A stretch of DNA of 64,000 nucleotides from Bacillota bacterium (lineage in GTDB: Bacteria > Bacillota > Sulfobacillia > Sulfobacillales > Sulfobacillaceae): the NCBI GenBank assembly GCA_023511625.1, contig JAIMBD010000001.1, positions 1 through 64,000 on the forward strand, given 5' to 3'. How positions within the stretch are numbered: position 1 is the stretch's first letter; the number at the start of each line of letters is the position of its first letter. Position numbers and translations under genes: made by a program. Below are positions 1 to 64,000 of the stretch, piece after piece. The notes below the pieces were generated by a model, which was not told the DNA's origin, did not search any database, and saw only the letters and a list, made by a program, of their open reading frames with translations.

Positions 1-578
<578 letters not shown>

Positions 579-730
579 TCGCGCGCGGCTACCAGCCCCC
601 TCCCGGGCGCCAGCCCCACGCGCAGCGCGAGTCCGAGTCCCCGCTCCCGCAAGGTCCCCCTCACGGTCAACCAGGTCGCACGACGATATAGTTTTCAAGG
701 ACCGACGACTGCCTTGCGACAGCACGGATG

Positions 731-759
731 ATGATAACACCGCCCCCGCCGCTTGACAA
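731..759 (-). promoter_or_regulatory. rRNA operon promoter
   Basis: On the minus strand a TTGTCA -35 (754-759) is separated by 17 bp from a TATCAT -10 (731-736). Each differs from consensus at one base. It points into the 16S gene about 150 nt downstream. The leader between (579-730) is GC-rich and carries TTGAAAACTATAT, common in Bacillota rRNA leaders. The -35 lies only 18 bp beyond the stop codon of the preceding dehydrogenase gene, and no clear terminator separates them. Confidence 0.75.
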
Positions 760-777
760 GGGGGGGCGAAAAACTTT

Positions 778-2328
778 TTAAAGGCGTTCCGCCACCGACT
801 TCATCTGCATCAATAACAACAGGTAATCCGGGCTTCCGGTCTTGGAGTTGGTGCCGGACAGGTTGAAGCCGCCAAAGGGGTGCACCCCCACCAGGGCCCC
901 CGTGCACTTGCGGTTGATGTAGAGGTTTCCGACCTCGAACCGCTCGCGGGCGTCCTCGATGCGGTCGCGGCGCTCGGTGTATACGGCCCCCGTCAGGCCG
1001 TATTCGGTGTCATTGGCAATGGCCAGGGCCTCCTCCCAATCCCGAGCCCGGATCACCGAAAGGACCGGTCCGAAAATTTCTTCCTGCTCTAGTTTCGATC
1101 CAGGCTTGACGTCGGCGAAAATCGTGGGCTGCACGAAGTACCCCGGTCCCTCCACCTTGGCGCCGCCTGCCACCAGCGTAGCGTGGGCCTTGCCCCAGGC
1201 GATGTAGTCCAGCACCTTGGCTTCCGCCCGCTCGTTGATCAGGGGGCCCAAGTGGTGCTCGTACACCTCGGCCGGCCCCACCTTCAGCGCCTGCACCCGT
1301 TGCCGAAGCGCTTCCAACACCGTGTCGTGTACGGCGTCCAGCACGATGGCCCGCGAACAGGCCGAACACTTCTGCCCTTGGAACCCGAACGCAGAAACCG
1401 CGATGCCCTCGACCGCCGCTGCGAGGTCTGCCGTCTCGTCGACGATGATGGCATCCTTGCCTCCCATCTCAGCGATGACCCGCTTGATCCACCGCTGCCC
1501 CGGTCCCACCTCCGCCGCGACCCGGTGGATCCGCACCCCCACCTCACGCGATCCAGTAAAGCTGATGAAGCGGATTCGGGGATGCCCCACCAGGTAGTCT
1601 CCGACCTCCCCGCCCTCTCCCGGCACCAGATTGATGACCCCCGCCGGCAGGCCGGCTGCTTCCATTACTGCGCAGAACTGCGCGGCCATCACCGGCGTAT
1701 CGCTCGACGGTTTTAGAACCACGGTGTTGCCCGCCACCACCGCCGAAGCCGTCATTCCCGTCAAAATCGCCAGGGGAAAGTTCCACGGCGGAATGATGGC
1801 GCCGACCCCCAACGGAATATAGAACGCCTGGTCGTCCTCACCCGGCACCGGGTGCACCGGAACCGGTGCGGCCAAGCGTTCCATCTGGCGCCCGTAATAC
1901 TCCAAAAAGTCGATGGCCTCGGCCACGTCGGCATCGGCTTCACTCCATGGCTTGCCGGCTTCGAAGACCTGCCACGCCGCCAACTCCCACCGGCGCCGAC
2001 GCATGATGGCCGCAGCCTTGTAGAGGTAGCGGGCGCGGGCGAAAGCCGGCACCGTCTTCCAGTGCGCGTATGCCCTCCACGCCGCCTCCACGGCTTCATC
2101 GATCTCGGCGCGCCGAGCCTTCGCAACCCACCCCACGGTCTGGTCGGGGTGCGAGGGATTCAAGGATCGGATGCGCTCGGGGGTCTCCACGGCTTTTCCC
2201 CCAATTCGTAGGGGCCAATGTCTTCCCAACTGAGCCCGCACGGCCGCCAAGGCCTCCTCCATGCGGCGCCGGTTCTCTTCGCGTTCAAAATCGGTCAAAG
2301 GTTCATTGACGAACGGCGTCACTGCCAT
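778..2328 (-). CDS. rocA: L-glutamate gamma-semialdehyde (1-pyrroline-5-carboxylate) dehydrogenase
   Basis: This 516-residue NAD-dependent aldehyde dehydrogenase should oxidise glutamate semialdehyde to glutamate, the last step of proline and arginine breakdown in the cytosol. The length and N-terminal region (LTDFEREENR) match the RocA/PruA type. Visible motifs are PWNFPLA near 181-187, FTGS near 257-260, EMGGKDAI with the general-base Glu near 287, and GQKCSACSR with the nucleophilic Cys near 321. The ATG at 2328 has a strong GGAGAGGGAGGGG ribosome site. It overlaps the end of the upstream thioesterase gene by 26 bp, so the two are probably co-transcribed and translationally coupled. No proline dehydrogenase is in the window. 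Confidence 0.93.
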   Translation of the reverse strand: MAVTPFVNEPLTDFEREENRRRMEEALAAVRAQLGRHWPLRIGGKAVETPERIRSLNPSHPDQTVGWVAKARRAEIDEAVEAAWRAYAHWKTVPAFARARYLYKAAAIMRRRRWELAAWQVFEAGKPWSEADADVAEAIDFLEYYGRQMERLAAPVPVHPVPGEDDQAFYIPLGVGAIIPPWNFPLAILTGMTASAVVAGNTVVLKPSSDTPVMAAQFCAVMEAAGLPAGVINLVPGEGGEVGDYLVGHPRIRFISFTGSREVGVRIHRVAAEVGPGQRWIKRVIAEMGGKDAIIVDETADLAAAVEGIAVSAFGFQGQKCSACSRAIVLDAVHDTVLEALRQRVQALKVGPAEVYEHHLGPLINERAEAKVLDYIAWGKAHATLVAGGAKVEGPGYFVQPTIFADVKPGSKLEQEEIFGPVLSVIRARDWEEALAIANDTEYGLTGAVYTERRDRIEDARERFEVGNLYINRKCTGALVGVHPFGGFNLSGTNSKTGSPDYLLLLMQMKSVAERL

Positions 2329-2854
2329 GACCTTCCCCTCCCTCTCCGCTCGCGCTCCCGGGCCCGGTCCTAAAGCCTCCCCCAGCGTCTAGGGCACCAT
2401 GCAGCAACCGCTCGTACCCCTCCGGAAAGCGGCGATCCAAGCGCACGGCACGCCCATCCACGACAAATGCGTGTTCCGTGAAGCCCTCGGCCGCCACGCC
2501 CTGGGACTTTTGCACCACGCGGTACCGAAAGCGCATCCGCACTGGAGACAGGCGAGCAGGCGCTACCTCGACCGACACCGCATCTCCCGGATAGAGGGGC
2601 CGATGGAAGCGGGCACCCGCTTCCAGCACCAAAAGCTCGATCCTGCGGGGCCGAAAAATCTGATAATAATCCAGGTCCATCTTGGCCAGCCATGCGATGC
2701 GGCCCTCCGAAAACCAGTCAAAGATCCGCGCGTGATATGCGATGCCTGCCGGGTCACAGTCCGCCCAGCGCACCACCGTATCCCATGTCGCCCGCACCCA
2801 ACGACGCCTCGCTTCTGAAATTCCCCCCTGGATCTCCTCCGCGCACCGGAACAC
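2303..2854 (-). CDS. Acyl-CoA thioesterase, hotdog fold (4-hydroxybenzoyl-CoA/YbgC type)
   Basis: The 183-residue product carries the hotdog thioesterase signature VRWADCDPAGIAYHARIF near residues 28-45, with the catalytic Asp in DCDPAG, followed by a beta-strand pattern typical of the 4HBT family. It would hydrolyse a cytosolic acyl-CoA; the substrate is unknown. The GTG at 2854 gives the longest frame but has only a weak ribosome site. A start about 20 codons later, just before the hotdog domain, is equally possible. It precedes and overlaps rocA on the same strand. Confidence 0.8.
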   Translation of the reverse strand: MFRCAEEIQGGISEARRRWVRATWDTVVRWADCDPAGIAYHARIFDWFSEGRIAWLAKMDLDYYQIFRPRRIELLVLEAGARFHRPLYPGDAVSVEVAPARLSPVRMRFRYRVVQKSQGVAAEGFTEHAFVVDGRAVRLDRRFPEGYERLLHGALDAGGGFRTGPGSASGEGGEGHGSDAVRQ

Positions 2855-2900
2855 ATTTCCATTGTTTGGGCCCGGCTCCGCCTGGTCAAGGTAGAGAGGG

Positions 2901-2935
2901 ACAAAACACCCCGCCCACCTGTACGGTGAGCGGGG
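2901..2935 (-). terminator. Terminator of the tRNA-Gln/tRNA-Glu transcript
   Basis: On the minus strand CCCCGCTCACC pairs with GGTGGGCGGGG around a short loop and is followed by TGTTTTGT. It lies 5 bp past the end of tRNA-Glu. Confidence 0.75.
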
Positions 2936-2940
2936 TCAAT

Positions 2941-3016
2941 TGGTAGCCCCAAGCGGATTCGAACCGCTGTTTCCGGAATGAGGGTCCGGCGTCCTAGGCC
3001 TCTAGACTATGGGGCC
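2941..3016 (-). tRNA. tRNA-Glu (anticodon CTC)
   Basis: The minus strand folds as a 76-nt cloverleaf with the CCA encoded. The D arm GTCTAGAGGCCTAGGAC and T loop TTCGAAT are typical of tRNA-Glu. The anticodon stem CCGGA/TCCGG encloses the loop CCCTCAT, giving anticodon CTC. Two oddities are visible: position 33 is C instead of the near-universal U, and the first acceptor pair is G1:U72 (acceptor GGCCCCA/TGGGGCT). It follows tRNA-Gln by 14 nt. Confidence 0.92.
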
Positions 3017-3030
3017 ATGGTTTTCACACT

Positions 3031-3104
3031 TGGCTGGGGGACCAGGATTCGAACCTGGGCGAGGTGATCCAGAGTCACCTATGCTACCGCTACATCATCC
3101 CCCA
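3031..3104 (-). tRNA. tRNA-Gln (anticodon CTG)
   Basis: The minus strand gives a cloverleaf with acceptor TGGGGGA/TCCCCCA, discriminator G, encoded CCA, anticodon stem GGTGA/TCACC and loop CTCTGGA. This gives anticodon CTG for CAG codons. It is the first gene of a two-tRNA unit. Confidence 0.95.
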
Positions 3105-3114
3105 ACGGCTATTC

Positions 3115-3142
3115 ATTATAGCAGCTTTTCCGGAGCGCGCAA
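3115..3142 (-). promoter_or_regulatory. Promoter of tRNA-Gln/tRNA-Glu
   Basis: On the minus strand TTGCGC (3137-3142) and a perfect TATAAT (3115-3120) are separated by 16 bp. They lie 10 bp upstream of tRNA-Gln. Confidence 0.6.
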
Positions 3143-3284
3143 GCCCCTTTAGGCGCGACGCTTCGGAAGAGAGAAAGCGCGCCACGCCCCCCAGGGCGCA
3201 CAAAGAAGGCAGTAGCCCCGAACGCCCGGATGGAACCGCAGACGACGGAATAGAATAGCGTGACACCCAACGTTCCCCTTCTTG

Positions 3285-3313
3285 ATATTCTCAGAATATA
3301 CGTGGTATCCACG
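3285..3313 (+). promoter_or_regulatory. Two adjacent perfect palindromes, candidate operators of the MFS gene
   Basis: ATATTCT-C-AGAATAT (3285-3299) is a perfect 15-bp palindrome. One base later CGTGG-TAT-CCACG (3301-3313) is a perfect 13-bp palindrome. They lie about 90 bp upstream of the transporter start in a region that is otherwise without genes (3105-3398). Operator function is inferred from symmetry only. Confidence 0.45.
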
Positions 3314-3398
3314 CATTGGATCAGTCCATTCGCTTTCCTTGACGCGCGACATCGAAAATGGTGTCGATGCACCCAACGCCCACGGAAGGGGGAGACCT

Positions 3399-4739
3399 AT
3401 GGCTACCTCGGTTGCGTTCCGACCGTCTGCGATCTTCACGGATGCCAATCGGCGTCCGGTCACGGCCGGCTTGATTTCTATGATCCTTCAGACCTATGAC
3501 ATCTCCCTGCCGGCCCTGGTGCTGCCCGCCGCCATCACCTACTTCATCCCGGCGTCCCTGCCGCCAGTCATCCAAGCCACCATTGTCAGCCTGACCGGCG
3601 TGGTCTCCACGTTGGGGAACCCAGTAGGCGGCATCGGGCTGGCCCCGGTGGCCGACCGGCTCGGCCGCCGCACCCTGATGCTCATCACCAACATCGGCTA
3701 CACCGTCATCGCCGCCGCCATCGCCCTGTTGCCCGGTTACGCCCAGTGGGGCTATTGGTCTATCGGGCTCTTGCTCTTCCTGCGCTTTTGCAACGGCGTC
3801 TTCGCCGCCTCCTCCCCGGCCGGCGCCGTGCCCATGGCCCTCGAACGCACCAGCAAAGCCGCCCGCGGCGTCATCGGCGCCCTGATGGGCATCGGCCCCA
3901 CGCTCGGGATCATCCTACTCTCGTTGGTCCAGTCCGCCAGCCTCGCCGTCGCCCACAGCCCCGCCGGCTTTGTCGCCTGGGGCTGGCGCCTGCCGTTCTG
4001 GTTCGGCGCCGCCCTGGGCGTCGTCGAAACCCTCCTCACTCTGCGCACCGAAGACTTGGCCTACTTCGCCGCCCCGCCCGCCGAGCGGCCTTCCCCCCGG
4101 CGCCGCTCCTCCCTGGTCGAGGTCTTCTCCCGGCGCAACCTGGCCATCTTCGCGCAGAGCATGCTCATGTACCTCGGCTTTCTCTTCATCGCCATCAACA
4201 TCCCGGTGTTCATTCCCACCCTCTTCATTACCTACCTGCACCAGCCGCCGCAGGAGGTCAACACCATCGTGACCATCGGCAGCATCGGGGCGCTGTTCGC
4301 CGCCATCGCCATGGGCATCGTCGGCCAACGCGTCGGCCGGCGCCGCGGGCTCATCTGGGGCGGCCTGTGGACCTTGGTGATTGTCACTCCCCTCTATTTC
4401 TGGATGATCCACACCGCCGCCACCCACGGGTCGTACTGGACCATCATCATCACCGGCGTGCTGGTCGGCGTGCTGGGCGGAGCGCCGTATTCGGGCATGG
4501 GCCTGACCTACCTCGTGGAACGGTATCCCTTGAACCTGAGGGCTACGGGATTCGGTGCCGTGTACTCGCTCTCCACCATCATCCCCGGCTTCTCGAGCTT
4601 CTACCTCCTGGCCTTGCGCGCCTTGATACCCTACCAGTACACGGTGTTGGTCCTGGTGGCACTGGCGGGACTCCTCATCGCCTGGGGCGCCTGGGCGGGG
4701 CCGGAGACAAACCACGTCGATCTGTTGCACATGCAATGA
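3399..4739 (+). CDS. MFS transporter, metabolite:H+ symporter type
   Basis: The 446-residue protein has about twelve hydrophobic segments and major-facilitator signatures: ADRLGRR after TM2, a GR/KxxxR-rich central loop (SPRRRSSLVEVFSRR) and GQRVGRRRG in the second half. The ATG at 3399 is chosen because GGAAGGGGGAG precedes it by 5 bp; longer frames upstream would run through the palindromes. The substrate is unknown. Its position facing a cluster of dehydrogenases and a split transketolase suggests uptake of the sugar, polyol or organic acid they degrade. Confidence 0.85.
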   Translation: MATSVAFRPSAIFTDANRRPVTAGLISMILQTYDISLPALVLPAAITYFIPASLPPVIQATIVSLTGVVSTLGNPVGGIGLAPVADRLGRRTLMLITNIGYTVIAAAIALLPGYAQWGYWSIGLLLFLRFCNGVFAASSPAGAVPMALERTSKAARGVIGALMGIGPTLGIILLSLVQSASLAVAHSPAGFVAWGWRLPFWFGAALGVVETLLTLRTEDLAYFAAPPAERPSPRRRSSLVEVFSRRNLAIFAQSMLMYLGFLFIAINIPVFIPTLFITYLHQPPQEVNTIVTIGSIGALFAAIAMGIVGQRVGRRRGLIWGGLWTLVIVTPLYFWMIHTAATHGSYWTIIITGVLVGVLGGAPYSGMGLTYLVERYPLNLRATGFGAVYSLSTIIPGFSSFYLLALRALIPYQYTVLVLVALAGLLIAWGAWAGPETNHVDLLHMQ

Positions 4740-4975
4740 CTGGCGCCCGGAAGGCCCCGCGGGCGGGGGAGCAAAATCCCGCCGGGGGCAGGGGCTGGGA
4801 TGCGGCAGAGCGCAGTCGCACCGACCTGGGCGGGCGTGGCGCCTGGCAACCCGGTCCAGCCCCCCTGAACAGGCCACGGGCGAACTGGAGACCAAACTGG
4901 CTCGGCAACAGCCTCCTGGGAGGCCTAAGGCGCCGGGGGTGCCTCTTCCGGGCAGCGAAGTCTTTGACCCCGGCG

Positions 4976-5012
4976 CAAAAAGCCGCGCAGCGAGGGGCTT
5001 TCCCCTCGCTGC
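4976..5012 (-). terminator. Rho-independent terminator of the SDR/transketolase operon
   Basis: An 11-bp perfect stem GCAGCGAGGGG / CCCCTCGCTGC with loop CTTT (4987-5012) is followed on the minus strand by GCGGCTTTTTG. The rest of the 4740-4975 interval is GC-rich and shows no gene. Confidence 0.8.
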
Positions 5013-5026
5013 CCGCTTCCGGCCGT

Positions 5027-5812
5027 TTAGGCGTTGACGCCACCGTCCACCAACAGCGTGACTCCCGTGATGTACTCGGCGCCGGGGCTCAAAAGCCAGG
5101 TCACGGCGCGCGCGACATCGTCCGGCGTACCCAGCCGACCCCAAGGAACCGAGAAGCTGCGCTCGGCCAGCCCGCCCTCGGGGTCTTGGGGGCGATTTTG
5201 GGCGGCCAGAGACCGCAACATGCGGGACTCGATGTATCCCGGAGCCACCGCGTTGACCCGCACCCCGTACCGCGCCGCCTCCAGCGCCGCCGTGCGCGTC
5301 AGCCCCACCACGGCGTGCTTGGAGGCGATGTAGGGGGCGATGTTCGGGCCTCCCCGAATCCCGGCCTGAGAGGCGGAATTGACCACGGCGCCCCCGCGAC
5401 CTTGCCGCTTCATGGCCCCCAATACCGCCTTGAGTCCTAAGAAGACCCCCCGCACGTTGACCGCCATCACGCGTTCGAAGTCTTCCAGGCGCATCTCGGT
5501 AATGGGCGCCACCTTCCCCTCAATGCCGGCGTTGTTGAAGAACAGGTCTACCCCGCCAAACCGCTCCACGGTCCGGGCCACATAATCCATCACCGCGTCC
5601 TCGCTGGTGACATCGGCCGCGATGGTCAACGCCTCGGGAAACTCAGAGGCCAGACGGGCCAGGGCTTCGCCGTCGAGGTCGACCAGGCTGAGCGACACCC
5701 CAAGGTCTCGAAGCCGCCGAGCCACCGCCGAACCGATGGCGCCCGCGGCCCCGGTCACGATGGCCACCTTGCCGGCCAAGCTTTCCTCTGCTGCTCTGTG
5801 GGTCACGTCCAT
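5027..5812 (-). CDS. Short-chain dehydrogenase/reductase (SDR)
   Basis: The 261-residue protein is a classical SDR. It has the dinucleotide motif TGAAGAIG near 20-27, NNAGIEG in the middle (NNAG), a catalytic Ser in NSASQAG and the Tyr-Lys pair YIASK. An acidic residue at the end of beta-2 (LVDLDG) favours NAD over NADP. It is the last gene of a minus-strand run of dehydrogenases ending at the terminator. It probably oxidises a secondary alcohol of the sugar or polyol degraded by the cluster; the exact substrate cannot be read. Confidence 0.88.
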   Translation of the reverse strand: MDVTHRAAEESLAGKVAIVTGAAGAIGSAVARRLRDLGVSLSLVDLDGEALARLASEFPEALTIAADVTSEDAVMDYVARTVERFGGVDLFFNNAGIEGKVAPITEMRLEDFERVMAVNVRGVFLGLKAVLGAMKRQGRGGAVVNSASQAGIRGGPNIAPYIASKHAVVGLTRTAALEAARYGVRVNAVAPGYIESRMLRSLAAQNRPQDPEGGLAERSFSVPWGRLGTPDDVARAVTWLLSPGAEYITGVTLLVDGGVNA

Positions 5813-5830
5813 CTGCTCCCTTCGCGACCC

Positions 5831-6664
5831 TCAGGGGGCCCCAGCTAAAATCTCCTGATGCCGCTCGATGATCTGCGGGTCCCACTCGTGGTCGGTGAGA
5901 ATGTAAAACTTGCCCCGGCGCACCCCGTCCAAGGTAATCGACACCACTTCAGCCGGATCCATGCCCTGGGCCAAGCGCTGGTGCATGGTCTCGCGCAGCG
6001 CCTGCCCCTTTTCCCATTCGCTGGGTTTACTCTCCCGCTGATACCGAGCAGGCCGGTTGCGGCTGCCCTGGAACAAGCGGGTGGCCACGATCCCAGGGCA
6101 CAGCGCCGCCACCTGGACCTTGGAACCGCGCTGCGCCAGGTCTTGGCGCAAGGTCTCGCTGAACGCCAGCACGGCGTGCTTGGTGATGGCGTACATGTTG
6201 CGGCTGGTCACCAAAGCTGTCATGGAGGCGGTGTTGACAATGAGCCCCCGGTCTTGGGCCAGCATGGCCGGCAAAAACTGCTGGGTACAGTGCACGACGC
6301 CCCAGAAGTTGACCCCAAAGGTCCAGGCCCAATCGCTGGCTTCGGCTTCCCAGATGGGGCCGTCCAGGTACCCTTCGATCCCGGCGTTGTTGATGAGCAC
6401 ATCCACCGTGCCCCACCGCCCAAGGATGGCGTCGGCCGCTTCCTTCACCGCCGCGGCATCGGAGACGTCGGCTCGCACGGCCACCACCTCGACGCCTTCC
6501 CCTTCCAACTCCCGCTGCACCGCTTCCAAGGCAGCCGCCTCGACATCCAGGATGCCGAGCCGCATCCCTTCTTCGCGGCCAAGCCGCCGGGCAAAAGCCC
6601 GACCCATCCCGCTGCCGGCCCCTGTCACGACGGCCACGCCACCGCGCCAACTCTGCTCTGCCAT
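5831..6664 (-). CDS. Short-chain dehydrogenase/reductase (SDR)
   Basis: The 277-residue SDR has TGAGSGMG at the cofactor site, NNAGIEG, and the catalytic YAITK helix following NTASMT. The acidic ILDVEA segment suggests NAD preference. The start is placed at the ATG at 6664, which has an AGGGGGG ribosome site and begins MAEQSWRGG. The frame stays open upstream across the next gene, but that extension is a shadow. The C-terminal third carries a longer lid region than the neighbouring SDR, so the two are not recent duplicates. It lies 18 bp before the following SDR gene. Confidence 0.87.
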   Translation of the reverse strand: MAEQSWRGGVAVVTGAGSGMGRAFARRLGREEGMRLGILDVEAAALEAVQRELEGEGVEVVAVRADVSDAAAVKEAADAILGRWGTVDVLINNAGIEGYLDGPIWEAEASDWAWTFGVNFWGVVHCTQQFLPAMLAQDRGLIVNTASMTALVTSRNMYAITKHAVLAFSETLRQDLAQRGSKVQVAALCPGIVATRLFQGSRNRPARYQRESKPSEWEKGQALRETMHQRLAQGMDPAEVVSITLDGVRRGKFYILTDHEWDPQIIERHQEILAGAP

Positions 6665-6711
6665 GCGATCCCCCCCTCGTGTGGTCGGTCCCTTCCCTCT
6701 GAGCTCTCGGC

Positions 6712-7725
6712 CTAGCTCCGCCGCCCGGGTTCCACCATCACCTTGACCGGTGGATTCGGGCCCAAAAGCCGCGCCATCGCCGCCGGCAACTCGTCGAGCC
6801 CGACGCGCTCGGTCACCAGAGGCTCGGGGTCGACGCCTTGACGGAAGACCAAGTCGTACGACTCCCGGTAGGTCGGCCCGTCGAAGGCACAAGAGCCCAC
6901 CAGGTGCACGCCCTTGGCCACCAGGCCGAGGAGGTTGACCGGTTGGCGCTCGGCCAGGGCGACCTCGACCACCGTGCCCCCTGTCTCCACGGCCTCGATC
7001 AAGGTGTCGATGGCATCGGGGGCCGCACTGCACTCGTACGCCGCCCAGAACCGATAGTCCCGGGTTTGGAACACCTCCGGCACGGAATCCTGCCGACTGT
7101 CGATGACCCATGTCGCCCCGAGGCGTTCGGCCATGGCCCGCCGGGCCGGGGAGCGCCCGATGGCGACGATGCGGCCGGCTCCCCGCGCTCTTAACGCCAG
7201 CACCAGGTTGAGCCCGATGCTCCCGGTGCCGAAGACCAAGGTGTCGGCCCCGCGCACATCCCCACTCAGATGGACTGCCTGCAGTGCCACCGCCAGGGGC
7301 TCCAGGAAGGCGCCCCGGCGGGCGTCCATCCCTTCCGGTAACACCAGGCACTGGTCGGCCGGGACCGCGACGTACTCCGCATAGGCCCCGGGAGCGTTAA
7401 TGCCGATGTTGGGCCGCGCCCTGCAGGCAAATGGGATGCCTCGCCGACAGGTCTCGCACTGTCCGCATCCGGCCACGGGATTGACCGCAACCCGGTCACC
7501 CACTTTCAGGCCGGTGACGTCGGCCCCGACCTCCACCACCTCGCCGCCAAACTCGTGGCCCAATACCATGCCCGGAGGGCCCAACCGGCGCTCGACGCGG
7601 TGGACGTCAGATCCGCAGACGCCGCAGGCGGCCACGGCCACCACCACTTCCCCAGGGCGCGGGGCAGGGTCCGGCAGCGTGGTGACACCCAGCCCTCCGT
7701 CCTCGGTCAGCACCGCCGCCTTCAT
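6712..7725 (-). CDS. Zinc-dependent alcohol/polyol dehydrogenase (MDR family)
   Basis: The 337-residue medium-chain dehydrogenase resembles sorbitol and threonine dehydrogenases. Visible are the catalytic zinc site GVCGSD and GHE near 27-60, four structural-zinc cysteines in CGQCETCRRGIPFAC, and the nucleotide-binding GTGSIGL. The ATG at 7725 is preceded by GGAGGGACGCGGGC. Its first bases overlap the TGA of the upstream transketolase gene (ATGA), so the two are translationally coupled. It likely converts a polyol or hydroxyl-sugar to the keto form feeding the neighbouring transketolase. Confidence 0.88.
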   Translation of the reverse strand: MKAAVLTEDGGLGVTTLPDPAPRPGEVVVAVAACGVCGSDVHRVERRLGPPGMVLGHEFGGEVVEVGADVTGLKVGDRVAVNPVAGCGQCETCRRGIPFACRARPNIGINAPGAYAEYVAVPADQCLVLPEGMDARRGAFLEPLAVALQAVHLSGDVRGADTLVFGTGSIGLNLVLALRARGAGRIVAIGRSPARRAMAERLGATWVIDSRQDSVPEVFQTRDYRFWAAYECSAAPDAIDTLIEAVETGGTVVEVALAERQPVNLLGLVAKGVHLVGSCAFDGPTYRESYDLVFRQGVDPEPLVTERVGLDELPAAMARLLGPNPPVKVMVEPGRRS

Positions 7726-8693
7726 GCCCGCGTCCCTCCGGTCTTCGACCATAGGGCCCGCGTCACGTCGGCCACCGCCTCGGGCGTAAGCCCGTACCGC
7801 TGGCGCAGATACGCCGGGACCCCCACCTCCAAGTCTTCGTCGGGCAGGGCCACTGTGGCCAACGGCGCCACCCAGCCGCGCCGCCCGAGGATTTCCGCCA
7901 CGGCGCTGCCGAGCCCTCCCACGACGTTGTGCTCCTCCACCGTGACAATCCCCCGCGTCTCGGCGACGGCGCGCTCGATCTGGGCTTCATCCAGAGGCTT
8001 TAGGCTCAAGGCGTCGACCACCCGCAAGTTCAGGCCCTGGTGGCGCAGCTGATCGGCTACTTGCACCGCGATCTGAGTGCCGACGCCGGTGCCGATGAGG
8101 GTCAGGTCGCGTCCTTCACGCAAGACCGGCCACCGGCCGAGGTCCACCTTAGGCGGCTCGGCGTAAAGGGGCGTCTCGGTACCCTCGCACAGGCGGAAAA
8201 AGACCGGACCCGCCGCCTCGCGCGTGCTCTCCAGCAATCCGGCAAACGAGGGCACGTCGCTCGGCGCCACCACCGTCATGTTGGTGATGGCCCGAAGGAT
8301 GGCGATGTCCTCTACGGCATGATGGCTGGTCCCGAAGAACCCCATGGCCACGCCCGACAACAGCGCCAAGATGCGCACCGGCATCATGGTGTAGGCCAAG
8401 TCGGTGCGAATCTGTTCGGCGCACTTGATGGCTCCGAAGGGGGCCATGGAAATGACGTAGGGGCGAAATCCGGAGGCGGCCAAGCCTGCCGCCACCGAGA
8501 TGGTATTGGTCTCCGCGATGCCAAAGTCGAAGTACCGGTTGGGAAAGCGCTCCCGGAAGGCGGCCACGGCCGCCCCCATGTCGGCCGACAACACCACCAC
8601 CCGCTCGTCGGCTTCGGCCAAGCGGATCAACTCCTGGGCCACCGCTTCGCGCAACCCCGTGGCCCGCGCCCCTTCGGTAAAGACATTGGCCAT
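7722..8693 (-). CDS. Transketolase, C-terminal subunit (split enzyme)
   Basis: The 323-residue protein matches the pyrimidine-binding and C-terminal domains of transketolase. It includes the conserved Glu in DFGIAETNTI, which activates thiamine diphosphate, and GTSHHAVEDIA. The ATG at 8693 follows GAGGAGAAA. It is paired with the N-terminal half encoded immediately upstream, the usual arrangement of split transketolases in catabolic operons. Together they should transfer a two-carbon ketol unit in the cytosol. The cluster shows no sugar kinase, so whether the substrate is phosphorylated is unclear. Confidence 0.9.
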   Translation of the reverse strand: MANVFTEGARATGLREAVAQELIRLAEADERVVVLSADMGAAVAAFRERFPNRYFDFGIAETNTISVAAGLAASGFRPYVISMAPFGAIKCAEQIRTDLAYTMMPVRILALLSGVAMGFFGTSHHAVEDIAILRAITNMTVVAPSDVPSFAGLLESTREAAGPVFFRLCEGTETPLYAEPPKVDLGRWPVLREGRDLTLIGTGVGTQIAVQVADQLRHQGLNLRVVDALSLKPLDEAQIERAVAETRGIVTVEEHNVVGGLGSAVAEILGRRGWVAPLATVALPDEDLEVGVPAYLRQRYGLTPEAVADVTRALWSKTGGTRA

Positions 8694-8794
8694 TTTCTCC
8701 TCAGTTGGCTGACTCACCCGACGCCCTCCTTCCTGGCTCCTGTCCGGGCTCCTCATGGCCAGGGCGATCTCCCGGCCTGAAATGCGCCGCCCCG

Positions 8795-9661
8795 CTAACT
8801 TCGGGCGATTTCCTCTCGCACCGTCTCCCTAAGCTCTGGCGGCAGAAGCCCGAGGTGCCACCGCTGCGGCGTGGCCTCCATCATCGCCACCCCGTGTCCT
8901 TTGGCCGTACGGGCCACCAGGCACACCGGCCGGTCGCTGGAAGGTGGTGGCAGAGCATCCAAGGCCGCAATCAGCGCGGCAAAGTCGTGGCCGTCGACCT
9001 CCTCCGCCTGCCACCCAAACGCGCGAAACCGCTCGGGCAACGGCTCGATGGTCATGGCGTCGTTGGTGGCGCCCCCACCGGAATAGCGGTTGGCATCGAC
9101 GATGGCCACTAAGTTGCCGAGGTGATAGTGCCCGGCCGCCATCGCGGCTTCCCAGACCTGACCCTCCTGAACCTCTCCGTCGCCCAACAGAACGAACACG
9201 CGGTAGTCCTGTCCCTTAAGGCGCCCGGCCAGACTCATGCCCACCCCCACCGAGAGGTTATGGCCCAACGACCCCGAGCTGAAATCGACGCCAGGCACCC
9301 ACCGCATGTTGGGGTGGTCGGTCAGAGCCGCCCGCGCACTGCCGTATTCGTCTAACCATTGCGTGGGGAAATAGCCGAGGTCCGCCAGAATCGGCCACAG
9401 CCCCACGGCCACGTGGCCCTTGCCTAAGAGAAACCGGTCCCGATCGGGCCAATTGGGATCGGTGGGACACAGGCGCAGCGCGTGGTAATACAGCGCCAAC
9501 AGGATCTCCACGCACGACATGGTACTCGAGTAGTGGCCGAGCCCCGCTTGTTCGATCAAGCGGAGCACCTCTAAGCGCAACCAGCGCGCCTTGTCCTTCA
9601 ATTCCGACACCGTGATCGCTCGCCCCCGCTCCAACACCGGGGCATGGGGAGCCATCGCCAT
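8795..9661 (-). CDS. Transketolase, N-terminal subunit (split enzyme)
   Basis: The 288-residue product is the thiamine-diphosphate-binding half of transketolase. It has GHYSSTMSCVEIL with an active-site His near 44, LGKGHVAVGLW, and the ThDP signature GDGEVQEGQVWEAA running on to VDANRYS. The start at 9661 (MAMAPHAP) has AAGGGGGTAAGAG upstream; a longer frame exists but lacks a ribosome site. It ends 101 bp before the C-terminal half. The 9662-9883 interval upstream shows no gene. Confidence 0.9.
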   Translation of the reverse strand: MAMAPHAPVLERGRAITVSELKDKARWLRLEVLRLIEQAGLGHYSSTMSCVEILLALYYHALRLCPTDPNWPDRDRFLLGKGHVAVGLWPILADLGYFPTQWLDEYGSARAALTDHPNMRWVPGVDFSSGSLGHNLSVGVGMSLAGRLKGQDYRVFVLLGDGEVQEGQVWEAAMAAGHYHLGNLVAIVDANRYSGGGATNDAMTIEPLPERFRAFGWQAEEVDGHDFAALIAALDALPPPSSDRPVCLVARTAKGHGVAMMEATPQRWHLGLLPPELRETVREEIARS

Positions 9662-9883
9662 GGTTCTCTTACCCCCTTTTGAGCCTACCGGGACGACCGC
9701 CCGCCCGCGCTCGGCCCCGTCCGCCAACTCGGGCAGTCGGACGCCGCCCCCCGGCTGAAGCCTCGCGTTCGGCGCACGCCCAAAGTGTCCCAGGAATAGG
9801 CCAATCCGGTCAAGAGCGAGGCGACAGAAAAGCGCAGAATTGACGCCCTCATCGCGCCTTTCCGTCCCGCACGCGCCGACCCG

Positions 9884-10831
9884 CTAAGCGTCTTCGGGAA
9901 TCGCCATCTCCCGCCACGGAGAACGCTCGAGCCCTCGGATCAAGGCCGTGATGGCCCGGTTCAAGGGCGCCGAAAGGCCGTGGGCCTCCGCCAGGCGGAC
10001 GATGGCGCCGTTTAACGCATCGATCTCGGTCGGCCGCCCCCGGAAGATGTCCTGCGCCATCGAAGCAAAGTGCGCGGGACCGCCCGATCGCCGCGGACGG
10101 GTGGCCAACTCTACCGGGTCTTCCTCCAATCGGATGCCTAAGCGCTCGGCCACAGCCATCCCCTCGCGGATGACGCCGGCGATGAGCTCCCGCATTTCCT
10201 CGATTTCTACCAGTCGCGCCGAAGGTAGGCGGGTCAGGGCCGTGACCGCGTTCAACCCCACGTTGAACAACAGCTTGGTCCAGATGGCGCCGCGCGGATC
10301 GGCCTCCAGACGCGGTTCCATGCCCCCAGCCCGGAGCAATTCCGCCACCCACTGCACCTCGTCGACCCCCACCCCCGTATGCGGTCCAAACCAGGTGGGG
10401 CCAGCCACCTCGTGCCGGATGCGCCCTGGCGCCAGCACCGTGGCGGCGTTCATGGTCATGCCCTGCAAGACGGGCCCGCCCGCAATCTCGGCGATGACCT
10501 CCTCGTTGCCGAGGCCGTTCTGGACCGAAAGCCAGACCGGCCGCCCGGCGAGTTCCGGAGCCAGGGCTCCCACCGCCGCCCGGGTATCGGTCGACTTGAC
10601 CGCCACCACCACCAGGTCCACCGACATGCCGCGCAGCGCCGCCGCCTCGGTGACCGCCCGCACCTCGGTGACCGTGGTTGCGCCGCGCCCCTCCAGTTTC
10701 AGTCCCCCGGCATTGATAGCTGCCACATGGGCCGCCCACGGGTCCACGGCCCATACCGTCGCGACGTGCCCTAAATGAGCCGCATACAAGCCCCCTATCG
10801 CCCCCGCGCCCAAGACCACCACCGTCGGCAT
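9884..10831 (-). CDS. Ketopantoate reductase-like oxidoreductase (PanE/ApbA family)
   Basis: The 315-residue protein has the N-terminal NADPH-binding motif GAGAIGGLYAA and the family signature KSTDT near 98, followed by the helical ketopantoate-reductase C-terminal domain with the invariant Lys in WTKLLFNVGLNA. It could make pantoate for coenzyme A. Its place between an amidohydrolase and the transketolase cluster, away from panB or panC, makes a catabolic 2-keto or 2-hydroxy acid reductase equally likely. The ATG at 10831 follows GGAGGGGAGTCC. Confidence 0.82.
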   Translation of the reverse strand: MPTVVVLGAGAIGGLYAAHLGHVATVWAVDPWAAHVAAINAGGLKLEGRGATTVTEVRAVTEAAALRGMSVDLVVVAVKSTDTRAAVGALAPELAGRPVWLSVQNGLGNEEVIAEIAGGPVLQGMTMNAATVLAPGRIRHEVAGPTWFGPHTGVGVDEVQWVAELLRAGGMEPRLEADPRGAIWTKLLFNVGLNAVTALTRLPSARLVEIEEMRELIAGVIREGMAVAERLGIRLEEDPVELATRPRRSGGPAHFASMAQDIFRGRPTEIDALNGAIVRLAEAHGLSAPLNRAITALIRGLERSPWREMAIPEDA

Positions 10832-10857
10832 GGACTCCCCTCCTGTGCGAAAAGTGC

Positions 10858-11862
10858 TTAAAGCCCGTAAAATCGCGCCGCGTTTTCGCCCAACAACTGG
10901 GTTTTCCACTGCTCGCTGAGGTCGGTCCGCTCCCGAAGGCACCGGCTGGTGTTCGGCCACCCGGAGTCCCAATGCGGGTAGTCCGACGCGTACAGCAGGC
11001 GATCGGGGCCGACGCATTCGGCCGCAAGCCTGATCCCCTGCTCCTCCGGCTCGACGCCAAAGTAGACCGCGCCGGTGCGGACGTAGTCGCTTGGCGCGCG
11101 CCGGAGATGGTCCGCCTCTTCCCGGCGCAGCGCGTACTCTTCGTCCAAGTGCTCCAGCCAAAACGGCACCCAGCCGCACCCCGCTTCCATGAACCCCACC
11201 TTCAGGCGTGGAAAGCGCTCCAACACCCCGCCCAGAACCACCGCCGTCAAGGCCGCCATCTGTTCCGGCACGTGGGAGAAGGCGTGGATTTCGAGAAAGG
11301 TGGCGAACCGGTCGTTGGCGGCAGTCACACCTCCGCTGGCGTGCAGGGCCACCGGCACACCGAGCATCTCGGCGACCGCATACAGGGGGTCAAGCCAGCG
11401 GTCGCCGGGATTGCGTGGCCCCACGCGGCAAAACGTAGGAACCATCGCGCCCACCAACCCCAGGGTGCGCACCGCGCGCTCGAGCTCCCGCGCCGCCGCA
11501 TCGGGGTCCTGGATGGGGACCATGGCCACGGCCTTCAGCCGCTCCGGCGCCGTCTCGCAAAACCGCGCCACCCACTCGTTATAGGCTTGGGTCAACGCCA
11601 CCGCGAACGCGCGTTCCCGCACCTCGCCGATAAACAGACCGTTGGTGGGGTATAACACCGCCACGTCGATGGCCTCGGCCTCCATGTCTTCAAGGTGCGC
11701 CTGGGGGCTTTGGGCCGGGCGCCCAAGGCGCCCGCCCAGCGTGCGGTCGAAGTTGTCGAAGGGGTACAGGGTCCGCCGCCCGGCGTTCCAGGGCGGCCGC
11801 AAATACCGGCGGATCTCGCCATCCTCGTCGCGCAGGTGCATGTCGGCATCGATGATGCGCAT
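10858..11862 (-). CDS. Amidohydrolase-2 family metal-dependent hydrolase/decarboxylase (ACMSD-like)
   Basis: The 334-residue TIM-barrel protein begins IIDADMHL (metal-binding DxDxH variant) and has HASGG, a His in the barrel segment EIHAFSHVPEQ, GFMEAGCGWVP and the final metal ligand in YASDYPHWD. This pattern is shared with aminocarboxymuconate-semialdehyde and related aromatic-acid decarboxylases. It probably decarboxylates or hydrolyses an aromatic or ring-cleavage acid. The start at 11862 follows GAGGAGGCGGGG. It is the first gene of the minus-strand run, 26 bp before the PanE-like gene. Confidence 0.83.
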   Translation of the reverse strand: MRIIDADMHLRDEDGEIRRYLRPPWNAGRRTLYPFDNFDRTLGGRLGRPAQSPQAHLEDMEAEAIDVAVLYPTNGLFIGEVRERAFAVALTQAYNEWVARFCETAPERLKAVAMVPIQDPDAAARELERAVRTLGLVGAMVPTFCRVGPRNPGDRWLDPLYAVAEMLGVPVALHASGGVTAANDRFATFLEIHAFSHVPEQMAALTAVVLGGVLERFPRLKVGFMEAGCGWVPFWLEHLDEEYALRREEADHLRRAPSDYVRTGAVYFGVEPEEQGIRLAAECVGPDRLLYASDYPHWDSGWPNTSRCLRERTDLSEQWKTQLLGENAARFYGL

Positions 11863-12057
11863 CGTCCCCGCCTCCTCACCCTCCCGCTCGAAGGCATCGC
11901 CGTCGCGTCGCTCCACTTTATCAAAAATTTTGGGTACTGGCAATGCTCTCAGAAGGCGTTCGGCAAAAAGCCACGGCATGCGCTGTTGGGCACGCCCCCA
12001 GCGGGGAATGGCTGGACCGGGCCCAAAGGGCGGCCGCGCCCCCTCCCTCGGCCGGGC

Positions 12058-12086
12058 TTGAGGGAAGGCGGGGAAAATCATAGACT
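12058..12086 (+). promoter_or_regulatory. Promoter of htpX-pspAB
   Basis: TTGAGG (12058-12063) and TAGACT (12081-12086) are separated by 17 bp and lie 37 bp before the htpX start. Confidence 0.5.
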
Positions 12087-12123
12087 AGAGAGGGGAGTAG
12101 ACGGGAGAGGAGGGGAGAAGCCG

Positions 12124-13032
12124 ATGGCCACCCGAAAGCCGTGGTATGGTCGGGACATGGGGCTCACCGTGCGCATGTCGGTGACCATGCTGCTGTTGGC
12201 GGCCTTGTATCTGGCCTTTTTGATTTTCCTCTTTCAAGCCGGCGTGCCGCTACCGACCCTGGTCTTGATCATGGGGTTGTTGCTGCTGTCGCAGTACTAT
12301 TTCTCCGACCAACTGGTGCTGTGGTCGACGCGCGCGCGGCGGGTCTCGCCGGCCCAAGCGCCTGAGCTGTACCGGATCGTAGAGCGCCTCGCCCACTTGG
12401 CCGACGTCCCCATCCCTGCTTTGGCCATCATGCCCGCTCGGATGCCGAACGCTTTTGCCACGGGACGGGATCCCAAGAACGCCGTCATCGTGGTCACCCA
12501 GGGACTGCTCGACCGGTTGGACGAGCGAGAGCTCGAGGCTGTGTTGGCTCATGAGCTGACTCACATCAAGAATCGCGACGCCCAGATCATCACCATCGCC
12601 AGCTTCTTTGCCATGCTGGCCTCGTTCATCGTCCAGCAGATCTTCTTCGTCGGCTTCTCTCTGGACGAGGGGCGCGACCGTCGGGACGGCGCCGCGGGCG
12701 GCATCATGCTGGTATGGGTGGGTTCGCTCTTGGTGTGGGCCATCAGCTACATCCTGATCCGCGCCCTCTCCCGCTACCGCGAATACGCCGCCGACCGCGG
12801 ATCGGCCATTCTGACGGGCCACCCCGGGTATTTGGCCAGTGCCCTGTTGAAAATCGAAGGGGGCATGCGGCGCACCCCTAACACCGACCTGCGTTCGGCG
12901 GAGGCGCTCAACGCCTTCTTCATCTTCCCCGCCATCAGTCGCGACTCTTTGATGGAACTCTTCTCCACGCATCCGAGCCTCGAGCACCGGTTGGCCTACT
13001 TAGAGCGACTGCAAGAAGAAATGGAGAAATAG
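12124..13032 (+). CDS. htpX: Membrane zinc metalloprotease HtpX (peptidase family M48)
   Basis: The 302-residue protein has two N-terminal membrane segments (about 16-38 and 43-58) and the catalytic HELTH at 143-147 on the cytosolic side. Two more hydrophobic segments follow, then the third zinc ligand region REYAADRGS. It degrades damaged membrane proteins under envelope stress. The ATG at 12124 follows AGGAGGGGAG. It leads a two-gene unit with pspAB, and the facing unit encodes PspA and PspAA, so the four form one stress-response locus. Confidence 0.93.
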   Translation: MATRKPWYGRDMGLTVRMSVTMLLLAALYLAFLIFLFQAGVPLPTLVLIMGLLLLSQYYFSDQLVLWSTRARRVSPAQAPELYRIVERLAHLADVPIPALAIMPARMPNAFATGRDPKNAVIVVTQGLLDRLDERELEAVLAHELTHIKNRDAQIITIASFFAMLASFIVQQIFFVGFSLDEGRDRRDGAAGGIMLVWVGSLLVWAISYILIRALSRYREYAADRGSAILTGHPGYLASALLKIEGGMRRTPNTDLRSAEALNAFFIFPAISRDSLMELFSTHPSLEHRLAYLERLQEEMEK

Positions 13033-13068
13033 GCCCCGCGCATCGGTTCCGGGAAGGGAGGAGGAGGG

Positions 13069-13629
13069 GTGGGGTTCTTCGACGCCCTTTTCGGGCGCAC
13101 CCGTGTGCCCCCGGGCAAGGCCGACCCGCTGTTCGCGTTGAGCACCGCGCTCTTGGATATCGAGGCCAAACTCAACGCCAAGCCAGGGCCCGAGTCGGCG
13201 TTGGTGCTGCGCATGGTCGACAACTCGGAGTATGAAGCCCTCGAACGCGAGGTAGAAGCCACTCTCAAGGTGGGGGGAAAAGACCTGCCGGTCGAGGTCC
13301 GCAGCGTAGAGGATAACCTCGGTTACCGGTGGATGGTCTTTGCCGGCCCTGACCCAGAACAACAGCTCAACGCCATCTACTTGGCCAGTGACCTCCTCAA
13401 GGAAGGGGGCTACGCCGACGGACTCTTGGCAGCCCTGTTTAAATTCCAGCCCCGCGACTGGTACCTCATCTACAGTTTTCGCCGTGCTGCCTTCTATCCG
13501 TTCGTTCCGCTACCGGGCAACCGGCGTGACCAGCCCCGCGAATTTCGATTGGGCCAGACCTTAAAGGCGTGGTTGCCGATCGAAAAAGATCCCGAGCGAT
13601 GGTATGCGCTCTGGGATCCGCCCCTGTAA
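13069..13629 (+). CDS. pspAB: PspA-associated protein PspAB
   Basis: The 186-residue soluble protein starts MGFFDALFGRTR and matches the PspAB family found with HtpX and PspA in Actinobacteria and some Bacillota. It has conserved blocks DNLGYRWMVF and RRAAFYPFVP. Its biochemical role is not established; it is presumed to modulate the phage-shock-type response. The GTG start at 13069 sits right after GGGAGGAGGAGG. It ends only 10 bp from the convergent pspAA stop, leaving no room for a separate terminator. Confidence 0.85.
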   Translation: MGFFDALFGRTRVPPGKADPLFALSTALLDIEAKLNAKPGPESALVLRMVDNSEYEALEREVEATLKVGGKDLPVEVRSVEDNLGYRWMVFAGPDPEQQLNAIYLASDLLKEGGYADGLLAALFKFQPRDWYLIYSFRRAAFYPFVPLPGNRRDQPREFRLGQTLKAWLPIEKDPERWYALWDPPL

Positions 13630-13639
13630 GCTCCCCCGC

Positions 13640-13906
13640 CTACCGGTCCGCTTCGGCCAAAAACCGCCGCGCCTCGTCCAAGGTGATGTCGGGCGGCGGG
13701 AGGATCAGGTCTGACGCCACCAACTGGTCGGGAGCCAGCGGTTCACCGCCGCGCGCCAAACTCACCGCCTGCTCCACCAGCCGCCGGAACTCCGCTTCGT
13801 GCCCGGCTTCGAGCTCCTTTAAGAGCTCGTCGTCCAAGGCGTGGATTTGGCGCCAGCGTGCCTCGTCCACGCGGTATTGGCCCTCGGCCATCACCCGCAC
13901 AATCAT
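13640..13906 (-). CDS. pspAA: PspA-associated protein PspAA
   Basis: The 88-residue protein MIVRVMAEGQYRVDE... with the C-terminal block SDLILPPPDITLDEAR is a clear PspAA. The family travels with PspA and binds or tunes it in the membrane-stress response. Its ATG overlaps the TGA of pspA by four bases (ATGA), so translation is coupled. Confidence 0.88.
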   Translation of the reverse strand: MIVRVMAEGQYRVDEARWRQIHALDDELLKELEAGHEAEFRRLVEQAVSLARGGEPLAPDQLVASDLILPPPDITLDEARRFLAEADR

Positions 13907-14613
13907 GACCCGCTGCCTTTCCCCATCTCCGCCTTGAGCCGCGCCAACTCCTCCGCCACCGTGTCGTGGGCCTGCAACTTCTTCAGCTCGTCGCGGATGG
14001 GGTCGCGCTCACCGGGCTCCAGCGCCAAGGCACCCTTCTCAGCCAACTCGTCCACGGCCGCCGCCCGAGCGCGTAGACTTTCGGTCTTATCCTGCGCCCG
14101 CTGCAACGCCAAGGCCAGGTCGGCCATATCCTCCCCGAGGCCGGTAGTGGCTTCCCCGATCTTCACCTGCGCCTGAGCCGCCGAGTATTGCGCCTTGATG
14201 ACCTCTTTTTGGGTCCGGAAGGCGTCGACCTTCAGGGCTAACTTTTGCTGGAGGTCTGTCAGGCGCTCTTCTTCCCGCGCCAGCTCCTGGACCTGCTGGC
14301 GCAACGGCTCGATTTGGGCCTCCACTGCCTGCTTGCGCGCAAGGGCCTGCTGTGCCAGGTCGTCCCGCCCGGCCGCCACGGCGTCGCGGGCGTCTTGATC
14401 CCACTGCTGCACCTGTTGCTCCAAACGGGCCAATTGCAGCTCCAACCGTTTCTTGGAGGTCACCACCTCTGCGATCCCGCGCCGGATGTTCTGCAGCTGT
14501 TCGACCTGTTTTTGGTACGAATATTCCAAGGTCTCCCGAGGGTCCTCCGCCCGGTCCAGCACGTTGCTGACCTTGGCCTTGAAAATCGTAGACATCCGCG
14601 AAAGCAACCCCAT
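13903..14613 (-). CDS. pspA: Phage shock protein A (PspA/IM30/Vipp1 family)
   Basis: The 236-residue protein is almost entirely helical and coiled-coil, as expected for PspA. It begins MGLLSRMSTIFKAKVSNVLD with an amphipathic membrane-binding helix, then has the DPRETLEYSYQKQ motif typical of the family. It forms oligomeric scaffolds on stressed membranes to hold proton leakage. The ATG at 14613 follows GGGAGGCGG and a strong promoter lies 25 bp further up. Confidence 0.94.
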   Translation of the reverse strand: MGLLSRMSTIFKAKVSNVLDRAEDPRETLEYSYQKQVEQLQNIRRGIAEVVTSKKRLELQLARLEQQVQQWDQDARDAVAAGRDDLAQQALARKQAVEAQIEPLRQQVQELAREEERLTDLQQKLALKVDAFRTQKEVIKAQYSAAQAQVKIGEATTGLGEDMADLALALQRAQDKTESLRARAAAVDELAEKGALALEPGERDPIRDELKKLQAHDTVAEELARLKAEMGKGSGS

Positions 14614-14638
14614 GTCCCCGCCTCCCTTCTTTGCCCCC

Positions 14639-14667
14639 AGTATATGTCTGGCCCCAAGGGCTGTCAA
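14639..14667 (-). promoter_or_regulatory. Promoter of pspA-pspAA
   Basis: A perfect TTGACA (14662-14667) and TATACT (14639-14644) are separated by 17 bp on the minus strand. This is one of the strongest consensus promoters in the window. Confidence 0.75.
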
Positions 14668-14771
14668 AACCGCAGAGCTTTGCCGGAATCGCGCCCGGCG
14701 CGCCGACGCATGCTGGATGGCGTGGCGGGGACCCACAGCCGGTCGTTGGCCGGTGCGGGAAGGAGGACGAG

Positions 14772-17033
<2,262 letters not shown>

Positions 17034-17159
17034 CCATGCACCCCCACTCGGTTCAGCTCCGCATCGGAGGTATTATACCACCGATCCTGCGCCCGCGAAG
17101 GAGCACCCCTGCCACCGATGGGACCGCGCCCCGGCCCGCCAAAAAATCCCCGGAATTTC

Positions 17160-17189
17160 TTGACACCCAAAAACCGATTGCCCTAGACT
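17160..17189 (+). promoter_or_regulatory. Promoter of the riboswitch-controlled hydrolase gene
   Basis: A perfect TTGACA (17160-17165) and TAGACT (17184-17189) are separated by 18 bp, immediately upstream of the aptamer. Confidence 0.65.
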
Positions 17190-17194
17190 AAATC

Positions 17195-17348
17195 CGGTCT
17201 GTTTCGAGCCGAATCCCTGTCGTTTGGACAGGGTACGGGGGATTTGGGTCCCCGCAAGGGGATCGCACGGTGAATCTGACGGATGTCAGTAGGGGGCGCC
17301 TTCTCCCCCGAACCACGGGAGTTCCCGGTACTAACCTCGGAGGCAGTA
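17195..17348 (+). promoter_or_regulatory. c-di-AMP riboswitch (ydaO/yuaA type)
   Basis: The 5' leader contains the ordered conserved blocks of the ydaO/yuaA aptamer: GAGCCGAATCCC, GGTACGGGGGA, GGTGAATCTGACGGATGTCAG, CCGAACCACGGG and CTAACCTCGGAGGC. Stems between them are well formed (for example CCCTGTC/GACAGGG). This class binds c-di-AMP and usually turns off peptidoglycan hydrolase and osmolyte genes. The downstream gene is a secreted NlpC/P60 hydrolase, an expected target. End coordinates are approximate. Confidence 0.92.
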
Positions 17349-17372
17349 CATAGAAGGAAGGATGTCGGATGG

Positions 17373-18572
17373 TTGGCTAGTTATCGACGCCTGGTATGGT
17401 TTGCCTCGGGCCTCTCTTTTGCCCTCGTACCGGCCGTCTCACCGATGGCGCACGCCGCATCCGCTCCCACCTTGCGGGAGGGCGCCGAGGGAGCGCCGGT
17501 CCGCACTGCGGAATCTGACCTCAAGCAGTTGGGGTATTATACCGGCAATATTGACGGAATATTTGGACCAGAGTTACTTGCCGCGACGGAGGCCTTCCAA
17601 CGGGCGCACGGCTTGGTGACAGACGGTGTCATCGGCCCCGCCACCTGGGGCGCTTTGGACGCGGCGCTGAACGCGAGCGGCGGGGCAAGTCAAGCTTCCC
17701 CCACCTTCGAGGCGGCTCCGGCCACTTTAGAGCTTGGCGACCAGGGAGACGCCGTCAAGACGCTGCAGACCTGGTTGGATCAAACGGGGGCGCATCTCGC
17801 GGTCGACGGCGACTTTGGCCCGTTGACCTACCAAGCCGTCCGACTGTTTCAGGCCGAACACGGCTTGCCGGTCACGGGAGTCGCCGATGCGGCCACCCTT
17901 TCGCTGTTGCAGCGCTTGGCCCAAGCCCCCGCCGCGGCCGATCCGGCGCCGGTCCTCGGACCTGGCGCCACCGGTAGCGCCGTGGCTGCCCTGCAAACCG
18001 AGCTTCAGCGCGTCGGGTACTCGCCCGGCGGCATCGACGGCATTTTTGGTCCCGAGACCGAGCGCGCGCTCATCGCCTTCCAGTCTGCCCACGGGCTTAC
18101 GCCGACCGGCACCTTGGATGCCGCCACCGAAGCCGCCTTGAACGGCGCCTTGGCCGAGGCCGCGGCCAGCGCTGAACCGAGCCGCGGCGTCGTCTCCGCC
18201 ACGCGCGAGGCAGTGGTAGGCATCGCGCTGCGCTACGACCACTGGCGTTACGCCTGGGGCGGCGCCTCCCCGGCCACAGGCTTCGATTGCTCGGGTTTTG
18301 TGCAGTGGGTTTTCAGCCAAGTCGGAGTGAGCCTTCCCCGCACCTCCTTCGCGCAGTGGGATGCCGGTCCGCACGTGAGCTACAGCGCCCTGCAACCGGG
18401 AGACCTGGTGTTTTTCACCACCGGCGGGGTGTTCGCCGACCACGTCGGCATCTACCTCGGCGACGGCAATTTCATCTCTGCGACCACCCCGGAACAGGGC
18501 GTGGTCATCCAAAACATGGGGATGGCGTATTGGGCGCAGCGGTTTGACGGCGGCGTGCGCCTATTGCCGTAA
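17373..18572 (+). CDS. Secreted peptidoglycan hydrolase: peptidoglycan-binding repeats plus NlpC/P60
   Basis: The 399-residue product has a signal peptide with core LVWFASGLSFALVPAVSP, then three peptidoglycan-binding repeats. The first and third contain GIFGPE preceded by a Gly-Tyr-rich turn; the second has DGDFGPLT. A C-terminal NlpC/P60 domain carries the catalytic Cys in GFDCSGFVQW and the His in DHVGIYLG. It cleaves peptide stems of the cell wall. The start is taken as TTG 17373, 11 bp after AGAAGGAAGG. An ATG at 17283 lies inside the riboswitch aptamer and cannot be the start. Confidence 0.92.
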   Translation: MASYRRLVWFASGLSFALVPAVSPMAHAASAPTLREGAEGAPVRTAESDLKQLGYYTGNIDGIFGPELLAATEAFQRAHGLVTDGVIGPATWGALDAALNASGGASQASPTFEAAPATLELGDQGDAVKTLQTWLDQTGAHLAVDGDFGPLTYQAVRLFQAEHGLPVTGVADAATLSLLQRLAQAPAAADPAPVLGPGATGSAVAALQTELQRVGYSPGGIDGIFGPETERALIAFQSAHGLTPTGTLDAATEAALNGALAEAAASAEPSRGVVSATREAVVGIALRYDHWRYAWGGASPATGFDCSGFVQWVFSQVGVSLPRTSFAQWDAGPHVSYSALQPGDLVFFTTGGVFADHVGIYLGDGNFISATTPEQGVVIQNMGMAYWAQRFDGGVRLLP

Positions 18573-18625
18573 TGGGTCCCCGGAGCGCGTGGCTGCGCCG
18601 GCGGCGGAGGACTCTGCCGCCGACT

Positions 18626-19825
18626 TTATTCTACAGCCAAGATCAGGCATTTTAGGTATCGGGACTCCGGCAGCGTCGGCAGTACCGGGTGGTCCGGACC
18701 CTGTCCGCGAATCTCCAGGATACGCACCCGCCGATGGACGTCGGTCGCCGCCTCGCCCACCACCTGAATGAACTCGGCCTCCGAGAGATGGTACGAGCAA
18801 CTGCAGGTCACCAGAATCCCGCCCGGCCGGATGAGCTTCAAGGCGCGTAGGTTGATCTCCTTGTACCCTGCCCGGGCCTGGGCCACCCGGTCGCGCGATT
18901 TGGTGAAGGCCGGCGGGTCGAGGATGCCCAGGTCGTATCGGGCCCCCCGCTCGCTTTCGCTGCGCAACCAGTCGAAGGCATTGGCCACCACCCAGTCTGT
19001 CCGCTGTGCCAATCCGTTGCGGGCGGCGTTCTCCCGTGCCCGCGCGATGGCCTCCCGGTCGAGGTCGATCCCCACCACCCGCTCGGCGCCTGCCGCTGCG
19101 CAGTGCAGGCCAAAGCCCCCGGTATGACAAAAAGCGTCAAACACCGTGCGCCCGCGCGCCAACTCTGCCACGCGGCGCCGGTTCTCGGCCTGGTCGAGAA
19201 AGTGCCCCGTCTTCTGCCCTCCGACAAGGTCTACCGCAAACGTGAGCGCCCCTTCGCGCACCCATACCGTTTCGCGAATGCGACCGTAGAGTAGTCGGTT
19301 CTGCCGCGGCAAGCCCTCTAGCGCCCGCACCGGAAGGTCCCCGCGCTCCCACACCCCTTCGGGATGAAGGCGGTCCACCAAGCGGTCGACCACCGCCGGA
19401 AGAAATCGGGCCATGCCGAGGCTGGTGCATTCGACCACCAGCATGGGGCCGTAGCGGTCCACAATCAGGCCCGGCAGGCCGTCGGACTCGGAGTAGATCA
19501 CGCGGTACGCCTCCCGGTCGCCCACCACGGTGGCCCGGTAGCGGAGCGCCGCCTCCACGCGGGTCTGAAACAACTCCTCGTCGACCGTCTCGCGGCGAAA
19601 CCGGGTCACCATGCGCACGGCGATGACGGAGCGCGGATTGAAGAACCCTTGCCCCAGGTAGCGCCGCTCCGGATCCCAGACCGAGACCACCGCACCCGGC
19701 GGCGCATCGCTATGGTGAATCTCGCCCCGGTAGACCCACGGGCAGCCCTTGAACACCCGCGCCTCAGTCGTCTTGAGCCGTACCGCAGAAGTCCCCCGCC
19801 GCTCCTGCACCTCCGTGGGCCTCAC
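18626..19825 (-). CDS. rlmI: Class I rRNA methyltransferase, RlmI-like (23S rRNA m5C)
   Basis: The 399-residue protein has an N-terminal PUA domain (VFKGCPWVYRGEI), the RlmI central domain with SESDGLPGLIVDRYG, and a Rossmann methyltransferase fold with FDAFCHTGGFGLH for S-adenosylmethionine. The catalytic motifs are DPPAF and TCSCSYH. It should methylate a cytosine of 23S rRNA. The GTG at 19825 overlaps the gltX stop by four bases (GTGA), indicating translational coupling. RlmI is the best match; RlmK-like or unspecified paralogues remain possible. Confidence 0.88.
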   Translation of the reverse strand: MRPTEVQERRGTSAVRLKTTEARVFKGCPWVYRGEIHHSDAPPGAVVSVWDPERRYLGQGFFNPRSVIAVRMVTRFRRETVDEELFQTRVEAALRYRATVVGDREAYRVIYSESDGLPGLIVDRYGPMLVVECTSLGMARFLPAVVDRLVDRLHPEGVWERGDLPVRALEGLPRQNRLLYGRIRETVWVREGALTFAVDLVGGQKTGHFLDQAENRRRVAELARGRTVFDAFCHTGGFGLHCAAAGAERVVGIDLDREAIARARENAARNGLAQRTDWVVANAFDWLRSESERGARYDLGILDPPAFTKSRDRVAQARAGYKEINLRALKLIRPGGILVTCSCSYHLSEAEFIQVVGEAATDVHRRVRILEIRGQGPDHPVLPTLPESRYLKCLILAVE

Positions 19826-21276
19826 CTCCCCACCACGCCCTGGCGAATGGCCTGCGCCGCGCGCCGGATCCGGTCAAGACAGGCACCCGGCCCGAGTACC
19901 TCCATCAACTCGAAGAGCCCCGGCCCCACCGTGCGCCCGGTCACTGCCAACCGCACCGGGTGGATGATCTCTGCCCGCTTGACGCCCCACTCGCGGGCCA
20001 GTTCCTCGAACGCCTCGCCCAATGCAAGGGCCGTCCACGCCGCAGCCAAAGGCTGCAACCGTTCCGCCAAGGCCTCCAAGCGCTCGGCGGTGTCGGGATG
20101 CCGGAAGTATTTGGCGGCCCCTTCCAGGTCGTACCGTTCCGGGGCGCGGTAGAAGAAGGTCAGCTGGTCCGCCAGCTCCGCCAGCGTGCGCGCCCGTTCC
20201 CGGGTCAAGGCCACGGCCGCCGCAAGAGGCGGTCCTCCCCCCGGGTCCACCCCGGCCGCGGCGAGAAACGGGCCCAAGGCCTCGATCACCCGTTCCAGCG
20301 ACAGCCGCCGCAGGTACTGGGCGTTCATCCACTCCAGCTTCTTTTGGTCGTAGATGGCGGCTGTGTGCTGCACGCGCTGGAGGTCAAAGGCGGCCACTGC
20401 CTGCTCCAGGCTCATCAGCTCGTTTCCGTCCGGCGGCGACCAGCCCAAAAGGAGGAGATAATTGACCAGGGCTTCCGGCAGAATCCCCTGGGCCCGATAC
20501 TCCTCGACCGAGGTGGCTCCGTGGCGCTTGGACAACTTCGACCGGTCGGGAGCCAAAATCATGGGCACGTGGGCGTATTGGGGCAGGGCGAAGCCCAGGG
20601 CTTCGGCGACCAGGATCTGTTTGGGCGTGTTGGATAGGTGCTCCTCTCCGCGGATGACGTGGGTGATGGCCATGGCGTGATCGTCGACGGCCGCCGCGAA
20701 ATTGTAGACCGGCGTCCCATCGGTTTTGCACAGGACGAAGTCGTCGAGGACGGCGTGCTCGAATCGGACCGGACCGCGGATGAGGTCGTCGACCACCGTT
20801 GTCCCGCCCTCGGGCACCTTCAACCGCAACACCGAAGGGCGCCCGGCCCGCGCCGCCCGTTCCGTCGCCGAAAGATGCCGGCAGCGCCCGCTGTACCGGG
20901 GCGGTAGTCCCTGCGCCCGCTGGCGCTCACGCTCCGCTTGCAGCTCCTCGGGGGTGCAGTAGCAGCGATACGCCTTGCCTTCCGCCTCCAGTTGCTCGAG
21001 ATAGCGGCGGTACAAAGACAGCCGTTCCGATTGGCGGTACGGTCCAAAGTCGCCCCCCACATCAGGTCCCTCGTCCCAGGTCAAGCCCAGGCTCTTTAGC
21101 CCCGCCATCATGGCCGCCTCCGAGCCGGGGACCAGGCGCGTCTGGTCGGTGTCTTCTACCCGCAGCACGAACCGTCCCCTGTGGTGACGGGCGAAGAGAA
21201 AATTAAACAGCGCCGTTCGCGCCCCACCGATATGCAAGGCTCCGGTGGGGCTCGGCGCGTAACGGACTCGGACCAA
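19822..21276 (-). CDS. gltX: Glutamyl-tRNA synthetase
   Basis: The 484-residue class I synthetase has APSPTGALHIGGARTALF (HIGH region) and SKLSKRHG (KMSKS). Its length and C-terminal helical anticodon domain fit bacterial GluRS. The start is taken as TTG 21276 because GGGAGGGACGG lies just upstream and the protein then begins LVRVRYAPSPTG, as in homologues. A TTG seven codons earlier would put the ribosome site inside the gene. Whether it is discriminating or also charges tRNA-Gln cannot be told. Confidence 0.96.
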   Translation of the reverse strand: MVRVRYAPSPTGALHIGGARTALFNFLFARHHRGRFVLRVEDTDQTRLVPGSEAAMMAGLKSLGLTWDEGPDVGGDFGPYRQSERLSLYRRYLEQLEAEGKAYRCYCTPEELQAERERQRAQGLPPRYSGRCRHLSATERAARAGRPSVLRLKVPEGGTTVVDDLIRGPVRFEHAVLDDFVLCKTDGTPVYNFAAAVDDHAMAITHVIRGEEHLSNTPKQILVAEALGFALPQYAHVPMILAPDRSKLSKRHGATSVEEYRAQGILPEALVNYLLLLGWSPPDGNELMSLEQAVAAFDLQRVQHTAAIYDQKKLEWMNAQYLRRLSLERVIEALGPFLAAAGVDPGGGPPLAAAVALTRERARTLAELADQLTFFYRAPERYDLEGAAKYFRHPDTAERLEALAERLQPLAAAWTALALGEAFEELAREWGVKRAEIIHPVRLAVTGRTVGPGLFELMEVLGPGACLDRIRRAAQAIRQGVVGR

Positions 21277-21356
21277 GACCGTCCCTCCCGCGCGCAATTG
21301 CTTGCAGTAGTTTAACCAAGCGCTGGGAAGGGGTCAAGCCAAGCCCCGCGAGGCAC

Positions 21357-23321
21357 TCACGCCTCCTCCTGATACTGGGCCTTCAGCGCCTCCACCACTG
21401 CCGGGTCGGCCAGCGTGGTGGTGTCGCCGAGCGCTCGCCCCTCGGCGATGTCGCGCAGGAGCCGGCGCATGATCTTCCCGCTGCGGGTCTTCGGCAGTTC
21501 GGCGGCGAAAAACACGTCATCGGGTCGGGCAATGGCTCCGATCTTGCCGGCCACGTGCCGCCGCAGCGCCTCCTTCAGGCCGTCTTCGACGGCCACCCCC
21601 TCCTTGAGGGTCACAAACGCGGCAATCGCCTGACCTTTCAAATCATCGTGGCGACCGATGACCGCCGCCTCGGCCACAGCCGGGTGGTCGACCAAGGCCG
21701 ACTCCACCTCCATGGTGCCGATGCGATGCCCGCTGACGTTGATGACGTCGTCGACGCGACCCAGCAACCAGAAATACCCATCCTCGTCGCGCCGTGCCCC
21801 ATCGCCGGTAAAGTAGCGCCCAGGAAAGCGGCTCCAGTAGGTCTCGCGGTAGCGGCGGTCGTCGCCCCAGATGGTGCGCAACATCGACGGCCAGGGCCGG
21901 GTCAACACCAAAAAACCACCCGCTCCCGGCGGCACCGGGCGCCCTTGTTGATCCACCACCTCGGCCTCAATGCCGGGCAGGGGACGAGTGGCCGATCCCG
22001 GCTTGGTCTCCGTCAGTCCAGGTAGCGGTGCAATCATGATGGCGCCGGTTTCCGTCTGCCACCACGTGTCCACGATGGGCGTGCGCTTGCCCCCGATGTG
22101 TTCCCAGTACCACATCCACGCCTCGGGATTGATGGGCTCGCCCACCGACCCTAAAAGCCGCAAGCTAGAAAGGTCGTAGCGCGCCGGCCACTCGGGGCCC
22201 CAGCGCATGTGGGCGCGGATGGCCGTAGGAGCTGTGTAGAAAATGTTGACGCCGTAGCGCTCGATGATTTGCCAGTTCCGGCCGCGGTCCGGGAAGTCGG
22301 GTGCTCCTTCGTACATCACTACGGTGGCCCCGTTGGCCAAGGGGCCGTAGACGACGTAGCTGTGTCCGGTCACCCACCCGATGTCGGCCGCACACCAGTA
22401 GACGTCGCGCTCTTTGAGGTCGAACACCAGCCGGCAGGTGGTCTCCACGCCTGTGAGGTATCCGCCCGTGCTGTGCACGATGCCCTTCGGCTTGCCGGTA
22501 GTGCCGGAGGTGTACAAGATGAAGAGCGGCGCCTCGCTATCCATGGGCTCGGGGTCGCACACGGCCGACTCCGCCGCAAGCCACTCCTCCCAGTCCCGAT
22601 CCCGTCCGGGCGAAAACCTCGCGCCGGCAGCTTCACCGACTCGCCGCACCACCACCACGTGCTTGACGCTCGGAGCCCCTTCGAGCGCCAAGTCGACCTG
22701 TGCCTTGAGCGGGACCACGCTGCCCCGGCGCCATCCGCCGTCGGCCGTCAACACCACCTCGGAGCGGGCGTCATTGATGCGGTCGCGCAGCGCCTCGGCG
22801 CTGAAGCCGCCGAACACCACGCTGTGCACGGCCCCGATGCGCGCACAGGCCAGCATGGCGATGGGCAATTGCGGAATCATGCCCATGTAGATGGTAACCC
22901 GATCCCCCGCCCGCACCCCGAGCCGCTTGAGCCCGTTGGCACACCGCGCCACCTCGCGCTGAAGCTGTCCGTAGGTCAGGATGCGCTGGTCCCCTGGTTC
23001 TCCCTCCCAGATGATGGCCGCCTTGTTGCGGCGTTCACCCTCGGCGTGTCGGTCGACGCAGTTGTAGGCGGCGTTCAGCTGTCCGCCCAAAAACCACTGG
23101 GCGTGCGGCTCCTCCCAGCGCAAAACCTGCTCAAACGGGCGAAACCAGGCCAAGCGGCGGGCCTGCTCGGCCCAGTATCCTTCCGGGTCGCGCCGCGCCC
23201 ACTCGTAGATGGCCGGGTCGCGCGCGTTGGCCGTGCGGGCGAACGTGGGGTCCGGCGGAAAGCGCCGCGTCTCTTGCAGTAACGCCTCGAGCTCGCGCTG
23301 CCCCGGTTCCGACGATGCCAT
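21357..23321 (-). CDS. acsA: Acetyl-CoA synthetase (AMP-forming)
   Basis: The 654-residue enzyme activates acetate with ATP and CoA. It has the full-length Acs architecture: [11 protein letters not shown] phosphate loop, [22 protein letters not shown] and the C-terminal [11 protein letters not shown]. The Lys in this last motif is the site of regulatory acetylation in this family. It lies 80 bp upstream of gltX on the same strand. Confidence 0.96.
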
Positions 23322-23427
23322 TACCAGTCCCTCCCCTAAAGATCGCGGGCGCCGAACACCGAGGGCCGGTTGCCTCCCCGGCGCCCGATCCCCCGGCCTG
23401 TCCCCCGAATTTTCTGGCCGTGGCTAG

Positions 23428-23436
23428 ATGATACCA
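23428..23436 (-). promoter_or_regulatory. Extended -10 promoter of acsA
   Basis: The minus strand reads TGG-TATCAT here, an extended -10 element about 105 bp before the acsA start; no good -35 is seen. The 23322-23709 interval contains no gene. Near 23660-23700 it holds a short run of repeated GCCACAGGAA and GCAGGAA units ahead of the DUF2892 gene. Confidence 0.4.
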
Positions 23437-23709
23437 TACCGATGCCCGTTGCGGCGGCCGCCTCGCCGTCATCGGCGCCGGTCCGAAGGTGTCTTCCCTA
23501 TACCCCCGACCGTACCTGAAAAAGGAGCCAAACGGCGCTAGGCGCTTTGGGCCCGGCGCAGTACGGTGACATCGGAATCACCGGCCCCGCGCACACTGAA
23601 GGACATCCGGCCCGCTGCCCGACGGGGCGAGGGGCCCTCTGCCCCCAGGAATAAAGCCACAGGAATAGGGCCACAGGAAGCAGGAAGCAGGAAGAAGGAG
23701 GGAACCAGC

Positions 23710-23916
23710 ATGCGTTACGTCAACGAAAGCGCAACCGACCGGATCGCCCGCATCGTGGTCGGCGCAGTGGTTTTAGGGTTGGGCATCTTTGCCGGCGTCC
23801 CTTGGGCTTGGCTGTGGGATGTAGTGGGAGCCCTGTTGCTGGCCACCGGCCTGAGCGGGTTCTGCCTGGTCTACCGCCTGTTCGGCATCGACACCGCGCA
23901 CCGCTCCCGGATTTGA
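23710..23916 (+). CDS. DUF2892 small membrane protein
   Basis: The 68-residue protein MRYVNESATDRIARI... has two hydrophobic segments (about 14-33 and 36-54) and ends with FCLVYRLFGIDT. This is the DUF2892 (YgaP transmembrane-like) pattern with the typical GxCxxYxxxGI core. It is probably an inner-membrane protein linked to sulfur transfer in some families, but here it stands alone. The ATG follows AAGAAGGAGGG. Confidence 0.8.
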   Translation: MRYVNESATDRIARIVVGAVVLGLGIFAGVPWAWLWDVVGALLLATGLSGFCLVYRLFGIDTAHRSRI

Positions 23917-23927
23917 GGGCGTAGTGG

Positions 23928-24188
23928 TCAAAGCCCCAGTTTCAGCACCAGCAACAGCCCAAATCCGGGGAGCCCCAACAGACCGACCGTGGCGGCGGTC
24001 ACTGGGTTGACGCCCACCGCCAATCCCTGCCGGGCCAAAAGATGGTCCCACAACAACAGGCCGACCGCCGCCAGGGCCGAGCTCCCCAGCCAGCGCCCTA
24101 AAAACCGCACAAAGCGCGGGGCCGACGGGCCCAAAGCCAGGAGCACTGCCGCCCCGGCCGCCAACGCCAGGCCTTCTCCCCAGGGCAT
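23928..24188 (-). CDS. bofA: BofA-family protein (pro-sigma-K processing inhibitor)
   Basis: The 86-residue membrane protein ends NPVTAATVGLLGLPGFGLL, the conserved BofA C-terminus, after two hydrophobic segments. In Bacillus BofA holds the SpoIVFB protease inactive until the sigma-K checkpoint. The ATG at 24188 follows ACGGAGGG and gives the family length (87 in B. subtilis). A GTG 11 codons upstream lacks a ribosome site. It lies downstream of recR as in other spore-formers, but here two extra genes intervene. Confidence 0.85.
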   Translation of the reverse strand: MPWGEGLALAAGAAVLLALGPSAPRFVRFLGRWLGSSALAAVGLLLWDHLLARQGLAVGVNPVTAATVGLLGLPGFGLLLVLKLGL

Positions 24189-24264
24189 CCTGCCATCCCT
24201 CCGTCTCGGGCGCTCCGCCACTCGATGGCTATGCGCCGCGCCCCGGGTTCAGACCGGCGGACAG

Positions 24265-25404
24265 TCAGTAGCCGTTGCCGGGATAACTCCAGAGATGGTG
24301 GCCGATGGGGTTGGAACCGCCGGGCACGACGCCGGCCGGCAAGAGATCCAGCCCGTCGGGGATGTTGAGGTATCCGGGGGCATTGCCGGGAACCCCCGTG
24401 TGGCCGTATTGCCAAACGATGCGATCGGTGCGGGGGTCGATGACGATGACCCGGTCGTTGTAGTCGTCGTTGAGCAGCACCAAGCCGTTAGGTAGTTGCA
24501 CGGCCAACGAGGGGTGGTTCAGCCGACCCGGGCCTGCCGTCACGTAGTACCGCCATAGGACCTTACCCGTCGGACTCATGATCACCACGCCGCCGGGGTT
24601 GGTGTAGAAGGCGCAGATGATGTTGCCGCTGGGCGTGAAATTGGCGTCGCTGGGGTAGTAGAAGGGTGCCGGGAAGTGCACCGTCCACTCGGGCACGCCT
24701 TGGCGGTTGAGCAGGATGGCATCGTCGCCCCCGATTTGGGTCACCAGCATCCCCCCGTGGGGAGCAGGAAAATCGCCATTGGGCGCGGCGTAGGTGGTGG
24801 GGGGATCGGCCCGATACACCCCAGTCTGGCCGTACTGGCGGAAGATGGCCTTGGTCGATCGCCGGATGAAGAGAATGCGCTGATTTTTGATGTCGGCCAC
24901 GGTGATGTAGGGGCCGCCCGGGCCGTCGAAGAGAAAGGCGTCGTCTGGCGTATTGAGATACCCCGGCGCCCAACCAGCCACTCCGGGGTGTCCGTACTTC
25001 CACACCACTTGGCGCGTCTTGAAATTGATGATGGCGATGGTGTTGTTGTCCTCTTCGTTGGTGATGATCTCGTCAAAATGGGGGCCGAAAAAGACGTCGT
25101 CGTCATCGTATAGCGGCGAGGGGTGACCCGGCGGCGGGAACTGCCACACGATGCGCTTGCCGGGCGTGACCAGGAGGATGCGGTTGTTGTGAGAATCGGC
25201 GATGAGCAGATCTCCTGGCAAAATGGCGCTGGCGTGGTGGCTGCCCCACGGCAAGGCAGTGGTCTTCGCAGGGGTGGGCATCCGAGCCGACGGCGCCGCC
25301 GGGTGGGGAGCCGGGCGAGCGCCCCCCGAGGCCGCCCCGCAACCTGCGACGACTGCCGCCACCGCCAACACCCCTAAGGCCCGCCGCCATCTTTCACCTG
25401 CCAC
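24265..25404 (-). CDS. Lipoprotein with beta-propeller (NHL/PQQ-like repeats)
   Basis: The 379-residue protein has a lipoprotein signal peptide with lipobox VVAGC near residue 25 and then a low-complexity Pro/Ala linker. A propeller follows, built of repeats with patterns such as GDLLIADSHNNRILLVTP, RIVWQFPPPGHPSPL, RQVVWKYGHPGVAG and RIVWQYGHTGVPG. The first and last blades are nearly identical in motif, which closes the ring. The start at GTG 25404 follows GGGGAGGGAAGGCC. The function is unknown; it would be anchored outside the membrane. It interrupts the recR-bofA pair. Confidence 0.75.
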   Translation of the reverse strand: MAGERWRRALGVLAVAAVVAGCGAASGGARPAPHPAAPSARMPTPAKTTALPWGSHHASAILPGDLLIADSHNNRILLVTPGKRIVWQFPPPGHPSPLYDDDDVFFGPHFDEIITNEEDNNTIAIINFKTRQVVWKYGHPGVAGWAPGYLNTPDDAFLFDGPGGPYITVADIKNQRILFIRRSTKAIFRQYGQTGVYRADPPTTYAAPNGDFPAPHGGMLVTQIGGDDAILLNRQGVPEWTVHFPAPFYYPSDANFTPSGNIICAFYTNPGGVVIMSPTGKVLWRYYVTAGPGRLNHPSLAVQLPNGLVLLNDDYNDRVIVIDPRTDRIVWQYGHTGVPGNAPGYLNIPDGLDLLPAGVVPGGSNPIGHHLWSYPGNGY

Positions 25405-25481
25405 GGCCTTCCCTCCCCAAGTGCGCGCTGCTTGTCCCATTATACCGAAGTGCGGGTAGAGCGGCGCCGCTGCCGGCGGCA

Positions 25482-26330
25482 TCAAGCCGGAGAGCACTGG
25501 GGACGGAAGTCTTTGGGCGCCGCCAGAAACCAGCCGGCGATGCGTTCCGCCACCTCGCGGCTGCGGTCCACGCACAGAGCGTGCAGGCCTCCCGCTAGGA
25601 CCTCGGCGCGGCAGTCCGGCCAACGCGTCGCCAATCGCAGCGTTTCCTCGTGATCGACCACGACATCAGACTCGGGAACCAACATCAAGGTGGGGGCTGC
25701 CGGCGGCTCGAGCTGCGCCAGCCGGTCTTGGGCTTCCAAGAGGGCAGCGAAGAAGCCGAGGCTGTAGCGGCGGCACAGGAGGGGATCGCGCCGCACCAGC
25801 TCCTCGATGTCCGGATGAGCCGTCACGCCGCGCAGGCCGGCCGGGATGGGGGGCCTCAAGCGCGGCCAAAGTTCGGCCGCCGCGCGCACAAGCCCCCTCG
25901 CCCAGGGGGCCATCGAGACCCTCAGGCGCACCGCCGGCGAGACCAGCACCAAACCCCCGGGCCGCCGGTGCGAGGGCAGGTGGTGGAACGCCAAGGCCGC
26001 CACGACGGCGCCGTAGCTTTCGCCGCCCAAAATCCAGGGCGCATGGGCCGGCACCTCCGCCTCGACCACCCGCAGCACGTCGGTGACGTGCTGGTCGACG
26101 GCCCTGAGATGACCGCGTTCCCCATCGGACCGCCCGTGGCCCGAGAGGTCCGGCAGCCAACAGCAAAAGCCTCGTTCAGCCAACCCCACGGCTAAGGGCA
26201 GGTAGTACTCTGAGTGCACCATAGAGCCGTGGAGGAAGACCACGCCGGCCCGGGGCGCCTCCGGCGCCACCCAGCGCACGAAGACGGCCGGGTCCCCTGC
26301 GCCTCCCAACAGGTGGGCATCCAGTTGCAT
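25482..26330 (-). CDS. Alpha/beta hydrolase (monoacylglycerol lipase-like)
   Basis: The 282-residue protein has the alpha/beta-hydrolase oxyanion segment FLHGSMVHSEYY, the LPDLSGHGRSDG loop, the nucleophile elbow GGESYGA, an acid in VPESDVVVD and the His in GGLHALCVD. This is a serine hydrolase of the lysophospholipase/monoacylglycerol lipase group, without a signal peptide. The ATG at 26330 follows GGGAGGGG. It sits between recR and the propeller lipoprotein, outside the usual gene order. Confidence 0.82.
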   Translation of the reverse strand: MQLDAHLLGGAGDPAVFVRWVAPEAPRAGVVFLHGSMVHSEYYLPLAVGLAERGFCCWLPDLSGHGRSDGERGHLRAVDQHVTDVLRVVEAEVPAHAPWILGGESYGAVVAALAFHHLPSHRRPGGLVLVSPAVRLRVSMAPWARGLVRAAAELWPRLRPPIPAGLRGVTAHPDIEELVRRDPLLCRRYSLGFFAALLEAQDRLAQLEPPAAPTLMLVPESDVVVDHEETLRLATRWPDCRAEVLAGGLHALCVDRSREVAERIAGWFLAAPKDFRPQCSPA

Positions 26331-26392
26331 GCCACCCCTCCCGACAGAAGCTTGCCCCGTTTGGCTTCCCTCCATCGGTCTGGGCACCGGCA

Positions 26393-26986
26393 CTAGATCT
26401 CTTGCCGTCCTTCAAAGGCCTTCAACAACGTGGCCTCATCGGTGTAATCGAGATCACCGCCCATGGGAATCCCGCGGGCAATGCGCGTCACCTTGACACC
26501 GCGAGGCTGAAACAGGCGGGCGAGGTACAGAGCCGTGGCCTCGCCCTCCAGCGAAGACCCGGTGGCGATGCACAGCTCCGCCACGGCCTCGCGCGCCACC
26601 CGGTCCACCAATTCGTTGACGCGCAGTCGTTCCGGCCCGATCCCTTCCATGGGCGAGATGGTGCCGTGCAAAACGTGGTAGCGCCCCCGATACTCGCGGG
26701 TGCGCTCCATCGCGATCACGTCCTTAGGATGCTCCACCACCATCACCAATTTGGGGTCCCGCGCCGGATTGCGGCAGATCTGGCAGGGGTCGATGTCCGT
26801 AAAGTTGAAACACACCGAGCAGTAGCGCACCGTCTCGCGAGCCCTGACCACCGCATCGGCCAGCGCGCGGGACAACTCCGGCGGCTCGGCGAGCAGGAAA
26901 AAGGCCAGGCGCTGCGCCGTTTTGGGCCCGATGCCGGGCAGGCGTCCTAGCTGGTCGATCAAAGCTTGGATGGAGGCCGGATACAT
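26393..26986 (-). CDS. recR: Recombination mediator RecR
   Basis: The 197-residue protein has the N-terminal helix-hairpin-helix LGRLPGIGPKTAQRLA, a four-cysteine zinc site CSVCFNFTDIDPCQIC and a Toprim domain (VVEHPKDVIAMER, ATGSSLEGEATALYLA). It acts with RecF/RecO in loading RecA on single-strand gaps. It follows ybaB by 9 bp in the dnaX-ybaB-recR order. Confidence 0.97.
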   Translation of the reverse strand: MYPASIQALIDQLGRLPGIGPKTAQRLAFFLLAEPPELSRALADAVVRARETVRYCSVCFNFTDIDPCQICRNPARDPKLVMVVEHPKDVIAMERTREYRGRYHVLHGTISPMEGIGPERLRVNELVDRVAREAVAELCIATGSSLEGEATALYLARLFQPRGVKVTRIARGIPMGGDLDYTDEATLLKAFEGRQEI

Positions 26987-26995
26987 GGCTGTGCG

Positions 26996-27325
26996 TCAAA
27001 ACCCGCCCGGCATCCCCGGCAGCTGGAGTTGCCCGGTCACGGCTCCCAGCCGCTCCGACGCCAAGGCCTGGACCCGCTTTTGCCCTTCCCGCACCACGGC
27101 CAAGATCAGGTCCTGCAACATCTCCACGTCGTTGGGATCGACCGCTTCGGGCGCGATGGTGATGGACTGCATCTCCCCATGGCCGTTGAAGGTGGCCTTG
27201 ACCACGCCCCCCGACTCCACCTCCACCGTCTCCCGCTTCAGCTCCTCCTGCACGCGGGCCACATCGGCTTGCATCTTCTGCACCTGCTTCATCATCCGCT
27301 GCATGTCCTTCATGTTGAACCCCAC
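26996..27325 (-). CDS. ybaB: Nucleoid-associated protein YbaB/EbfC family
   Basis: The 109-residue protein is the standard YbaB/EbfC fold: KDMQRMMKQVQKMQADV helix, then VKATFNGHGEMQSITI strands and a Pro/Gly/Met tail QLQLPGMPGGF. It binds DNA as a dimer. GTG 27325 is preferred because GGGGAGGGGAATGCGCC precedes it; the ATG four codons later is an alternative. It is the middle gene of dnaX-ybaB-recR. Confidence 0.93.
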   Translation of the reverse strand: MGFNMKDMQRMMKQVQKMQADVARVQEELKRETVEVESGGVVKATFNGHGEMQSITIAPEAVDPNDVEMLQDLILAVVREGQKRVQALASERLGAVTGQLQLPGMPGGF

Positions 27326-27366
27326 GGCGCATTCCCCTCCCCTGCGCTGGCCCAAGGGCCACGGCG

Positions 27367-28887
27367 TCACTCCTCAAATCCGATCAGCCGCACCTCGTCG
27401 CCCAGCATCTGGCGAATCCGGCGCTTGACCTCTGCCCGGTCCTCGCTGGCCGCCGGTTTGGCCGCAGGACCCGTGGTCACCCGATACCGCACCGCCGGCC
27501 CGTAGACCTGGCGGAGCGCCTCTTCGAACACCGGTTTCAAGTCGCTGCGCTGAAGCCGTGCCTTCAGCCCTTCGAACGGAAAGCACAGCACCAAACCGTC
27601 CGGCGCCTCCTCCACCCGTGCCTGCTGCAGCAGCACATACAGCCAGCGCCGCTCCCGAACCCGCTGCATCACCTCTGGCCACCGCGGCGCCAAGGGACCG
27701 GCAGGCTCTGGCTCTTGGGGGGGTTCGGCCGCTTGGGCCCGGGGCTCCGCCCGCTCGGCGGCTAAAGACGGCACCTCCGCCTGTGGGGCAGACGCTTGGG
27801 CTCCTATCCGGCGCTGGACCCAAAACAGCGCCAACTCCGCCACCAGCAAGGGAGGGAAGCCGCCGCGCAAGCGGCCTTCGGCCTCGGCCAGGGTCTCCAG
27901 GGCTAAGAGCCACGCCTCCGCGTCCAGATCGGGCCGGAGGCGCTCGGCCCACGGGCCGAGCCAGCGCCGACGGTACGGCGGAAAGGCCTCGGGGCCCACC
28001 TCTCGCCACACCATCACGTCCCGCAGCAACTGGGCCATCTCGCGCAAGACCAGGCGCACTTCGGCCCCTTCATGGTACGCAGCCTCCAGGGCCTGCGCCA
28101 CCGCCGCTGGACTCGGGCCGGTGACCGCCTCCCACAGGCGCCCAAGCCGCCCGCGGTCGAGACTGCCTACCAACGGCCGCACGGCCTCTGCGGTCAACGG
28201 CTCGACGGCCCCCACCACCTGGTCGGCCAGGCTCAGGGCGTCGCGCAAGGCGCCGTCGGCCGCTTCGGCCAAGACCTCGAGCGCTTCCGGTTCGAACGCC
28301 ACCCCTTCTTGAGTGAGGACACGTGCCAGTTGCTCGGCAATCTGCACCGGGCTCAGGCGGTGAAACTCGTAGCGCTGGCAGCGGGAGACCACCGTCACCG
28401 GCAGCTTCTGCGGCTCGGTGGTGGCGAGGATGAAGAGAACGTGGGGAGGCGGCTCCTCCAAGGTCTTGAGCAACGCGTTGAACGCGTCCGCCGACAGCAT
28501 GTGGACCTCGTCGATGATGTAGACCTTGGTGGAGCCCTGTACCGGCTGGTGCGCAAGCCGCTCTTTGAGGTCGCGAATCTCGTCGATGCCGCGGTTGGAC
28601 GCGGCGTCGATCTCAACGATGTCCAAATGGCGCCCGGCTTCGGCGGCTTGACAAGAGGGGCACGCGCCACAGGGCTCCCCGCCCACGGGGTGGGCGCAGT
28701 TGGCAGCCTGGGCCAAAATCCGGGCCACGCTGGTCTTCCCGGTCCCCCGGGGCCCCGAAAACAGATAGGCATGGGTCAAGCGTCCCTGGGCCACCGCCGC
28801 CCGCAGGATGTCCACCGTGCGCTCTTGCCCCACCACCTCGGCGAACCGCTGCGGTCGATAGCGACGGTACAACGCTTGCCGCGCCAT
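27367..28887 (-). CDS. dnaX: DNA polymerase III subunit gamma/tau
   Basis: The 506-residue clamp-loader ATPase has Walker A GPRGTGKTS, a four-Cys zinc module (CAHPVGGEPCGACPSC) and DEVH in the Walker B region IIDEVHMLS. It also has the SRC sensor (VVSRCQRYEF) and a shortened tau-like C-terminal part. It loads the sliding clamp at the replication fork. It follows the SRP RNA gene, as in Bacillus. Confidence 0.96.
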   Translation of the reverse strand: MARQALYRRYRPQRFAEVVGQERTVDILRAAVAQGRLTHAYLFSGPRGTGKTSVARILAQAANCAHPVGGEPCGACPSCQAAEAGRHLDIVEIDAASNRGIDEIRDLKERLAHQPVQGSTKVYIIDEVHMLSADAFNALLKTLEEPPPHVLFILATTEPQKLPVTVVSRCQRYEFHRLSPVQIAEQLARVLTQEGVAFEPEALEVLAEAADGALRDALSLADQVVGAVEPLTAEAVRPLVGSLDRGRLGRLWEAVTGPSPAAVAQALEAAYHEGAEVRLVLREMAQLLRDVMVWREVGPEAFPPYRRRWLGPWAERLRPDLDAEAWLLALETLAEAEGRLRGGFPPLLVAELALFWVQRRIGAQASAPQAEVPSLAAERAEPRAQAAEPPQEPEPAGPLAPRWPEVMQRVRERRWLYVLLQQARVEEAPDGLVLCFPFEGLKARLQRSDLKPVFEEALRQVYGPAVRYRVTTGPAAKPAASEDRAEVKRRIRQMLGDEVRLIGFEE

Positions 28888-28923
28888 GCCCGCCTCCTTG
28901 CCGTCTTTGCCTCAGGCCAAAGG

Positions 28924-29036
28924 GCTGCACCGACTAGGCCGACCCACGGCGCCACGGCCGATCCGCTTACCGCTGCTCCCTCCCGGGCCTGACGGGGTTC
29001 ACGGGGACCGCCCGCGTGGGACCCAGTCGATGCAGC
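28924..29036 (-). ncRNA. ffs: Signal recognition particle RNA, small bacterial type (4.5S)
   Basis: The minus strand holds the SRP core CGTCAGGCCCGGGAGG followed by GAGCAGCGGTAAGCG. Helix 8 is closed by a GGGA tetraloop in place of the usual GGAA (still GNRA). The ends pair as GCTGCATCGACT with AGTCGGTGCAGC, giving about 113 nt. The Alu domain of the Bacillus-type large RNA is missing. The position between dnaX and tadA is the conserved Bacillota one. Confidence 0.9.
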
Positions 29037-29101
29037 TCCGCGGCCTTTGGCGAACACTCCGACGTTCGGGCCGCACCCGACCGAACTTAAAAAGACAAAA
29101 A

Positions 29102-29195
29102 TGGCGGAGGAGGAGGGATTCGAACCCTCGAGGCAGGTTTTGTCCCGCCAACACGCTTTCCAGGCGTGCGCCTTAAGCCGCTCGGCCACCCCTCC
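29102..29195 (-). tRNA. tRNA-Ser (anticodon GGA)
   Basis: The minus strand gives a class II tRNA with acceptor GGAGGGG/CTCCTCC, discriminator G, encoded CCA, anticodon loop CTGGAAA and a long variable arm. It reads UCC/UCU. Confidence 0.95.
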
Positions 29196-29256
29196 GGGAA
29201 TCGTCTTGCCATCCAAAAAGCCGCCGCGTTTTGGGCGCGCGCTCGCACAACGACAA

Positions 29257-29352
29257 TGGCGGAGAGGGTGGGATTCGAACCCACGAGGCGGCGTTTTGGA
29301 CCGCCTACCCGATTTCGAGTCGGGCTCCTTCGGCCAGCTCAGACACCTCTCC
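29257..29352 (-). tRNA. tRNA-Ser (anticodon CGA)
   Basis: The minus strand gives a class II tRNA with acceptor GGAGAGG/CCTCTCC, anticodon loop CTCGAAA, a long variable arm and encoded CCA. It reads UCG. It lies 61 bp upstream of tRNA-Ser(GGA) in the same orientation. Confidence 0.95.
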
Positions 29353-29385
29353 GCATACTCCTTGAAGGCCGCTGGGGAAATCGCC

Positions 29386-29832
29386 TCACGCTTGACCGCC
29401 CCGCCGGCGAGCCTGAAAGAACGACCGCAAGAGGGCTTGGGATTCCTCGGCCAAGACCCCGCCGACCACCTCCACGCGGTGATTGAGGCGCGGATCTCGA
29501 GTTACCTGATACAGCGTGTCCACGGCGCCCCCTTTGGGGTCTGCCGCGCCGTACACCACCCGGGCCACGCGCGCCAGGATCAACGCCCCCGCGCACATCA
29601 AGCACGGCTCCAGCGTCACCACCATCGTGGTGCCCTCCAGCCGCCATCCTCCACGCCGCCAGGCCGCCTCGCGCAGCGCCACCATCTCGGCGTGGGCCGT
29701 CGGATCCCCGTCCCGTTCGCGGCGATTGTCGCCCCAGGCCCATTCCTCGCCTTCCGGGGACAACAACACCGCCCCTACCGGCACCTCTCCCCGACGGGCG
29801 GCACTGCGGGCAATGTCCAAAGCCCGCGCCAT
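29386..29832 (-). CDS. tadA: tRNA-specific adenosine deaminase TadA
   Basis: The zinc enzyme converts the wobble adenosine of tRNA-Arg(ACG) to inosine. The 148-residue product has the catalytic HAE (TAHAEMVAL) and the zinc cysteines PCLMC in TLEPCLMCAGA. The start is uncertain. ATG 29832 is used here; GTG 29841 would add three residues, align slightly better with family N-termini, and still clear the tRNA-Arg gene 20-30 bp upstream. It is probably co-transcribed with that tRNA. Confidence 0.92.
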   Translation of the reverse strand: MARALDIARSAARRGEVPVGAVLLSPEGEEWAWGDNRRERDGDPTAHAEMVALREAAWRRGGWRLEGTTMVVTLEPCLMCAGALILARVARVVYGAADPKGGAVDTLYQVTRDPRLNHRVEVVGGVLAEESQALLRSFFQARRRGGQA

Positions 29833-29861
29833 GGCTTTCACCCATTCGCTGGGCGGCGGGT

Positions 29862-29937
29862 TGGTGCGCCCGGGCGGACTTGAACCACCGACACAAGGTT
29901 TAGGAAACCTCTGCTCTATCCCCTGAGCTACGGGCGC
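29862..29937 (-). tRNA. tRNA-Arg (anticodon CCT)
   Basis: The minus strand folds with acceptor GCGCCCG/CGGGCGC, D arm GCTCAGGGGATAGAGC, anticodon loop TTCCTAA and encoded CCA. It reads AGG. It lies just upstream of tadA. Confidence 0.95.
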
Positions 29938-30015
29938 ACATTCCTTTCTTCCTCGCGTCTTCCGGTCCCCATCCCTCGCGGCGGCGCGGCGCGTTCCGCG
30001 ATCGCACCCGGAGCT

Positions 30016-30043
30016 ATTATACACTTCGCCCCTGAAAAATCAA
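30016..30043 (-). promoter_or_regulatory. Promoter of tRNA-Arg and tadA
   Basis: On the minus strand TTGATT (30038-30043) and a perfect TATAAT (30016-30021) are separated by 16 bp. Confidence 0.65.
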
Positions 30044-30071
30044 TAAAGGCCGAGGCCGGCCGAAGCCGGCC
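30038..30071 (-). terminator. Terminator of the Nramp transporter gene
   Basis: GGCCGGC-CGAA-GCCGGCC (30054-30071) forms a 7-bp hairpin, followed on the minus strand by TTTATTGATTTTT. The T-tract contains the -35 element of the next promoter. Confidence 0.65.
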
Positions 30072-30079
30072 GGTCTGCT

Positions 30080-31324
30080 TCACAGCGTGAACAGCGTGTA
30101 GAGGCCAAACGCCATCACCAGTCCGCTGGCGCCCCAGACCAAGGCCCGCCGCATCCCGCGCATGCGCCAATGGGCCGGCAGCGCCCGCGCCTCTAAGGCC
30201 AGAAGGAAGCCCAACACGATCGGCAACAAGAGGGCGTTCATGATCTCGACGTCGACGGTCAGGCCGACGAGATTGGTGCTGGCGATAACCAGTAAGGCCC
30301 CCGCTACGTGCGCGGCGGTGTAGACGGCGTAAAACCAGGGCGCCTCGTCTACCCGGTGGTTGAGGCTGTGGGGAAAGCCTAAGACTTCGCCCAAACCCCA
30401 GCTGCCGGCCACCGACACCACCAAGGCCGCGACCAGACTCGCGCCCAACATCCCCAGGCCGAACACCACCGCTCCGACCCAATGTCCCAAAAAAGGCTCC
30501 AAGGCCCCCGCGATCTCCCCCACCGTGTCGAGGCTGGCGTGGCCCTGCGTCCGGCCCAGCGTGGCCGCCACCGCCACCACCATCGCCACCATCACCGCCT
30601 GGGTGACCACCGAGCCCACGGCCGTGTCGGCGCGAGCCTGGCGCAATGTGTCCACGGTGGGAGCAAGCCCTTTATCCACGACAGCGCCCTGTTGGTAGAA
30701 GATCATCCAGGGCATGATGACAGCGCCGATGTTGGCCGCCAACAACTGCAGGTAGCTGGGGTTGGACCAGGGGATGAAGACCGTCCCCTGCCACACGGCC
30801 CCCCAAGCGGGCCGCGCCCACACGGCCACCACCACAAACAGGAGTTCAAAGAGCCCCATGGCGATGCCGATGCGCTCCACGCGCCGATAGCTGCCCGACA
30901 GGCCCACGGCGATCAGGAGCAGGGTGGCCAAGCCCACGCTTACAGCAGGAGGCACCCCGAACAGCTGTCCCACTCCGGCGACGCCGCTGAATTCCGTCAC
31001 CAAGGCCCCGATGGCCGAAAGAAACAACGTCCCCGCCGAAAGGAACGCCCAGCCCCGGCCGAAGTGGCGGCGAATGGCTTCGCCATGTCCCTCGCGGGTC
31101 ACGAGCCCAAGCCGCACCGTCACTTCCTGCACCATGTAGAGAATGGGGATCAAGATCACCTGCGGCAGCACCATGCGGTAGCCCCACTGGGCTCCGGACT
31201 GGGCCGCCGTAATGAGGCTTCCGGCGTCGGTGTCGGCCAACATCACGAGAAGGCCAGGCCCCCATACCCAAGCCCAAGGCCACGCGCCCCGCCGCACCGT
31301 CTCGATCCAGGGCTCGGTCTCCAT
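30080..31324 (-). CDS. Divergent Nramp-family metal transporter
   Basis: The 414-residue protein has eleven or so membrane segments and the overall Nramp layout. The first segment reads GPGLLVMLADTDAGS, so the canonical metal-binding DPGN is replaced by D31-T-D-A-G-S. The sixth reads GAVIMPWMIF, keeping the Met (M204) of the metal site but replacing MPH by MPW. Such changes separate Nramp-related carriers, including Mg2+-type ones, from classical Mn/Fe importers. The substrate is therefore open. The ATG follows GGGGGAAGG, and its promoter overlaps a dyad operator. Confidence 0.85.
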   Translation of the reverse strand: METEPWIETVRRGAWPWAWVWGPGLLVMLADTDAGSLITAAQSGAQWGYRMVLPQVILIPILYMVQEVTVRLGLVTREGHGEAIRRHFGRGWAFLSAGTLFLSAIGALVTEFSGVAGVGQLFGVPPAVSVGLATLLLIAVGLSGSYRRVERIGIAMGLFELLFVVVAVWARPAWGAVWQGTVFIPWSNPSYLQLLAANIGAVIMPWMIFYQQGAVVDKGLAPTVDTLRQARADTAVGSVVTQAVMVAMVVAVAATLGRTQGHASLDTVGEIAGALEPFLGHWVGAVVFGLGMLGASLVAALVVSVAGSWGLGEVLGFPHSLNHRVDEAPWFYAVYTAAHVAGALLVIASTNLVGLTVDVEIMNALLLPIVLGFLLALEARALPAHWRMRGMRRALVWGASGLVMAFGLYTLFTL

Positions 31325-31383
31325 CTTGGCCTTCCCCCTCGCGGGCCCTCCGCCAGAAAACTCTCCAGAAACTTTTACTTACT

Positions 31384-31425
31384 CATGGCTAACCTTCATT
31401 ATCGCCATGAAAAACGGCCTGTCAA
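31384..31425 (-). promoter_or_regulatory. Promoter and dyad operator of the Nramp gene
   Basis: On the minus strand TTGACA (31420-31425) and GATAAT (31398-31403) are 16 bp apart. An inverted repeat CATGGC-N14-GCCATG (31384-31409) covers the -10, a position suited to repression. The inner sequence contains GGTTAGCC, reminiscent of DtxR-family boxes, but this is only suggestive. From 31426 to 31638 no gene is seen; a TATACT at 31520-31525 may serve the flavin reductase gene. Confidence 0.55.
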
Positions 31426-31638
31426 GACGGACGGTGGGGGTAGCTTCGGGTGAGGCAGAGCATCGCGGGCAGTCCGCGGACCGCCGGCGCTCGCCGAAAA
31501 GCCGACCCACGCCGTATCGTATACTGGAAGTTGCAAGGGAACGCCGCGTCTCCCTTGGAGGCCGGGCCAGGCCGGGAGCCGCGGGAGGCGTTGCAGGAGA
31601 ACGGTGCGGGAAGTTTCGGACGGGGAGGGGGAGTTGCC

Positions 31639-32160
31639 ATGGATGCGCGCGCCTTTCGTCAGGCTTGCGGGCGCTTTGCCACAGGCGTCACCGTCATCAC
31701 TGCGGAAACCGAGGACGGCCGCTTACACGGCATGACGGCCAATGCCTTCAGTTCGTTGTCCCTCGACCCCCCGTTGATTTTGGTGGCGGTGGACAAAAAC
31801 GCCACCACGCATGCCGTGCTCCACCGCGCCGAGCGCTTTGTGGTCAACATCCTGACCACGGCCCAGCGCCACGCCGCACAATTCTTCGCCCAGAAGGAAA
31901 AAACCGACTGGACCCACATCGCCCTGGGCCGCACCCCGAGCGGACAGCGGTGCCTCGAGGGCAATCTCGCCACCTTGGACTGCCAACTCTATCCCCCGCC
32001 CCTGGAAGGGGGGGACCATACCATTTTCGTCGGCAAGGTGGAATGGGTGGAACTAGGGGAAGGAGACCCGCTCCTGTTCTACAGCGGTCAGCTGATCGAG
32101 CCGCGGCTCCACCACCACCTGCGCGCGCCGTCGGGCCCGGAGGGAGCCCGCCGCGACTGA
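31639..32160 (+). CDS. Flavin reductase domain protein (FMN-binding, HpaC-like)
   Basis: The 173-residue protein matches the flavin reductase-like split-barrel family: FRQACGRFATGVTVIT near the start, GMTANAFSSLSLDPPLILVAV in the middle and a C-terminal FVGKVEWVELGEGDPLLFYSG. It would supply reduced flavin to a monooxygenase or act as an NAD(P)H:flavin oxidoreductase. No partner oxygenase is adjacent. The ATG at 31639 follows GGGGAGGGGGAG. Confidence 0.85.
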   Translation: MDARAFRQACGRFATGVTVITAETEDGRLHGMTANAFSSLSLDPPLILVAVDKNATTHAVLHRAERFVVNILTTAQRHAAQFFAQKEKTDWTHIALGRTPSGQRCLEGNLATLDCQLYPPPLEGGDHTIFVGKVEWVELGEGDPLLFYSGQLIEPRLHHHLRAPSGPEGARRD

Positions 32161-32228
32161 CCGTCGCCGCCTGTCTCGACGGCCTCCCAGAGGCTCCAGG
32201 GGGGCACCGGTGCCGGCCGTGGAGGCAG

Positions 32229-33473
32229 CTAGGAGGAGGCCTGCGCTCCCAGCGATCCCGCCCCGGCGTCGGCGGTGGACCCGGCCCCAGCCCGCCACAG
32301 CACGGCTCCCGCAGCGGCCAAAATCGCCGCCAAGGTCAACCAGCCCCAGTAGAAGTGATGCCAGTGGTCGACCACGGCCCCGAACAGCGGCGGGTTGAGG
32401 GCGGCGCCGATGAAGACGGTAGTGGCCGTCGCGCTCATGGCAAACCCGGCATGGGACGGGTCGACCCGCTCCGCCGACCACGTCGCCAAAAGGGCGTTCC
32501 AGCCCACGGCACCCATGCCTAAGGCAAACCATACCCCCCCAAGTCCCCACACCGGCAGCCGTCCGGGCAACACGGCCGCCCCCAACGCGCCCAGCGTCCC
32601 CAGCCCCGCACACACCAGCATCATCCGCGGCCGGTTTCCTCCCATGCGGTCGCTCCACCAACCGAACCCGATGCGCGCCACGCCGCCCCCGATTTGCGCC
32701 GCGGCCAACACGGTGCCGGCCTGGGCCAGGCTCAACCCCCCATGGCGCACCAGATCCGGGATGGAAAAGGTCAACACGTCGTATTGGCCCGCAGCCATCA
32801 ACAGCGCCACCACCATCGGCGCGACCAGAGGCGCCCAGGGCAGGCGCCGGGACCTGACTCCGCTCGGTGGCGCCTCGCCCCCTGGCGGAATGACGCGGCT
32901 GAAGCCCACCCCCACCACCAGCAGCACCGCCGCGAAGGTCTCGAACAACCGATGCCATCCGACCCCCCCCACTATGGTAGGGAGGAAGAACGCCGCCAAG
33001 GCGGCTCCTACCGGGACTCCTGTCTGCCGGATGCCCATGGGTAATCCCCGGGCTCTGCCGGCAAAGGCGGAGAACACCGCCTTCATCCCTGCAGACGGGA
33101 CGGTAGCCAGAGTGCCCCCGACCAAAAAGAGCGTCACCACCAAGGCCGGCAGGGTATTCGCCTGGGCGGCAGCCAGCGCCGCCATCGCCGTGCCCAAGGA
33201 CCCCCAGAACAGCAATCGCCGGGGGCCGAGGCGGTCGGCCAAGCTGCCGGCCACGGCAAAGCTGACCATCATCCCCAAGGTGGATGCGGAGACGGTCATT
33301 CCCATCCCAGCCAGAGAGAGGTGAAACCTGGCCTGCAAAAACGCCCCCAGCACGGGGACCCCTTGCTGGACGAGCGAGCTTGCGGTCTGCGACAATACCG
33401 CGAGTCCCAAGAACGGGATGGGGCCCACCGGCGACGGGAATCCTTCGCGGGCAAACACCGACTGCTCTGCCAC
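32229..33473 (-). CDS. MFS transporter
   Basis: The 414-residue protein shows twelve hydrophobic segments, the loop 2-3 motif GSLADRLGPRR and WWSDRMGGNRPR in the second half, typical of MFS drug or organic-anion carriers. GTG 33473 is chosen as start since GGGGGAGGGGGGAGC lies directly upstream. The substrate is unknown. It is convergent with the flavin reductase gene. Confidence 0.8.
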   Translation of the reverse strand: MAEQSVFAREGFPSPVGPIPFLGLAVLSQTASSLVQQGVPVLGAFLQARFHLSLAGMGMTVSASTLGMMVSFAVAGSLADRLGPRRLLFWGSLGTAMAALAAAQANTLPALVVTLFLVGGTLATVPSAGMKAVFSAFAGRARGLPMGIRQTGVPVGAALAAFFLPTIVGGVGWHRLFETFAAVLLVVGVGFSRVIPPGGEAPPSGVRSRRLPWAPLVAPMVVALLMAAGQYDVLTFSIPDLVRHGGLSLAQAGTVLAAAQIGGGVARIGFGWWSDRMGGNRPRMMLVCAGLGTLGALGAAVLPGRLPVWGLGGVWFALGMGAVGWNALLATWSAERVDPSHAGFAMSATATTVFIGAALNPPLFGAVVDHWHHFYWGWLTLAAILAAAGAVLWRAGAGSTADAGAGSLGAQASS

Positions 33474-33575
33474 CCCGCTCCCCCCTCCCCCAATGCTCCG
33501 TCCCCTTGGTTTCAAGATACCACGCAGCCTCGCGCCGCAACATCACCCGGACCCCAAGCCCGCAGCCCGGGCGAA

Positions 33576-33836
33576 TTGTGGCATAATCGGGGCGTGCGCG
33601 AAACCTCGTAGTCGAACTGCGCGACCCTTCCGGCACCGGCCTTGGGGGAACCGGATCTGGTCGGTTCGACCGGGGCCTGAGCCCATCCGCCTCGATGGAC
33701 CCCGGTCGCTGACCGACGGTGCCCCGGCCGGGCCGAAAGCCAGCGGGGCGCGCAGGGTTGCCAACACCCCCGCCGGGCGCCCAATCCGGTCGGGATCTAC
33801 CGCCGCCACTACGCCTTCCGGAAGGGGGTTGTCACG
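33576..33836 (+). promoter_or_regulatory. Long structured 5' leader of the CynX-like gene
   Basis: After a CATAAT hexamer near 33583 the 363-bp interval 33474-33836 has no gene but a series of strong stem-loops. One is nested: GACCGGGG (33668-33675) pairs with CCCCGGTC (33700-33707). It encloses an asymmetric loop CCTGAGC and an inner CCATC/GATGG hairpin. GGTCG-GTT-CGACC lies just before it. No known riboswitch class was recognised. Confidence 0.35.
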
Positions 33837-35018
33837 GTGCGTCTGAAACGGGCAGCCACTTGGTTTTTCTTCTGGATCGCCGCCGTCAACTGCCGAGCAC
33901 CGCTCGTGGCCACCGGCCCGCTGTTGCCGCTGATCGTGCGGGATTTACACCTGTCTGCCACGGTAGGCGGCACGCTCACGGCCCTGCCCCTCTTGGTGAT
34001 GGGCGCATCGTCCATCCCGGCCGGCGTGGCGGTGGATCGGGCCGGCCCCCGGGTGGTGTTGATCCTGGCCCAACTCGGCCTCGCCGCCTTTGGGGGCCTG
34101 CGGGGGTTGGCGCCCGGCCCGGGCGTCTTTTTACTGGCGGTGGCCTTTCTCGGCGGCGCCATCGGCATCTCCCAACCGGCCCTGGCGCGGATGGCGGCAT
34201 CGATCGCGCCGCGGGCCACCACCGCCACTGCCGTGTACGCCAACGGCTTCGTCATCGGGGCGTTTTTGGCTTCCGTGTTGTCCGCCACCGTGCTGGTGCG
34301 GTGGGCCGGGCCGACAGGCTGGCGGGGCGTGATGGGAATGTGGGCCCTGCTGGGCCTTGGGGCCGGGGCCGGATGGCTGGCGCTGCCGCTCCCCAATCCC
34401 CGCCGCGCCACGGCGCGCCTGCAATCGGGCTGGTGGCAGGCCCTGAAGCTGCCGGGACTTTGGCCGTACGCCATCGTCTTTGCCAGCCAGAGCGCCATCT
34501 TCTACGGGTTGGCCACCTGGTTGCCCACCTACTACGTGCAATACGGATGGTCGGTGGCGGCTGCCAGCTGGCCCAACACCCTGATGAGCCTGGCCTCTAT
34601 TCCCGGCCCCTGGGTGGCCACGGCCCTGGCCCGCCGCTGGGGCGGCAGCCGCCTGCCGATGCTGGCCTTCGGCGCGCTCACCTTCCTCGGCGTGGTGGGC
34701 TTTTGGCTGGTTCCCGCGTGGGGCCTTTTGTGGAGCACCTTTCCCGGCCTTGGCACCTCGGGCGCGCTCACACTGGGCCTTGCGGCCCCGGCAGACCTTG
34801 CCCCCACCGAGCGGGTGGGCGTAGTGGCCGGCGTGTTGCTTGCCATCGGCTATCTCGGGGCAGTCCCCGGCGCCCTCGTCGTCGGGGGCCTGCGGGACCT
34901 CACCGGCGGCTTCGCGGCGGGATTGGCCTATTTGGCCGTCATCGGCGTGGTGTTCGTGGCCGCGAGTTGGGCCGTGCCCCGGTCCGCCCCGCGGGAAGAG
35001 GCCGTGGGCGCCCCTTGA
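33837..35018 (+). CDS. MFS transporter, CynX/NimT-like
   Basis: The 393-residue carrier starts MRLKRAATWFFFWIAAVNCRAP, and the RAPLVATGPLLPLI block resembles the cyanate/nitroimidazole (CynX/NimT) transporter group. It has twelve membrane segments and the loop GVAVDRAGPR. The start is GTG 33837, 7 bp after GGAAGGGGG. The substrate cannot be assigned. It ends inside the -35 of the fni promoter. Confidence 0.8.
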   Translation: MRLKRAATWFFFWIAAVNCRAPLVATGPLLPLIVRDLHLSATVGGTLTALPLLVMGASSIPAGVAVDRAGPRVVLILAQLGLAAFGGLRGLAPGPGVFLLAVAFLGGAIGISQPALARMAASIAPRATTATAVYANGFVIGAFLASVLSATVLVRWAGPTGWRGVMGMWALLGLGAGAGWLALPLPNPRRATARLQSGWWQALKLPGLWPYAIVFASQSAIFYGLATWLPTYYVQYGWSVAAASWPNTLMSLASIPGPWVATALARRWGGSRLPMLAFGALTFLGVVGFWLVPAWGLLWSTFPGLGTSGALTLGLAAPADLAPTERVGVVAGVLLAIGYLGAVPGALVVGGLRDLTGGFAAGLAYLAVIGVVFVAASWAVPRSAPREEAVGAP

Positions 35019-35043
35019 GCAGGTTTCCGCCACCTCGTACAAT
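35015..35043 (+). promoter_or_regulatory. Promoter of fni
   Basis: TTGAGC (35015-35020) and TACAAT (35038-35043) are separated by 17 bp. The -35 overlaps the stop codon of the upstream MFS gene. Confidence 0.5.
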
Positions 35044-35149
35044 GAAGGCATCGCACGGGCGAATCCGGCCGATCGCCTCCTAAAGTTGCAGCTTGCAGGG
35101 CCGGATCGCCGTCCAAGCCGGGTGCTGGAAAGGAACAGCCAAACACGCC

Positions 35150-36247
35150 GTGCCAGACTCCGAAGAGGTATTGCGCCAGCTTCGCAAGGCAGAGCACCTC
35201 GCCGCCGTGCGCGGGCTAGGCGATCGCGGACCGTCGCCGGGATTCGAAGATGTCGCCCTGGTCCCCAACTGCGCCCCCGAGGTGGATTGGACCGAGGTTT
35301 CGCTGGAGACCACCCTGTGCGGCATCCGACTTCCCTCTCCGCTCATCATCAACGCCATGACCGGTGGGCATCCAGAGGCGGAGGCCATCAACCGCCGGCT
35401 GGCGCGGGTGGCCCGGCGCTTCGGTTTGGCCATGGCCGTCGGCTCGCAACGGGCAGCCTTGGGCGATCCGTCGGTGGCCCCCACCTACGCCGTGGCGCGG
35501 CGCGAATACCCGGAGGGAGTGCTCATCGCCAATCTAGGACTCAATGCCTCGGTGGCAGAGGCGCGCGCGGCCATTGCCTTAATCGGCGCTCAGATCCTGC
35601 AAATCCATTGGAACGTCGCCCAAGAGCTTTTCATGGCCGAGGGAGACCGGCAATTCCGGGGAGCCATGGACGCGTTGGCTTCCATCTGCGCCGAGGTCCC
35701 CCAGCCGGTCATTGCCAAAGAGGTGGGACAAGGCATTGCCGGACCCGAGGCCTGGCGCTTCGTCCAGGCCGGCGTGCGAGCCATCGACGTCGGAGGCGCC
35801 GGCGGCACCAATTTCCTGGCCGTGGAGGCTTGGCGGCGCGGCGAGTCGCTGGACCCCGAGTGGGAACGGTGGGGGCTGCCCACCGTCGTGACCCTAAGCG
35901 AGGTGTTGGCCACTGTCGATGGCGCCGTCGACGTCATCGCCTCGGGCGGCGTGCGCACGGCGCACGATGTCGTCAAGGCCATGGCGCTCGGCGCGACGGC
36001 CGTCGGCATGGCCGGTCCCCTGCTGCGCCTGGTGTCTGAACCCGACGGGGAAGCCCGGGCCGAGCAGTTTCTTGCCGCCCTGCACCGCGATCTCCAAACC
36101 CTGTTGGTGCTGACCGGAAGCCGCAACTGGCAGGCCTTGCGCCAACGCCCGGTGGTGGTGCGCGGCGATACTGCCGCTTGGCTCGACGCACGGGGGTTTG
36201 GTGCTTGGCGGCTTCGTCTGGCCCGCCGCCACCCCCCCGGCGCATAG
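35150..36247 (+). CDS. fni: Type 2 isopentenyl-diphosphate delta-isomerase
   Basis: The 365-residue FMN enzyme interconverts IPP and DMAPP for isoprenoid synthesis. It is an (alpha/beta)8 barrel with INAMTGG near 80, VGSQRAAL, QIHWNVAQELFMAEGDR (usually QLHLN...MPEGDR), the phosphate-binding VGGAGGTNF and SGGVRTAHDV. GTG 35150 is used as start; its ribosome site is weak, and a longer frame from 35093 exists. It is single-copy here and probably transcribed from its own promoter. Confidence 0.9.
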   Translation: MPDSEEVLRQLRKAEHLAAVRGLGDRGPSPGFEDVALVPNCAPEVDWTEVSLETTLCGIRLPSPLIINAMTGGHPEAEAINRRLARVARRFGLAMAVGSQRAALGDPSVAPTYAVARREYPEGVLIANLGLNASVAEARAAIALIGAQILQIHWNVAQELFMAEGDRQFRGAMDALASICAEVPQPVIAKEVGQGIAGPEAWRFVQAGVRAIDVGGAGGTNFLAVEAWRRGESLDPEWERWGLPTVVTLSEVLATVDGAVDVIASGGVRTAHDVVKAMALGATAVGMAGPLLRLVSEPDGEARAEQFLAALHRDLQTLLVLTGSRNWQALRQRPVVVRGDTAAWLDARGFGAWRLRLARRHPPGA

Positions 36248-36271
36248 GGCGGGGACGACGCCGCGGCCGTT

Positions 36272-37528
36272 TTAGGTGGAAAAATCGACCGCCAGGCGGC
36301 GCACGGCCTGAGCGATCCAGGCCTGGGCGGCAGAGGTGCCGACCAAGAGCGCCGCCAAGGCCAAAGGCCCGCCCAAGGCGCCGGCCCCCGCCGCCAACAG
36401 GCCGATCGAGGCCAACCGGCCCACATTCAGCGCCACCTCGCGACTGAGGGTATAGCTGACGCGGTGGTCGGCGATGGCGGGGTCGCGATCCATGACATCG
36501 AGGGGCACCGCCGCGTTGGGGATGGTGTAGAAGGGCATGGCCAGCGCCGAGACGGCGCCGTAGGCAAACACCCACGGCCAGCTCGCTCCCACCAAGAGCA
36601 GCGAGGCCCCCACTGTCATCCCCACGCTCCCCGCTAAGATGGACGCCGCACGCCGCTCTACGGTAGTCCAGCGGGTCACTGCCAGCGAGGAGACCATCTG
36701 GGCCAGGGCCGTCAAGGCCGCGTAGGCGCCGACGGCCCAACCGGCGCCCGTGGCGAGGTACACGAGGTAGACGCCGGCAATGCCGGCGATGCCTTCCCGC
36801 GTCCCGCGCACGGCGATAGTGTGAAACGCCAGCCGCCAATCCGGCCGCGTCCGGTATAGCCTCAGGCTTTCAGCGGCACCGCCCGTCCGCATGGGAGGGC
36901 CCAGCGGCACCCGGAGGCTGGCCGCAAGCGCACCCGCGTACAGCACCATTCCCAAGCCAAACACCACCAGGTAGCCTCCGAGGCCCGGCAAAAGCCCGGT
37001 CAAGAGGCCGCCCAAACCTGGGCCTACCACCCGGGTGACGCTCTGAATGGCGCCCGAATAGCCGTAAAAGGCGATGCGGTGATCCCGGGGAACGGTGTCA
37101 AAACTCATCAAGTTGACCCCGAACCAGTACACCCCCTGCGCCACCCCGTACAGCAGGCCCAAAAGCGCCACATAGTGGCTGGCGCCGCGATTTAATCCCA
37201 GGATCACGGCGTAAAAGGCGATGGTCAACACGAGACCCCCGCGGTAGGGCGCCAGAGGCGGCCGGTTGCGGAACCAGGCGGCGGCGGCGTAGAAGACGAA
37301 GGTCAACGAGAAGAAATAGGCGGCATCGAACGCCACCAGCCCCCCGAGCTGACCAGAGACCACAAACACAAAGAGGTTCAAAAACACGCTCGCCACGGCA
37401 TTGGCTGCCTGCGCGCCGCTGAACGTCAAAAGGAGGCTCCAAACCTCCGGCGTCAACCGCGGCAGCGTCCGCGTTGACGCGCTCGCCGTGGAGTTGGACG
37501 GCATGCCTCTTGCCCCCGTTTCCGCCAT
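36272..37528 (-). CDS. MFS transporter
   Basis: The 418-residue protein has a Ser/Thr-rich cytosolic N-terminus and about twelve membrane segments. A VPRDHRIAFYGYSGAIQSV segment and many Gly residues recall the YqgE/YoaB-type MFS group of Bacillus. The start is ambiguous between ATG 37528 and ATG 37504; both have only GC-rich, moderate ribosome sites. The substrate is unknown. It faces fni, with 24 bp between the stops. Confidence 0.72.
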   Translation of the reverse strand: MAETGARGMPSNSTASASTRTLPRLTPEVWSLLLTFSGAQAANAVASVFLNLFVFVVSGQLGGLVAFDAAYFFSLTFVFYAAAAWFRNRPPLAPYRGGLVLTIAFYAVILGLNRGASHYVALLGLLYGVAQGVYWFGVNLMSFDTVPRDHRIAFYGYSGAIQSVTRVVGPGLGGLLTGLLPGLGGYLVVFGLGMVLYAGALAASLRVPLGPPMRTGGAAESLRLYRTRPDWRLAFHTIAVRGTREGIAGIAGVYLVYLATGAGWAVGAYAALTALAQMVSSLAVTRWTTVERRAASILAGSVGMTVGASLLLVGASWPWVFAYGAVSALAMPFYTIPNAAVPLDVMDRDPAIADHRVSYTLSREVALNVGRLASIGLLAAGAGALGGPLALAALLVGTSAAQAWIAQAVRRLAVDFST

Positions 37529-37813
37529 GGTGCCGCCCCCGGGCGGCCAAGCGCACCCAAGAGCCCAACAAGAGTACAGTACCATTGCCGCTCGGTCCCC
37601 GACCAGCGACCCCATGGAGGAGAGCCGCCCCCTCGGCGCCCGCTAGACATTAGACGATGGCGCCACTTTCGCGGGGATCCGGCAGGATTTGCGAGCCGGA
37701 TCGCGAAAGCAGGGAAGACCAGGAGGAGGCTTCGGGAGCCGCTGGGCGCCGAGCCTTTCTGGTCCGCATAACGTGATGTGGTTTTCGGGCATTTCGGCGA
37801 CGGAAAAGAGCCC

Positions 37814-37832
37814 GCCCGGGGTCTCCCCGGGC
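37814..37832 (+). terminator. Hairpin in the leader of the binding-protein-like gene, possible attenuator
   Basis: GCCCGGGG-TCT-CCCCGGGC is a perfect 8-bp stem followed by TTTGAGAG, only 19 bp before the ATG at 37852. An upstream TTTTCGGGC could pair with its 5' arm as an alternative. Attenuation is a guess. The rest of 37529-37851 contains no gene. Confidence 0.35.
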
Positions 37833-37851
37833 TTTGAGAGGGGGCGCAGGC

Positions 37852-38640
37852 ATGACTCGTCTTATCATCGCCGGTCCACGCGATCCCGGCATCGAGGCAG
37901 CCGAAGCCGTCCAGCGCTGGAATTCGGGCGACCTATCGGTCGAATTCCGAGAAACCCCAAGCGGCCTCGAGGCCGTCGAAGGGCTGGCCGAAGGACGTTG
38001 GTCGATGGTGCACGCCGATGCCGACGCCATCTTCACGGCGCCCGCAGAGATCGGCGCCTTCATCGTGTTGGTCCCCGCGTTGGGATGGGACCGCCGCGCC
38101 GTCGGCCGTGCCGACCTTCCCGCGTGGGAAGGCCTTCGGGGGTGTCGGCTGGCCGTGGAAGGGCGCGACCGCGCCGACGGCCTTTTGCTCGAGGCCTTTC
38201 TGGCCAGCCACGAGCTCAACGCCGAGGCCGTCGAGTGGGTCGCGGTCGCCTCGGCGCCAAACCGCCTCGACCACCTTCTCGCGGGCGCGGTCGACCTTGC
38301 GGTGTTGCCGGGCCCTCTCGTGGCCCGGGCCCTGGCGGCGGGATATCGCGACTTCGGTCCCGCGGCCGCTGCAGTCCCCGAGTACCCCGGATGGGTGCTG
38401 GCCACCACCCACGCCTTCAACGCCCAACACCCCGAGCTCGTGGTCACCTATGCCCGGATCCTGTGGCAAGCCTGGGCCACGGTTTCGGCCCCGACCGGGG
38501 GCGCCGTCCTCGTCCATCCCTCCCTGGCCGCGACCCGAGCCGCGCTCGAATCGGCCTTGGCGCTTAGGGCCCGCCTACGCAGCGACCCCGGGCGCTTGGG
38601 CCGCTTCTTCGACCCTGCCGTCATGAACGCCATGTTCTAG
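37852..38640 (+). CDS. Solute-binding-protein-like (NMT1/ThiY fold) cytosolic protein
   Basis: The 262-residue protein resembles the periplasmic binding-protein type II fold of the NMT1/SsuA group: LIIAGPRDPGIEAAE at the start, AVLPGPLVARALAAGYRDFG and a hinge-like second lobe. It has no signal peptide or lipobox, and no ABC permease or ATPase gene is near. It may be a cytosolic ligand-binding protein. It is followed 113 bp later by a CoA-transferase gene on the same strand. Confidence 0.55.
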   Translation: MTRLIIAGPRDPGIEAAEAVQRWNSGDLSVEFRETPSGLEAVEGLAEGRWSMVHADADAIFTAPAEIGAFIVLVPALGWDRRAVGRADLPAWEGLRGCRLAVEGRDRADGLLLEAFLASHELNAEAVEWVAVASAPNRLDHLLAGAVDLAVLPGPLVARALAAGYRDFGPAAAAVPEYPGWVLATTHAFNAQHPELVVTYARILWQAWATVSAPTGGAVLVHPSLAATRAALESALALRARLRSDPGRLGRFFDPAVMNAMF

Positions 38641-38753
38641 CCCCTCCCGCCCCGCGAGGTGACCCCGCCGCGGGTGCCTCCATATGATGGAAGCGGCCGC
38701 CACGGCGGCGGCCCCGGCGGGCAACCCACGGGTACGGGAAGGGGGCGTAGGGC

Positions 38754-40310
38754 ATGCGCGTCATGGCAGCCAGCGAAGCGGCGGCAAACGTCAGGGACCA
38801 CGCCACGGTGGTGGTGAGCGGAAACGGCTCCCTCTTGCAGCCGGAGGCGATCCTCGCCGCCTTGGAGACGCGGTATCAAACCACCGGCCATCCCCAGGGG
38901 CTGACGGTGGTATATCCGGTAGTGGTGGGCACCGGGCCGGGTACCGGCATCGACCACCTGGCGCCACCCGGCATGGTCGACACCGTCTTTGCCAGTTGCT
39001 TTGACATCTGGCACGTCTCGCAACTGACCGACCGCATCCGCGCGGGCGCCGTCGAAGCCCACTGCATTCCCATGGGGGTGCTGTTCCACCTCATCCGCGC
39101 TCGAGCGGCGGCCCAACCCGGGATCTTGACCCAGGTCGGCCTTGATACCTTTGTCGACCCGGCCGTCCAGGGCACGCGGTACGGCATCGCCGATGGTGAG
39201 CGACGGCCCTCGTGGTCGCGGCGGATGGTCGTGGACGGTCGACCCTGGCTCTTTTTCCCCACGCCGCCCATCGACTGTGCCATCCTCTGTGCCTCCATGG
39301 CCGATGAGGACGGCAACCTCTCCTTGGTCGAGGAGCCCATCCGGCAGGCGGCCTTGGATATGGCCTTGGCGGCCCGGGCCGGCGGCGGCCCAGTGCTGGC
39401 CCAGGTGCGACGGCTGGTGCGCCGCGGAGCCATCCCCCCACGCCTGGTGGAAGTGCCGGGGTTCTTGGTCGATGGGGTGGTGGTGGTGGAAGACCAGCCG
39501 CAGACGGCGCTCGGGCGTTACGATCCCAGCCTATCCGGGCAATGGCCGGTGCCGGTCCAACTTAGGCCCCTCCCGCTCACCATCGAAAAGGTGATGATGC
39601 GCCGAGTGGCCTGGATGTTGCAGCCCGGCCAGGTCATCAACCTCGGATTCGGCCTGCCCGCGCTGCTGCCCCGCATCTTGGCCGAAGAAGGGGTTCACGA
39701 CCAGTTGGTGGCCACGGTGGAACACGGACCGGTGGGGGGCATCCCCATGGGCGTCGAGGCCTTCGGAGCCACGCGCAACCCGCGATTTTTCTTCCTCTCG
39801 CCAGACATCTTCGCGCTCTACCACTCCCGCCAACTGGACGTGGGGATCCTGAGCGCGGCCGAGGTCGACGCGTCGGGGTCGGCCAACGTCAGTCGGTTTG
39901 CGCGGGCCATGCCGGGGCCAGGCGGCTACATCGACATCTCTAGCCCCGCCCGCCGACTGATCTTGGTGGGCCGCCTGACCACCGGCGGCAATCGTTACCG
40001 GATCGGTCCCGACCGCATCGAGGTGCTGGCGGAAGGGCAGATCCAGAAGTTCGTCGCCCGCGTGACCGAACGCACCTTCTCGGGACCCGAGGCCGCGCGC
40101 CGCCAGGCTTCCGTAACCTATGTGACCGACCGTGCCACCTTTGAACTCCTCGACGGCCAAGTCACGTTGACCGAAGTGGCTCCAGGCATCGACCCCGACC
40201 GCGACATCTTCCCCCACATGGCCTTCCGACCCGCTCTGGCGACACCGCTCCGAACCTGGCCGCTGGCAGTCCTGGCAGAGGGGCCGATGGGCCTCGGGCA
40301 GGCCTGGTGA
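38754..40310 (+). CDS. Acyl-CoA:carboxylate CoA-transferase (fused alpha/beta, YdiF-like)
   Basis: The 518-residue protein combines both halves of a family I CoA-transferase. The N-terminal half has VVVSGNGSLLQPE and a glycine-rich loop; the C-terminal half has NLGFGLPALLPR and the catalytic Glu in TVEHGPVGG. It would move CoA between short-chain acyl-CoA and an acid such as acetate, propionate or a 3-keto acid. The ATG at 38754 follows GGGAAGGGGGCG. No partner thiolase or dehydrogenase is next to it. Confidence 0.87.
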   Translation: MRVMAASEAAANVRDHATVVVSGNGSLLQPEAILAALETRYQTTGHPQGLTVVYPVVVGTGPGTGIDHLAPPGMVDTVFASCFDIWHVSQLTDRIRAGAVEAHCIPMGVLFHLIRARAAAQPGILTQVGLDTFVDPAVQGTRYGIADGERRPSWSRRMVVDGRPWLFFPTPPIDCAILCASMADEDGNLSLVEEPIRQAALDMALAARAGGGPVLAQVRRLVRRGAIPPRLVEVPGFLVDGVVVVEDQPQTALGRYDPSLSGQWPVPVQLRPLPLTIEKVMMRRVAWMLQPGQVINLGFGLPALLPRILAEEGVHDQLVATVEHGPVGGIPMGVEAFGATRNPRFFFLSPDIFALYHSRQLDVGILSAAEVDASGSANVSRFARAMPGPGGYIDISSPARRLILVGRLTTGGNRYRIGPDRIEVLAEGQIQKFVARVTERTFSGPEAARRQASVTYVTDRATFELLDGQVTLTEVAPGIDPDRDIFPHMAFRPALATPLRTWPLAVLAEGPMGLGQAW

Positions 40311-40381
40311 CGAAAACTTCGGCCCCTCGGGCGGGTCGCCCCGGCGCCCGCCCCAGAGCGCCCCCTACGCCTCGGAAGGCC

Positions 40382-40693
40382 TCAGTCGTCCGCTCGCCCG
40401 GGGATGCGGGGCAACTGGCCCAGAAGGCGTAGGCCGTACTTCAATCCTTGTCCCAACAGGATGCCGGTCACCAAGATACCAGCCGGAGGCCAGATGAGGC
40501 TGATGCCGAGATCCGCCAAAAGGTCGACACCGGTCGCTGCCGCCAGCGTGACGCCGAACCCCGAGGACAGCCAGTCGCGAATCCGGCGTAAGTCGCGCGG
40601 GTTTTTCACCGGCACGAGCTCGCTGGTCACGTTGGCCGCCGTGTGCGCAAAGTAGGCCAACACGAGATATGCGGTCAGATCGGTAACCTCCAT
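40382..40693 (-). CDS. Small membrane protein of unknown function
   Basis: The 103-residue protein has two hydrophobic stretches, TDLTAYLVLAYFAHTAANV at the start and DLGISLIWPPAGILVTGILLG in the middle, with a basic, Arg-rich segment between. No family was recognised. The ATG follows GAGGGAGGGG, so translation is credible. It is convergent with the CoA-transferase gene. Confidence 0.55.
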   Translation of the reverse strand: MEVTDLTAYLVLAYFAHTAANVTSELVPVKNPRDLRRIRDWLSSGFGVTLAAATGVDLLADLGISLIWPPAGILVTGILLGQGLKYGLRLLGQLPRIPGRADD

Positions 40694-40885
40694 CGCGGAA
40701 CCCCTCCCTCTTCGGTTCGACACCGCACGCCCGCGCCGCTCTCATGCTACGCCGCCTCATGGCAGGGGGTTCCATTCCTGTAAGGCGCTCCCCGATCGGG
40801 CCTCCCGTGCTTTGAGCCAGGATTTTAAGCCCTTGCCGTCGAATTTCTCCCCTCCCTGGGATGGATCCCGGAGGGGAAGGGGGCA

Positions 40886-41899
40886 GTGACGGTGCGGCGC
40901 ATTCTCGGCCGAGTAGTCGGCGTGGGCCTGAGCCTCGCCCTGTGGCTGATCTCGAGCCCTGCCCAAGCGGCCCTCCCGGCGCGCGCAGCGCCTGTCAGCC
41001 TCTGGAGCTACGCCTGGGGCTTGGCCGCGGTGGAAGATTTGGCCCGCCTGCCCGGCGGCCGTACTTGGCGCGCCGAGATCCCGCACCTTGTGGCTGGGCT
41101 GGCACCGTACTGGGATGCCGGTGCTCCCACACCGGCCTACGCGCCGTATCCCGACCCGACGCCGGAGACGGTGAAGTTCTACGACGACAACGCCTGGGTC
41201 GGGCTGGACCTGGTGACTGCCTGGCAACTGACCCATCGTCCCCAATACCTCCAGCGCGCCGAGGCCTTGTTCCGCTACGAAGAGACCGGTTGGGACCCCC
41301 ACGGGGGCGGCCTGTTTTGGAACGACCGACACCTGCTGCGCAACACCGCCGCCAATGCCCCCGCTGCGGAACTGGCGGCCGAGCTTTACAGCGTGACCCG
41401 GCGGCCGCAGTATCTCCGTTGGGCCATGCGCCTGAAGGCGTGGGAACAGCGCCATCTCGTCAATCCTAAGACCGGCGCGGTGTGGGACCACCTGGGCCGG
41501 GGGGCCACCGTCGATCGGCACCTCTTGAGCTACAACCAAGGCGCAGTGATCGGGGCCGACTGCGCCTTGTACCGAGCGACCCACGAGCGGGCCTACCTGG
41601 AGGCGGCCGCCAAGACGGCCGCGTTCGTGGCCCATCACTGGACCGCCTTTGACGGTCACCGCCCCTTGGCGACGGCGTTCGCCGGCGTGTTGGCTGACGA
41701 CCTCGTTTGGTTATGGCGCTTGGGCCACGTGCCTGCGGCGCGTTTGGCGCTGGAGCAGCTCTCCCCTCCGACGGCGGCCCTGCCTGGCCGTTGGGCCAAT
41801 CCTGTCCTCCTCGCCGCCAGCGGTCGCATCCGCCTGGTCGCCGACCAGGCCGCAGTGAGCGCCCCCCCCCCACCCCCCGACCGTAGTCCGGCGCCTTAG
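40886..41899 (+). CDS. Secreted glycoside hydrolase family 76-like protein
   Basis: The 337-residue protein has a signal peptide (core VGVGLSLALWLISSPAQA) and an (alpha/alpha)6-barrel pattern. It includes FYDDNAWVGLDLVTAWQ, where the DD pair is the hallmark of GH76 endo-alpha-1,6-mannanases, and RNTAANAPAAELAAELY. It should attack alpha-mannan-like polysaccharide outside the cell. The GTG follows GGAGGGGAAGGGG. It has no sugar transporter beside it and ends in a Pro-rich tail. Confidence 0.8.
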   Translation: MTVRRILGRVVGVGLSLALWLISSPAQAALPARAAPVSLWSYAWGLAAVEDLARLPGGRTWRAEIPHLVAGLAPYWDAGAPTPAYAPYPDPTPETVKFYDDNAWVGLDLVTAWQLTHRPQYLQRAEALFRYEETGWDPHGGGLFWNDRHLLRNTAANAPAAELAAELYSVTRRPQYLRWAMRLKAWEQRHLVNPKTGAVWDHLGRGATVDRHLLSYNQGAVIGADCALYRATHERAYLEAAAKTAAFVAHHWTAFDGHRPLATAFAGVLADDLVWLWRLGHVPAARLALEQLSPPTAALPGRWANPVLLAASGRIRLVADQAAVSAPPPPPDRSPAP

Positions 41900-42017
41900 C
41901 CAAGCCCTGCTTCGCCGCCTCTAAAGCGCTTCCCCCGGGCTCTCAAGCCCCCGAACGATTGATTTTTGCCCACGGTTCGCGGCATGATCAGGAGGAGCCC
42001 AGAAAGGATGTGGTTCC

Positions 42018-42332
42018 ATGGCGCCGCAAACCTGGCGGGTGTACCGTGCAGCCTGCCGCCAGCCGGGGTCTGAGGAAAGCGAAGGCAATCCCTTCTACGA
42101 AGCCTTCCTGGTGGCCCCCGCCCAGTGGGATCGCCAAACCGTGTGGACCATGTTTCTTCGCCGCCTGCAACGCGACAACGAGCTCGACCTGCACGCGGAA
42201 ATGGAGGCCGGCGGCGCGCTAGAGCCGGTCCCCAATGCCGAATACGACCCCGAGCATGGGGTCATCCGCTTCACCCGCAGCGAGTTCTGGGTCTTGCAGC
42301 CCATTCCTCCGCGGCAGGACCTGCCCGACTGA
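42018..42332 (+). CDS. Hypothetical protein
   Basis: The 104-residue soluble, acidic protein (MAPQTWRVYRAACRQPG...) has no recognised domain. Codon positions are biased as in neighbouring genes, and AGAAAGG precedes the ATG. A possible TTGATT-18-CATGAT promoter lies at 41959-41988. It is followed by a strong hairpin before cysC. Confidence 0.5.
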   Translation: MAPQTWRVYRAACRQPGSEESEGNPFYEAFLVAPAQWDRQTVWTMFLRRLQRDNELDLHAEMEAGGALEPVPNAEYDPEHGVIRFTRSEFWVLQPIPPRQDLPD

Positions 42333-42366
42333 TCCGTCCGAGCTTCGCTTCAGGAAATCTTCAACG

Positions 42367-42401
42367 GCCCGCAAACCCGCTCCGGTTGCGGGTTTGCGGG
42401 C
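42367..42401 (+). terminator. Perfect 14-bp hairpin between hypothetical gene and cysC
   Basis: GCCCGCAAACCCGC pairs fully with GCGGGTTTGCGGGC around TCCGGTT. No T-tract follows, so it may be a terminator, an RNA-stability hairpin or a binding site. Confidence 0.5.
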
Positions 42402-42491
42402 TCCGGAGCCGCGCCTGCCCCACCCCCTTAACAATCCCGAAACAAGTCTGTGGTGGACTTGGGTCAGGGAAATCGGGGAGGGAGGCGCGAC

Positions 42492-43145
42492 ATGCACGAC
42501 AATCACTTACCATCTGGAACGTGGCAGCGTTTTGTAGTCTGGTTTACCGGGCTTCCCGGTTCAGGCAAGTCCACGCTGGCCGAAGCGTTGGCCGCGCAGT
42601 TGCGCGCGCTAGGGGTCCCGGTGACGGTGTTGGACGGAGACCAGCTGCGGCAAGGGCTCTGCCGGGACTTAGGGTTCTCGGCCCAGGACCGCCATGAGCA
42701 GGCGCGGCGAACGATGTACGTGGCCCAACTCCTCTTCGAAGCGGGCGTGGTGCCGCTGGTGGCTCTCATCAGCCCGTATCGCCAAGACCGCGAGCAGGCT
42801 CGGGCCCTTTTCCCGCCGGGGCGGTTTTTAGAGGTGTACCTAGACTGTCCCCTCGACATTCTCCAGTCGCGGGATCCTAAAGCCCTCTGGCGTTCGGCAC
42901 GCGAAGGCCGCCTGCGAGGATTGACGGGTTGGGACGCCCCCTACGAGGCGCCGGAGGACCCCGAGTTGACCTTGGTCACTGGGCGATGGGACGTCAGCAC
43001 CAGCCTCGCGCGCCTGTGGGCAGCGTTGGTCGCGTTCAACCTGGTACCAGCTGCTTGGGCCAAGGCGTTTGCCGGCACCGGAACCATAGGAGTCGAAGGC
43101 GCCGGACGACTGACCGCCGATGCCCTTGGGGCCGTACGGCCCTGA
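42492..43145 (+). CDS. cysC: Adenylylsulfate kinase
   Basis: The 217-residue enzyme phosphorylates APS to PAPS. It has Walker A GLPGSGKST (20-28), VTVLDGDQLRQGLCRDLGFS with the APS-contacting residues, and ALISPYRQDRE. A 30-residue C-terminal extension is unusual. The ATG follows GGGAGGGAGGCG. It begins the cysC-sat-sulfotransferase unit with a 21-bp gap to sat. No PAPS reductase or sulfite reductase follows, so PAPS seems destined for sulfation. Confidence 0.93.
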   Translation: MHDNHLPSGTWQRFVVWFTGLPGSGKSTLAEALAAQLRALGVPVTVLDGDQLRQGLCRDLGFSAQDRHEQARRTMYVAQLLFEAGVVPLVALISPYRQDREQARALFPPGRFLEVYLDCPLDILQSRDPKALWRSAREGRLRGLTGWDAPYEAPEDPELTLVTGRWDVSTSLARLWAALVAFNLVPAAWAKAFAGTGTIGVEGAGRLTADALGAVRP

Positions 43146-43166
43146 CCGGCAGAAGGGGGGCCTGAC

Positions 43167-44297
43167 ATGCAGCGTCTTTCTCCAGAGGTCTCCCAGGCGG
43201 TGCGGCAAGATGTCTTGGGCTATCCGCGCCTTGTGCTCGACCGCATCGCCTTGGCCGATCTCTACCAGTTGGGGACCGGGGCCTACACCCCCCTGGAGGG
43301 ATTCGTCGGCCAGGACCACTATACGGCCATCCTTGAGCGGATGGAGCTCGCGCACGGCCAGCCGTGGCCGATTCCCATCACCCTCCCCCTCCGCGGGCTT
43401 CCGCCCCGCGAACTGCCGCAAGGGCGCCCGGTGGCGCTGGCAGACGCGACGGGGACGGTTCACGGCGTGCTGTGGGTGACCGAAGTCTACACCGGCGACC
43501 CAGAACGGGAGGCCGAACAGGTCTTCGGCACGAAAGACCGGCGCCATCCCGGCGTGGCGGCGCTCCTCGCCCGCGGCGCCACCTACGTGGCCGGCCCGGT
43601 TCGCCTGTTGGCAGACGCCGAGCCGCCGGATTTGACGGCGCTGGCAGATCCGGAGGTGCTGTGGACCCCGAAGGCGGTGCGCGAAAGCCTCGCCCGGCTC
43701 GGATGGCGCAAAGTGGCTGGGTTTCAGACGCGAAACCCCCTGCACTGGGGCCACCTGCGCCTGATCCAGGACGCACTGACCCACGTCGACGGGGTGTTGC
43801 TCCACCCCTTGGTGGGGCCCACCAAGCCCGACGACGTGCCGGCCTCGGTGCGGTGGGCCTGTTACCGCGCCGCACTCGCGGAGGCCCTGCCCTCGGGGCG
43901 GGTCCTACTCGCTGCCTTCACCGGGCCCATGCGGTACGCCGGCCCTCGCGAGGCGCTGTTGCACGCCATCGTGCGGCGGAATTTTGGTTGCACCCATTTC
44001 GTGGTGGGCCGCGACCACGCCGGCGTGGGCCAGTACTACACGCCCGACGCAGCCCAGCGGATGCTCGAGGTCTTTGCCCCGCGGATCGGGATCCAGGCCC
44101 TGGCGTTTGGGCCGGTCTTTTGGTGCACCCGGTGTCAGGCGGCGACGGACGAGGCGCGCTGTCCCCATCCCGACTCGGCGCGGGTGGCGCTTTCCGGCAC
44201 CGCACTCCGTGCCGGTACGCCACCTTCGGCCTGGGCCTACCCGCCTGCCGTGGCCGCCGTACTCAGCGCCTACCAGGCGGGGCAGCCGGTAGCCTGA
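43167..44297 (+). CDS. sat: Sulfate adenylyltransferase (ATP sulfurylase)
   Basis: The 376-residue homomeric enzyme makes APS from sulfate and ATP. It has the QTRNPLHWGHL motif, GPTKPDDVP, VGRDHAGVGQYY and LSGTALR near the C-terminus. A zinc-binding set CTRCQAATDEARCPH is present, as in bacterial and archaeal Sat enzymes. It lies between cysC and a sulfotransferase gene on one strand. Confidence 0.95.
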   Translation: MQRLSPEVSQAVRQDVLGYPRLVLDRIALADLYQLGTGAYTPLEGFVGQDHYTAILERMELAHGQPWPIPITLPLRGLPPRELPQGRPVALADATGTVHGVLWVTEVYTGDPEREAEQVFGTKDRRHPGVAALLARGATYVAGPVRLLADAEPPDLTALADPEVLWTPKAVRESLARLGWRKVAGFQTRNPLHWGHLRLIQDALTHVDGVLLHPLVGPTKPDDVPASVRWACYRAALAEALPSGRVLLAAFTGPMRYAGPREALLHAIVRRNFGCTHFVVGRDHAGVGQYYTPDAAQRMLEVFAPRIGIQALAFGPVFWCTRCQAATDEARCPHPDSARVALSGTALRAGTPPSAWAYPPAVAAVLSAYQAGQPVA

Positions 44298-44349
44298 CGG
44301 GCACCGCCCCCAAGGCCCCTCTGCCCCGCGCAAGAAAGGGGAATGCCCG

Positions 44350-45315
44350 ATGTCTTCACGCCCGCCCATTCTTGTCACCGGTGCCCACCGCTCGGGAACC
44401 ACCTGGGTCGGCCGCATGCTCTGCCTGTCCGGCGAGGCCGGTTACATCGACGAGCCCTTCAACTGCGATCGGGTGCCGGGCTGGCTCCCGGAGCCGGTCC
44501 CGCATTGGTACCAATACGTCTGTCGCGACAACGAGGCCGAGTACCTCGCCGCCTTGGAAGCCCTCATGACCTGGCGCTATCCCGTTCGGCACCATGTCGC
44601 CCGACTGGGCCAGCAGGGCGGTGCCCGCCGGCTGGCCGCCGACGCGTGGAATGCGTGGCATCATCGCGTCGCCCGGCGCCGACCCTTGATCAAAGACCCG
44701 CTGGCCCTGTTCTCGGCACCGTGGATGGCCGACCGCCTCGGCGTGCGCGTGGTGGTCTTGGTGCGCCATCCGGCGGCTTTTGCCTCGAGCTTGAAGCGCC
44801 TCGGGTGGCACTTCGACTTCCGCCACTGGGCCGAGCAGCCGCTCCTCTTGCGCGACTGGCTCAGCCCCTTCGCGGCCGAGATCGAGCAAGCCAGCCGCAC
44901 CAACCTCCCGCTGTTGGATCAGGCGACGCTTCTGTGGAACGCCATTTACGCCACCGTCCATCGCTGGCAGAGGACGCGTCCCGACTTTTTGTTTGTCCGC
45001 TACGAGGCCCTGGCCGCCGATCCGGTAACCGGAATGCGCTGGCTTTACAGCCGTCTCGGCCTCGCGTTCACCCCAGCAGTGGCCCGTCGCGTAGCCGCTT
45101 GGAACGGCCCCGACCAGCCGGCCGAGGTGATGCCCCACGACCCCGGGCCGGTGCGGCGAAACAGTCGCGCAGCCCGCTACACGTGGCTGCGGCGGCTTGA
45201 GGCCGAGGAAATCGCCCAGATCAAGGCAGCTACCGCCGCCGTGGCCCGTCACTACTACGGCCCGGAAGACTGGCCGGAGGTCATCCCCCTCGACACCCGG
45301 CGCCGCTCGCGGTAA
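44350..45315 (+). CDS. PAPS-dependent sulfotransferase
   Basis: The 321-residue protein has the 5'-phosphosulfate-binding loop TGAHRSGTTW (10-19) and a 3'-phosphate-binding segment LVRHPAAFASSLKRL, which together identify a PAPS sulfotransferase of the Sulfotransfer family. No membrane segment or signal peptide is seen, so it is cytosolic. Co-transcription with cysC and sat (53 bp gap, AAAGGGGA ribosome site) suggests a dedicated sulfation pathway, as in nodPQ-nodH. The acceptor could be a lipid, glycan or small metabolite. Confidence 0.85.
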   Translation: MSSRPPILVTGAHRSGTTWVGRMLCLSGEAGYIDEPFNCDRVPGWLPEPVPHWYQYVCRDNEAEYLAALEALMTWRYPVRHHVARLGQQGGARRLAADAWNAWHHRVARRRPLIKDPLALFSAPWMADRLGVRVVVLVRHPAAFASSLKRLGWHFDFRHWAEQPLLLRDWLSPFAAEIEQASRTNLPLLDQATLLWNAIYATVHRWQRTRPDFLFVRYEALAADPVTGMRWLYSRLGLAFTPAVARRVAAWNGPDQPAEVMPHDPGPVRRNSRAARYTWLRRLEAEEIAQIKAATAAVARHYYGPEDWPEVIPLDTRRRSR

Positions 45316-45322
45316 GAGACGG

Positions 45323-46705
45323 TCAGGAAATGCGGCTGCCGGTCAAGCTCGGGCCGGCATCGGGGCTCTCCAGCCCTTCCTCGGTCCATTCCAGCGAGCG
45401 CTGGCGCATCTCTGGCAGCCACAGCAGGGTCAAAAGCGCCCCCAAAAGGGAGACGCCTGCCAGAAGGCCCATGGTCGGCCCTAGCCCGGTGGCCTTGAGC
45501 ACCAAGGGCAGGAAGAACGCCCCCACGAAAGCCCCGACTTTGCCGGCCGCGGCGGAGATCCCGTGGCCGGTCCCGCGCAGGTTGGTCGGGAAGACTTCCG
45601 CCGGCACCAAGAAGGTGGTGGTGTTGGGCCCAAATTCCACGAAGAAGTAACTGATGGCGTACAGCACCAAGAACGCCACCGGCACTGCTACCACCGCCGG
45701 CACGAGGAAGATGACGCCATAGGCGGCCATCATCACGAGAAATCCGGTGGCCTGGATGGTCTTCCGACCCAAGCGGTCCATGAGGCGAGCGGCCACAAAG
45801 TACCCCGGCAACGCCGCCACCAGGAACAACAGCGCCGTGACCAAAACGGTAGTGGTCAGCGCAGCTTTGGGCAGAAGCCAGTGCAGGATGAGCTGCGACG
45901 ATACCCCATTGCCGTAAAAGGCGACGTCGATCAAGAACCAGCTGCCGGCTGTGGCCACAAGCCGCCGGAGGAGCTTCGGCGTCCACAGGGACTGGCTGCG
46001 CGGGCGCCACGCCTCCTCGGCCACCGCTTGTCCGCCCAGGGTCTCCGCCACCACCTCGGCCGCGGCCTTGCTGTCGCCCTTGACGGCCAAGAGATAGCGC
46101 GGCGTCTCCGGCATCCGCCGGCGCAGGAAGATGACCGACGCCGCCGGCACTGCGCCCAGGCCCAGCATCAGCCGCCAGACCAAATCATGGGGCAACCCGC
46201 TCCACAACAGCGCCGCGGCCACCACGGGGCCGATCAACAGGCCGAGCCCCTGCATGGCGAACACCATGGTCACCAGGTAGCCGCGATTTTGGCGGTTGGC
46301 GAACTCACTGGTAATCACAGAGCTCGTGGGGTAGTCGCCGCCAACCCCGAGGCCTACCACTGCGCGGAAGGCCACGAGCCACCCAAAGGACGGGGCCAGG
46401 GCAGAGAGGATGGCGCCGACCGTGAGCACCAGCACCTCTAGGCCGTACATGCGGCGCCGGCCCAAACGGTCCATGAGCGGCCCAAAAATTAACGCCCCTA
46501 GCGCCGCCGACGCCAAGGACGTGCTGTTGAGCAGGGCCAATTGGGCCGTGGAGAGATGCCACAGGGGGGTGAGGATGGCCGTCACCGTACCAATGATGAA
46601 AAGATCGTACGCATCGGTGAAAAACCCCATCCCGGCCGTAAACACGGTCCGCCAGTGAAACTTTCCAACCCCCGCTTCGTCTAACGCCTGAAGCGCCGTG
46701 CTCAT
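45323..46705 (-). CDS. Phosphate:H+ symporter, PHS family (Pho84-like MFS)
   Basis: The 460-residue carrier has the PHS hallmarks AGMGFFTDAYDLFIIG in TM1, GVGGDYPTSSVITSEF in TM4 and EFGPNTTTFLVPAEVFPTNLRGTGHG in the second half. These mark the inorganic-phosphate:proton symporter group. The start at ATG 46705 follows GGGAAAGGGGCGACAGG. Its promoter region holds two TTAAC repeats 11 bp apart, suggesting control by PhoP. It is a paralogue of the gene at 53477-54850. Confidence 0.87.
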   Translation of the reverse strand: MSTALQALDEAGVGKFHWRTVFTAGMGFFTDAYDLFIIGTVTAILTPLWHLSTAQLALLNSTSLASAALGALIFGPLMDRLGRRRMYGLEVLVLTVGAILSALAPSFGWLVAFRAVVGLGVGGDYPTSSVITSEFANRQNRGYLVTMVFAMQGLGLLIGPVVAAALLWSGLPHDLVWRLMLGLGAVPAASVIFLRRRMPETPRYLLAVKGDSKAAAEVVAETLGGQAVAEEAWRPRSQSLWTPKLLRRLVATAGSWFLIDVAFYGNGVSSQLILHWLLPKAALTTTVLVTALLFLVAALPGYFVAARLMDRLGRKTIQATGFLVMMAAYGVIFLVPAVVAVPVAFLVLYAISYFFVEFGPNTTTFLVPAEVFPTNLRGTGHGISAAAGKVGAFVGAFFLPLVLKATGLGPTMGLLAGVSLLGALLTLLWLPEMRQRSLEWTEEGLESPDAGPSLTGSRIS

Positions 46706-46792
46706 CCTGTCGCCCCTTTCCCACGCTGTTGTCGCCGCGAACACGGACGGTGAATGGCGAGACTTCTGCTGTAGTCAGGGTACTTAGGCGGT

Positions 46793-46831
46793 ATTATGCC
46801 CCGATTAGGATCGCGTTAAGATTTGGTTAAG
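46793..46831 (-). promoter_or_regulatory. Putative Pho box and promoter of the first PHS gene
   Basis: On the minus strand CTTAACCAAAT-CTTAACGCGAT shows two CTTAAC units exactly 11 bp apart (46815-46831). They lie 16 bp upstream of a CATAAT -10 (46793-46798), so the boxes occupy the -35 region as in PhoP-activated promoters. The 46706-47032 interval is otherwise empty apart from the divergent promoter. Confidence 0.6.
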
Positions 46832-46872
46832 ACCGCAAGCGCGCGTGCGGCCGAGGGCGGCGGGGGGCAGCG

Positions 46873-46881
46873 TGGTATAAT
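46873..46881 (+). promoter_or_regulatory. Extended -10 promoter of the VTT-domain gene
   Basis: TGG-TATAAT is an extended -10 with a perfect hexamer (46876-46881). No -35 is evident. It is divergent from the PHS gene. Confidence 0.55.
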
Positions 46882-47032
46882 AGCGATGCGCGCCCGACGC
46901 GCCGTCGATTGGCCATCCCCGCCCCAAGGCTTCGCGCTCAAGGGGTCTGGATGTTTTGGATAGGTGCCTCGGATAGCTGCTACGACCCCACCACCGGTAC
47001 CCTTCCCGGCCCAGGGAAAGGCGGGTGACGCC

Positions 47033-47773
47033 GTGAAGGATGTGAAGGAACCGATCGAGCCCGAAGTCGAACCGGTTGCCCTGGAGGATCGCCACCCGCG
47101 CCTTTGGGTGCGTATTCTCCTGTGGCTCGCCGTGGCTTTGGTCCTCACTGCGCTGATGTGGGGCATGAGTCACGTCGATACCCTCTCCGGTCCCTGGGGC
47201 TTGCGCCTGTTCCGCTGGAAGCAACACATCGTGGCCTTAGGCTGGCGGGGGCCCCTGGTCTTGATGGCCCTGCTCTGCCTGCACAGCATCCTCTTGTTCC
47301 TCCCGGTGGAACTGCCCATGCTCATCGCCTTCGGCGTCTACGGACCGGTGCGCGGAGCGCTGTACAGCTGGATCGGCTCTTTGGCGGCGGCCATCGCCGC
47401 CTACTGGCTGGCCCGCGGCTTAGGCCGTCCGCTCGTAGGCCGCTGGGTCCCTCCAGAAACCCTGGCCAAATTGGACCAGGGCATCCGCACCTTCGGCGAC
47501 ACGGGGCTTCTGCTTTTGCGATTTATCCCAGTGGTCTCCTTCACGGCCCTCAATTACGCAGCCGGGCTGGCCGGCGTTAACTGGTGGAGTTTCGCCTGGA
47601 CGTCGGCCTTAGGCATTCTCGCCAGCGACAGCCTCATAGGGCTCTTGTACGCCGGCGCGCTCAACGCGGTGTGGACCACGGCGGTAGGAGTCGCAGCCCT
47701 CACCGTGGCCTCTGCCTGGACCCTGTGGCGGCTCGAGCGCCGTCCCCGCCGCGATCTCAATCGCCCCTTGTAA
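47033..47773 (+). CDS. VTT-domain membrane protein (TVP38/TMEM64, DedA-like)
   Basis: The 246-residue protein has a charged N-terminus, then about six hydrophobic segments. It includes FLPVELPMLIAFGVYGPVRG and the SNARE-associated/VTT signature LLLLRFIPVVSFTALNYAAGL. Family members act as lipid scramblases or support membrane energetics. GTG 47033 is used as start, after AAAGGCGGGTGACG. It is divergent from the phosphate symporter. Confidence 0.8.
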   Translation: MKDVKEPIEPEVEPVALEDRHPRLWVRILLWLAVALVLTALMWGMSHVDTLSGPWGLRLFRWKQHIVALGWRGPLVLMALLCLHSILLFLPVELPMLIAFGVYGPVRGALYSWIGSLAAAIAAYWLARGLGRPLVGRWVPPETLAKLDQGIRTFGDTGLLLLRFIPVVSFTALNYAAGLAGVNWWSFAWTSALGILASDSLIGLLYAGALNAVWTTAVGVAALTVASAWTLWRLERRPRRDLNRPL

Positions 47774-47948
47774 CCGCGAAGCCGACCGTCGCGCAGAATT
47801 GCACCCCGCATACCGATTATGTATATTGGGGGCGTCGATTCTTCCCGAACCCTGGTAGCCCTCGGCGGAGATCCGCGGAGGCGCTGCCCAGGGAGCAGGG
47901 GATTTTGCCTTGCTAATGGGACAATTCCAAATGAATGGAGGGTGTTCG

Positions 47949-49169
47949 TTGTTCTCCAACACCCGCAGCAATCAGGAAAAAACCTCCCGCGCCGGGCGCT
48001 GGCCGGTAGCGCTGCCGGCGGCCCTGGTGGCGGCGGCCGCCCTGGCCGGGTGCGGCGGCGCCGCCTCACAGGCCCCGAAGAGCACGGCCCCTGCGGCCCC
48101 CAGCGCCGCCGCCCAACCGGCGGCAGCGGTCTCTCCGGCCACCTTGGCCCACCTCCAAGCGCTCGTGGCCCAAGCCGAAGCCACGCCCACCTTCGTGCCC
48201 CCTGGACCGCCGGTCGACGCGGCCAAGGCCCGCGGCGATAAGGTGGAGATCATCCCTGGAAACTCGGAGATCTCGTATTGCGCCGACGAAGCCAACGACC
48301 TCGTCAAACTCGGCCAATCCTTGGGCATTCCCACCAGCAACTACGCCACCACAGGACGTCCTAGCCAATGGGTGCAAGGCGTCCTCCAAGGCTTCGCCAC
48401 CCATGTCAACGCCATCGACTTAAGCTGTGGCATCACGCCAGCCGCGCTCGGCCCGCAGCTGCAGGTTGCGAAGCAGAACCACGTCGCCACCATCTTGGCC
48501 GAGTGGTACTTGCCCAACCAGCCGGTGCCTTCCGCTGTAACCGGCGCCACCGGTACATTCCAGGACCAAGCCGAACAGCTGTTGGTGGACGACGCCATCG
48601 TCCAGAATCACGGCAAGCCGTTCCACGCCCTGATCCTCACGGCCGATGACGCCATCGCTGGACCCGGTGCAGCCGAAGCGGCCCTGCAGGAGTTTCAGAA
48701 GCGCTGTGGCCAAGCCTGCCCGGCCCAAATCATCAACATCCCGCTCTCGGAGTGGGGCACCCGCATCCAGAGCACCGTCAGCTCCGCACTGACTGCTGAC
48801 CCCAAGGTGACGGCCATCATCGCGGTGTTCGACGGGATGGTGCCGGGCGCCCTGCCGGCCATGGAGGCGGCGCACCGACCCGGCCTCAAGATCTACTCCT
48901 ACGGGGCCGGCGCCGGCGTGGTGCGGCTGATTCAGACCACCCACGGCATGGTGGCGGCCGACATCGGGCCGAGCGCCAACTGGGCTGCGTACGCCCTTAT
49001 GGACGAAGACCTCCGGGTCATGACCGGCCAAAAGCCGCTGCCGCCTAACAAGGAGTACCCGGCGCTGCGGATGTGGACGCCGGCCAACGTCAGCCAGTAC
49101 TTCACGCCAGACGGCTACGGCACGAGCTACATCACCGGCTACGACAAACTCTGGGGGATCCACTCCTAA
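47949..49169 (+). CDS. Substrate-binding lipoprotein, type I periplasmic-binding fold
   Basis: The 406-residue protein has a lipoprotein signal peptide with lipobox ALAGC and an Ala/Pro linker. A two-lobed sugar-type binding domain of the RbsB/LuxP class follows (ALILTADDAIAGPGAAEAALQEF, KVTAIIAVFDGMVPGAL, GMVAADIGPSANWAAYALMDE). The start is taken as TTG 47949, 6 bp after GGAGGG; an ATG at 47931 is an alternative without a ribosome site. No ABC permease or ATPase lies nearby, so it is an orphan or a sensor. Confidence 0.75.
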   Translation: MFSNTRSNQEKTSRAGRWPVALPAALVAAAALAGCGGAASQAPKSTAPAAPSAAAQPAAAVSPATLAHLQALVAQAEATPTFVPPGPPVDAAKARGDKVEIIPGNSEISYCADEANDLVKLGQSLGIPTSNYATTGRPSQWVQGVLQGFATHVNAIDLSCGITPAALGPQLQVAKQNHVATILAEWYLPNQPVPSAVTGATGTFQDQAEQLLVDDAIVQNHGKPFHALILTADDAIAGPGAAEAALQEFQKRCGQACPAQIINIPLSEWGTRIQSTVSSALTADPKVTAIIAVFDGMVPGALPAMEAAHRPGLKIYSYGAGAGVVRLIQTTHGMVAADIGPSANWAAYALMDEDLRVMTGQKPLPPNKEYPALRMWTPANVSQYFTPDGYGTSYITGYDKLWGIHS

Positions 49170-49208
49170 CTGGCCGCGACCTTCGGGTCCCGACCGCTGG
49201 TATCAACC

Positions 49209-49250
49209 GACGGAAGCCCCGGGCGGGCACGATCCCCCGGGGCTTCCGTC
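49209..49250 (+). terminator. Terminator-like hairpin after the binding lipoprotein
   Basis: GACGGAAGCCCCGGG pairs perfectly over 15 bp with CCCGGGGCTTCCGTC around a 12-nt loop. There is no T-tract. Confidence 0.6.
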
Positions 49251-49384
49251 ACCCCTCAAGCGCCGGAACGGCTACCCCGAGCAAGGCCGGGCAAGGGGGT
49301 TGACCCCGACCTTTTCGGCGTTGCACCATGGCGTAGAGGACATTGTCCCGGCAAGCGATTCCTGGAACCAGGGAGGGGAGAGGA

Positions 49385-49789
49385 GTGCGTCTTCGGCCGT
49401 ATCGCATTTCGTTGCCGCCGCGTTCGCGCCGCCCGGCCGAGGCCAAGCGCTCGCGGGGCCCCGAGCCGCAGTGGCATTGGAGTCCGGCCCTGCACGTGGG
49501 ATGGAGTCATTCCGACCTCGACCCCGCCAATTGGGTGGCAGAGATCGCCTGGGCCGACAACGCCGGACACACCGGCTGGTTTGCGGCCCACGGCGACACC
49601 CCCGAGGCCGCCTGTGAAGCACTCGAGCAGTGCCGGGCGAGTCTCGGTGCGGAATGGGTTCCCACCGGCCCGCGGGTGTTGTGGCTGGACGATCCCGCGC
49701 CGGACCTGGAGGCCCTGGCGGCCTGGGCTCGGCGGCACGCCTTTCACCTCGCCACCACCCCGCCCCCGCCTGATCCCTCCAAGCCGTAA
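49385..49789 (+). CDS. Hypothetical protein
   Basis: The 134-residue protein VRLRPYRISLPPRS... has a basic N-terminus and a Trp-rich centre (PQWHWSPALHVGW, NWVAEIAWADNAGHTGWF). No family was recognised. GTG 49385 is supported by GGGAGGGGAGAGG upstream. It lies alone between a hairpin and an AT-rich promoter region. Confidence 0.5.
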   Translation: MRLRPYRISLPPRSRRPAEAKRSRGPEPQWHWSPALHVGWSHSDLDPANWVAEIAWADNAGHTGWFAAHGDTPEAACEALEQCRASLGAEWVPTGPRVLWLDDPAPDLEALAAWARRHAFHLATTPPPPDPSKP

Positions 49790-49826
49790 GCGGCAGCCGC
49801 CGTCGCCGCCGGCGCACCGGAGGATA

Positions 49827-49843
49827 TATTCAAATTTGGAATA
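49827..49843 (+). promoter_or_regulatory. Dyad operator upstream of the ArsP-like permease
   Basis: TATTC-AAATTTG-GAATA lies in a conspicuously AT-rich patch. TTGCCT and GATTAT follow with 17-bp spacing as a likely promoter. The half-site resembles ArsR/SmtB-family boxes. Confidence 0.45.
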
Positions 49844-49935
49844 ACCATTGCCTGATCTATTCCTTTTATGGATTATGGAGGGGAGCGAACGTCCCGAACC
49901 TCGTCGCTGCCCGGCGGCGTGGCAGGGAGAGGAGG

Positions 49936-51015
49936 ATGTCCATGCTCCACAGCACCGAGACCGCGCCCCGGCCTGCCACCAGTCAGGCATGGCGGGTGGT
50001 GGTGTTTCTCGCCATTTTTGTGCTCGGGGTCTTCTACGTCAAGTGGGACCCCTATTTCCACAAGGCCTTTGTAGCGGCGGCCCATCATACGCTGGGCGCG
50101 TCCATCGTCTCTGGCAAAAGTAATGCGCCGCCGGCACCATCGTGGCAGGCGGCCGTATCGTACGCGCTCAGCTACGGCGCCGCCATCTGGCAGGCGCTGG
50201 TGGTGGGCCTGTTGGTGGGGGCTGGGATCCAGACCCTGGTGCCCCGCGACTGGTTGGTTCGCGTCCTCGGCGGGGCGAGTTACCGCGGTCCCTTGACGGC
50301 CGGCCTGGCCGCCGTGCCCGCCATGATGTGCACCTGCTGCTCGGCCCCTTTGGCCGTGGGCTTAGCCCGCAGCCGCGCTTCGGTGGCTTCGACGCTGGCC
50401 TTCTGGCTCGGTAACCCGGTCCTCAATCCGGCGACCATCGTCTTCATCGGGTTCGTCTTGGGTTGGAAATGGGCTTTCCTGCGCATCGTGGTGGGCGCGA
50501 TCTTGGTCTTTGGCATCGCGCCGTGGATCGGGCGCTGGCTTGCCCCCGACGACCTTCCCGGCGCAGCCGAGGAAGCGGTCGCGGCAGCCGCGCGCCCCGC
50601 TGGCCAACAGTCGGTCGTCTCCCAGTACTTTGCCGCCCTGTGGCAACTGGCCAAGGGGCTCCTGCCGGAGTACGTGGTGATCCTGCTGGTGTTGGGTGCC
50701 GTTCGGGCCTGGCTGTTTCCCGCCATCAACCCGTCCGTTGGACACAGCATCGGGCTGATGCTGTTCCTGGCTGCCGCCGGCACACTCTTCGTCATCCCCA
50801 CCGCCGGTGAGGTGCCCATCATTCAAACCCTGTCCCGGTTTGGGCTTGGAGCCGGTCCCGCCGGGGTCTTGCTCCTGACACTGCCCGCCGTGAGCTTGCC
50901 CTCGCTGGCCATGGTCGGCCGCGCGCTGCCGGCCCGCGTACTCGTGGCCCTGGCCGTCGCCGTGGCGCTCCTCGGCCTTCTCACCGGGTTTGCGGCCATG
51001 GCGCTCGGTTTCTAA
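49936..51015 (+). CDS. ArsP/DUF318-family membrane permease
   Basis: The 359-residue protein has about nine membrane segments and the CTCCSAP motif (in AVPAMMCTCCSAPLAVGL), plus the duplicated FWLGNPVLNPATIVF / AGEVPIIQTL pattern of permease family PF03773. Members include ArsP, which exports trivalent organoarsenicals, and uncharacterised metal permeases. The ATG at 49936 follows GAGAGGAGGATGTCC; an upstream dyad could bind an ArsR-type repressor. ArsB is encoded 5 kb away. Confidence 0.82.
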   Translation: MSMLHSTETAPRPATSQAWRVVVFLAIFVLGVFYVKWDPYFHKAFVAAAHHTLGASIVSGKSNAPPAPSWQAAVSYALSYGAAIWQALVVGLLVGAGIQTLVPRDWLVRVLGGASYRGPLTAGLAAVPAMMCTCCSAPLAVGLARSRASVASTLAFWLGNPVLNPATIVFIGFVLGWKWAFLRIVVGAILVFGIAPWIGRWLAPDDLPGAAEEAVAAAARPAGQQSVVSQYFAALWQLAKGLLPEYVVILLVLGAVRAWLFPAINPSVGHSIGLMLFLAAAGTLFVIPTAGEVPIIQTLSRFGLGAGPAGVLLLTLPAVSLPSLAMVGRALPARVLVALAVAVALLGLLTGFAAMALGF

Positions 51016-51040
51016 GCCCGTAAAATCCCCAAGATCCCGA

Positions 51041-51083
51041 AAACCCGGGCGGCCCTGTTCAACCCACCGCCCGGGTTTTTCTT
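51041..51083 (+). terminator. Rho-independent terminator of the ArsP-like gene
   Basis: AAACCCGGGCGG pairs over 12 bp with CCGCCCGGGTTT and is followed by TTTCTT (T5 run 51076-51080). Confidence 0.88.
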
Positions 51084-51215
51084 GGTCCCATCCCGCGAAG
51101 ATGCCTGCCCAAGGCGTATGATGAGGTTGACCACCTCGGGCCTGGTCCCGGAGGCAGGTCCGACGTGCCCCAGAATGGCTTTGGATGTACGAAATGCCAG
51201 AAAGGAGCGGTATCG

Positions 51216-52280
51216 TTGGCCACGTACGATTTGGCAAAGTCAAAGGCCCTGGCCGAGGCCGTCGCTCCCCTGAATGTCACCCCGCTCTGGCTGGTCTTGG
51301 GCGGCCTCATCACCGACACCCCAGAAGTGCCGGAGGTGCCGTATCTTTGGTCCTGGAAGGCGCTGCGGCCATGGCTCGACGAGGCGTGTCGCCAGATTCG
51401 GGCCGAAGAGGCCGAGCGTCGAGTCCTGACCATGACCAATCCCGCCCACCGGCACCTCGCCGCCGTCACCCACTACCTCAACGCTGGCCTGCAGATCATC
51501 TTGCCGGGGGAGATCGCACCGACCCACCGCCATGCCGCCAACGCCATTCGGCTGATTTTGGAAGGTGACGGGGCCTATACCGTGGTCAACGGCGAAAAGA
51601 CGGTGATGCGGCGCGGCGACTTCGTCACGACGCCCATTTGGAGCTGGCACGACCACGGCAACGACTCCGACCGCCCCGTGGTGTGGTTGGACGGCCTGGA
51701 TTTTCCCTTCGTCCACACTGCGAACGCCATGTTCAAGTCGGAGTACCCCACGGCTCCCGGTGGCATCCGGCGGCAGCCGGTAGAGCGGGACGGGGACGAC
51801 TCGTTCTACCGGTATGGACAGGGATTACGGCCTTCCAACTCCGCCCTTACGACGCCACTGTATTCCCCGATCTTGAACTACCGCTACACCACTGCCCGCG
51901 CCGCCTTGGAACGCCTCTCCCGCACCGATCCGCCGGATCCCATCGAAGGGTGGCGCCTCGAGTACATCAACCCCCTGACGGGGGGACCCGTTCTGCCGAC
52001 CATGGACGCGTTCCTCCAGCTCCTCCCGGCCGGTTTTGAGGGGCAGGCTCATCGCCACACCCACGGCTCGGTGTACGTGGCCCTGGAAGGGACGGGACAG
52101 ACGCAAGCCGGAAATACGGTGCTCGCGTGGGAACCGAACGACGTCTTTGTGGTGCCGTCGTGGACGCCGCACCGCCATCGCGCAGCGACCGACGCCGTGC
52201 TCTTCTCGTTCACAGATGCTCCCATCCAGCGACCTTTCGGATTGCACCGCGAAGAGAGGGTCGAAGAGATGCTAGAATGA
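51216..52280 (+). CDS. Gentisate 1,2-dioxygenase-like bicupin
   Basis: The 354-residue protein has two cupin domains. The first carries the metal site PTHRHAANAIRLILEG...WHDHGN; the second reads AHRHTHGSVYVALEG...PSWTPHRH. This layout matches gentisate and related 1,2-dioxygenases, Fe(II) ring-cleavage enzymes. TTG 51216 is the start, 8 bp after AAAGGAG. No maleylpyruvate isomerase or hydrolase is beside it, so the aromatic substrate is uncertain. Confidence 0.83.
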   Translation: MATYDLAKSKALAEAVAPLNVTPLWLVLGGLITDTPEVPEVPYLWSWKALRPWLDEACRQIRAEEAERRVLTMTNPAHRHLAAVTHYLNAGLQIILPGEIAPTHRHAANAIRLILEGDGAYTVVNGEKTVMRRGDFVTTPIWSWHDHGNDSDRPVVWLDGLDFPFVHTANAMFKSEYPTAPGGIRRQPVERDGDDSFYRYGQGLRPSNSALTTPLYSPILNYRYTTARAALERLSRTDPPDPIEGWRLEYINPLTGGPVLPTMDAFLQLLPAGFEGQAHRHTHGSVYVALEGTGQTQAGNTVLAWEPNDVFVVPSWTPHRHRAATDAVLFSFTDAPIQRPFGLHREERVEEMLE

Positions 52281-52322
52281 GCCGACAAGGCGCTGGTTCG
52301 GGAAACGGCCGCACCGGGGCGA

Positions 52323-52535
52323 CTACTCGCCCAGGCGAAACGCCGCCCCGGTCTCGATGGCCCAATTAACCAGCGCCACGTCGCCAGGCTCGCGCGGGTG
52401 GGCAAGGTAGCGGCGCACGTAGCGCTCGACCCGGGCCTCGCCGGGTCCTCCCGCCTTCCGTACCAGGCGGCGGGCCCAGCGCTCGAACCCCCGCTCGGCG
52501 CCGACGACTGGCAAAAGCGCGTGGATGCGAACCAT
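52323..52535 (-). CDS. Small hypothetical protein
   Basis: The 70-residue Arg-rich protein MVRIHALLPVVGAER... has no recognised domain. The ATG follows a very good AAAAGGAGGGG site, which is the main support. It ends 42 bp from the convergent dioxygenase gene. Confidence 0.45.
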   Translation of the reverse strand: MVRIHALLPVVGAERGFERWARRLVRKAGGPGEARVERYVRRYLAHPREPGDVALVNWAIETGAAFRLGE

Positions 52536-52652
52536 GGAAGACCCCTCCTTTTGGGGACGACCCCAGAACACCCGGCATCTGAATGAAATTGCTCGACACT
52601 TTCACCGTACGCCGGGCCATGGAGTCAAGGAAGGCGCCTTTCCTTATGGTTC

Positions 52653-52673
52653 CCATATTTTTTCGTTATATGG
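52653..52673 (+). promoter_or_regulatory. AT-rich dyad upstream of the exonuclease gene
   Basis: CCATAT and ATATGG flank TTTTTCGTT, 38 bp before the ATG at 52712. Just upstream, AAGGAAGGCGCC/TTTCCTT forms another imperfect dyad. Function unknown. Confidence 0.3.
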
Positions 52674-52711
52674 TGACAAATCGGCGGATCGCCCGGAAGG
52701 GGATGGTAGCA

Positions 52712-53467
52712 ATGCGGCCGGCCCTGTTGGTGGATATCGAGACCGTCTTCGATGCGGCGCTCTGGCAGCGCGGCCGCCCCGAGGCGGCCCTGCCGCGTGA
52801 CGAGCGCTCGCTGCCAAAGCCGCTCTACCACCAGGTGGTGGCCGTGGCGGTCTGCCATCTCGGCCCGGATGGCAGTGTGGCTCAATTTAAGTTCTGGACA
52901 GGGGAACGCGAAACCGAGGTGTTGGGGCGGTTCTGGGAAGGGTTCGAGCGGCTGTATGCCGCTGCCCCCGCGTTGAGGCTGGTGACGTTCAACGGCCGTC
53001 GCTTCGACTTACCGGTGCTGGTTCAGCGGGCCTTGTACCGCGCCATTCGCCCCAGTTGGTGGTGGCAAAGTCCGTACCGGATGCGCTACCGCGAGGACCA
53101 CCTGGACCTTATGGACTTCCTCTCGGACTACGGCGCCACCGTCGCCATGAGCCAACACGAGTTGGCGGTCCTTTTGGGCGTGCCGGGAAAACTTGGCGTC
53201 GATGGGCAAGCCGTGCAGGGACTCTGGGAGAGCGGCCAACATGAGCTGGTGGCGGCCTACTGCGCCTGCGATGTGGCCACTCTGACGGCCTCGTTCGCGC
53301 GCTTAGGCGTCCTGACCGGCTGGTGCCACCCGGAGGAAGCCCTGCGCATCGAGACGGGACTGACCGAAGCCTTGCGGCAGCAAGCAGACCACCAGCCCCT
53401 TTTGCAGGCCTGGCTCGAGCAGGCGAAGGCCCAAGCCGCCTCCCCTGAGGCCGGGGAGGGGGCGTAA
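52712..53467 (+). CDS. Predicted 3'-5' exonuclease, PolB/RNase H-like (DEDD)
   Basis: The 251-residue protein has the exonuclease motifs of the DnaQ/PolB proofreading family. Exo I is LVDIETVFD, Exo II is VTFNGRRFDLPVL and Exo III is YCACDVATL. It would degrade single-strand DNA or RNA ends with two metal ions. ATG 52712 is preferred, 7 bp after GGAAGGGG; earlier in-frame starts lack a site. It is convergent with the second PHS gene. Confidence 0.75.
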   Translation: MRPALLVDIETVFDAALWQRGRPEAALPRDERSLPKPLYHQVVAVAVCHLGPDGSVAQFKFWTGERETEVLGRFWEGFERLYAAAPALRLVTFNGRRFDLPVLVQRALYRAIRPSWWWQSPYRMRYREDHLDLMDFLSDYGATVAMSQHELAVLLGVPGKLGVDGQAVQGLWESGQHELVAAYCACDVATLTASFARLGVLTGWCHPEEALRIETGLTEALRQQADHQPLLQAWLEQAKAQAASPEAGEGA

Positions 53468-53476
53468 AAGCGCCCC

Positions 53477-54850
53477 TCAAGCCCCGACGCGCTCGATGCG
53501 CCGCAGTGCCGCCTCCTCGCCCGCCACCTCCTCCAACGCACGCCCGGCCGGCTCGGGAAGGATGCCGGTGAGTAGGGCCCCGGCCGCCGCCGCGCCCGCG
53601 CACACCGCGAGGTTCGCAGCCAAGTCGAGGTGCGCCGCTAAGATGGGAAAGAGGAAGACCCCGAGAAAGGCGCCGAGCTTCGCGACGCCGGCAGAGAGCC
53701 CGTGCCCGGTGGCGCGCAGGTTGACCGGAAAGACCTCCGCGGCCAAGACGAACGTCGTGGTGTTGGGCCCGAACTCGGCAAAGAAGTAGCTCAACCCGTA
53801 CAAGGTCAAGAAGGGGGCGGCGGCGGTCGTCAAGCCCGGCACGGCGGCCAAGACGGCGAAGGCCAGAGCCATGGCCACGAACCCCCACCGCTGTAACCGC
53901 CGGTGGCCGACGCGGTCCATGGTGGAGAACGCCAGCACATATCCCGGCAGAGCCGCGCCGGCAAACAGGGCCAGGGTCCACCAGGTCTCGGTGATCAGCG
54001 AGGCATGGGGGGCCACCCAGCGCAAGATGACAGGCGTGGCGATGGTGTTGCCATAATAGGCGTAATCGAACAGGAACCAACAGCCCGCAGTACCCACCAG
54101 CACGCGCAGGTAATCCCGAAGGCGCCGCTCGACGCGCAATCCCTCCCCACCCACCACCCTCAAGACTCCGCCGGATACCCGCTCGACGGCTTGGGCGGCA
54201 GCCTCCACGTCACCGCGGACGCGGGCCACAAACCGCGGCGATTCTGGCAGCTGGCGCCGGAGCCCGATGACGGCCAGCGCCGGCACAGCCCCGAGCCCCA
54301 GCATCACCCGCCAGGCGAAGTCCGTCGGCACCCCTGCCCCAAAGAGGGCCAAGGCCACCAAGGGCCCAACAACCAACCCGGCGGCTTGCATGGCGAAGAC
54401 CATGCCCACCAGGCGTCCGCGGTCCCGAGCATTGGCGTACTCGCTCATGATCACCGCCGAAACGGGGTAGTCGCCCCCCACGCCCAGTCCTAACAGCAGG
54501 CGGAAAGCCAACAGCCACCAAAAATTGGGCGCACAAGCCGTAGCCAATGCCGCCCCGGCCATGATGGCGGCCTCCACCCCGTAGATGCGCTTGCGCCCCC
54601 ACCGGTCCGCGAGGCGGCCGAACCCTACGGCCCCGGCGAAGGAGGCCAGCAGCGTCGCCGACCCCAAGAGGCCCACCTGCCAATCGCCGAGGTGCCAGGC
54701 CGGGCGGATCAACACCAGCGCCATCCCAATGATGAAAAGGTCGTAGGCGTCGGTGAAAAATCCCATCCCTGCGGTCACCAACGCGCGGTAATGAAATCGC
54801 GAAAGGGGCGCGCGGTTCAATACCTCGTGGACTGAATACCCGTGGTCCAT
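53477..54850 (-). CDS. Phosphate:H+ symporter, PHS family (Pho84-like MFS), second copy
   Basis: The 457-residue carrier shares the PHS signatures with the copy at 45323-46705: AGMGFFTDAYDLFIIG, GVGGDYPVSAVIMSEY and EFGPNTTTFVLAAEVFPVNLRATGHG. The two differ elsewhere, so the duplication is old. The ATG at 54850 follows GGCGAGGAGGCGGAG. Four 11-bp repeats of TTAACC type upstream suggest phosphate-starvation control. Adjacency to arsB may reflect arsenate entry through phosphate carriers. Confidence 0.87.
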   Translation of the reverse strand: MDHGYSVHEVLNRAPLSRFHYRALVTAGMGFFTDAYDLFIIGMALVLIRPAWHLGDWQVGLLGSATLLASFAGAVGFGRLADRWGRKRIYGVEAAIMAGAALATACAPNFWWLLAFRLLLGLGVGGDYPVSAVIMSEYANARDRGRLVGMVFAMQAAGLVVGPLVALALFGAGVPTDFAWRVMLGLGAVPALAVIGLRRQLPESPRFVARVRGDVEAAAQAVERVSGGVLRVVGGEGLRVERRLRDYLRVLVGTAGCWFLFDYAYYGNTIATPVILRWVAPHASLITETWWTLALFAGAALPGYVLAFSTMDRVGHRRLQRWGFVAMALAFAVLAAVPGLTTAAAPFLTLYGLSYFFAEFGPNTTTFVLAAEVFPVNLRATGHGLSAGVAKLGAFLGVFLFPILAAHLDLAANLAVCAGAAAAGALLTGILPEPAGRALEEVAGEEAALRRIERVGA

Positions 54851-54935
54851 GGCTCCGCCTCCTCGCCGGGGTCGGTGCGGCTTGGCCTGCCCCTTGACAG
54901 GGCCCCGATCCCCCGACTTCACGGTAACGCCATCG

Positions 54936-54974
54936 GGTTAATCTTTGGTTAAGCTGAGATTGTCCTTTGGTTAA
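54936..54974 (-). promoter_or_regulatory. Putative Pho box array of the second PHS gene
   Basis: Read on the plus strand, GGTTAA occurs at 54936, 54947 and 54969, with a degenerate GATTGT at 54958. This gives four units in strict 11-bp register. On the coding strand these are TTAACC repeats, close to the B. subtilis PhoP box TTAACA. The array begins 10 bp after the arsB stop. Confidence 0.62.
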
Positions 54975-54983
54975 GCCGAGCCG

Positions 54984-56297
54984 TTACTTGGCGCCCAGGG
55001 TAGGCTGGAGCAGTGTCCACCAGCCCGCGAGGGCCAAGAGGGTGACGGCCAATACCGGTGGGGTCAGGATTAGGCCCACCCGAACCAACTCGCCCCAGCG
55101 CACGCGAAGCCCGCGACGCTCGACCAGGTGCATCCACAAGAGCGTTGCCAGCGACCCGATGGGGGTCCACTTCGTGCCCACGTCGGTGCCCACCACGTTG
55201 GCGTACGCCATGGCCTCTTGCATCCCGGGGGGCGCTCCCGAGGCGTGGATGGCCAGCGCCCCCACCATCACGGCCGGAAGGTTGTTCATGACGGCAGCCA
55301 ACCCCGCCGTCACGCCTCCCGTGCCCACGACTGCCGCCCAGGGACCCTCGGCCGCCAACGCTCCGAACCCCCGCGCCAAACCTGCGATGAGCCCGGCGTC
55401 GCGCAGGGCAAAGACCACCACATACATGCCGATGGAGAAGACCACGATGCGCCAGGGCGCCTCGCGCACCACCTGTCTCAACGACACCGCCGAGCTCCTG
55501 CGCGCCCAAGCGGCCATGGCCACCGCCGCGCTTGCGGCAAAGATGGACACCGGCCAATGCAGCCACTGGCTGGCTGTGTAGCCCGCCAGCAGGCACGCGA
55601 GCACCACCCCGCCGGCTCGCACCAGCACCGGATCGCGGACGGCCGAGCGGGGAGACGGCAGCGACGACACCGCAGCCACCCACTGCAGATCCCGGCGGTA
55701 ATACGCCCACAACAGGAACATGGCGGCGGCAAAGGCCACGAGGTCGACCGGCACCATCACCGCCGCGTAGGCCAAAAAGCCCAGATGAAAAAAGTCGGCC
55801 GAGATGATGTTGACGAGGTTTGACACCACCAGCGGCACCGAGGTGACATCGGCCACAAAGCCGCAGGTCACGGCCAGCGCCAGCGCCGCAGACCGCGAAA
55901 GCCCCAGGGCCCGCGCCTGCTGCAGCACCAAGGGGGTGACGATGAGCGCCGCGCCGTCGTTGGCAAAAGCCATCGCCGCCAGCGCCGTGAGCACGCCCAC
56001 GCCCCAAAACACCGCCCACCCGCGCCCTCCGCTGAGGCGGGCCATGGTCAGGGCCGCCCAGGCAAACAGACCCGCCTCGTCCAAGATGGCCGAGAGGATC
56101 AAAAGGGCGACGAGGGTCGCCGTGGCGTCCCAGACCAGCTGGACCACCTCACCCACCTCGCGCCAGGTGACGAGGCCGAGCGCCACCGCCGCCGCCCCCC
56201 CAAGGCCAGCCGTCCACCCGATGCCGATCCGCCGCGGCTGCCACAACACCAACCCGAGAACGGCGACGAAGAGTCCCAGGGCCTCGATTCCGGCCAT
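54984..56297 (-). CDS. arsB: Arsenite efflux permease ArsB
   Basis: The 437-residue protein has about eleven membrane segments and the ArsB signatures AFANDGAALIVTPLV, VPLVVSNLVNIISADFF, VMNNLPAVMVGALAI and TDVGTKWTPIGSLATLLWMHLV. It exports arsenite or antimonite. The ATG at 56297 follows CAGGGGGTGG. It is 52 bp downstream of a flavoprotein gene, probably in one transcript. No arsC or arsR is in the window. Confidence 0.9.
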   Translation of the reverse strand: MAGIEALGLFVAVLGLVLWQPRRIGIGWTAGLGGAAAVALGLVTWREVGEVVQLVWDATATLVALLILSAILDEAGLFAWAALTMARLSGGRGWAVFWGVGVLTALAAMAFANDGAALIVTPLVLQQARALGLSRSAALALAVTCGFVADVTSVPLVVSNLVNIISADFFHLGFLAYAAVMVPVDLVAFAAAMFLLWAYYRRDLQWVAAVSSLPSPRSAVRDPVLVRAGGVVLACLLAGYTASQWLHWPVSIFAASAAVAMAAWARRSSAVSLRQVVREAPWRIVVFSIGMYVVVFALRDAGLIAGLARGFGALAAEGPWAAVVGTGGVTAGLAAVMNNLPAVMVGALAIHASGAPPGMQEAMAYANVVGTDVGTKWTPIGSLATLLWMHLVERRGLRVRWGELVRVGLILTPPVLAVTLLALAGWWTLLQPTLGAK

Positions 56298-56349
56298 CGT
56301 CCACCCCCTGCTCCCCACTCCATCAGGCCATGGGCCGGCAGGGACCGCG

Positions 56350-57696
56350 TCAACGGCCGCCTTCGAGGTCCTTCAGGTACCAAAGCCACTCCAGGCTCGA
56401 GGGCGTCGCGAAAGCGCCGCGTTGCACCACCCCCCAGGGCAGATCGGCAGTGACGGCCAACCCGATCCAGGAGATGAGTGCCGCCGCCTCGGGCCCTACC
56501 GCCTCAGCCCCCAGCACGCGGTCGTCGGCCGGATCGGTGTAGAGCGCAAGCCAGCCCTCCCCTGGGTGCCAGGCGGCGACTGCCATCGGCGCAGGCGGCA
56601 GGGAAGCCGTGCGCCGGCGAAAGGGGCGCGCGGCTCCGGTAGTGGGGGTCCACCCCACCCGCGCCACTTCGGGTTCGACGTAGATGGCTTCCACCCACGG
56701 GGGACGAGGGCCCGGGTCTCGTCCGAGGGCGTCGAGCGCCGCCCGCCGCCCTTCCACTGCCGCTTTGCTGGCCAAAAGGGGGTAACCGGCAGCGTCGCCA
56801 GCTGCCCACACCCCAAGCCGGTTGGTGCGTCCCCGCCCGTCCACCTTTAGGAAGCCGCGCGCATCCGCCGCCAGGCCAGCCTCCTGCAAGGCCGCCGGCG
56901 AGAAGGCGCCCACCCGCCCGGTGGCCAACAGCACCGCCTCTACGGCGGCGACCGGTCCGGCCTCGCCCCACACCTCGACGCGGCCGCGAGGATCGCGAGC
57001 CAGGCGTAAGACCCGCATCCCCAGCCGCATCGCCACCCCGAGCGCCCTTAAGTGGCGCTCCACCCGTTCGCCCACCTCCGGCGCCCAATCGGGGAGGAGG
57101 CGAGGCTGCGATCCGACCAGCGTCACCGACACCCCTAGGCGGCCAAAGCCCTCAGCCGCTTCCAGGCCCGTCGCGCCCGTCCCGATCACCCAAAGCTGGC
57201 GGGGCAGCCGGTCTAACTGGGCCCAGGCTCTGGGCAGGAGCACCTGCTTGCCGTCGGGCGGAAGGCCGGGCACCAGCCGCTGTTGCGAGCCGGTAGCGAC
57301 GATGATCCGGTCCGGCAAAAGCTCCTCGCCACCCGGTTCTACCGCCACGGCCAGACCCATCGGACCGGCTCCGGGTACCCACCGGGCCTGGCCCAAGACC
57401 AGACGGGCCCCAGCCAGGGCGTTGCGGTGCCATCCCGCCACGCGGGCGATGGCTTCGGCCTGTGCCGGGCGCTGCCGGGCCCAGAAATCCTCCGGCACGA
57501 TGCCGCCGTAGGGCTGAAGGCGCGCCCTCGCCCGCGCCAGGGCGATGCCCCACTTGCTGGGGGCCAAGCTGTTGTGCAAGGCGTGTCCGCCGGGACCCAC
57601 GGCATCGACCACCGTGACCGCTTCGCCCGCCGCCAACGCCTCCCGAGCCGCCGCCAAACCCGCCGGTCCGGCGCCCAACACCACCCAGTGCGCCAC
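56350..57696 (-). CDS. FAD/NAD(P) oxidoreductase, lipoamide dehydrogenase-like but without redox cysteines
   Basis: The 448-residue flavoprotein has VVLGAGPAGLAAA for FAD, VIGTGATGLEAAEGFGRLG for NAD(P) and LGVWAAGDAAGYP, the layout of dihydrolipoamide and mercuric reductases. At the disulfide position it reads GGHALHNSLAPSK (37-48) instead of GGTCLNVGCIPSK, so both cysteines are lost (A39, L44). The C-terminal His-Glu dyad is absent too. It cannot run dithiol chemistry; a quinone or metal reductase role is more likely. GTG start with GGAGAAAC. Co-directional with arsB. Confidence 0.82.
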   Translation of the reverse strand: MAHWVVLGAGPAGLAAAREALAAGEAVTVVDAVGPGGHALHNSLAPSKWGIALARARARLQPYGGIVPEDFWARQRPAQAEAIARVAGWHRNALAGARLVLGQARWVPGAGPMGLAVAVEPGGEELLPDRIIVATGSQQRLVPGLPPDGKQVLLPRAWAQLDRLPRQLWVIGTGATGLEAAEGFGRLGVSVTLVGSQPRLLPDWAPEVGERVERHLRALGVAMRLGMRVLRLARDPRGRVEVWGEAGPVAAVEAVLLATGRVGAFSPAALQEAGLAADARGFLKVDGRGRTNRLGVWAAGDAAGYPLLASKAAVEGRRAALDALGRDPGPRPPWVEAIYVEPEVARVGWTPTTGAARPFRRRTASLPPAPMAVAAWHPGEGWLALYTDPADDRVLGAEAVGPEAAALISWIGLAVTADLPWGVVQRGAFATPSSLEWLWYLKDLEGGR

Positions 57697-57728
57697 GTTT
57701 CTCCACCCCCTGGGGTATTCGCGCCTCG

Positions 57729-57757
57729 ATTATACCGGCGCTGCCCCCCGGCCTCAA
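57729..57757 (-). promoter_or_regulatory. Promoter of the flavoprotein-arsB unit
   Basis: On the minus strand TTGAGG (57752-57757) and a perfect TATAAT (57729-57734) are separated by 17 bp, 33 bp before the GTG start. Confidence 0.65.
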
Positions 57758-57912
57758 ATCGCAGCCGTGGGAATAACCGCCAGCAGCCAAGACCAGATTA
57801 CTCGTAAACACCGCGACGGCCCCACCCCACGGCCGCCACCGGCTGCCCCCAGTCGGGCGATGCCGGAGCGACCGTCGGGAGGATGGGGACCGACGAACAA
57901 GGAGGAGCTGCC

Positions 57913-59820
57913 GTGTCGGCAAATCCGTCTGTTGCCACCCCAAATGAGCGCGCGCGCCGTGAGGCCGTTCCCCCGGAGCGCGGGCTGTGGAGCTGGCTGA
58001 CCACCGTCGACCACAAGCGCATCGGGATGATGTACATCGGCACTTCCCTGCTGTTCCTGATCGCCGGGGGGGTAGAAGCGGTCATCATCCGGCTGCAGCT
58101 CGCCCGTCCCGACAACCACCTCGTGAGTGCCTACCTGTACAATCAGCTGTTTACCATGCACGGGATCACCATGATCTTCCTCGTCATCATGCCGATGATG
58201 ACAGGGTTCATCAACTTGGTGGTGCCGATCCAGATCGGCGCGCGCGACGTGGCCTTTCCGCGCCTCAATGCGCTTAGCCTCTGGCTTTTCATGGGAGCGG
58301 GGGTTATGCTCTACGCCGGGTGGTTTTTGGGCGGGACGCCGGATTCGGGGTGGTTCAACTACGTGCCGATCAGCGAACTGGCCTACAACCCCGGGCTCGG
58401 CATCGACTGGTACGACCTCGGGATTCAGATCTCGGGCGTCAGCACGCTGCTGACCGGGATCAACTTCCTGACCACCATCTTGAACCTGCGCGCGCCGGGG
58501 ATGTCGTTTCTGCGCCTGCCGATGTTCGTGTGGACCACCCTGGTCTTCACCCTGTTGATCGTCTTCGCCTTTCCGCCGCTGACGGTCGACCTCTTCCTGC
58601 AGACATTCGACCGGCTGTTCGGCGCCCAATTCTTCACGGTATCCAGCGGCGGCGCTCCGCTGCTGTGGGCCAACCTGTTCTGGGTCTTTGGCCACCCTGA
58701 AGTCTACATCATGATGATGCCGGGGTTTGGGATCATCTCCGAGATTGTGCCGGTGATGTCCAAGAAGCCGCTCTTCGGATACTCCGCCATGGTGCTCTCT
58801 TCCATGGCCATCGGGTTTCTCTCCTTCATGGTCTGGGTCCACCACATGTTCGACCTCGGCTTCGGCCCTTGGGTCAACGCCATCTTCGCCCTGACCTCCA
58901 TGCTGATCGCGGTCCCCACCGGCGTGAAGGTCTTCAATTGGCTCGCCACCATGTGGGGCGGACAGGTGCAGCTGAACACCGCCATGCTCTGGGTGTTTGG
59001 CTTCCTCGTGACCTTCGTCATCGGCGGCATGAGCGGCGTGATGCTGGCCTTGGCCCCGGCCGATCTGCAGTTTAACAACAGTTACTTCGTGGTGGCCCAC
59101 TTTCACTACGTCTTGGTGGGAGGCAGTCTCTTCACGCTTTTCGCCGCCACCTATTACTGGTTTCCGAAGTTCACCGGCCGGCTTTTGGACGAGCGACTCG
59201 GCCGGTGGCATTTCTGGCTGGTCTTCCTCGGATTTAACGTCACCTTCTTCCCCATGCACCTGCTGGGCTTGATGGGCATGCCCCGGCGCATCTATACCTA
59301 TGCGCCCCATCTCGGGCTGACCTTCTGGAACCAGGTGTCTACCGCCGGCATCCTGTTGCTCACGGCGGGCTTGGTGGCGTTCTACGTCAACCTCATCGCC
59401 TCGTGGGTCCATGGCCAAAAGGCCGCCCAGGACCCATGGGACGGGCGCACCTTGGAATGGGCCTTACCTGCCCCGGTGCCGGCCTACAACTTCGCCTACA
59501 TCCCACAGGTTCGAGGCCGCGACCCTTGGTGGGTGGAAAAGCGCGCCGGGCAAGCCACGCTGCTGGCGGCTCCCGCTGCCGAGGCCGAATCGGCCCACGG
59601 CATTCACCTGCCTGCACCGACCCCCCTTCCGTTGTATTTGGCGCTGGCCATCGAGGTGGCGGCTTTCGGGCTGGTGTACCGGTCGCACTGGGTGGCTCCG
59701 GCCGGGTTCTTCTTGGTCGCCATTCTCCTACACCGGTCCATGTTCACCAAAGATCCGGGACGCGTGGTGTACCCCGAAGCGGCCACCGCCACCGAAGTCG
59801 GCACGGCACCTCTTGCCTAG
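57913..59820 (+). CDS. ctaD: Cytochrome c oxidase subunit I
   Basis: The 635-residue haem-copper oxidase core has twelve canonical membrane segments plus two extra C-terminal ones. Visible are TMHGITMIF (low-spin haem His), FGHPEVYIMMMPGFG with the CuB His and cross-linked Tyr, WVHHMFDLG, and FVVAHFHYVLVGG with the haem a3 ligand. Tyr at GHPEVY marks an A-type enzyme. GTG 57913 follows AAGGAGGAG. No subunit II, III or assembly genes accompany it, so it is an orphan. Confidence 0.95.
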   Translation: MSANPSVATPNERARREAVPPERGLWSWLTTVDHKRIGMMYIGTSLLFLIAGGVEAVIIRLQLARPDNHLVSAYLYNQLFTMHGITMIFLVIMPMMTGFINLVVPIQIGARDVAFPRLNALSLWLFMGAGVMLYAGWFLGGTPDSGWFNYVPISELAYNPGLGIDWYDLGIQISGVSTLLTGINFLTTILNLRAPGMSFLRLPMFVWTTLVFTLLIVFAFPPLTVDLFLQTFDRLFGAQFFTVSSGGAPLLWANLFWVFGHPEVYIMMMPGFGIISEIVPVMSKKPLFGYSAMVLSSMAIGFLSFMVWVHHMFDLGFGPWVNAIFALTSMLIAVPTGVKVFNWLATMWGGQVQLNTAMLWVFGFLVTFVIGGMSGVMLALAPADLQFNNSYFVVAHFHYVLVGGSLFTLFAATYYWFPKFTGRLLDERLGRWHFWLVFLGFNVTFFPMHLLGLMGMPRRIYTYAPHLGLTFWNQVSTAGILLLTAGLVAFYVNLIASWVHGQKAAQDPWDGRTLEWALPAPVPAYNFAYIPQVRGRDPWWVEKRAGQATLLAAPAAEAESAHGIHLPAPTPLPLYLALAIEVAAFGLVYRSHWVAPAGFFLVAILLHRSMFTKDPGRVVYPEAATATEVGTAPLA

Positions 59821-59841
59821 ATACCATCCAGGGTATATACT
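59813..59841 (+). promoter_or_regulatory. Promoter with embedded operator, DUF302-glutaredoxin operon
   Basis: TTGCCT (59813-59818) and TATACT (59836-59841) are 17 bp apart. The dyad ATACC-ATCCAG-GGTAT (59821-59836) fills the spacer, an ideal repressor position. The same 5-6-5 dyad recurs at 60669-60684 before the CsoR-like gene. CsoR-type operators are A/T-flanked G/C dyads of this kind. Confidence 0.7.
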
Positions 59842-59922
59842 CTGCATGAAGAGACGGGCCACAGCGGGAATGAGGGAGCCCCTGGCATCGTTTCTACAAG
59901 ATTCCCGAAGGGAGGGATGGGC

Positions 59923-60339
59923 GTGGGCGAGAAGACGGCCGCGCATTACACCGTGGACACGGCCCTGTCCGTGGACGCAGCCATCCGAGCGGTGGAAAAA
60001 GCTCTGGCGGCTCGGCAGTTTGGCGTGCTGTGGCACCTCGACATCTCGGAAAAGTTGAAGGAAAAGGGGCTTTCCGGTGGTCTCCCGTTTCACATCCTCG
60101 AGGTGTGTTCGCCCCCACGTGCCCAGGCGGCCTTGAACACCAACCAAAAGGTGGGCTACTTTTTGCCCTGCAAGGTAGTGGTCTACGCCACCGACGCCGG
60201 CAATACCCGCATCGGCCTCTTGCGGCCCCGCTTGATGACCGACCTCTTGGCAGACCCGCGCCTAGACGCCTTGGCCGATGAAGTGGACGCGCTGTTAAGC
60301 GCCGCCATCGAAGAGGCCGCGTCCGGGGCGTCGGCCTAA
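59923..60339 (+). CDS. DUF302 protein
   Basis: The 138-residue protein belongs to DUF302: YTVDTALSVDAAIRAVEKALAARQFGVL at the start, then HILEVCSPPRAQAAL with a conserved Cys and a C-terminal helix. The family is small, cytosolic and uncharacterised, often found near CsoR/CstR regulators and sulfur-transfer genes. GTG 59923 is chosen because GGGAGGG abuts the ATG at 59917. It is 21 bp upstream of the glutaredoxin selenoprotein gene and shares its promoter. Confidence 0.82.
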   Translation: MGEKTAAHYTVDTALSVDAAIRAVEKALAARQFGVLWHLDISEKLKEKGLSGGLPFHILEVCSPPRAQAALNTNQKVGYFLPCKVVVYATDAGNTRIGLLRPRLMTDLLADPRLDALADEVDALLSAAIEEAASGASA

Positions 60340-60360
60340 AAAACCAGAAGGGGCGAGAGC

Positions 60361-60597
60361 ATGGTCACGGTTTACACCACGCCGACCTGACCCCACTGCC
60401 GGAACGTCAAGCGCTACCTGCAGGAACGCAAGGTGCCGTTTCACGAGGTGGACGTCACCAAGTCAGAGGCGGGCCTCAGGGCGCTGATGCGCAAGTCCGG
60501 CCAGACCGGGGTTCCGGTCATCGATGTCAACGGCAAGATCGTCGTCGGTTTCGATCGCGCCAAGTTGGACCGCGCGTTGGGGTTGCGGTCGGGCTGA
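60361..60597 (+). CDS. Glutaredoxin-like selenoprotein with in-frame UGA (Sec) at the active site
   Basis: From ATG 60361 (ribosome site AAGGGGCGAGAG) the frame reads MVTVYTTPT, TGA at 60388-60390, then PHCRNVKRYLQ and on to LGLRSG and TGA at 60595-60597. That is 78 residues if TGA is selenocysteine. U10 takes the first Cys of the CPHC motif; C13 is kept. The rest is an intact glutaredoxin fold with the cis-Pro segment TGVPVID and KIVVGFDRAKL. Selenocysteine glutaredoxin-like proteins are known in Bacillota. It would reduce disulfides or peroxides. A nonsense mutation of a Cys codon is the alternative. Confidence 0.82.
60411..60429 (+). promoter_or_regulatory. Candidate bacterial SECIS hairpin
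   Basis: GCG-CTA-CC-TGCA-GG-AA-CGC can fold into a hairpin with loop TGCA centred about 30 nt after the UGA and with a G at loop position 2. These properties are expected of a bacterial SECIS. It is proposed by eye; CTGC (60396-60399) with GCAG (60420-60423) gives a competing fold. Confidence 0.35.
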
Positions 60598-60668
60598 CCA
60601 CGCCCAGGCGGCCCCTGTCCCCGCCCTGGGTCGCGCCGCCCGACCCGGGGTGGGCGGCGCTTCCCCGA

Positions 60669-60684
60669 ATACCCTCAATGGTAT
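60669..60684 (+). promoter_or_regulatory. Operator upstream of the CsoR-like gene
   Basis: ATACC-CTCAAT-GGTAT repeats the 5-6-5 dyad seen before the DUF302 gene and lies about 60 bp before the repressor start. Autoregulation is likely. No strong -35/-10 pair is visible. Nothing else is seen in 60598-60744. Confidence 0.6.
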
Positions 60685-60744
60685 CGAGCGCGGGAAAGGG
60701 CGAGGTTCCGCGGCGCGCCTCGTGCGCCGGGAAGGGGATGGCCG

Positions 60745-61035
60745 ATGGAAGAACGCCAAGTATTCTGGAAAGAAGACGAACTGAAGCATCGGCTGCGCCG
60801 CATCGAAGGTCAGATCCGGGGCATCGGGGCCATGATCGACCGCCAGGAGAGCTGCCACGCCATCCTGATGCAGGTCGCAGCCGTGCGCGGGGCGCTGGAC
60901 AAAATCGCCAAGATCATCGAGGCCTGCAGCGTCGCCGAAGGGCTGTTGGGCCTTCCCGGAGAAGACCTGAGCGACCGCGCTCGGGTCCAGGCGGTGTTAA
61001 GCCGCGTCGTCGAAGGCAAAGAGCCCTCCTCCTAA
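60745..61035 (+). CDS. CsoR/RcnR-family (DUF156) transcriptional repressor
   Basis: The 96-residue helical protein matches DUF156: LKHRLRRIEGQIRGIGAMI, then ESCHAILMQVAAVRGALDKI and a third helix. Such repressors are tetramers released from DNA by Cu(I), Ni, formaldehyde or persulfide. C37 is conserved. At the usual His and second Cys ligand positions of CsoR (25 and 29 residues later) it has S62 and G66, with another Cys at 61. The inducer is therefore probably not copper. It is next to DUF302 and the selenoprotein gene, with a shared operator. Confidence 0.88.
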   Translation: MEERQVFWKEDELKHRLRRIEGQIRGIGAMIDRQESCHAILMQVAAVRGALDKIAKIIEACSVAEGLLGLPGEDLSDRARVQAVLSRVVEGKEPSS

Positions 61036-61063
61036 AGGCGGCGCCGCGCCCTAGGAGGAGGGC
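61023..61063 (+). terminator. Hairpin between csoR-like and E1 beta genes
   Basis: GCCCTCCTCCT pairs over 11 bp with AGGAGGAGGGC around a 19-nt loop. It starts within the last codons of the repressor gene and lies between convergent genes. No T-tract. Confidence 0.5.
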
Positions 61064-61086
61064 CGTTGGCCTCGGCCGGCTTTGGC

Positions 61087-62067
61087 TCAGCGCCAGGCCA
61101 GCACCTCGCGCACAGCCTGCGCGATCTTCTCCGGCGTCAACCACACCACCGCTTCCTGCGGCCGACTGAAGGGGATCGGCACGTCAGGGAGGGTCACGCG
61201 CTTGACGGGAGCCTTCAAGACCCCCCAGCACCGTTCTTGGATGCGCGCCGCGATCTCCGCCGCCACGCCGCAGCTCCGGATGGTCTCGTCGGCCACCACC
61301 GCGCGGCCGGTTTTGCGCACCGACTGTACCACCGTCTCTTCATCAAAGGGAACCAGCGTGCGGGGATCCACCACCTCTACCGCCACGCCGTCCTCCCGGG
61401 CCAATCGCTCCGCCGCTTCCAGCGCGCGCGGCACCGCCGCCAGAGTGGCCACCACCGTCACGTCCTTGCCCTCGCGGCAGATGCGCGCCTGGCCGAAGGG
61501 GATCGGGTCGACGTGGTCGGGGACGTCTTGCGTCAGGCCCATCAGCAGTTGGTGGTCCATGAACACCGTCGGGTTGGGTGAGGCCACGGCGGTCTTCCAC
61601 AGCCCTGCGGCGTCCTCGGGCGAGGCGGGCAAGACGATCTCCAGCCCCGGCGAGTTCCACAATTCCGCCGAAAGACAACGGTTGTGCTGGGCCGCCTCGC
61701 CCGGCAGGACCCCCTGCATGGCGTGGAAGATAACGGGACAGGCCGTCTTGCCGTCGGTCATGTACAGGACGTTGGCCGCTTCGTTCACCACTTGGGCGAT
61801 GCCCTGGTAGAGAAAACTGGCCGACAACACGTCAATCACTGGCCTGAGGCCCCCGATGGCAGCACCTACGCCGATGCCGCAGAGCGCGATCTCGGCGATC
61901 GGCGCTCCCAAGATGCGGTCGGCGTACCGGGCGTAAAAAGGCCGAAAGCTGGCGGCATGGGGCGACAAGCCCCCGAAGGCGGCCGGGATGAAGATCAGGT
62001 TGGGCTCGGCTTCACAGGTGTCGATCAGGCTTTGACACAGCGCTTCGGCATAGGTCTTGACCGGCAT
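61087..62067 (-). CDS. 2-oxoacid dehydrogenase E1 component, beta subunit
   Basis: The 326-residue protein matches E1 beta of pyruvate, branched-chain or acetoin dehydrogenase complexes: GAPIAEIALCGIGVGAAIGGLRPVIDV, PSPEDAAGL-type and VVDPRTLVPFDEETVVQSV blocks and a C-terminal DVPIPFSRPQE. With E1 alpha it decarboxylates a 2-oxoacid using thiamine diphosphate. The N-terminal FIPAAFGGL replaces the usual GEDVG segment, so substrate specificity is uncertain. It follows E1 alpha by 42 bp; no E2 or E3 is adjacent. Confidence 0.88.
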   Translation of the reverse strand: MPVKTYAEALCQSLIDTCEAEPNLIFIPAAFGGLSPHAASFRPFYARYADRILGAPIAEIALCGIGVGAAIGGLRPVIDVLSASFLYQGIAQVVNEAANVLYMTDGKTACPVIFHAMQGVLPGEAAQHNRCLSAELWNSPGLEIVLPASPEDAAGLWKTAVASPNPTVFMDHQLLMGLTQDVPDHVDPIPFGQARICREGKDVTVVATLAAVPRALEAAERLAREDGVAVEVVDPRTLVPFDEETVVQSVRKTGRAVVADETIRSCGVAAEIAARIQERCWGVLKAPVKRVTLPDVPIPFSRPQEAVVWLTPEKIAQAVREVLAWR

Positions 62068-62109
62068 GGCTCCTCCTTCTCGTCCCTAAAAAGGGCGTTT
62101 TTACCCGGT

Positions 62110-63120
62110 TCACCGCAACACGTGGCGAAAGGTGTCCTCCGGCCGCGGATCAGGGGCCGCCAATGCAGCCTCGACTACGCGGTCGACAGCCGTCGACTGC
62201 TCGCGGTCGAGCGCCTCTAACCCCTGCCGGTCGATCGCCCCGCGCTCGAGCGCCCGCCGCGCCAACAGCACGATGGGATCGCTCTCGGTGGTCCATTCCC
62301 GCACCACCTCAGGGGCCGAAGCAGGGTCGAACACCCACCCGATCTGGAACCGTCCCCCCGTCAGCTGCGGCCACACCCCGTAACTGCCGGGCCAACGCGA
62401 GGTGCGCGCCTCGATGAAGAAGGGCCCTTCCCCACGGTGCAGCCGCTCCATCAGTTGGCGCACCAAGTCGTGGACCGCGTCGTAATCGGTCCCGTCTACG
62501 GCATGGCTCTCGATGCCAAACGGGCGCACCACCTCGGTCAAGGCCGGGGCTGCGTGCGTCGACGAGGGATACTGGCCCATGGCGCGATAGCGGGCCGGCA
62601 CGCTGTTGTTCTCGCACAGGTAGAGCACCGGCAACTTCCAGAGCGCAGAGAGGTTCATGGTCTCGTAAAAGGCGCCTTCTTCCACTGCGCCGTCGCCGAA
62701 CCAGCACACCACCACCTGTCCGGTCCCCCGCCGTTTGGCGGCCAAGGCCGTGCCCGCCGCCTGGGGAATGTTCCCGGCCACCAAGGCCGAGGTTACCGGG
62801 ACGTTGCCCTCGGGCCAGGCAGCATGATAGCTGCCGCCGCGTCCGCCCACGAGCCCGTTGGCCTTGCCCAGGATCTCGGCCATGAGGGCCACGGGATCGG
62901 CGCCGCGGGCCAAGAGGTGGCCGTGGTTGCGATGGGTGGTGTACATGTAATCGTCGCGCGGCACCGCATCCATGGCCCCAAGCGCCGTCGCCTCCTGGCC
63001 GTTGTACACGTGGTAGTGCCCTTCGAATTGTTCTTGCTCAAAGAGCTCGATCACCCGTTCTTCAAACCGCCGCATGAACAACATGCGGCCCAAAAGCTCG
63101 TGCACCCGCTCCACGATCAT
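62110..63120 (-). CDS. 2-oxoacid dehydrogenase E1 component, alpha subunit
   Basis: The 336-residue thiamine-diphosphate subunit has EGHYHVYNGQEATALGAMDA, THRNHGHLLARG, GRGGSYH and the ThDP motif GDGAVEEGAFYETMN ending in CENNSVPA. It most resembles AcoA/PdhA-type E1 alpha chains. ATG 63120 follows AAGGGGGA; the frame is open further upstream without a ribosome site. It is the first gene of the E1 alpha-beta pair. Confidence 0.9.
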   Translation of the reverse strand: MIVERVHELLGRMLFMRRFEERVIELFEQEQFEGHYHVYNGQEATALGAMDAVPRDDYMYTTHRNHGHLLARGADPVALMAEILGKANGLVGGRGGSYHAAWPEGNVPVTSALVAGNIPQAAGTALAAKRRGTGQVVVCWFGDGAVEEGAFYETMNLSALWKLPVLYLCENNSVPARYRAMGQYPSSTHAAPALTEVVRPFGIESHAVDGTDYDAVHDLVRQLMERLHRGEGPFFIEARTSRWPGSYGVWPQLTGGRFQIGWVFDPASAPEVVREWTTESDPIVLLARRALERGAIDRQGLEALDREQSTAVDRVVEAALAAPDPRPEDTFRHVLR

Positions 63121-63169
63121 TCCCCCTTCGTATGCCCTGAACGTTAAAGGCGCCGCGGCTCCGAGGCCC

Positions 63170-63913
63170 CTACCCCCGGCTGCGTGGCGTCCACGAAAGG
63201 ATGGCAGACCGGCGATGGTGCGGCCCTCCGTGGGCGTGCGCCAACAGCGCCTGCTCCAGTTCCGCCGCCTCGGGAGCGTTCGGCGGCACACCCAGCCGGG
63301 CCAACCACCTGCGCACCCCGTCTGGGTCCTCCCACGGCGGGCGGTGGTCTTCTTCCACGATCTCGATTTCCGGCTCTACGCCGGCCGCCCGGATGTGGGG
63401 CACCAGCTCCGCATACTGCGGCGGCGGCACGAGAGGCCGTCCCGTCCAGCGCGCCACCACCTCGGGGATCTGGATCGGGTCCACGTGCAGCGCCATGACC
63501 ACCCTGCGCGTTGCCAGGCGATCCAACGCCGCCACGAAGCCCACCGGGTCCTCGGCCAACTGCAGCACGTATCCGGCCAGGGCCACCTCCACCGGCGGGA
63601 CGTCTACCGAGGGCCAAGACCCCGGCACCACCACCACCTGGTCCTCGACACCGGCCTCGCCAAGATGCTGGCGCAACCGTTCCAGCATCTCCTCCGAGGG
63701 TTCCACGGCCCACACCCGACATCCCGCCCGCGCCAGGGGCACGGCAAACCGGCCCACTCCGGCCCCGATGTCGGCCACCGTCCGCTCCGGCCCAAGGTGC
63801 TCCAACACCCGTTGAAAGACCGGCGAATGCTGGGCCTCGCCCCGCCGATAGGCCGCGGTCAGCCCCTCGGCCATCCAGCCCGTGCGCCGGGCGTCGGGAT
63901 CGCGATCGGACAT
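63170..63913 (-). CDS. SAM-dependent class I methyltransferase
   Basis: The 247-residue protein has the SAM-binding motif VADIGAGVGRFAVPLARAG followed by the acidic VWAVEPSEEML, typical of small-molecule methyltransferases. The substrate is unknown. ATG 63913 follows TTGAGGAGGG. A 20-bp perfect dyad lies directly upstream of the ribosome site. It ends 49 bp before the E1 alpha start and may share its transcript. Confidence 0.82.
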   Translation of the reverse strand: MSDRDPDARRTGWMAEGLTAAYRRGEAQHSPVFQRVLEHLGPERTVADIGAGVGRFAVPLARAGCRVWAVEPSEEMLERLRQHLGEAGVEDQVVVVPGSWPSVDVPPVEVALAGYVLQLAEDPVGFVAALDRLATRRVVMALHVDPIQIPEVVARWTGRPLVPPPQYAELVPHIRAAGVEPEIEIVEEDHRPPWEDPDGVRRWLARLGVPPNAPEAAELEQALLAHAHGGPHHRRSAILSWTPRSRG

Positions 63914-63932
63914 CGGCAATTCCCTCCTCAAG

Positions 63933-63952
63933 CAAGACCGTATCCGGTCTTG
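63933..63952 (-). promoter_or_regulatory. Perfect dyad upstream of the methyltransferase gene
   Basis: CAAGACCG-GATA-CGGTCTTG on the coding strand, 8-bp arms with a 4-bp centre, ends 6 bp from the GAGGAGG site. It may be a repressor operator or an RNA hairpin that masks translation. Confidence 0.5.
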
Positions 63953-64000
63953 TCTGGATTTTCACACTTCCCAGCGGTCCCGGCAAGAGGCCATCGGCAG

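Follow-up and report, generated by a model that had tools for sequence, protein, structure and literature searches.

The gene for a PHS-type MFS symporter (PHS1; 45323..46744, minus strand, longest ORF, with a likely start by eye at the ATG at 46705) is preceded by TTAAC words spaced 11 bp apart, which raises the question of whether the words belong to an ordinary promoter or form a Pho box array on which a response regulator acts. The gene lies in a 64,000-nt stretch of DNA (the window, C3:1-64000) from a Sulfobacillus-like bacterium whose genome comprises 2,585,636 bases in 40 contigs and which, judging from its kinship and named relatives, would be an acidophile.

Repeat arrays upstream of two PHS-type genes

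On the minus strand, positions 46793-46831 read CTTAACCAAATCTTAACGCGATCCTAATCGGGGCATAAT and contain the 11-bp-spaced TTAAC repeats of the original prediction, namely two perfect words followed in register by CTAATC, a degraded third copy. The full array, assigned from its sequence, its location by script, an in-phase hexamer and the same layout in a congener (L154), extends from 46830 to 46777 on the minus strand as TTAACC-AAATC-TTAACG-CGATC-CTAATC-GGGGC-ATAATA-CCGCCTAAG-TACCCT. It has four units, TTAACC (46830-46825), TTAACG (46819-46814), CTAATC (46808-46803) and ATAATA (46797-46792), all on the minus strand, and nine nucleotides separate unit 4 from TACCCT. The intergenic region is common to this array and a divergent gene for a VTT-domain membrane protein (46964..47773, plus strand, PF09335), for which there is an extended -10, TGGTATAAT, at 46873-46881 on the plus strand; by eye, this word is present in the congener too.

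When the window was scanned for TTAAC-N6-TTAAC with up to one mismatch, two matches were found against an expectation of 0.30 (two were reached in 4 of 100 shuffles). Both are perfect and they lie upstream of the two PHS genes, the second at 54937-54952 before PHS2 (53477..54922, minus strand, longest ORF). The PHS2 array, TTAACC-AAAGG-ACAATC-TCAGC-TTAACC-AAAGA-TTAACC-CGATGGCGT-TACCGT (54974-54921, minus strand), has the units TTAACC, ACAATC, TTAACC and TTAACC and a -10 hexamer, TACCGT, at 54926-54921. Because the first GTG of the longest PHS2 ORF falls within this -10, the true start is probably further down, at an ATG near 54850 by eye. Two genes with a connection to arsenic are found close by: an ArsP_1 permease gene (49936-51015, plus strand) near the PHS genes, and a gene for an ArsB arsenite efflux protein (54984-56318, minus strand; 508 bits versus a cut-off of 457) whose end adjoins the upstream side of the PHS2 array. 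Arsenate is a phosphate analogue.

Arrays across the genome

The exact TTAAC-N6-TTAAC dimer occurs three times in the whole genome, two of them in the window, and not at all in a reversed control; allowing one mismatch brought no genome-wide excess (18 matches versus 25 in the control). A search for three successive TTMACC-N5 units, in which up to three mismatches were allowed, gave 13 overlapping matches versus 6 in the control, and these represent seven distinct sites, six of which have a phosphate-linked gene downstream. Two are the window arrays before PHS1 and PHS2. The others are located at C3:213009, before PstB (288.4 bits, cut-off 343.2), PstS (326.2 bits, cut-off 205) and a permease; at C3:256543-256603 (five units), before a Trans_reg_C ORF and then a third PHS-type gene (PHS3); at C3:322998, before four ORFs that have UgpC, UgpB, UgpA and UgpE as their top NCBIfam models, each scoring under its cut-off; at C7:56294 on the minus strand, before uppP/BacA; and at C7:56361 on the plus strand, with no convincing phosphate gene downstream. 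An eighth array (C7:59892), before a PF04185 phosphoesterase gene, came from the one-mismatch dimer search, and a weaker five-unit array precedes surE. Three of the ten arrays tested for hexamer phase (C7:56361, C5:61878 and near C3:252354) are not followed by a clear phosphate gene. The expectation that a genome scan would place the repeats near phosphate genes was therefore borne out for pst, ugp-type, PHS1-3, uppP and phosphoesterase genes, but not for the phoP-phoR-pst-phoU cluster on contig C34 (L191), where no array was detected (best score 8.6, compared with 13-33 for the ten arrays). An array at the phoPR operon, indicative of autoregulation, is a common Pho box trait and not a defining one.

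The arrays hold four or five units each with a period of 11 nt. The units take two main forms, TTAACC, which is the commoner, and TTCACC, and position 2 is T in 34 of 37 units and G in 0 of 37. The arrays hence combine the features of a PhoP/PhoB-type Pho box, namely 11-nt tandem direct repeats, at least two units near a -10, and several phosphate-acquisition genes as targets.

Several further sites were recorded. The exact TTAAC dimer at C5:61862-61893 (minus strand) has TAAGCT in phase and no clear downstream gene in the ORF list, and possibly precedes a small RNA or a small ORF. A two-unit repeat at C17:45861-45876 (minus strand), with TACACT in phase, lies before the gene for an HtrA-like protease. 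The Trans_reg_C protein encoded between the five-unit array and PHS3 (C3:256682-257377, plus strand) is atypical, with no receiver domain in Pfam. A dimer-plus-hexamer pattern with up to two mismatches gave 11 matches versus 3 in the control; several of these were fragments of arrays already known, their hexamer being mismatched, and the search added nothing.

Fixed spacing to a -10-like hexamer

At all seven three-unit sites a TAnnnT hexamer is found exactly 15 bp after the start of an in-register unit (TACCCT, TACCGT, TATGAT, TACGGT, TAGGAT, TACCGT and TAGACT). The phase is kept in 10 of 10 arrays after adding three sites by eye (C7:59892, C5:61878 and near C3:252354) and in 10 of 11 when the weak surE array (TGTACT) is counted; in 8 of the 10, no TAnnnT other than the in-phase hexamer occurs at offsets 26-80. 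In the DNA examined from this genome the frequency of TANNNT is 0.0020, which gives a chance of 1e-14 for seven of seven in phase, or 1e-6 if the background is set deliberately high, at 0.03, both values being optimistic since the rule was taken from the very sites scored. The 15-bp rule derived here was afterwards satisfied in other genomes (below).

This spacing bears on the promoter of PHS1, for which CATAAT had originally been proposed as the -10. The array register would make CATAAT (46793..46798, minus strand) an overlap with unit 4, and because the TAnnnT phase is fixed at all seven sites, the -10 is probably not CATAAT but TACCCT (46777..46782, minus strand; offset 48, or 15+33, from the array start), which fits the layout of the other arrays. 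TACCCT is the sole TANNNT at offsets 26-80 downstream of the array start both here and in the congener, where it is identical while three of the nine bases between it and the array differ. CATAAT is also kept in the congener. The result is a simple rule for promoter prediction, in which a unit recurs every 11 bp and the -10 lies fifteen bp past the last unit.

Conservation in other genomes

Eight arrays were found in the congener (G001), before PHS1, pstB-pstS-permeases, a UgpC-like gene, uppP, a PF04185 phosphoesterase gene, surE, EAL-PHS-GGDEF genes and a small membrane ORF. An in-phase TAnnnT accompanies six of them, and TTTACT and TTGACT occupy that offset in the remaining two. Six arrays (PHS1, pst, ugp, uppP, phosphoesterase and small ORF) can be recognized clearly in both genomes and a seventh, that of surE, is weaker; the small ORF of the congener is related to the ORF behind the array near C3:252354 (42% over 89 residues, E 3e-06).

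A wider sample was drawn from the best 80 of 569 PHS loci in the records of other genomes, some genomes contributing more than one, of which 67 (including the congener) were kept after removal of near-copies and of loci with <200 bp upstream. Using the unit matrix from our genome, the best three-unit array per locus was sought on both strands and counted if it lay no more than 350 bp upstream of the PHS gene. At period 11 this was the case for 41 of the 67 loci, compared with 1.4 expected and with 2-7 of 67 at the eleven other periods in the range 6-17; in the remaining 26 loci the best array is located elsewhere. The two-unit version gave 34 of 67 at period 11 versus 3-13 at other periods. 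The 39 loci scoring above 12 contain 36 TAnnnT in the counted range; 15 are in phase, compared with about 3.3 for an even spread. Clear arrays occur in records from Bacillota and Actinomycetes, most Alicyclobacillus loci are low-scoring, and PHS loci from Gammaproteobacteria and other Proteobacteria have some of the lowest scores.

The three-unit search of 46 genomes, including our own, gave 67 matches versus 26 in the reversed sequences, and by this control count a good part of the matches is chance. Downstream of the 29 loci outside our genome there are five MFS/PHS-like genes (two of them only 38% identical to PHS1), two SurE, one UppP, one UgpC-like ATPase (L170; 416 bits versus a cut-off of 432, for a longer ORF with its frame opening upstream of the match, used in place of the ORF given by the script), two solute-binding proteins, one HtrA-like protease, one pyridine-nucleotide oxidoreductase and six ORFs with no Pfam match, while ten have no ORF of at least 100 residues starting within 450 bp. 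The same array layout, with TACCGT, precedes a uppP gene of another family (G035). In genome G017 a three-unit match (L180) lies before an HtrA-like gene. A relative (G005) has a strong array in reverse orientation (L194:7159-7186, plus strand) about 25 bp upstream of a Pit/CysP-type gene that scores best with CysP (38 bits) and PitA (22 bits), neither score coming close to its cut-off. The arrays before several phosphate genes in our genome and the congener, and at the PHS loci of other genomes, agree with the PhoP-type promoter layout that had been predicted.

The candidate regulator and its probable mode of action

We consider it very probable that the repeats form a Pho box array that is bound by a PhoP/PhoB-type regulator and drives the PHS symporters under phosphate limitation. 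The identity of the regulator, activation as opposed to repression, and phosphate as the signal are what we infer from these data. Contig C34 encodes, all in the same orientation, a PhoB/YycF-type response regulator, a PnpS/PhoR-type kinase, PstS-like and PstC/A-like proteins, PstB and PhoU. The first two make up a cognate sensor-regulator pair, both just below the NCBIfam cut-offs (268.1 bits for the regulator with TIGR02154, cut-off 296.2; 387.8 for the kinase with NF046044, cut-off 400, and 328 with TIGR02966, cut-off 334.2). The best NCBIfam model for the regulator is YycF and its top solved relatives are RegX3 and MtrA. Under phosphate limitation, a sensor kinase would phosphorylate a PhoP/PhoB-type regulator, most likely that of C34; the phosphorylated regulator would then fill the four tandem 11-bp units, head to tail, next to the -10, and the filled array would recruit RNA polymerase for transcription of the PHS symporter genes.

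The C34 regulator appears to be the best candidate for binding the arrays, although it is not the only one and the binder is not settled, because the genome has eight Trans_reg_C matches, five of them strong, and YycF is the candidate's own best model. Use of the array by another OmpR-family regulator, either one similar to WalR/YycF or the atypical protein beside PHS3, is improbable but deserves consideration since 11-bp direct repeats are used by other members of this family as well and the gene of the atypical protein is directly behind an array. However, the WalR/YycF box consists of a TGT-type word in 11-bp direct repeats, which the TTMACC units do not resemble given their T, and never G, at position 2. 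The targets are also mostly phosphate-linked, the atypical protein lacks a Pfam receiver domain, and in the congener the array behind the PHS-GAF-GGDEF fusion described below is followed by pst and not by this gene. It is very unlikely that the array is instead a repressor site through which a regulator turns the PHS genes off. Some genes are repressed by Pho regulators, and the reversed array of G005 might be a mark of repression, but the same orientation and hexamer distance are seen in the arrays of pst, ugp-type and phosphoesterase genes, whose expression usually rises when phosphate is limiting. Least credible of all is an ordinary sigma-70 type promoter with CATAAT as its -10, in which the repeats are a coincidence of A+T-rich promoter DNA. 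CATAAT is a fair and conserved -10 and DNA upstream of PHS genes somewhat exceeds expectation at every period, but only period 11 stands out, the hexamer phase is the same at every three-unit site and TACCCT is invariant in the congener despite the changes flanking it.

PHS proteins and phosphate uptake

The original prediction named the downstream gene as a PHS phosphate symporter. TIGR00887 is the top-scoring NCBIfam model for both PHS1 (E 4e-95, 319.6 bits, with a PF00083 match) and PHS2 (E 2.7e-82, 277.3 bits); both scores are below the cut-off of 610.3, and phosphate is therefore a putative substrate. A role in phosphate uptake is plausible given that no match to PF01384 (Pit family) was found in our genome, which is 97% complete, compared with matches in 10 of 14 control genomes. 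The arrays provide evidence, independent of protein similarity, for a phosphate role of bacterial PHS-type MFS transporters. To our knowledge, no PHS symporter is among the classical PhoB targets of Escherichia coli.

A possible connection to c-di-GMP

A single ORF in both our genome (C3:254229-256601, plus strand) and the congener (L153:6273-8636, plus strand) encodes a PHS-type MFS transporter fused to GAF and GGDEF domains. In each case the GGDEF motif is intact and an EAL gene lies directly upstream; in the congener this tandem is behind a five-unit array. A second EAL gene (C7, L132:2373-3221, minus strand) lies downstream of uppP in the same direction, and uppP has its own Pho array. As a lead, the fusion of PHS to a diguanylate cyclase domain is more surprising than the Pho regulon, and a literature search for GGDEF-MFS fusions gave no on-topic paper as judged by title. 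It is conceivable, if rather doubtful, that the Pho arrays wire phosphate to c-di-GMP and that the fusion acts as a transceptor, signalling phosphate flux through c-di-GMP. A tie between phosphate limitation and c-di-GMP turnover is known from Pseudomonas fluorescens, where RapA is a low-phosphate c-di-GMP phosphodiesterase (PMC3032545); in our genome, unlike RapA, the EAL genes are found behind uppP and directly before the fusion.

Comparison with known Pho systems

Taken together, the arrays allow the Pho regulon of this Sulfobacillus-like bacterium to be outlined from sequence. The regulon is conserved and ordinary, in a lineage that has received little study, and the Pho box switch is itself of a well known type. 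The PhoP box of Bacillus subtilis consists of TTAACA-type direct repeats near the promoter, and shares with our arrays the TTAAC core and the direct repeats; our arrays differ in their target set and in the constant 15-bp distance to the -10 that was measured here. Within the lineage, the Sulfobacillus thermotolerans genome paper (PMC6803676) names phoB-phoR-pst-phoU genes, and among the papers listed on Sulfobacillus, Alicyclobacillus and Pho no title or opening of an abstract refers to Pho boxes there. A connection of Pst/Pho to the UppP class of enzymes has been published before, for different genes and with the effect reversed: in an E. coli pst mutant the transcripts of ydhJ and yeiU/lpxT, termed undecaprenyl pyrophosphate phosphatases, are lowered (PMC2648988).

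Pho boxes in general are tandem 11-nt direct repeat units on which regulators of the PhoB/PhoP family bind head to tail, making contact with the sigma subunit (PMC4415409). The E. coli PhoB box (CTGTCAT; PMC4415409), with ugp and pst among its targets, is similar to our arrays in its tandem 11-nt units and different in its core word. The PhoP box of Streptomyces coelicolor (GTTCACC core) likewise comprises 11-nt direct repeats, with several core and weaker units in one operator, the Streptomyces pitH2 operator having four core units (PMC7866108). Its TTCACC core is found here too, as one of two main forms of the unit, whereas our genome favours TTAACC and directs these arrays to PHS-type MFS symporters in a Sulfobacillus-like bacterium.

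Follow-up and report, generated by a model that had tools for sequence, protein, structure and literature searches.

Genome surveys have already described glutaredoxins that carry selenocysteine (Sec, U) in a UxxC motif, namely the Grx selenoprotein family of Zhang et al. 2006 (Geobacter, Moorella and Alkaliphilus; PMC1794560). As far as the available text of that paper goes, these selenoproteins are PF00462 glutaredoxins with UxxC, like the protein analyzed here, and no Sulfobacillus relative is found among them. According to a 2026 review (PMC13188914, citing it as ref. 85), the biochemistry of a selenoprotein glutaredoxin was treated by Kim et al. 2011. The UXX-star (seleno)proteins are likewise glutaredoxin-like with Sec at active-site position 1. 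We analyzed a 64,000-nucleotide stretch of DNA (the window; bases 1-64000 of contig C3) from a draft genome of 2.6 Mb (completeness 97%, contamination 2%); among the records found, Sulfobacillus harzensis is its closest named relative. We are highly confident, from sequence, that a gene in this window encodes a dithiol-type glutaredoxin in which Sec, inserted by recoding of UGA, replaces the N-terminal nucleophilic Cys (U10-P-H-C13). Several observations lead to this conclusion: the reading frame and its fold family, where exactly the UGA falls, purifying selection on the sequence after it, the exchange of UGA and Cys codons in relatives, and the presence of Sec machinery. The gene is a further member of the already known kind of Sec glutaredoxin and not a new kind. 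For this lineage of acid-loving bacteria, some of them bioleaching, it is an additional conserved selenoprotein. A literature search combining Sulfobacillus and selenoprotein returned nothing relevant, and the literature found on the lineage mentions Sec only for formate dehydrogenase and a peroxiredoxin.

The glutaredoxin coding sequence spans 60361..60597 on the plus strand. With TGA read as U, it translates into 78 amino acids, MVTVYTTPTUPHCRNVKRYLQERKVPFHEVDVTKSEAGLRALMRKSGQTGVPVIDVNGKIVVGFDRAKLDRALGLRSG, followed by a terminal TGA (79 codons in total). The sole internal stop is the TGA of codon 10 (60388..60390, plus strand), which as Sec10 would occupy active-site position 1 and aligns with the Cys codon (TGC or TGT) of Cys-form orthologues. 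The resolving Cys13 of the UxxC motif is encoded at 60397..60399 (plus strand). A Shine-Dalgarno-like AGAAGGGG is seen at 60346..60353 (plus strand), 7 nt upstream of the ATG. The first-pass annotation had described an intact 79-codon frame with a good ribosome site, broken only by TGA at codon 10, and the translation together with this upstream element confirms that description. The GC content at third codon positions was 0.89-0.90 both 5' and 3' of the TGA. No ordinary open reading frame of at least 70 aa covers the frame 60361-60597, and a standard gene finder would therefore miss the gene, as had been predicted. Note that the gene's own stop codon is also UGA, so UGA is not simply reassigned in this genome.

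Family searches placed the protein firmly among the glutaredoxins. With Cys placed at codon 10, the Pfam Glutaredoxin model PF00462 matched over its full length (E 1.2e-19, 70.6 bits against a cut-off of 22.9), bearing out the earlier statement that a complete glutaredoxin continues beyond the TGA. A stop-tolerant family search of the genome recovered the gene independently at 60.3 bits (cut-off 22.9) with the annotation '1 TGA'. The protein also passed the cut-off of the NCBIfam model for YruB-family glutaredoxins (TIGR02196; 97.1 bits against 88.55), whose name and description are silent on any Sec form. Membership in the UXX-star group was rejected, as all four models tested (NF041212, NF041114, NF041211 and NF047338) scored under their cut-offs, the subfamily model NF041212 reaching 59.8 against 66 and the others falling far below. 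The best sequence match in the PDB was 7c10, the dithiol glutaredoxin cGrx1 of Clostridium (Alkaliphilus) oremlandii (E 1.2e-16). In the alignment the TCPHC of cGrx1 stands opposite the TUPHC of the window protein, the xPHC motif being common to both. We take cGrx1 to be the Sec-containing glutaredoxin of C. oremlandii, an assumption with which the title of Kim et al. 2011 agrees. The host of cGrx1 belongs to another lineage, whereas the window protein comes from a Sulfobacillus-type Bacillota. A plasmid search yielded only relatives less than 60% identical.

To determine how codon 10 varies, we compared orthologues. An orthologue was detected in 32 of 34 family genomes, with one in-frame TGA in 25 and none in the remaining 7 (Cys forms). 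In all, 49 distinct sequences were read, 26 with UGA and 23 with Cys, the latter set taking in archaeal and spirochaete relatives. Codon 10 was TGA, TGC or TGT in every case, and codon 13 was TGC in all 26 UGA forms. The exchange of U and C at active-site position 1, which the first-pass annotation gave as a trait of glutaredoxin-like selenoproteins, thus holds at exactly codon 10 in near and distant relatives. Two more glutaredoxins of the source genome also carry UGA at the catalytic Cys. UGA coincides with the codon for the catalytic Cys in 26 different orthologues and in these two additional genes, which excludes chance.

The same comparison bears on the possibility that the TGA really terminates translation, with the frame being a recent pseudogene or the product of a sequencing error. 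Draft assemblies do carry errors and the gene is short. However, the identical UGA is present in 26 distinct sequences, always at the catalytic Cys, and no additional stop within codons 1-75 and no frameshift was found in any of the 49 distinct homologues, close or distant. Moreover, comparison of the region after the UGA with a genus-mate gave a dN of 0.027 and a dS of 0.78 (dN/dS ~0.04). The sequence 3' of the UGA is under purifying selection. A pseudogene or sequencing error, which we regard as wildly improbable, is refuted by this conservation. An internal ATG at Met43 raises the alternative that translation restarts downstream and yields a shorter protein. Such a product would lose the active site, yet YTTPT-U-PHCR, before and around the UGA, ranks among the most conserved stretches of the aligned homologues, leaving a restart with a negligible probability.

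Translation of codon 10 as Sec requires a dedicated machinery, which the first-pass annotation had supposed to lie outside the window. The source genome contains selA (473 bits), selB (GTPase domain and C-terminal winged helix within one frame), selD (367 bits; C9:5570-6499) and one tRNA-Sec (72.9 bits) with a TCA anticodon (UCA), a long variable arm and G73. The selD gene has an in-frame UGA of its own, which is a known pattern. All four components are encoded on contigs other than that of the window, in a draft with 2% contamination; selA and tRNA-Sec recur across the family. Decoding of UGA as Sec by this organism is thereby supported, and the absence of sel genes or tRNA-Sec, named beforehand as an outcome that would speak against it, was not what we found. 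In the proposed mechanism, SelA and SelD would make Sec-tRNA-Sec, and SelB with Sec-tRNA-Sec would recode the UGA at codon 10, directed by an RNA signal, presumably a SECIS, just 3' of it. The selenol of Sec10 may then attack its substrates (disulfide, glutathione-mixed or persulfide), and the selenenyl-sulfide so formed would be resolved by Cys13.

An opal-suppressing, tRNA-Sec-like tRNA-Cys of the selC* type could in principle read the UGA as Cys, in which case the protein would be an ordinary Cys glutaredoxin. Such tRNA-Cys species are already known, Firmicutes included (PMC7609411), and the tRNA-Sec model picks up long-arm tRNA-Cys genes in seven relatives. However, these genes have GCA anticodons, and U73 wherever the structure was drawn. 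The only strong tRNA-Sec match in the source genome has TCA and G73, the latter being the discriminator of Ser/Sec identity, and a strong match to a tRNA-Sec-like tRNA-Cys was absent from this genome. The presence of selA and selD in the source genome also argues against tRNA-Cys suppression. Based on anticodon and discriminator base, opal suppression by tRNA-Cys was ruled out, and we assign it only a very slight probability. As a separate observation, the selC*-type tRNA-Cys genes (GCA, long variable arm) of the seven relatives stand alongside a normal tRNA-Sec.

The codons immediately after the UGA (codons 11-17; 60391..60411, plus strand) are strongly fixed in UGA forms at Arg14 (CGG) and Lys17 (AAG), as would be expected of an RNA-level signal and probably reflecting one. 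The Arg14 codon was CGG in 24 of 25 UGA forms, whereas CGG accounted for 53 of the 165 remaining Arg codons in these genes (p 5e-10, with kinship ignored). Lys17 was encoded by AAG in 24 of 26 UGA forms but in only 5 of 12 Cys forms (p 0.0017, again ignoring kinship). Codon constraint 3' of the UGA was greater in UGA forms than in Cys forms, which suggests constraint at the RNA level directly downstream of the UGA. A candidate bSECIS hairpin is located at 60412..60438 (plus strand), with the loop AGGAAC at 60422-60427, 31 nt past the UGA; it fits the generic bSECIS limits given in PMC13188914, at -8.2 kcal/mol. In a separate hairpin scan of the same stretch the best value was -10.3, which 13 of 200 synonymous shuffles reached, while 41 of 200 (~20%) met the energy limit. 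The check for a bSECIS after the UGA, proposed in the first-pass annotation, was thus borne out only in part: a hairpin fits the published generic model, but such hairpins are frequent among synonymous shuffles. RNAalifold on the 26 UGA forms found essentially no single conserved SECIS hairpin, and a scan over all possible stems returned only short ones. The mean z of the best hairpin was -0.87 for UGA forms and -0.37 for Cys forms, a difference that is not decisive. We infer a SECIS downstream of the UGA, with the codon constraint supporting an RNA signal and the hairpin at 60412..60438 as a candidate.

We next considered how Sec and Cys are distributed in the lineage. All 25 genomes with a UGA form contained selA and/or tRNA-Sec. 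A natural control is provided by two genomes of one genus (G002 and G003; 96-97% complete), where neither selA nor tRNA-Sec was found and the glutaredoxin is a Cys form; the Sec trait was apparently lost in this genus. On the rpoB tree of the family, the seven Cys forms do not make one clade, and explaining the Cys label takes 5 changes, of which well-supported branches force at least 4. The tree of the short glutaredoxin gene likewise needs 5 changes between UGA and Cys, with at least 3 forced. UGA and Cys have changed 4-5 times across the family tree. Two other families of the same order also hold UGA forms, as judged from TGA counts rather than from individual positions. With UGA forms in sister families and Cys forms nested within, repeated change from Sec to Cys is the simplest reading; some copies of the gene may have moved by gene transfer. 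Sec at codon 10 appears to be the ancestral state in the order, and the Sec form appears to have been long conserved in the lineage and repeatedly replaced by Cys, once along with the Sec machinery. The review PMC13188914 describes changes from Sec to Cys in bacteria as rare and as concerning mainly FdhA and SelD. Apparently ancestral Sec with several Cys replacements, one of them accompanied by loss of the machinery, makes this lineage a good test case for why bacteria keep or abandon selenium. Note that one genome from another family of the order (G035) has two copies of this glutaredoxin, one with UGA and one free of stops, at C1:2062479-2062706 and 2135038-2135265.

The genomic neighborhood offers a clue to function. 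The glutaredoxin gene is preceded by a gene for a 140-aa DUF302 protein (59917..60339, plus strand; PF03625, E 2.5e-17) and followed by one for a CsoR-family repressor (60745..61035, plus strand; PF02583, E 1.4e-17); DUF302 and CsoR-family genes adjoin the glutaredoxin in the window as well as in the majority of the nearer relatives. In the neighbor alignment the linked repressors of the window and of the relatives keep two conserved Cys and lack the copper-site His, a CstR-like ligand set. We assume that a two-Cys CsoR-type repressor of this kind resembles the persulfide sensor CstR. Suggested by the two-cysteine repressor and the DUF302 neighbor, a role of the glutaredoxin in thiol or persulfide homeostasis is plausible.

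Beyond the window, the source genome encodes a candidate selenoprotein in which an RluA-type pseudouridine synthase domain is fused to a UxxC glutaredoxin (C3:93969-94814). Of nine family genomes searched, eight contain the fusion, six of them with UGA and two with Cys; the Sec-less G003 yielded no copy. RluA-type enzymes have their catalytic Asp as the second D of HRLD; this residue is replaced in all 8 fusions. A confident structure model of the fusion (pLDDT 91.7) matched RluD, RluC and RluA, and its last part matched cGrx1. The HUGP/GUXX-star fusion model matched only the glutaredoxin part. The literature search found no paper joining selenoprotein, pseudouridine synthase, glutaredoxin and fusion, and the protein has apparently not been described before. 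We consider it fairly probable that this is an undescribed selenoprotein, kept family-wide, composed of an RluA-type domain minus the catalytic Asp and a UxxC glutaredoxin, which may act as a selenol redox module on an RNA- or ribosome-binding platform. If so, the family would, through the window glutaredoxin and the fusion, naturally document repeated reversal from Sec to Cys. Also outside the window, at about C3 83864-84127 (minus strand on its extracted locus), is a third UGA glutaredoxin of this genome, 87 aa long and with the motif UGPC.
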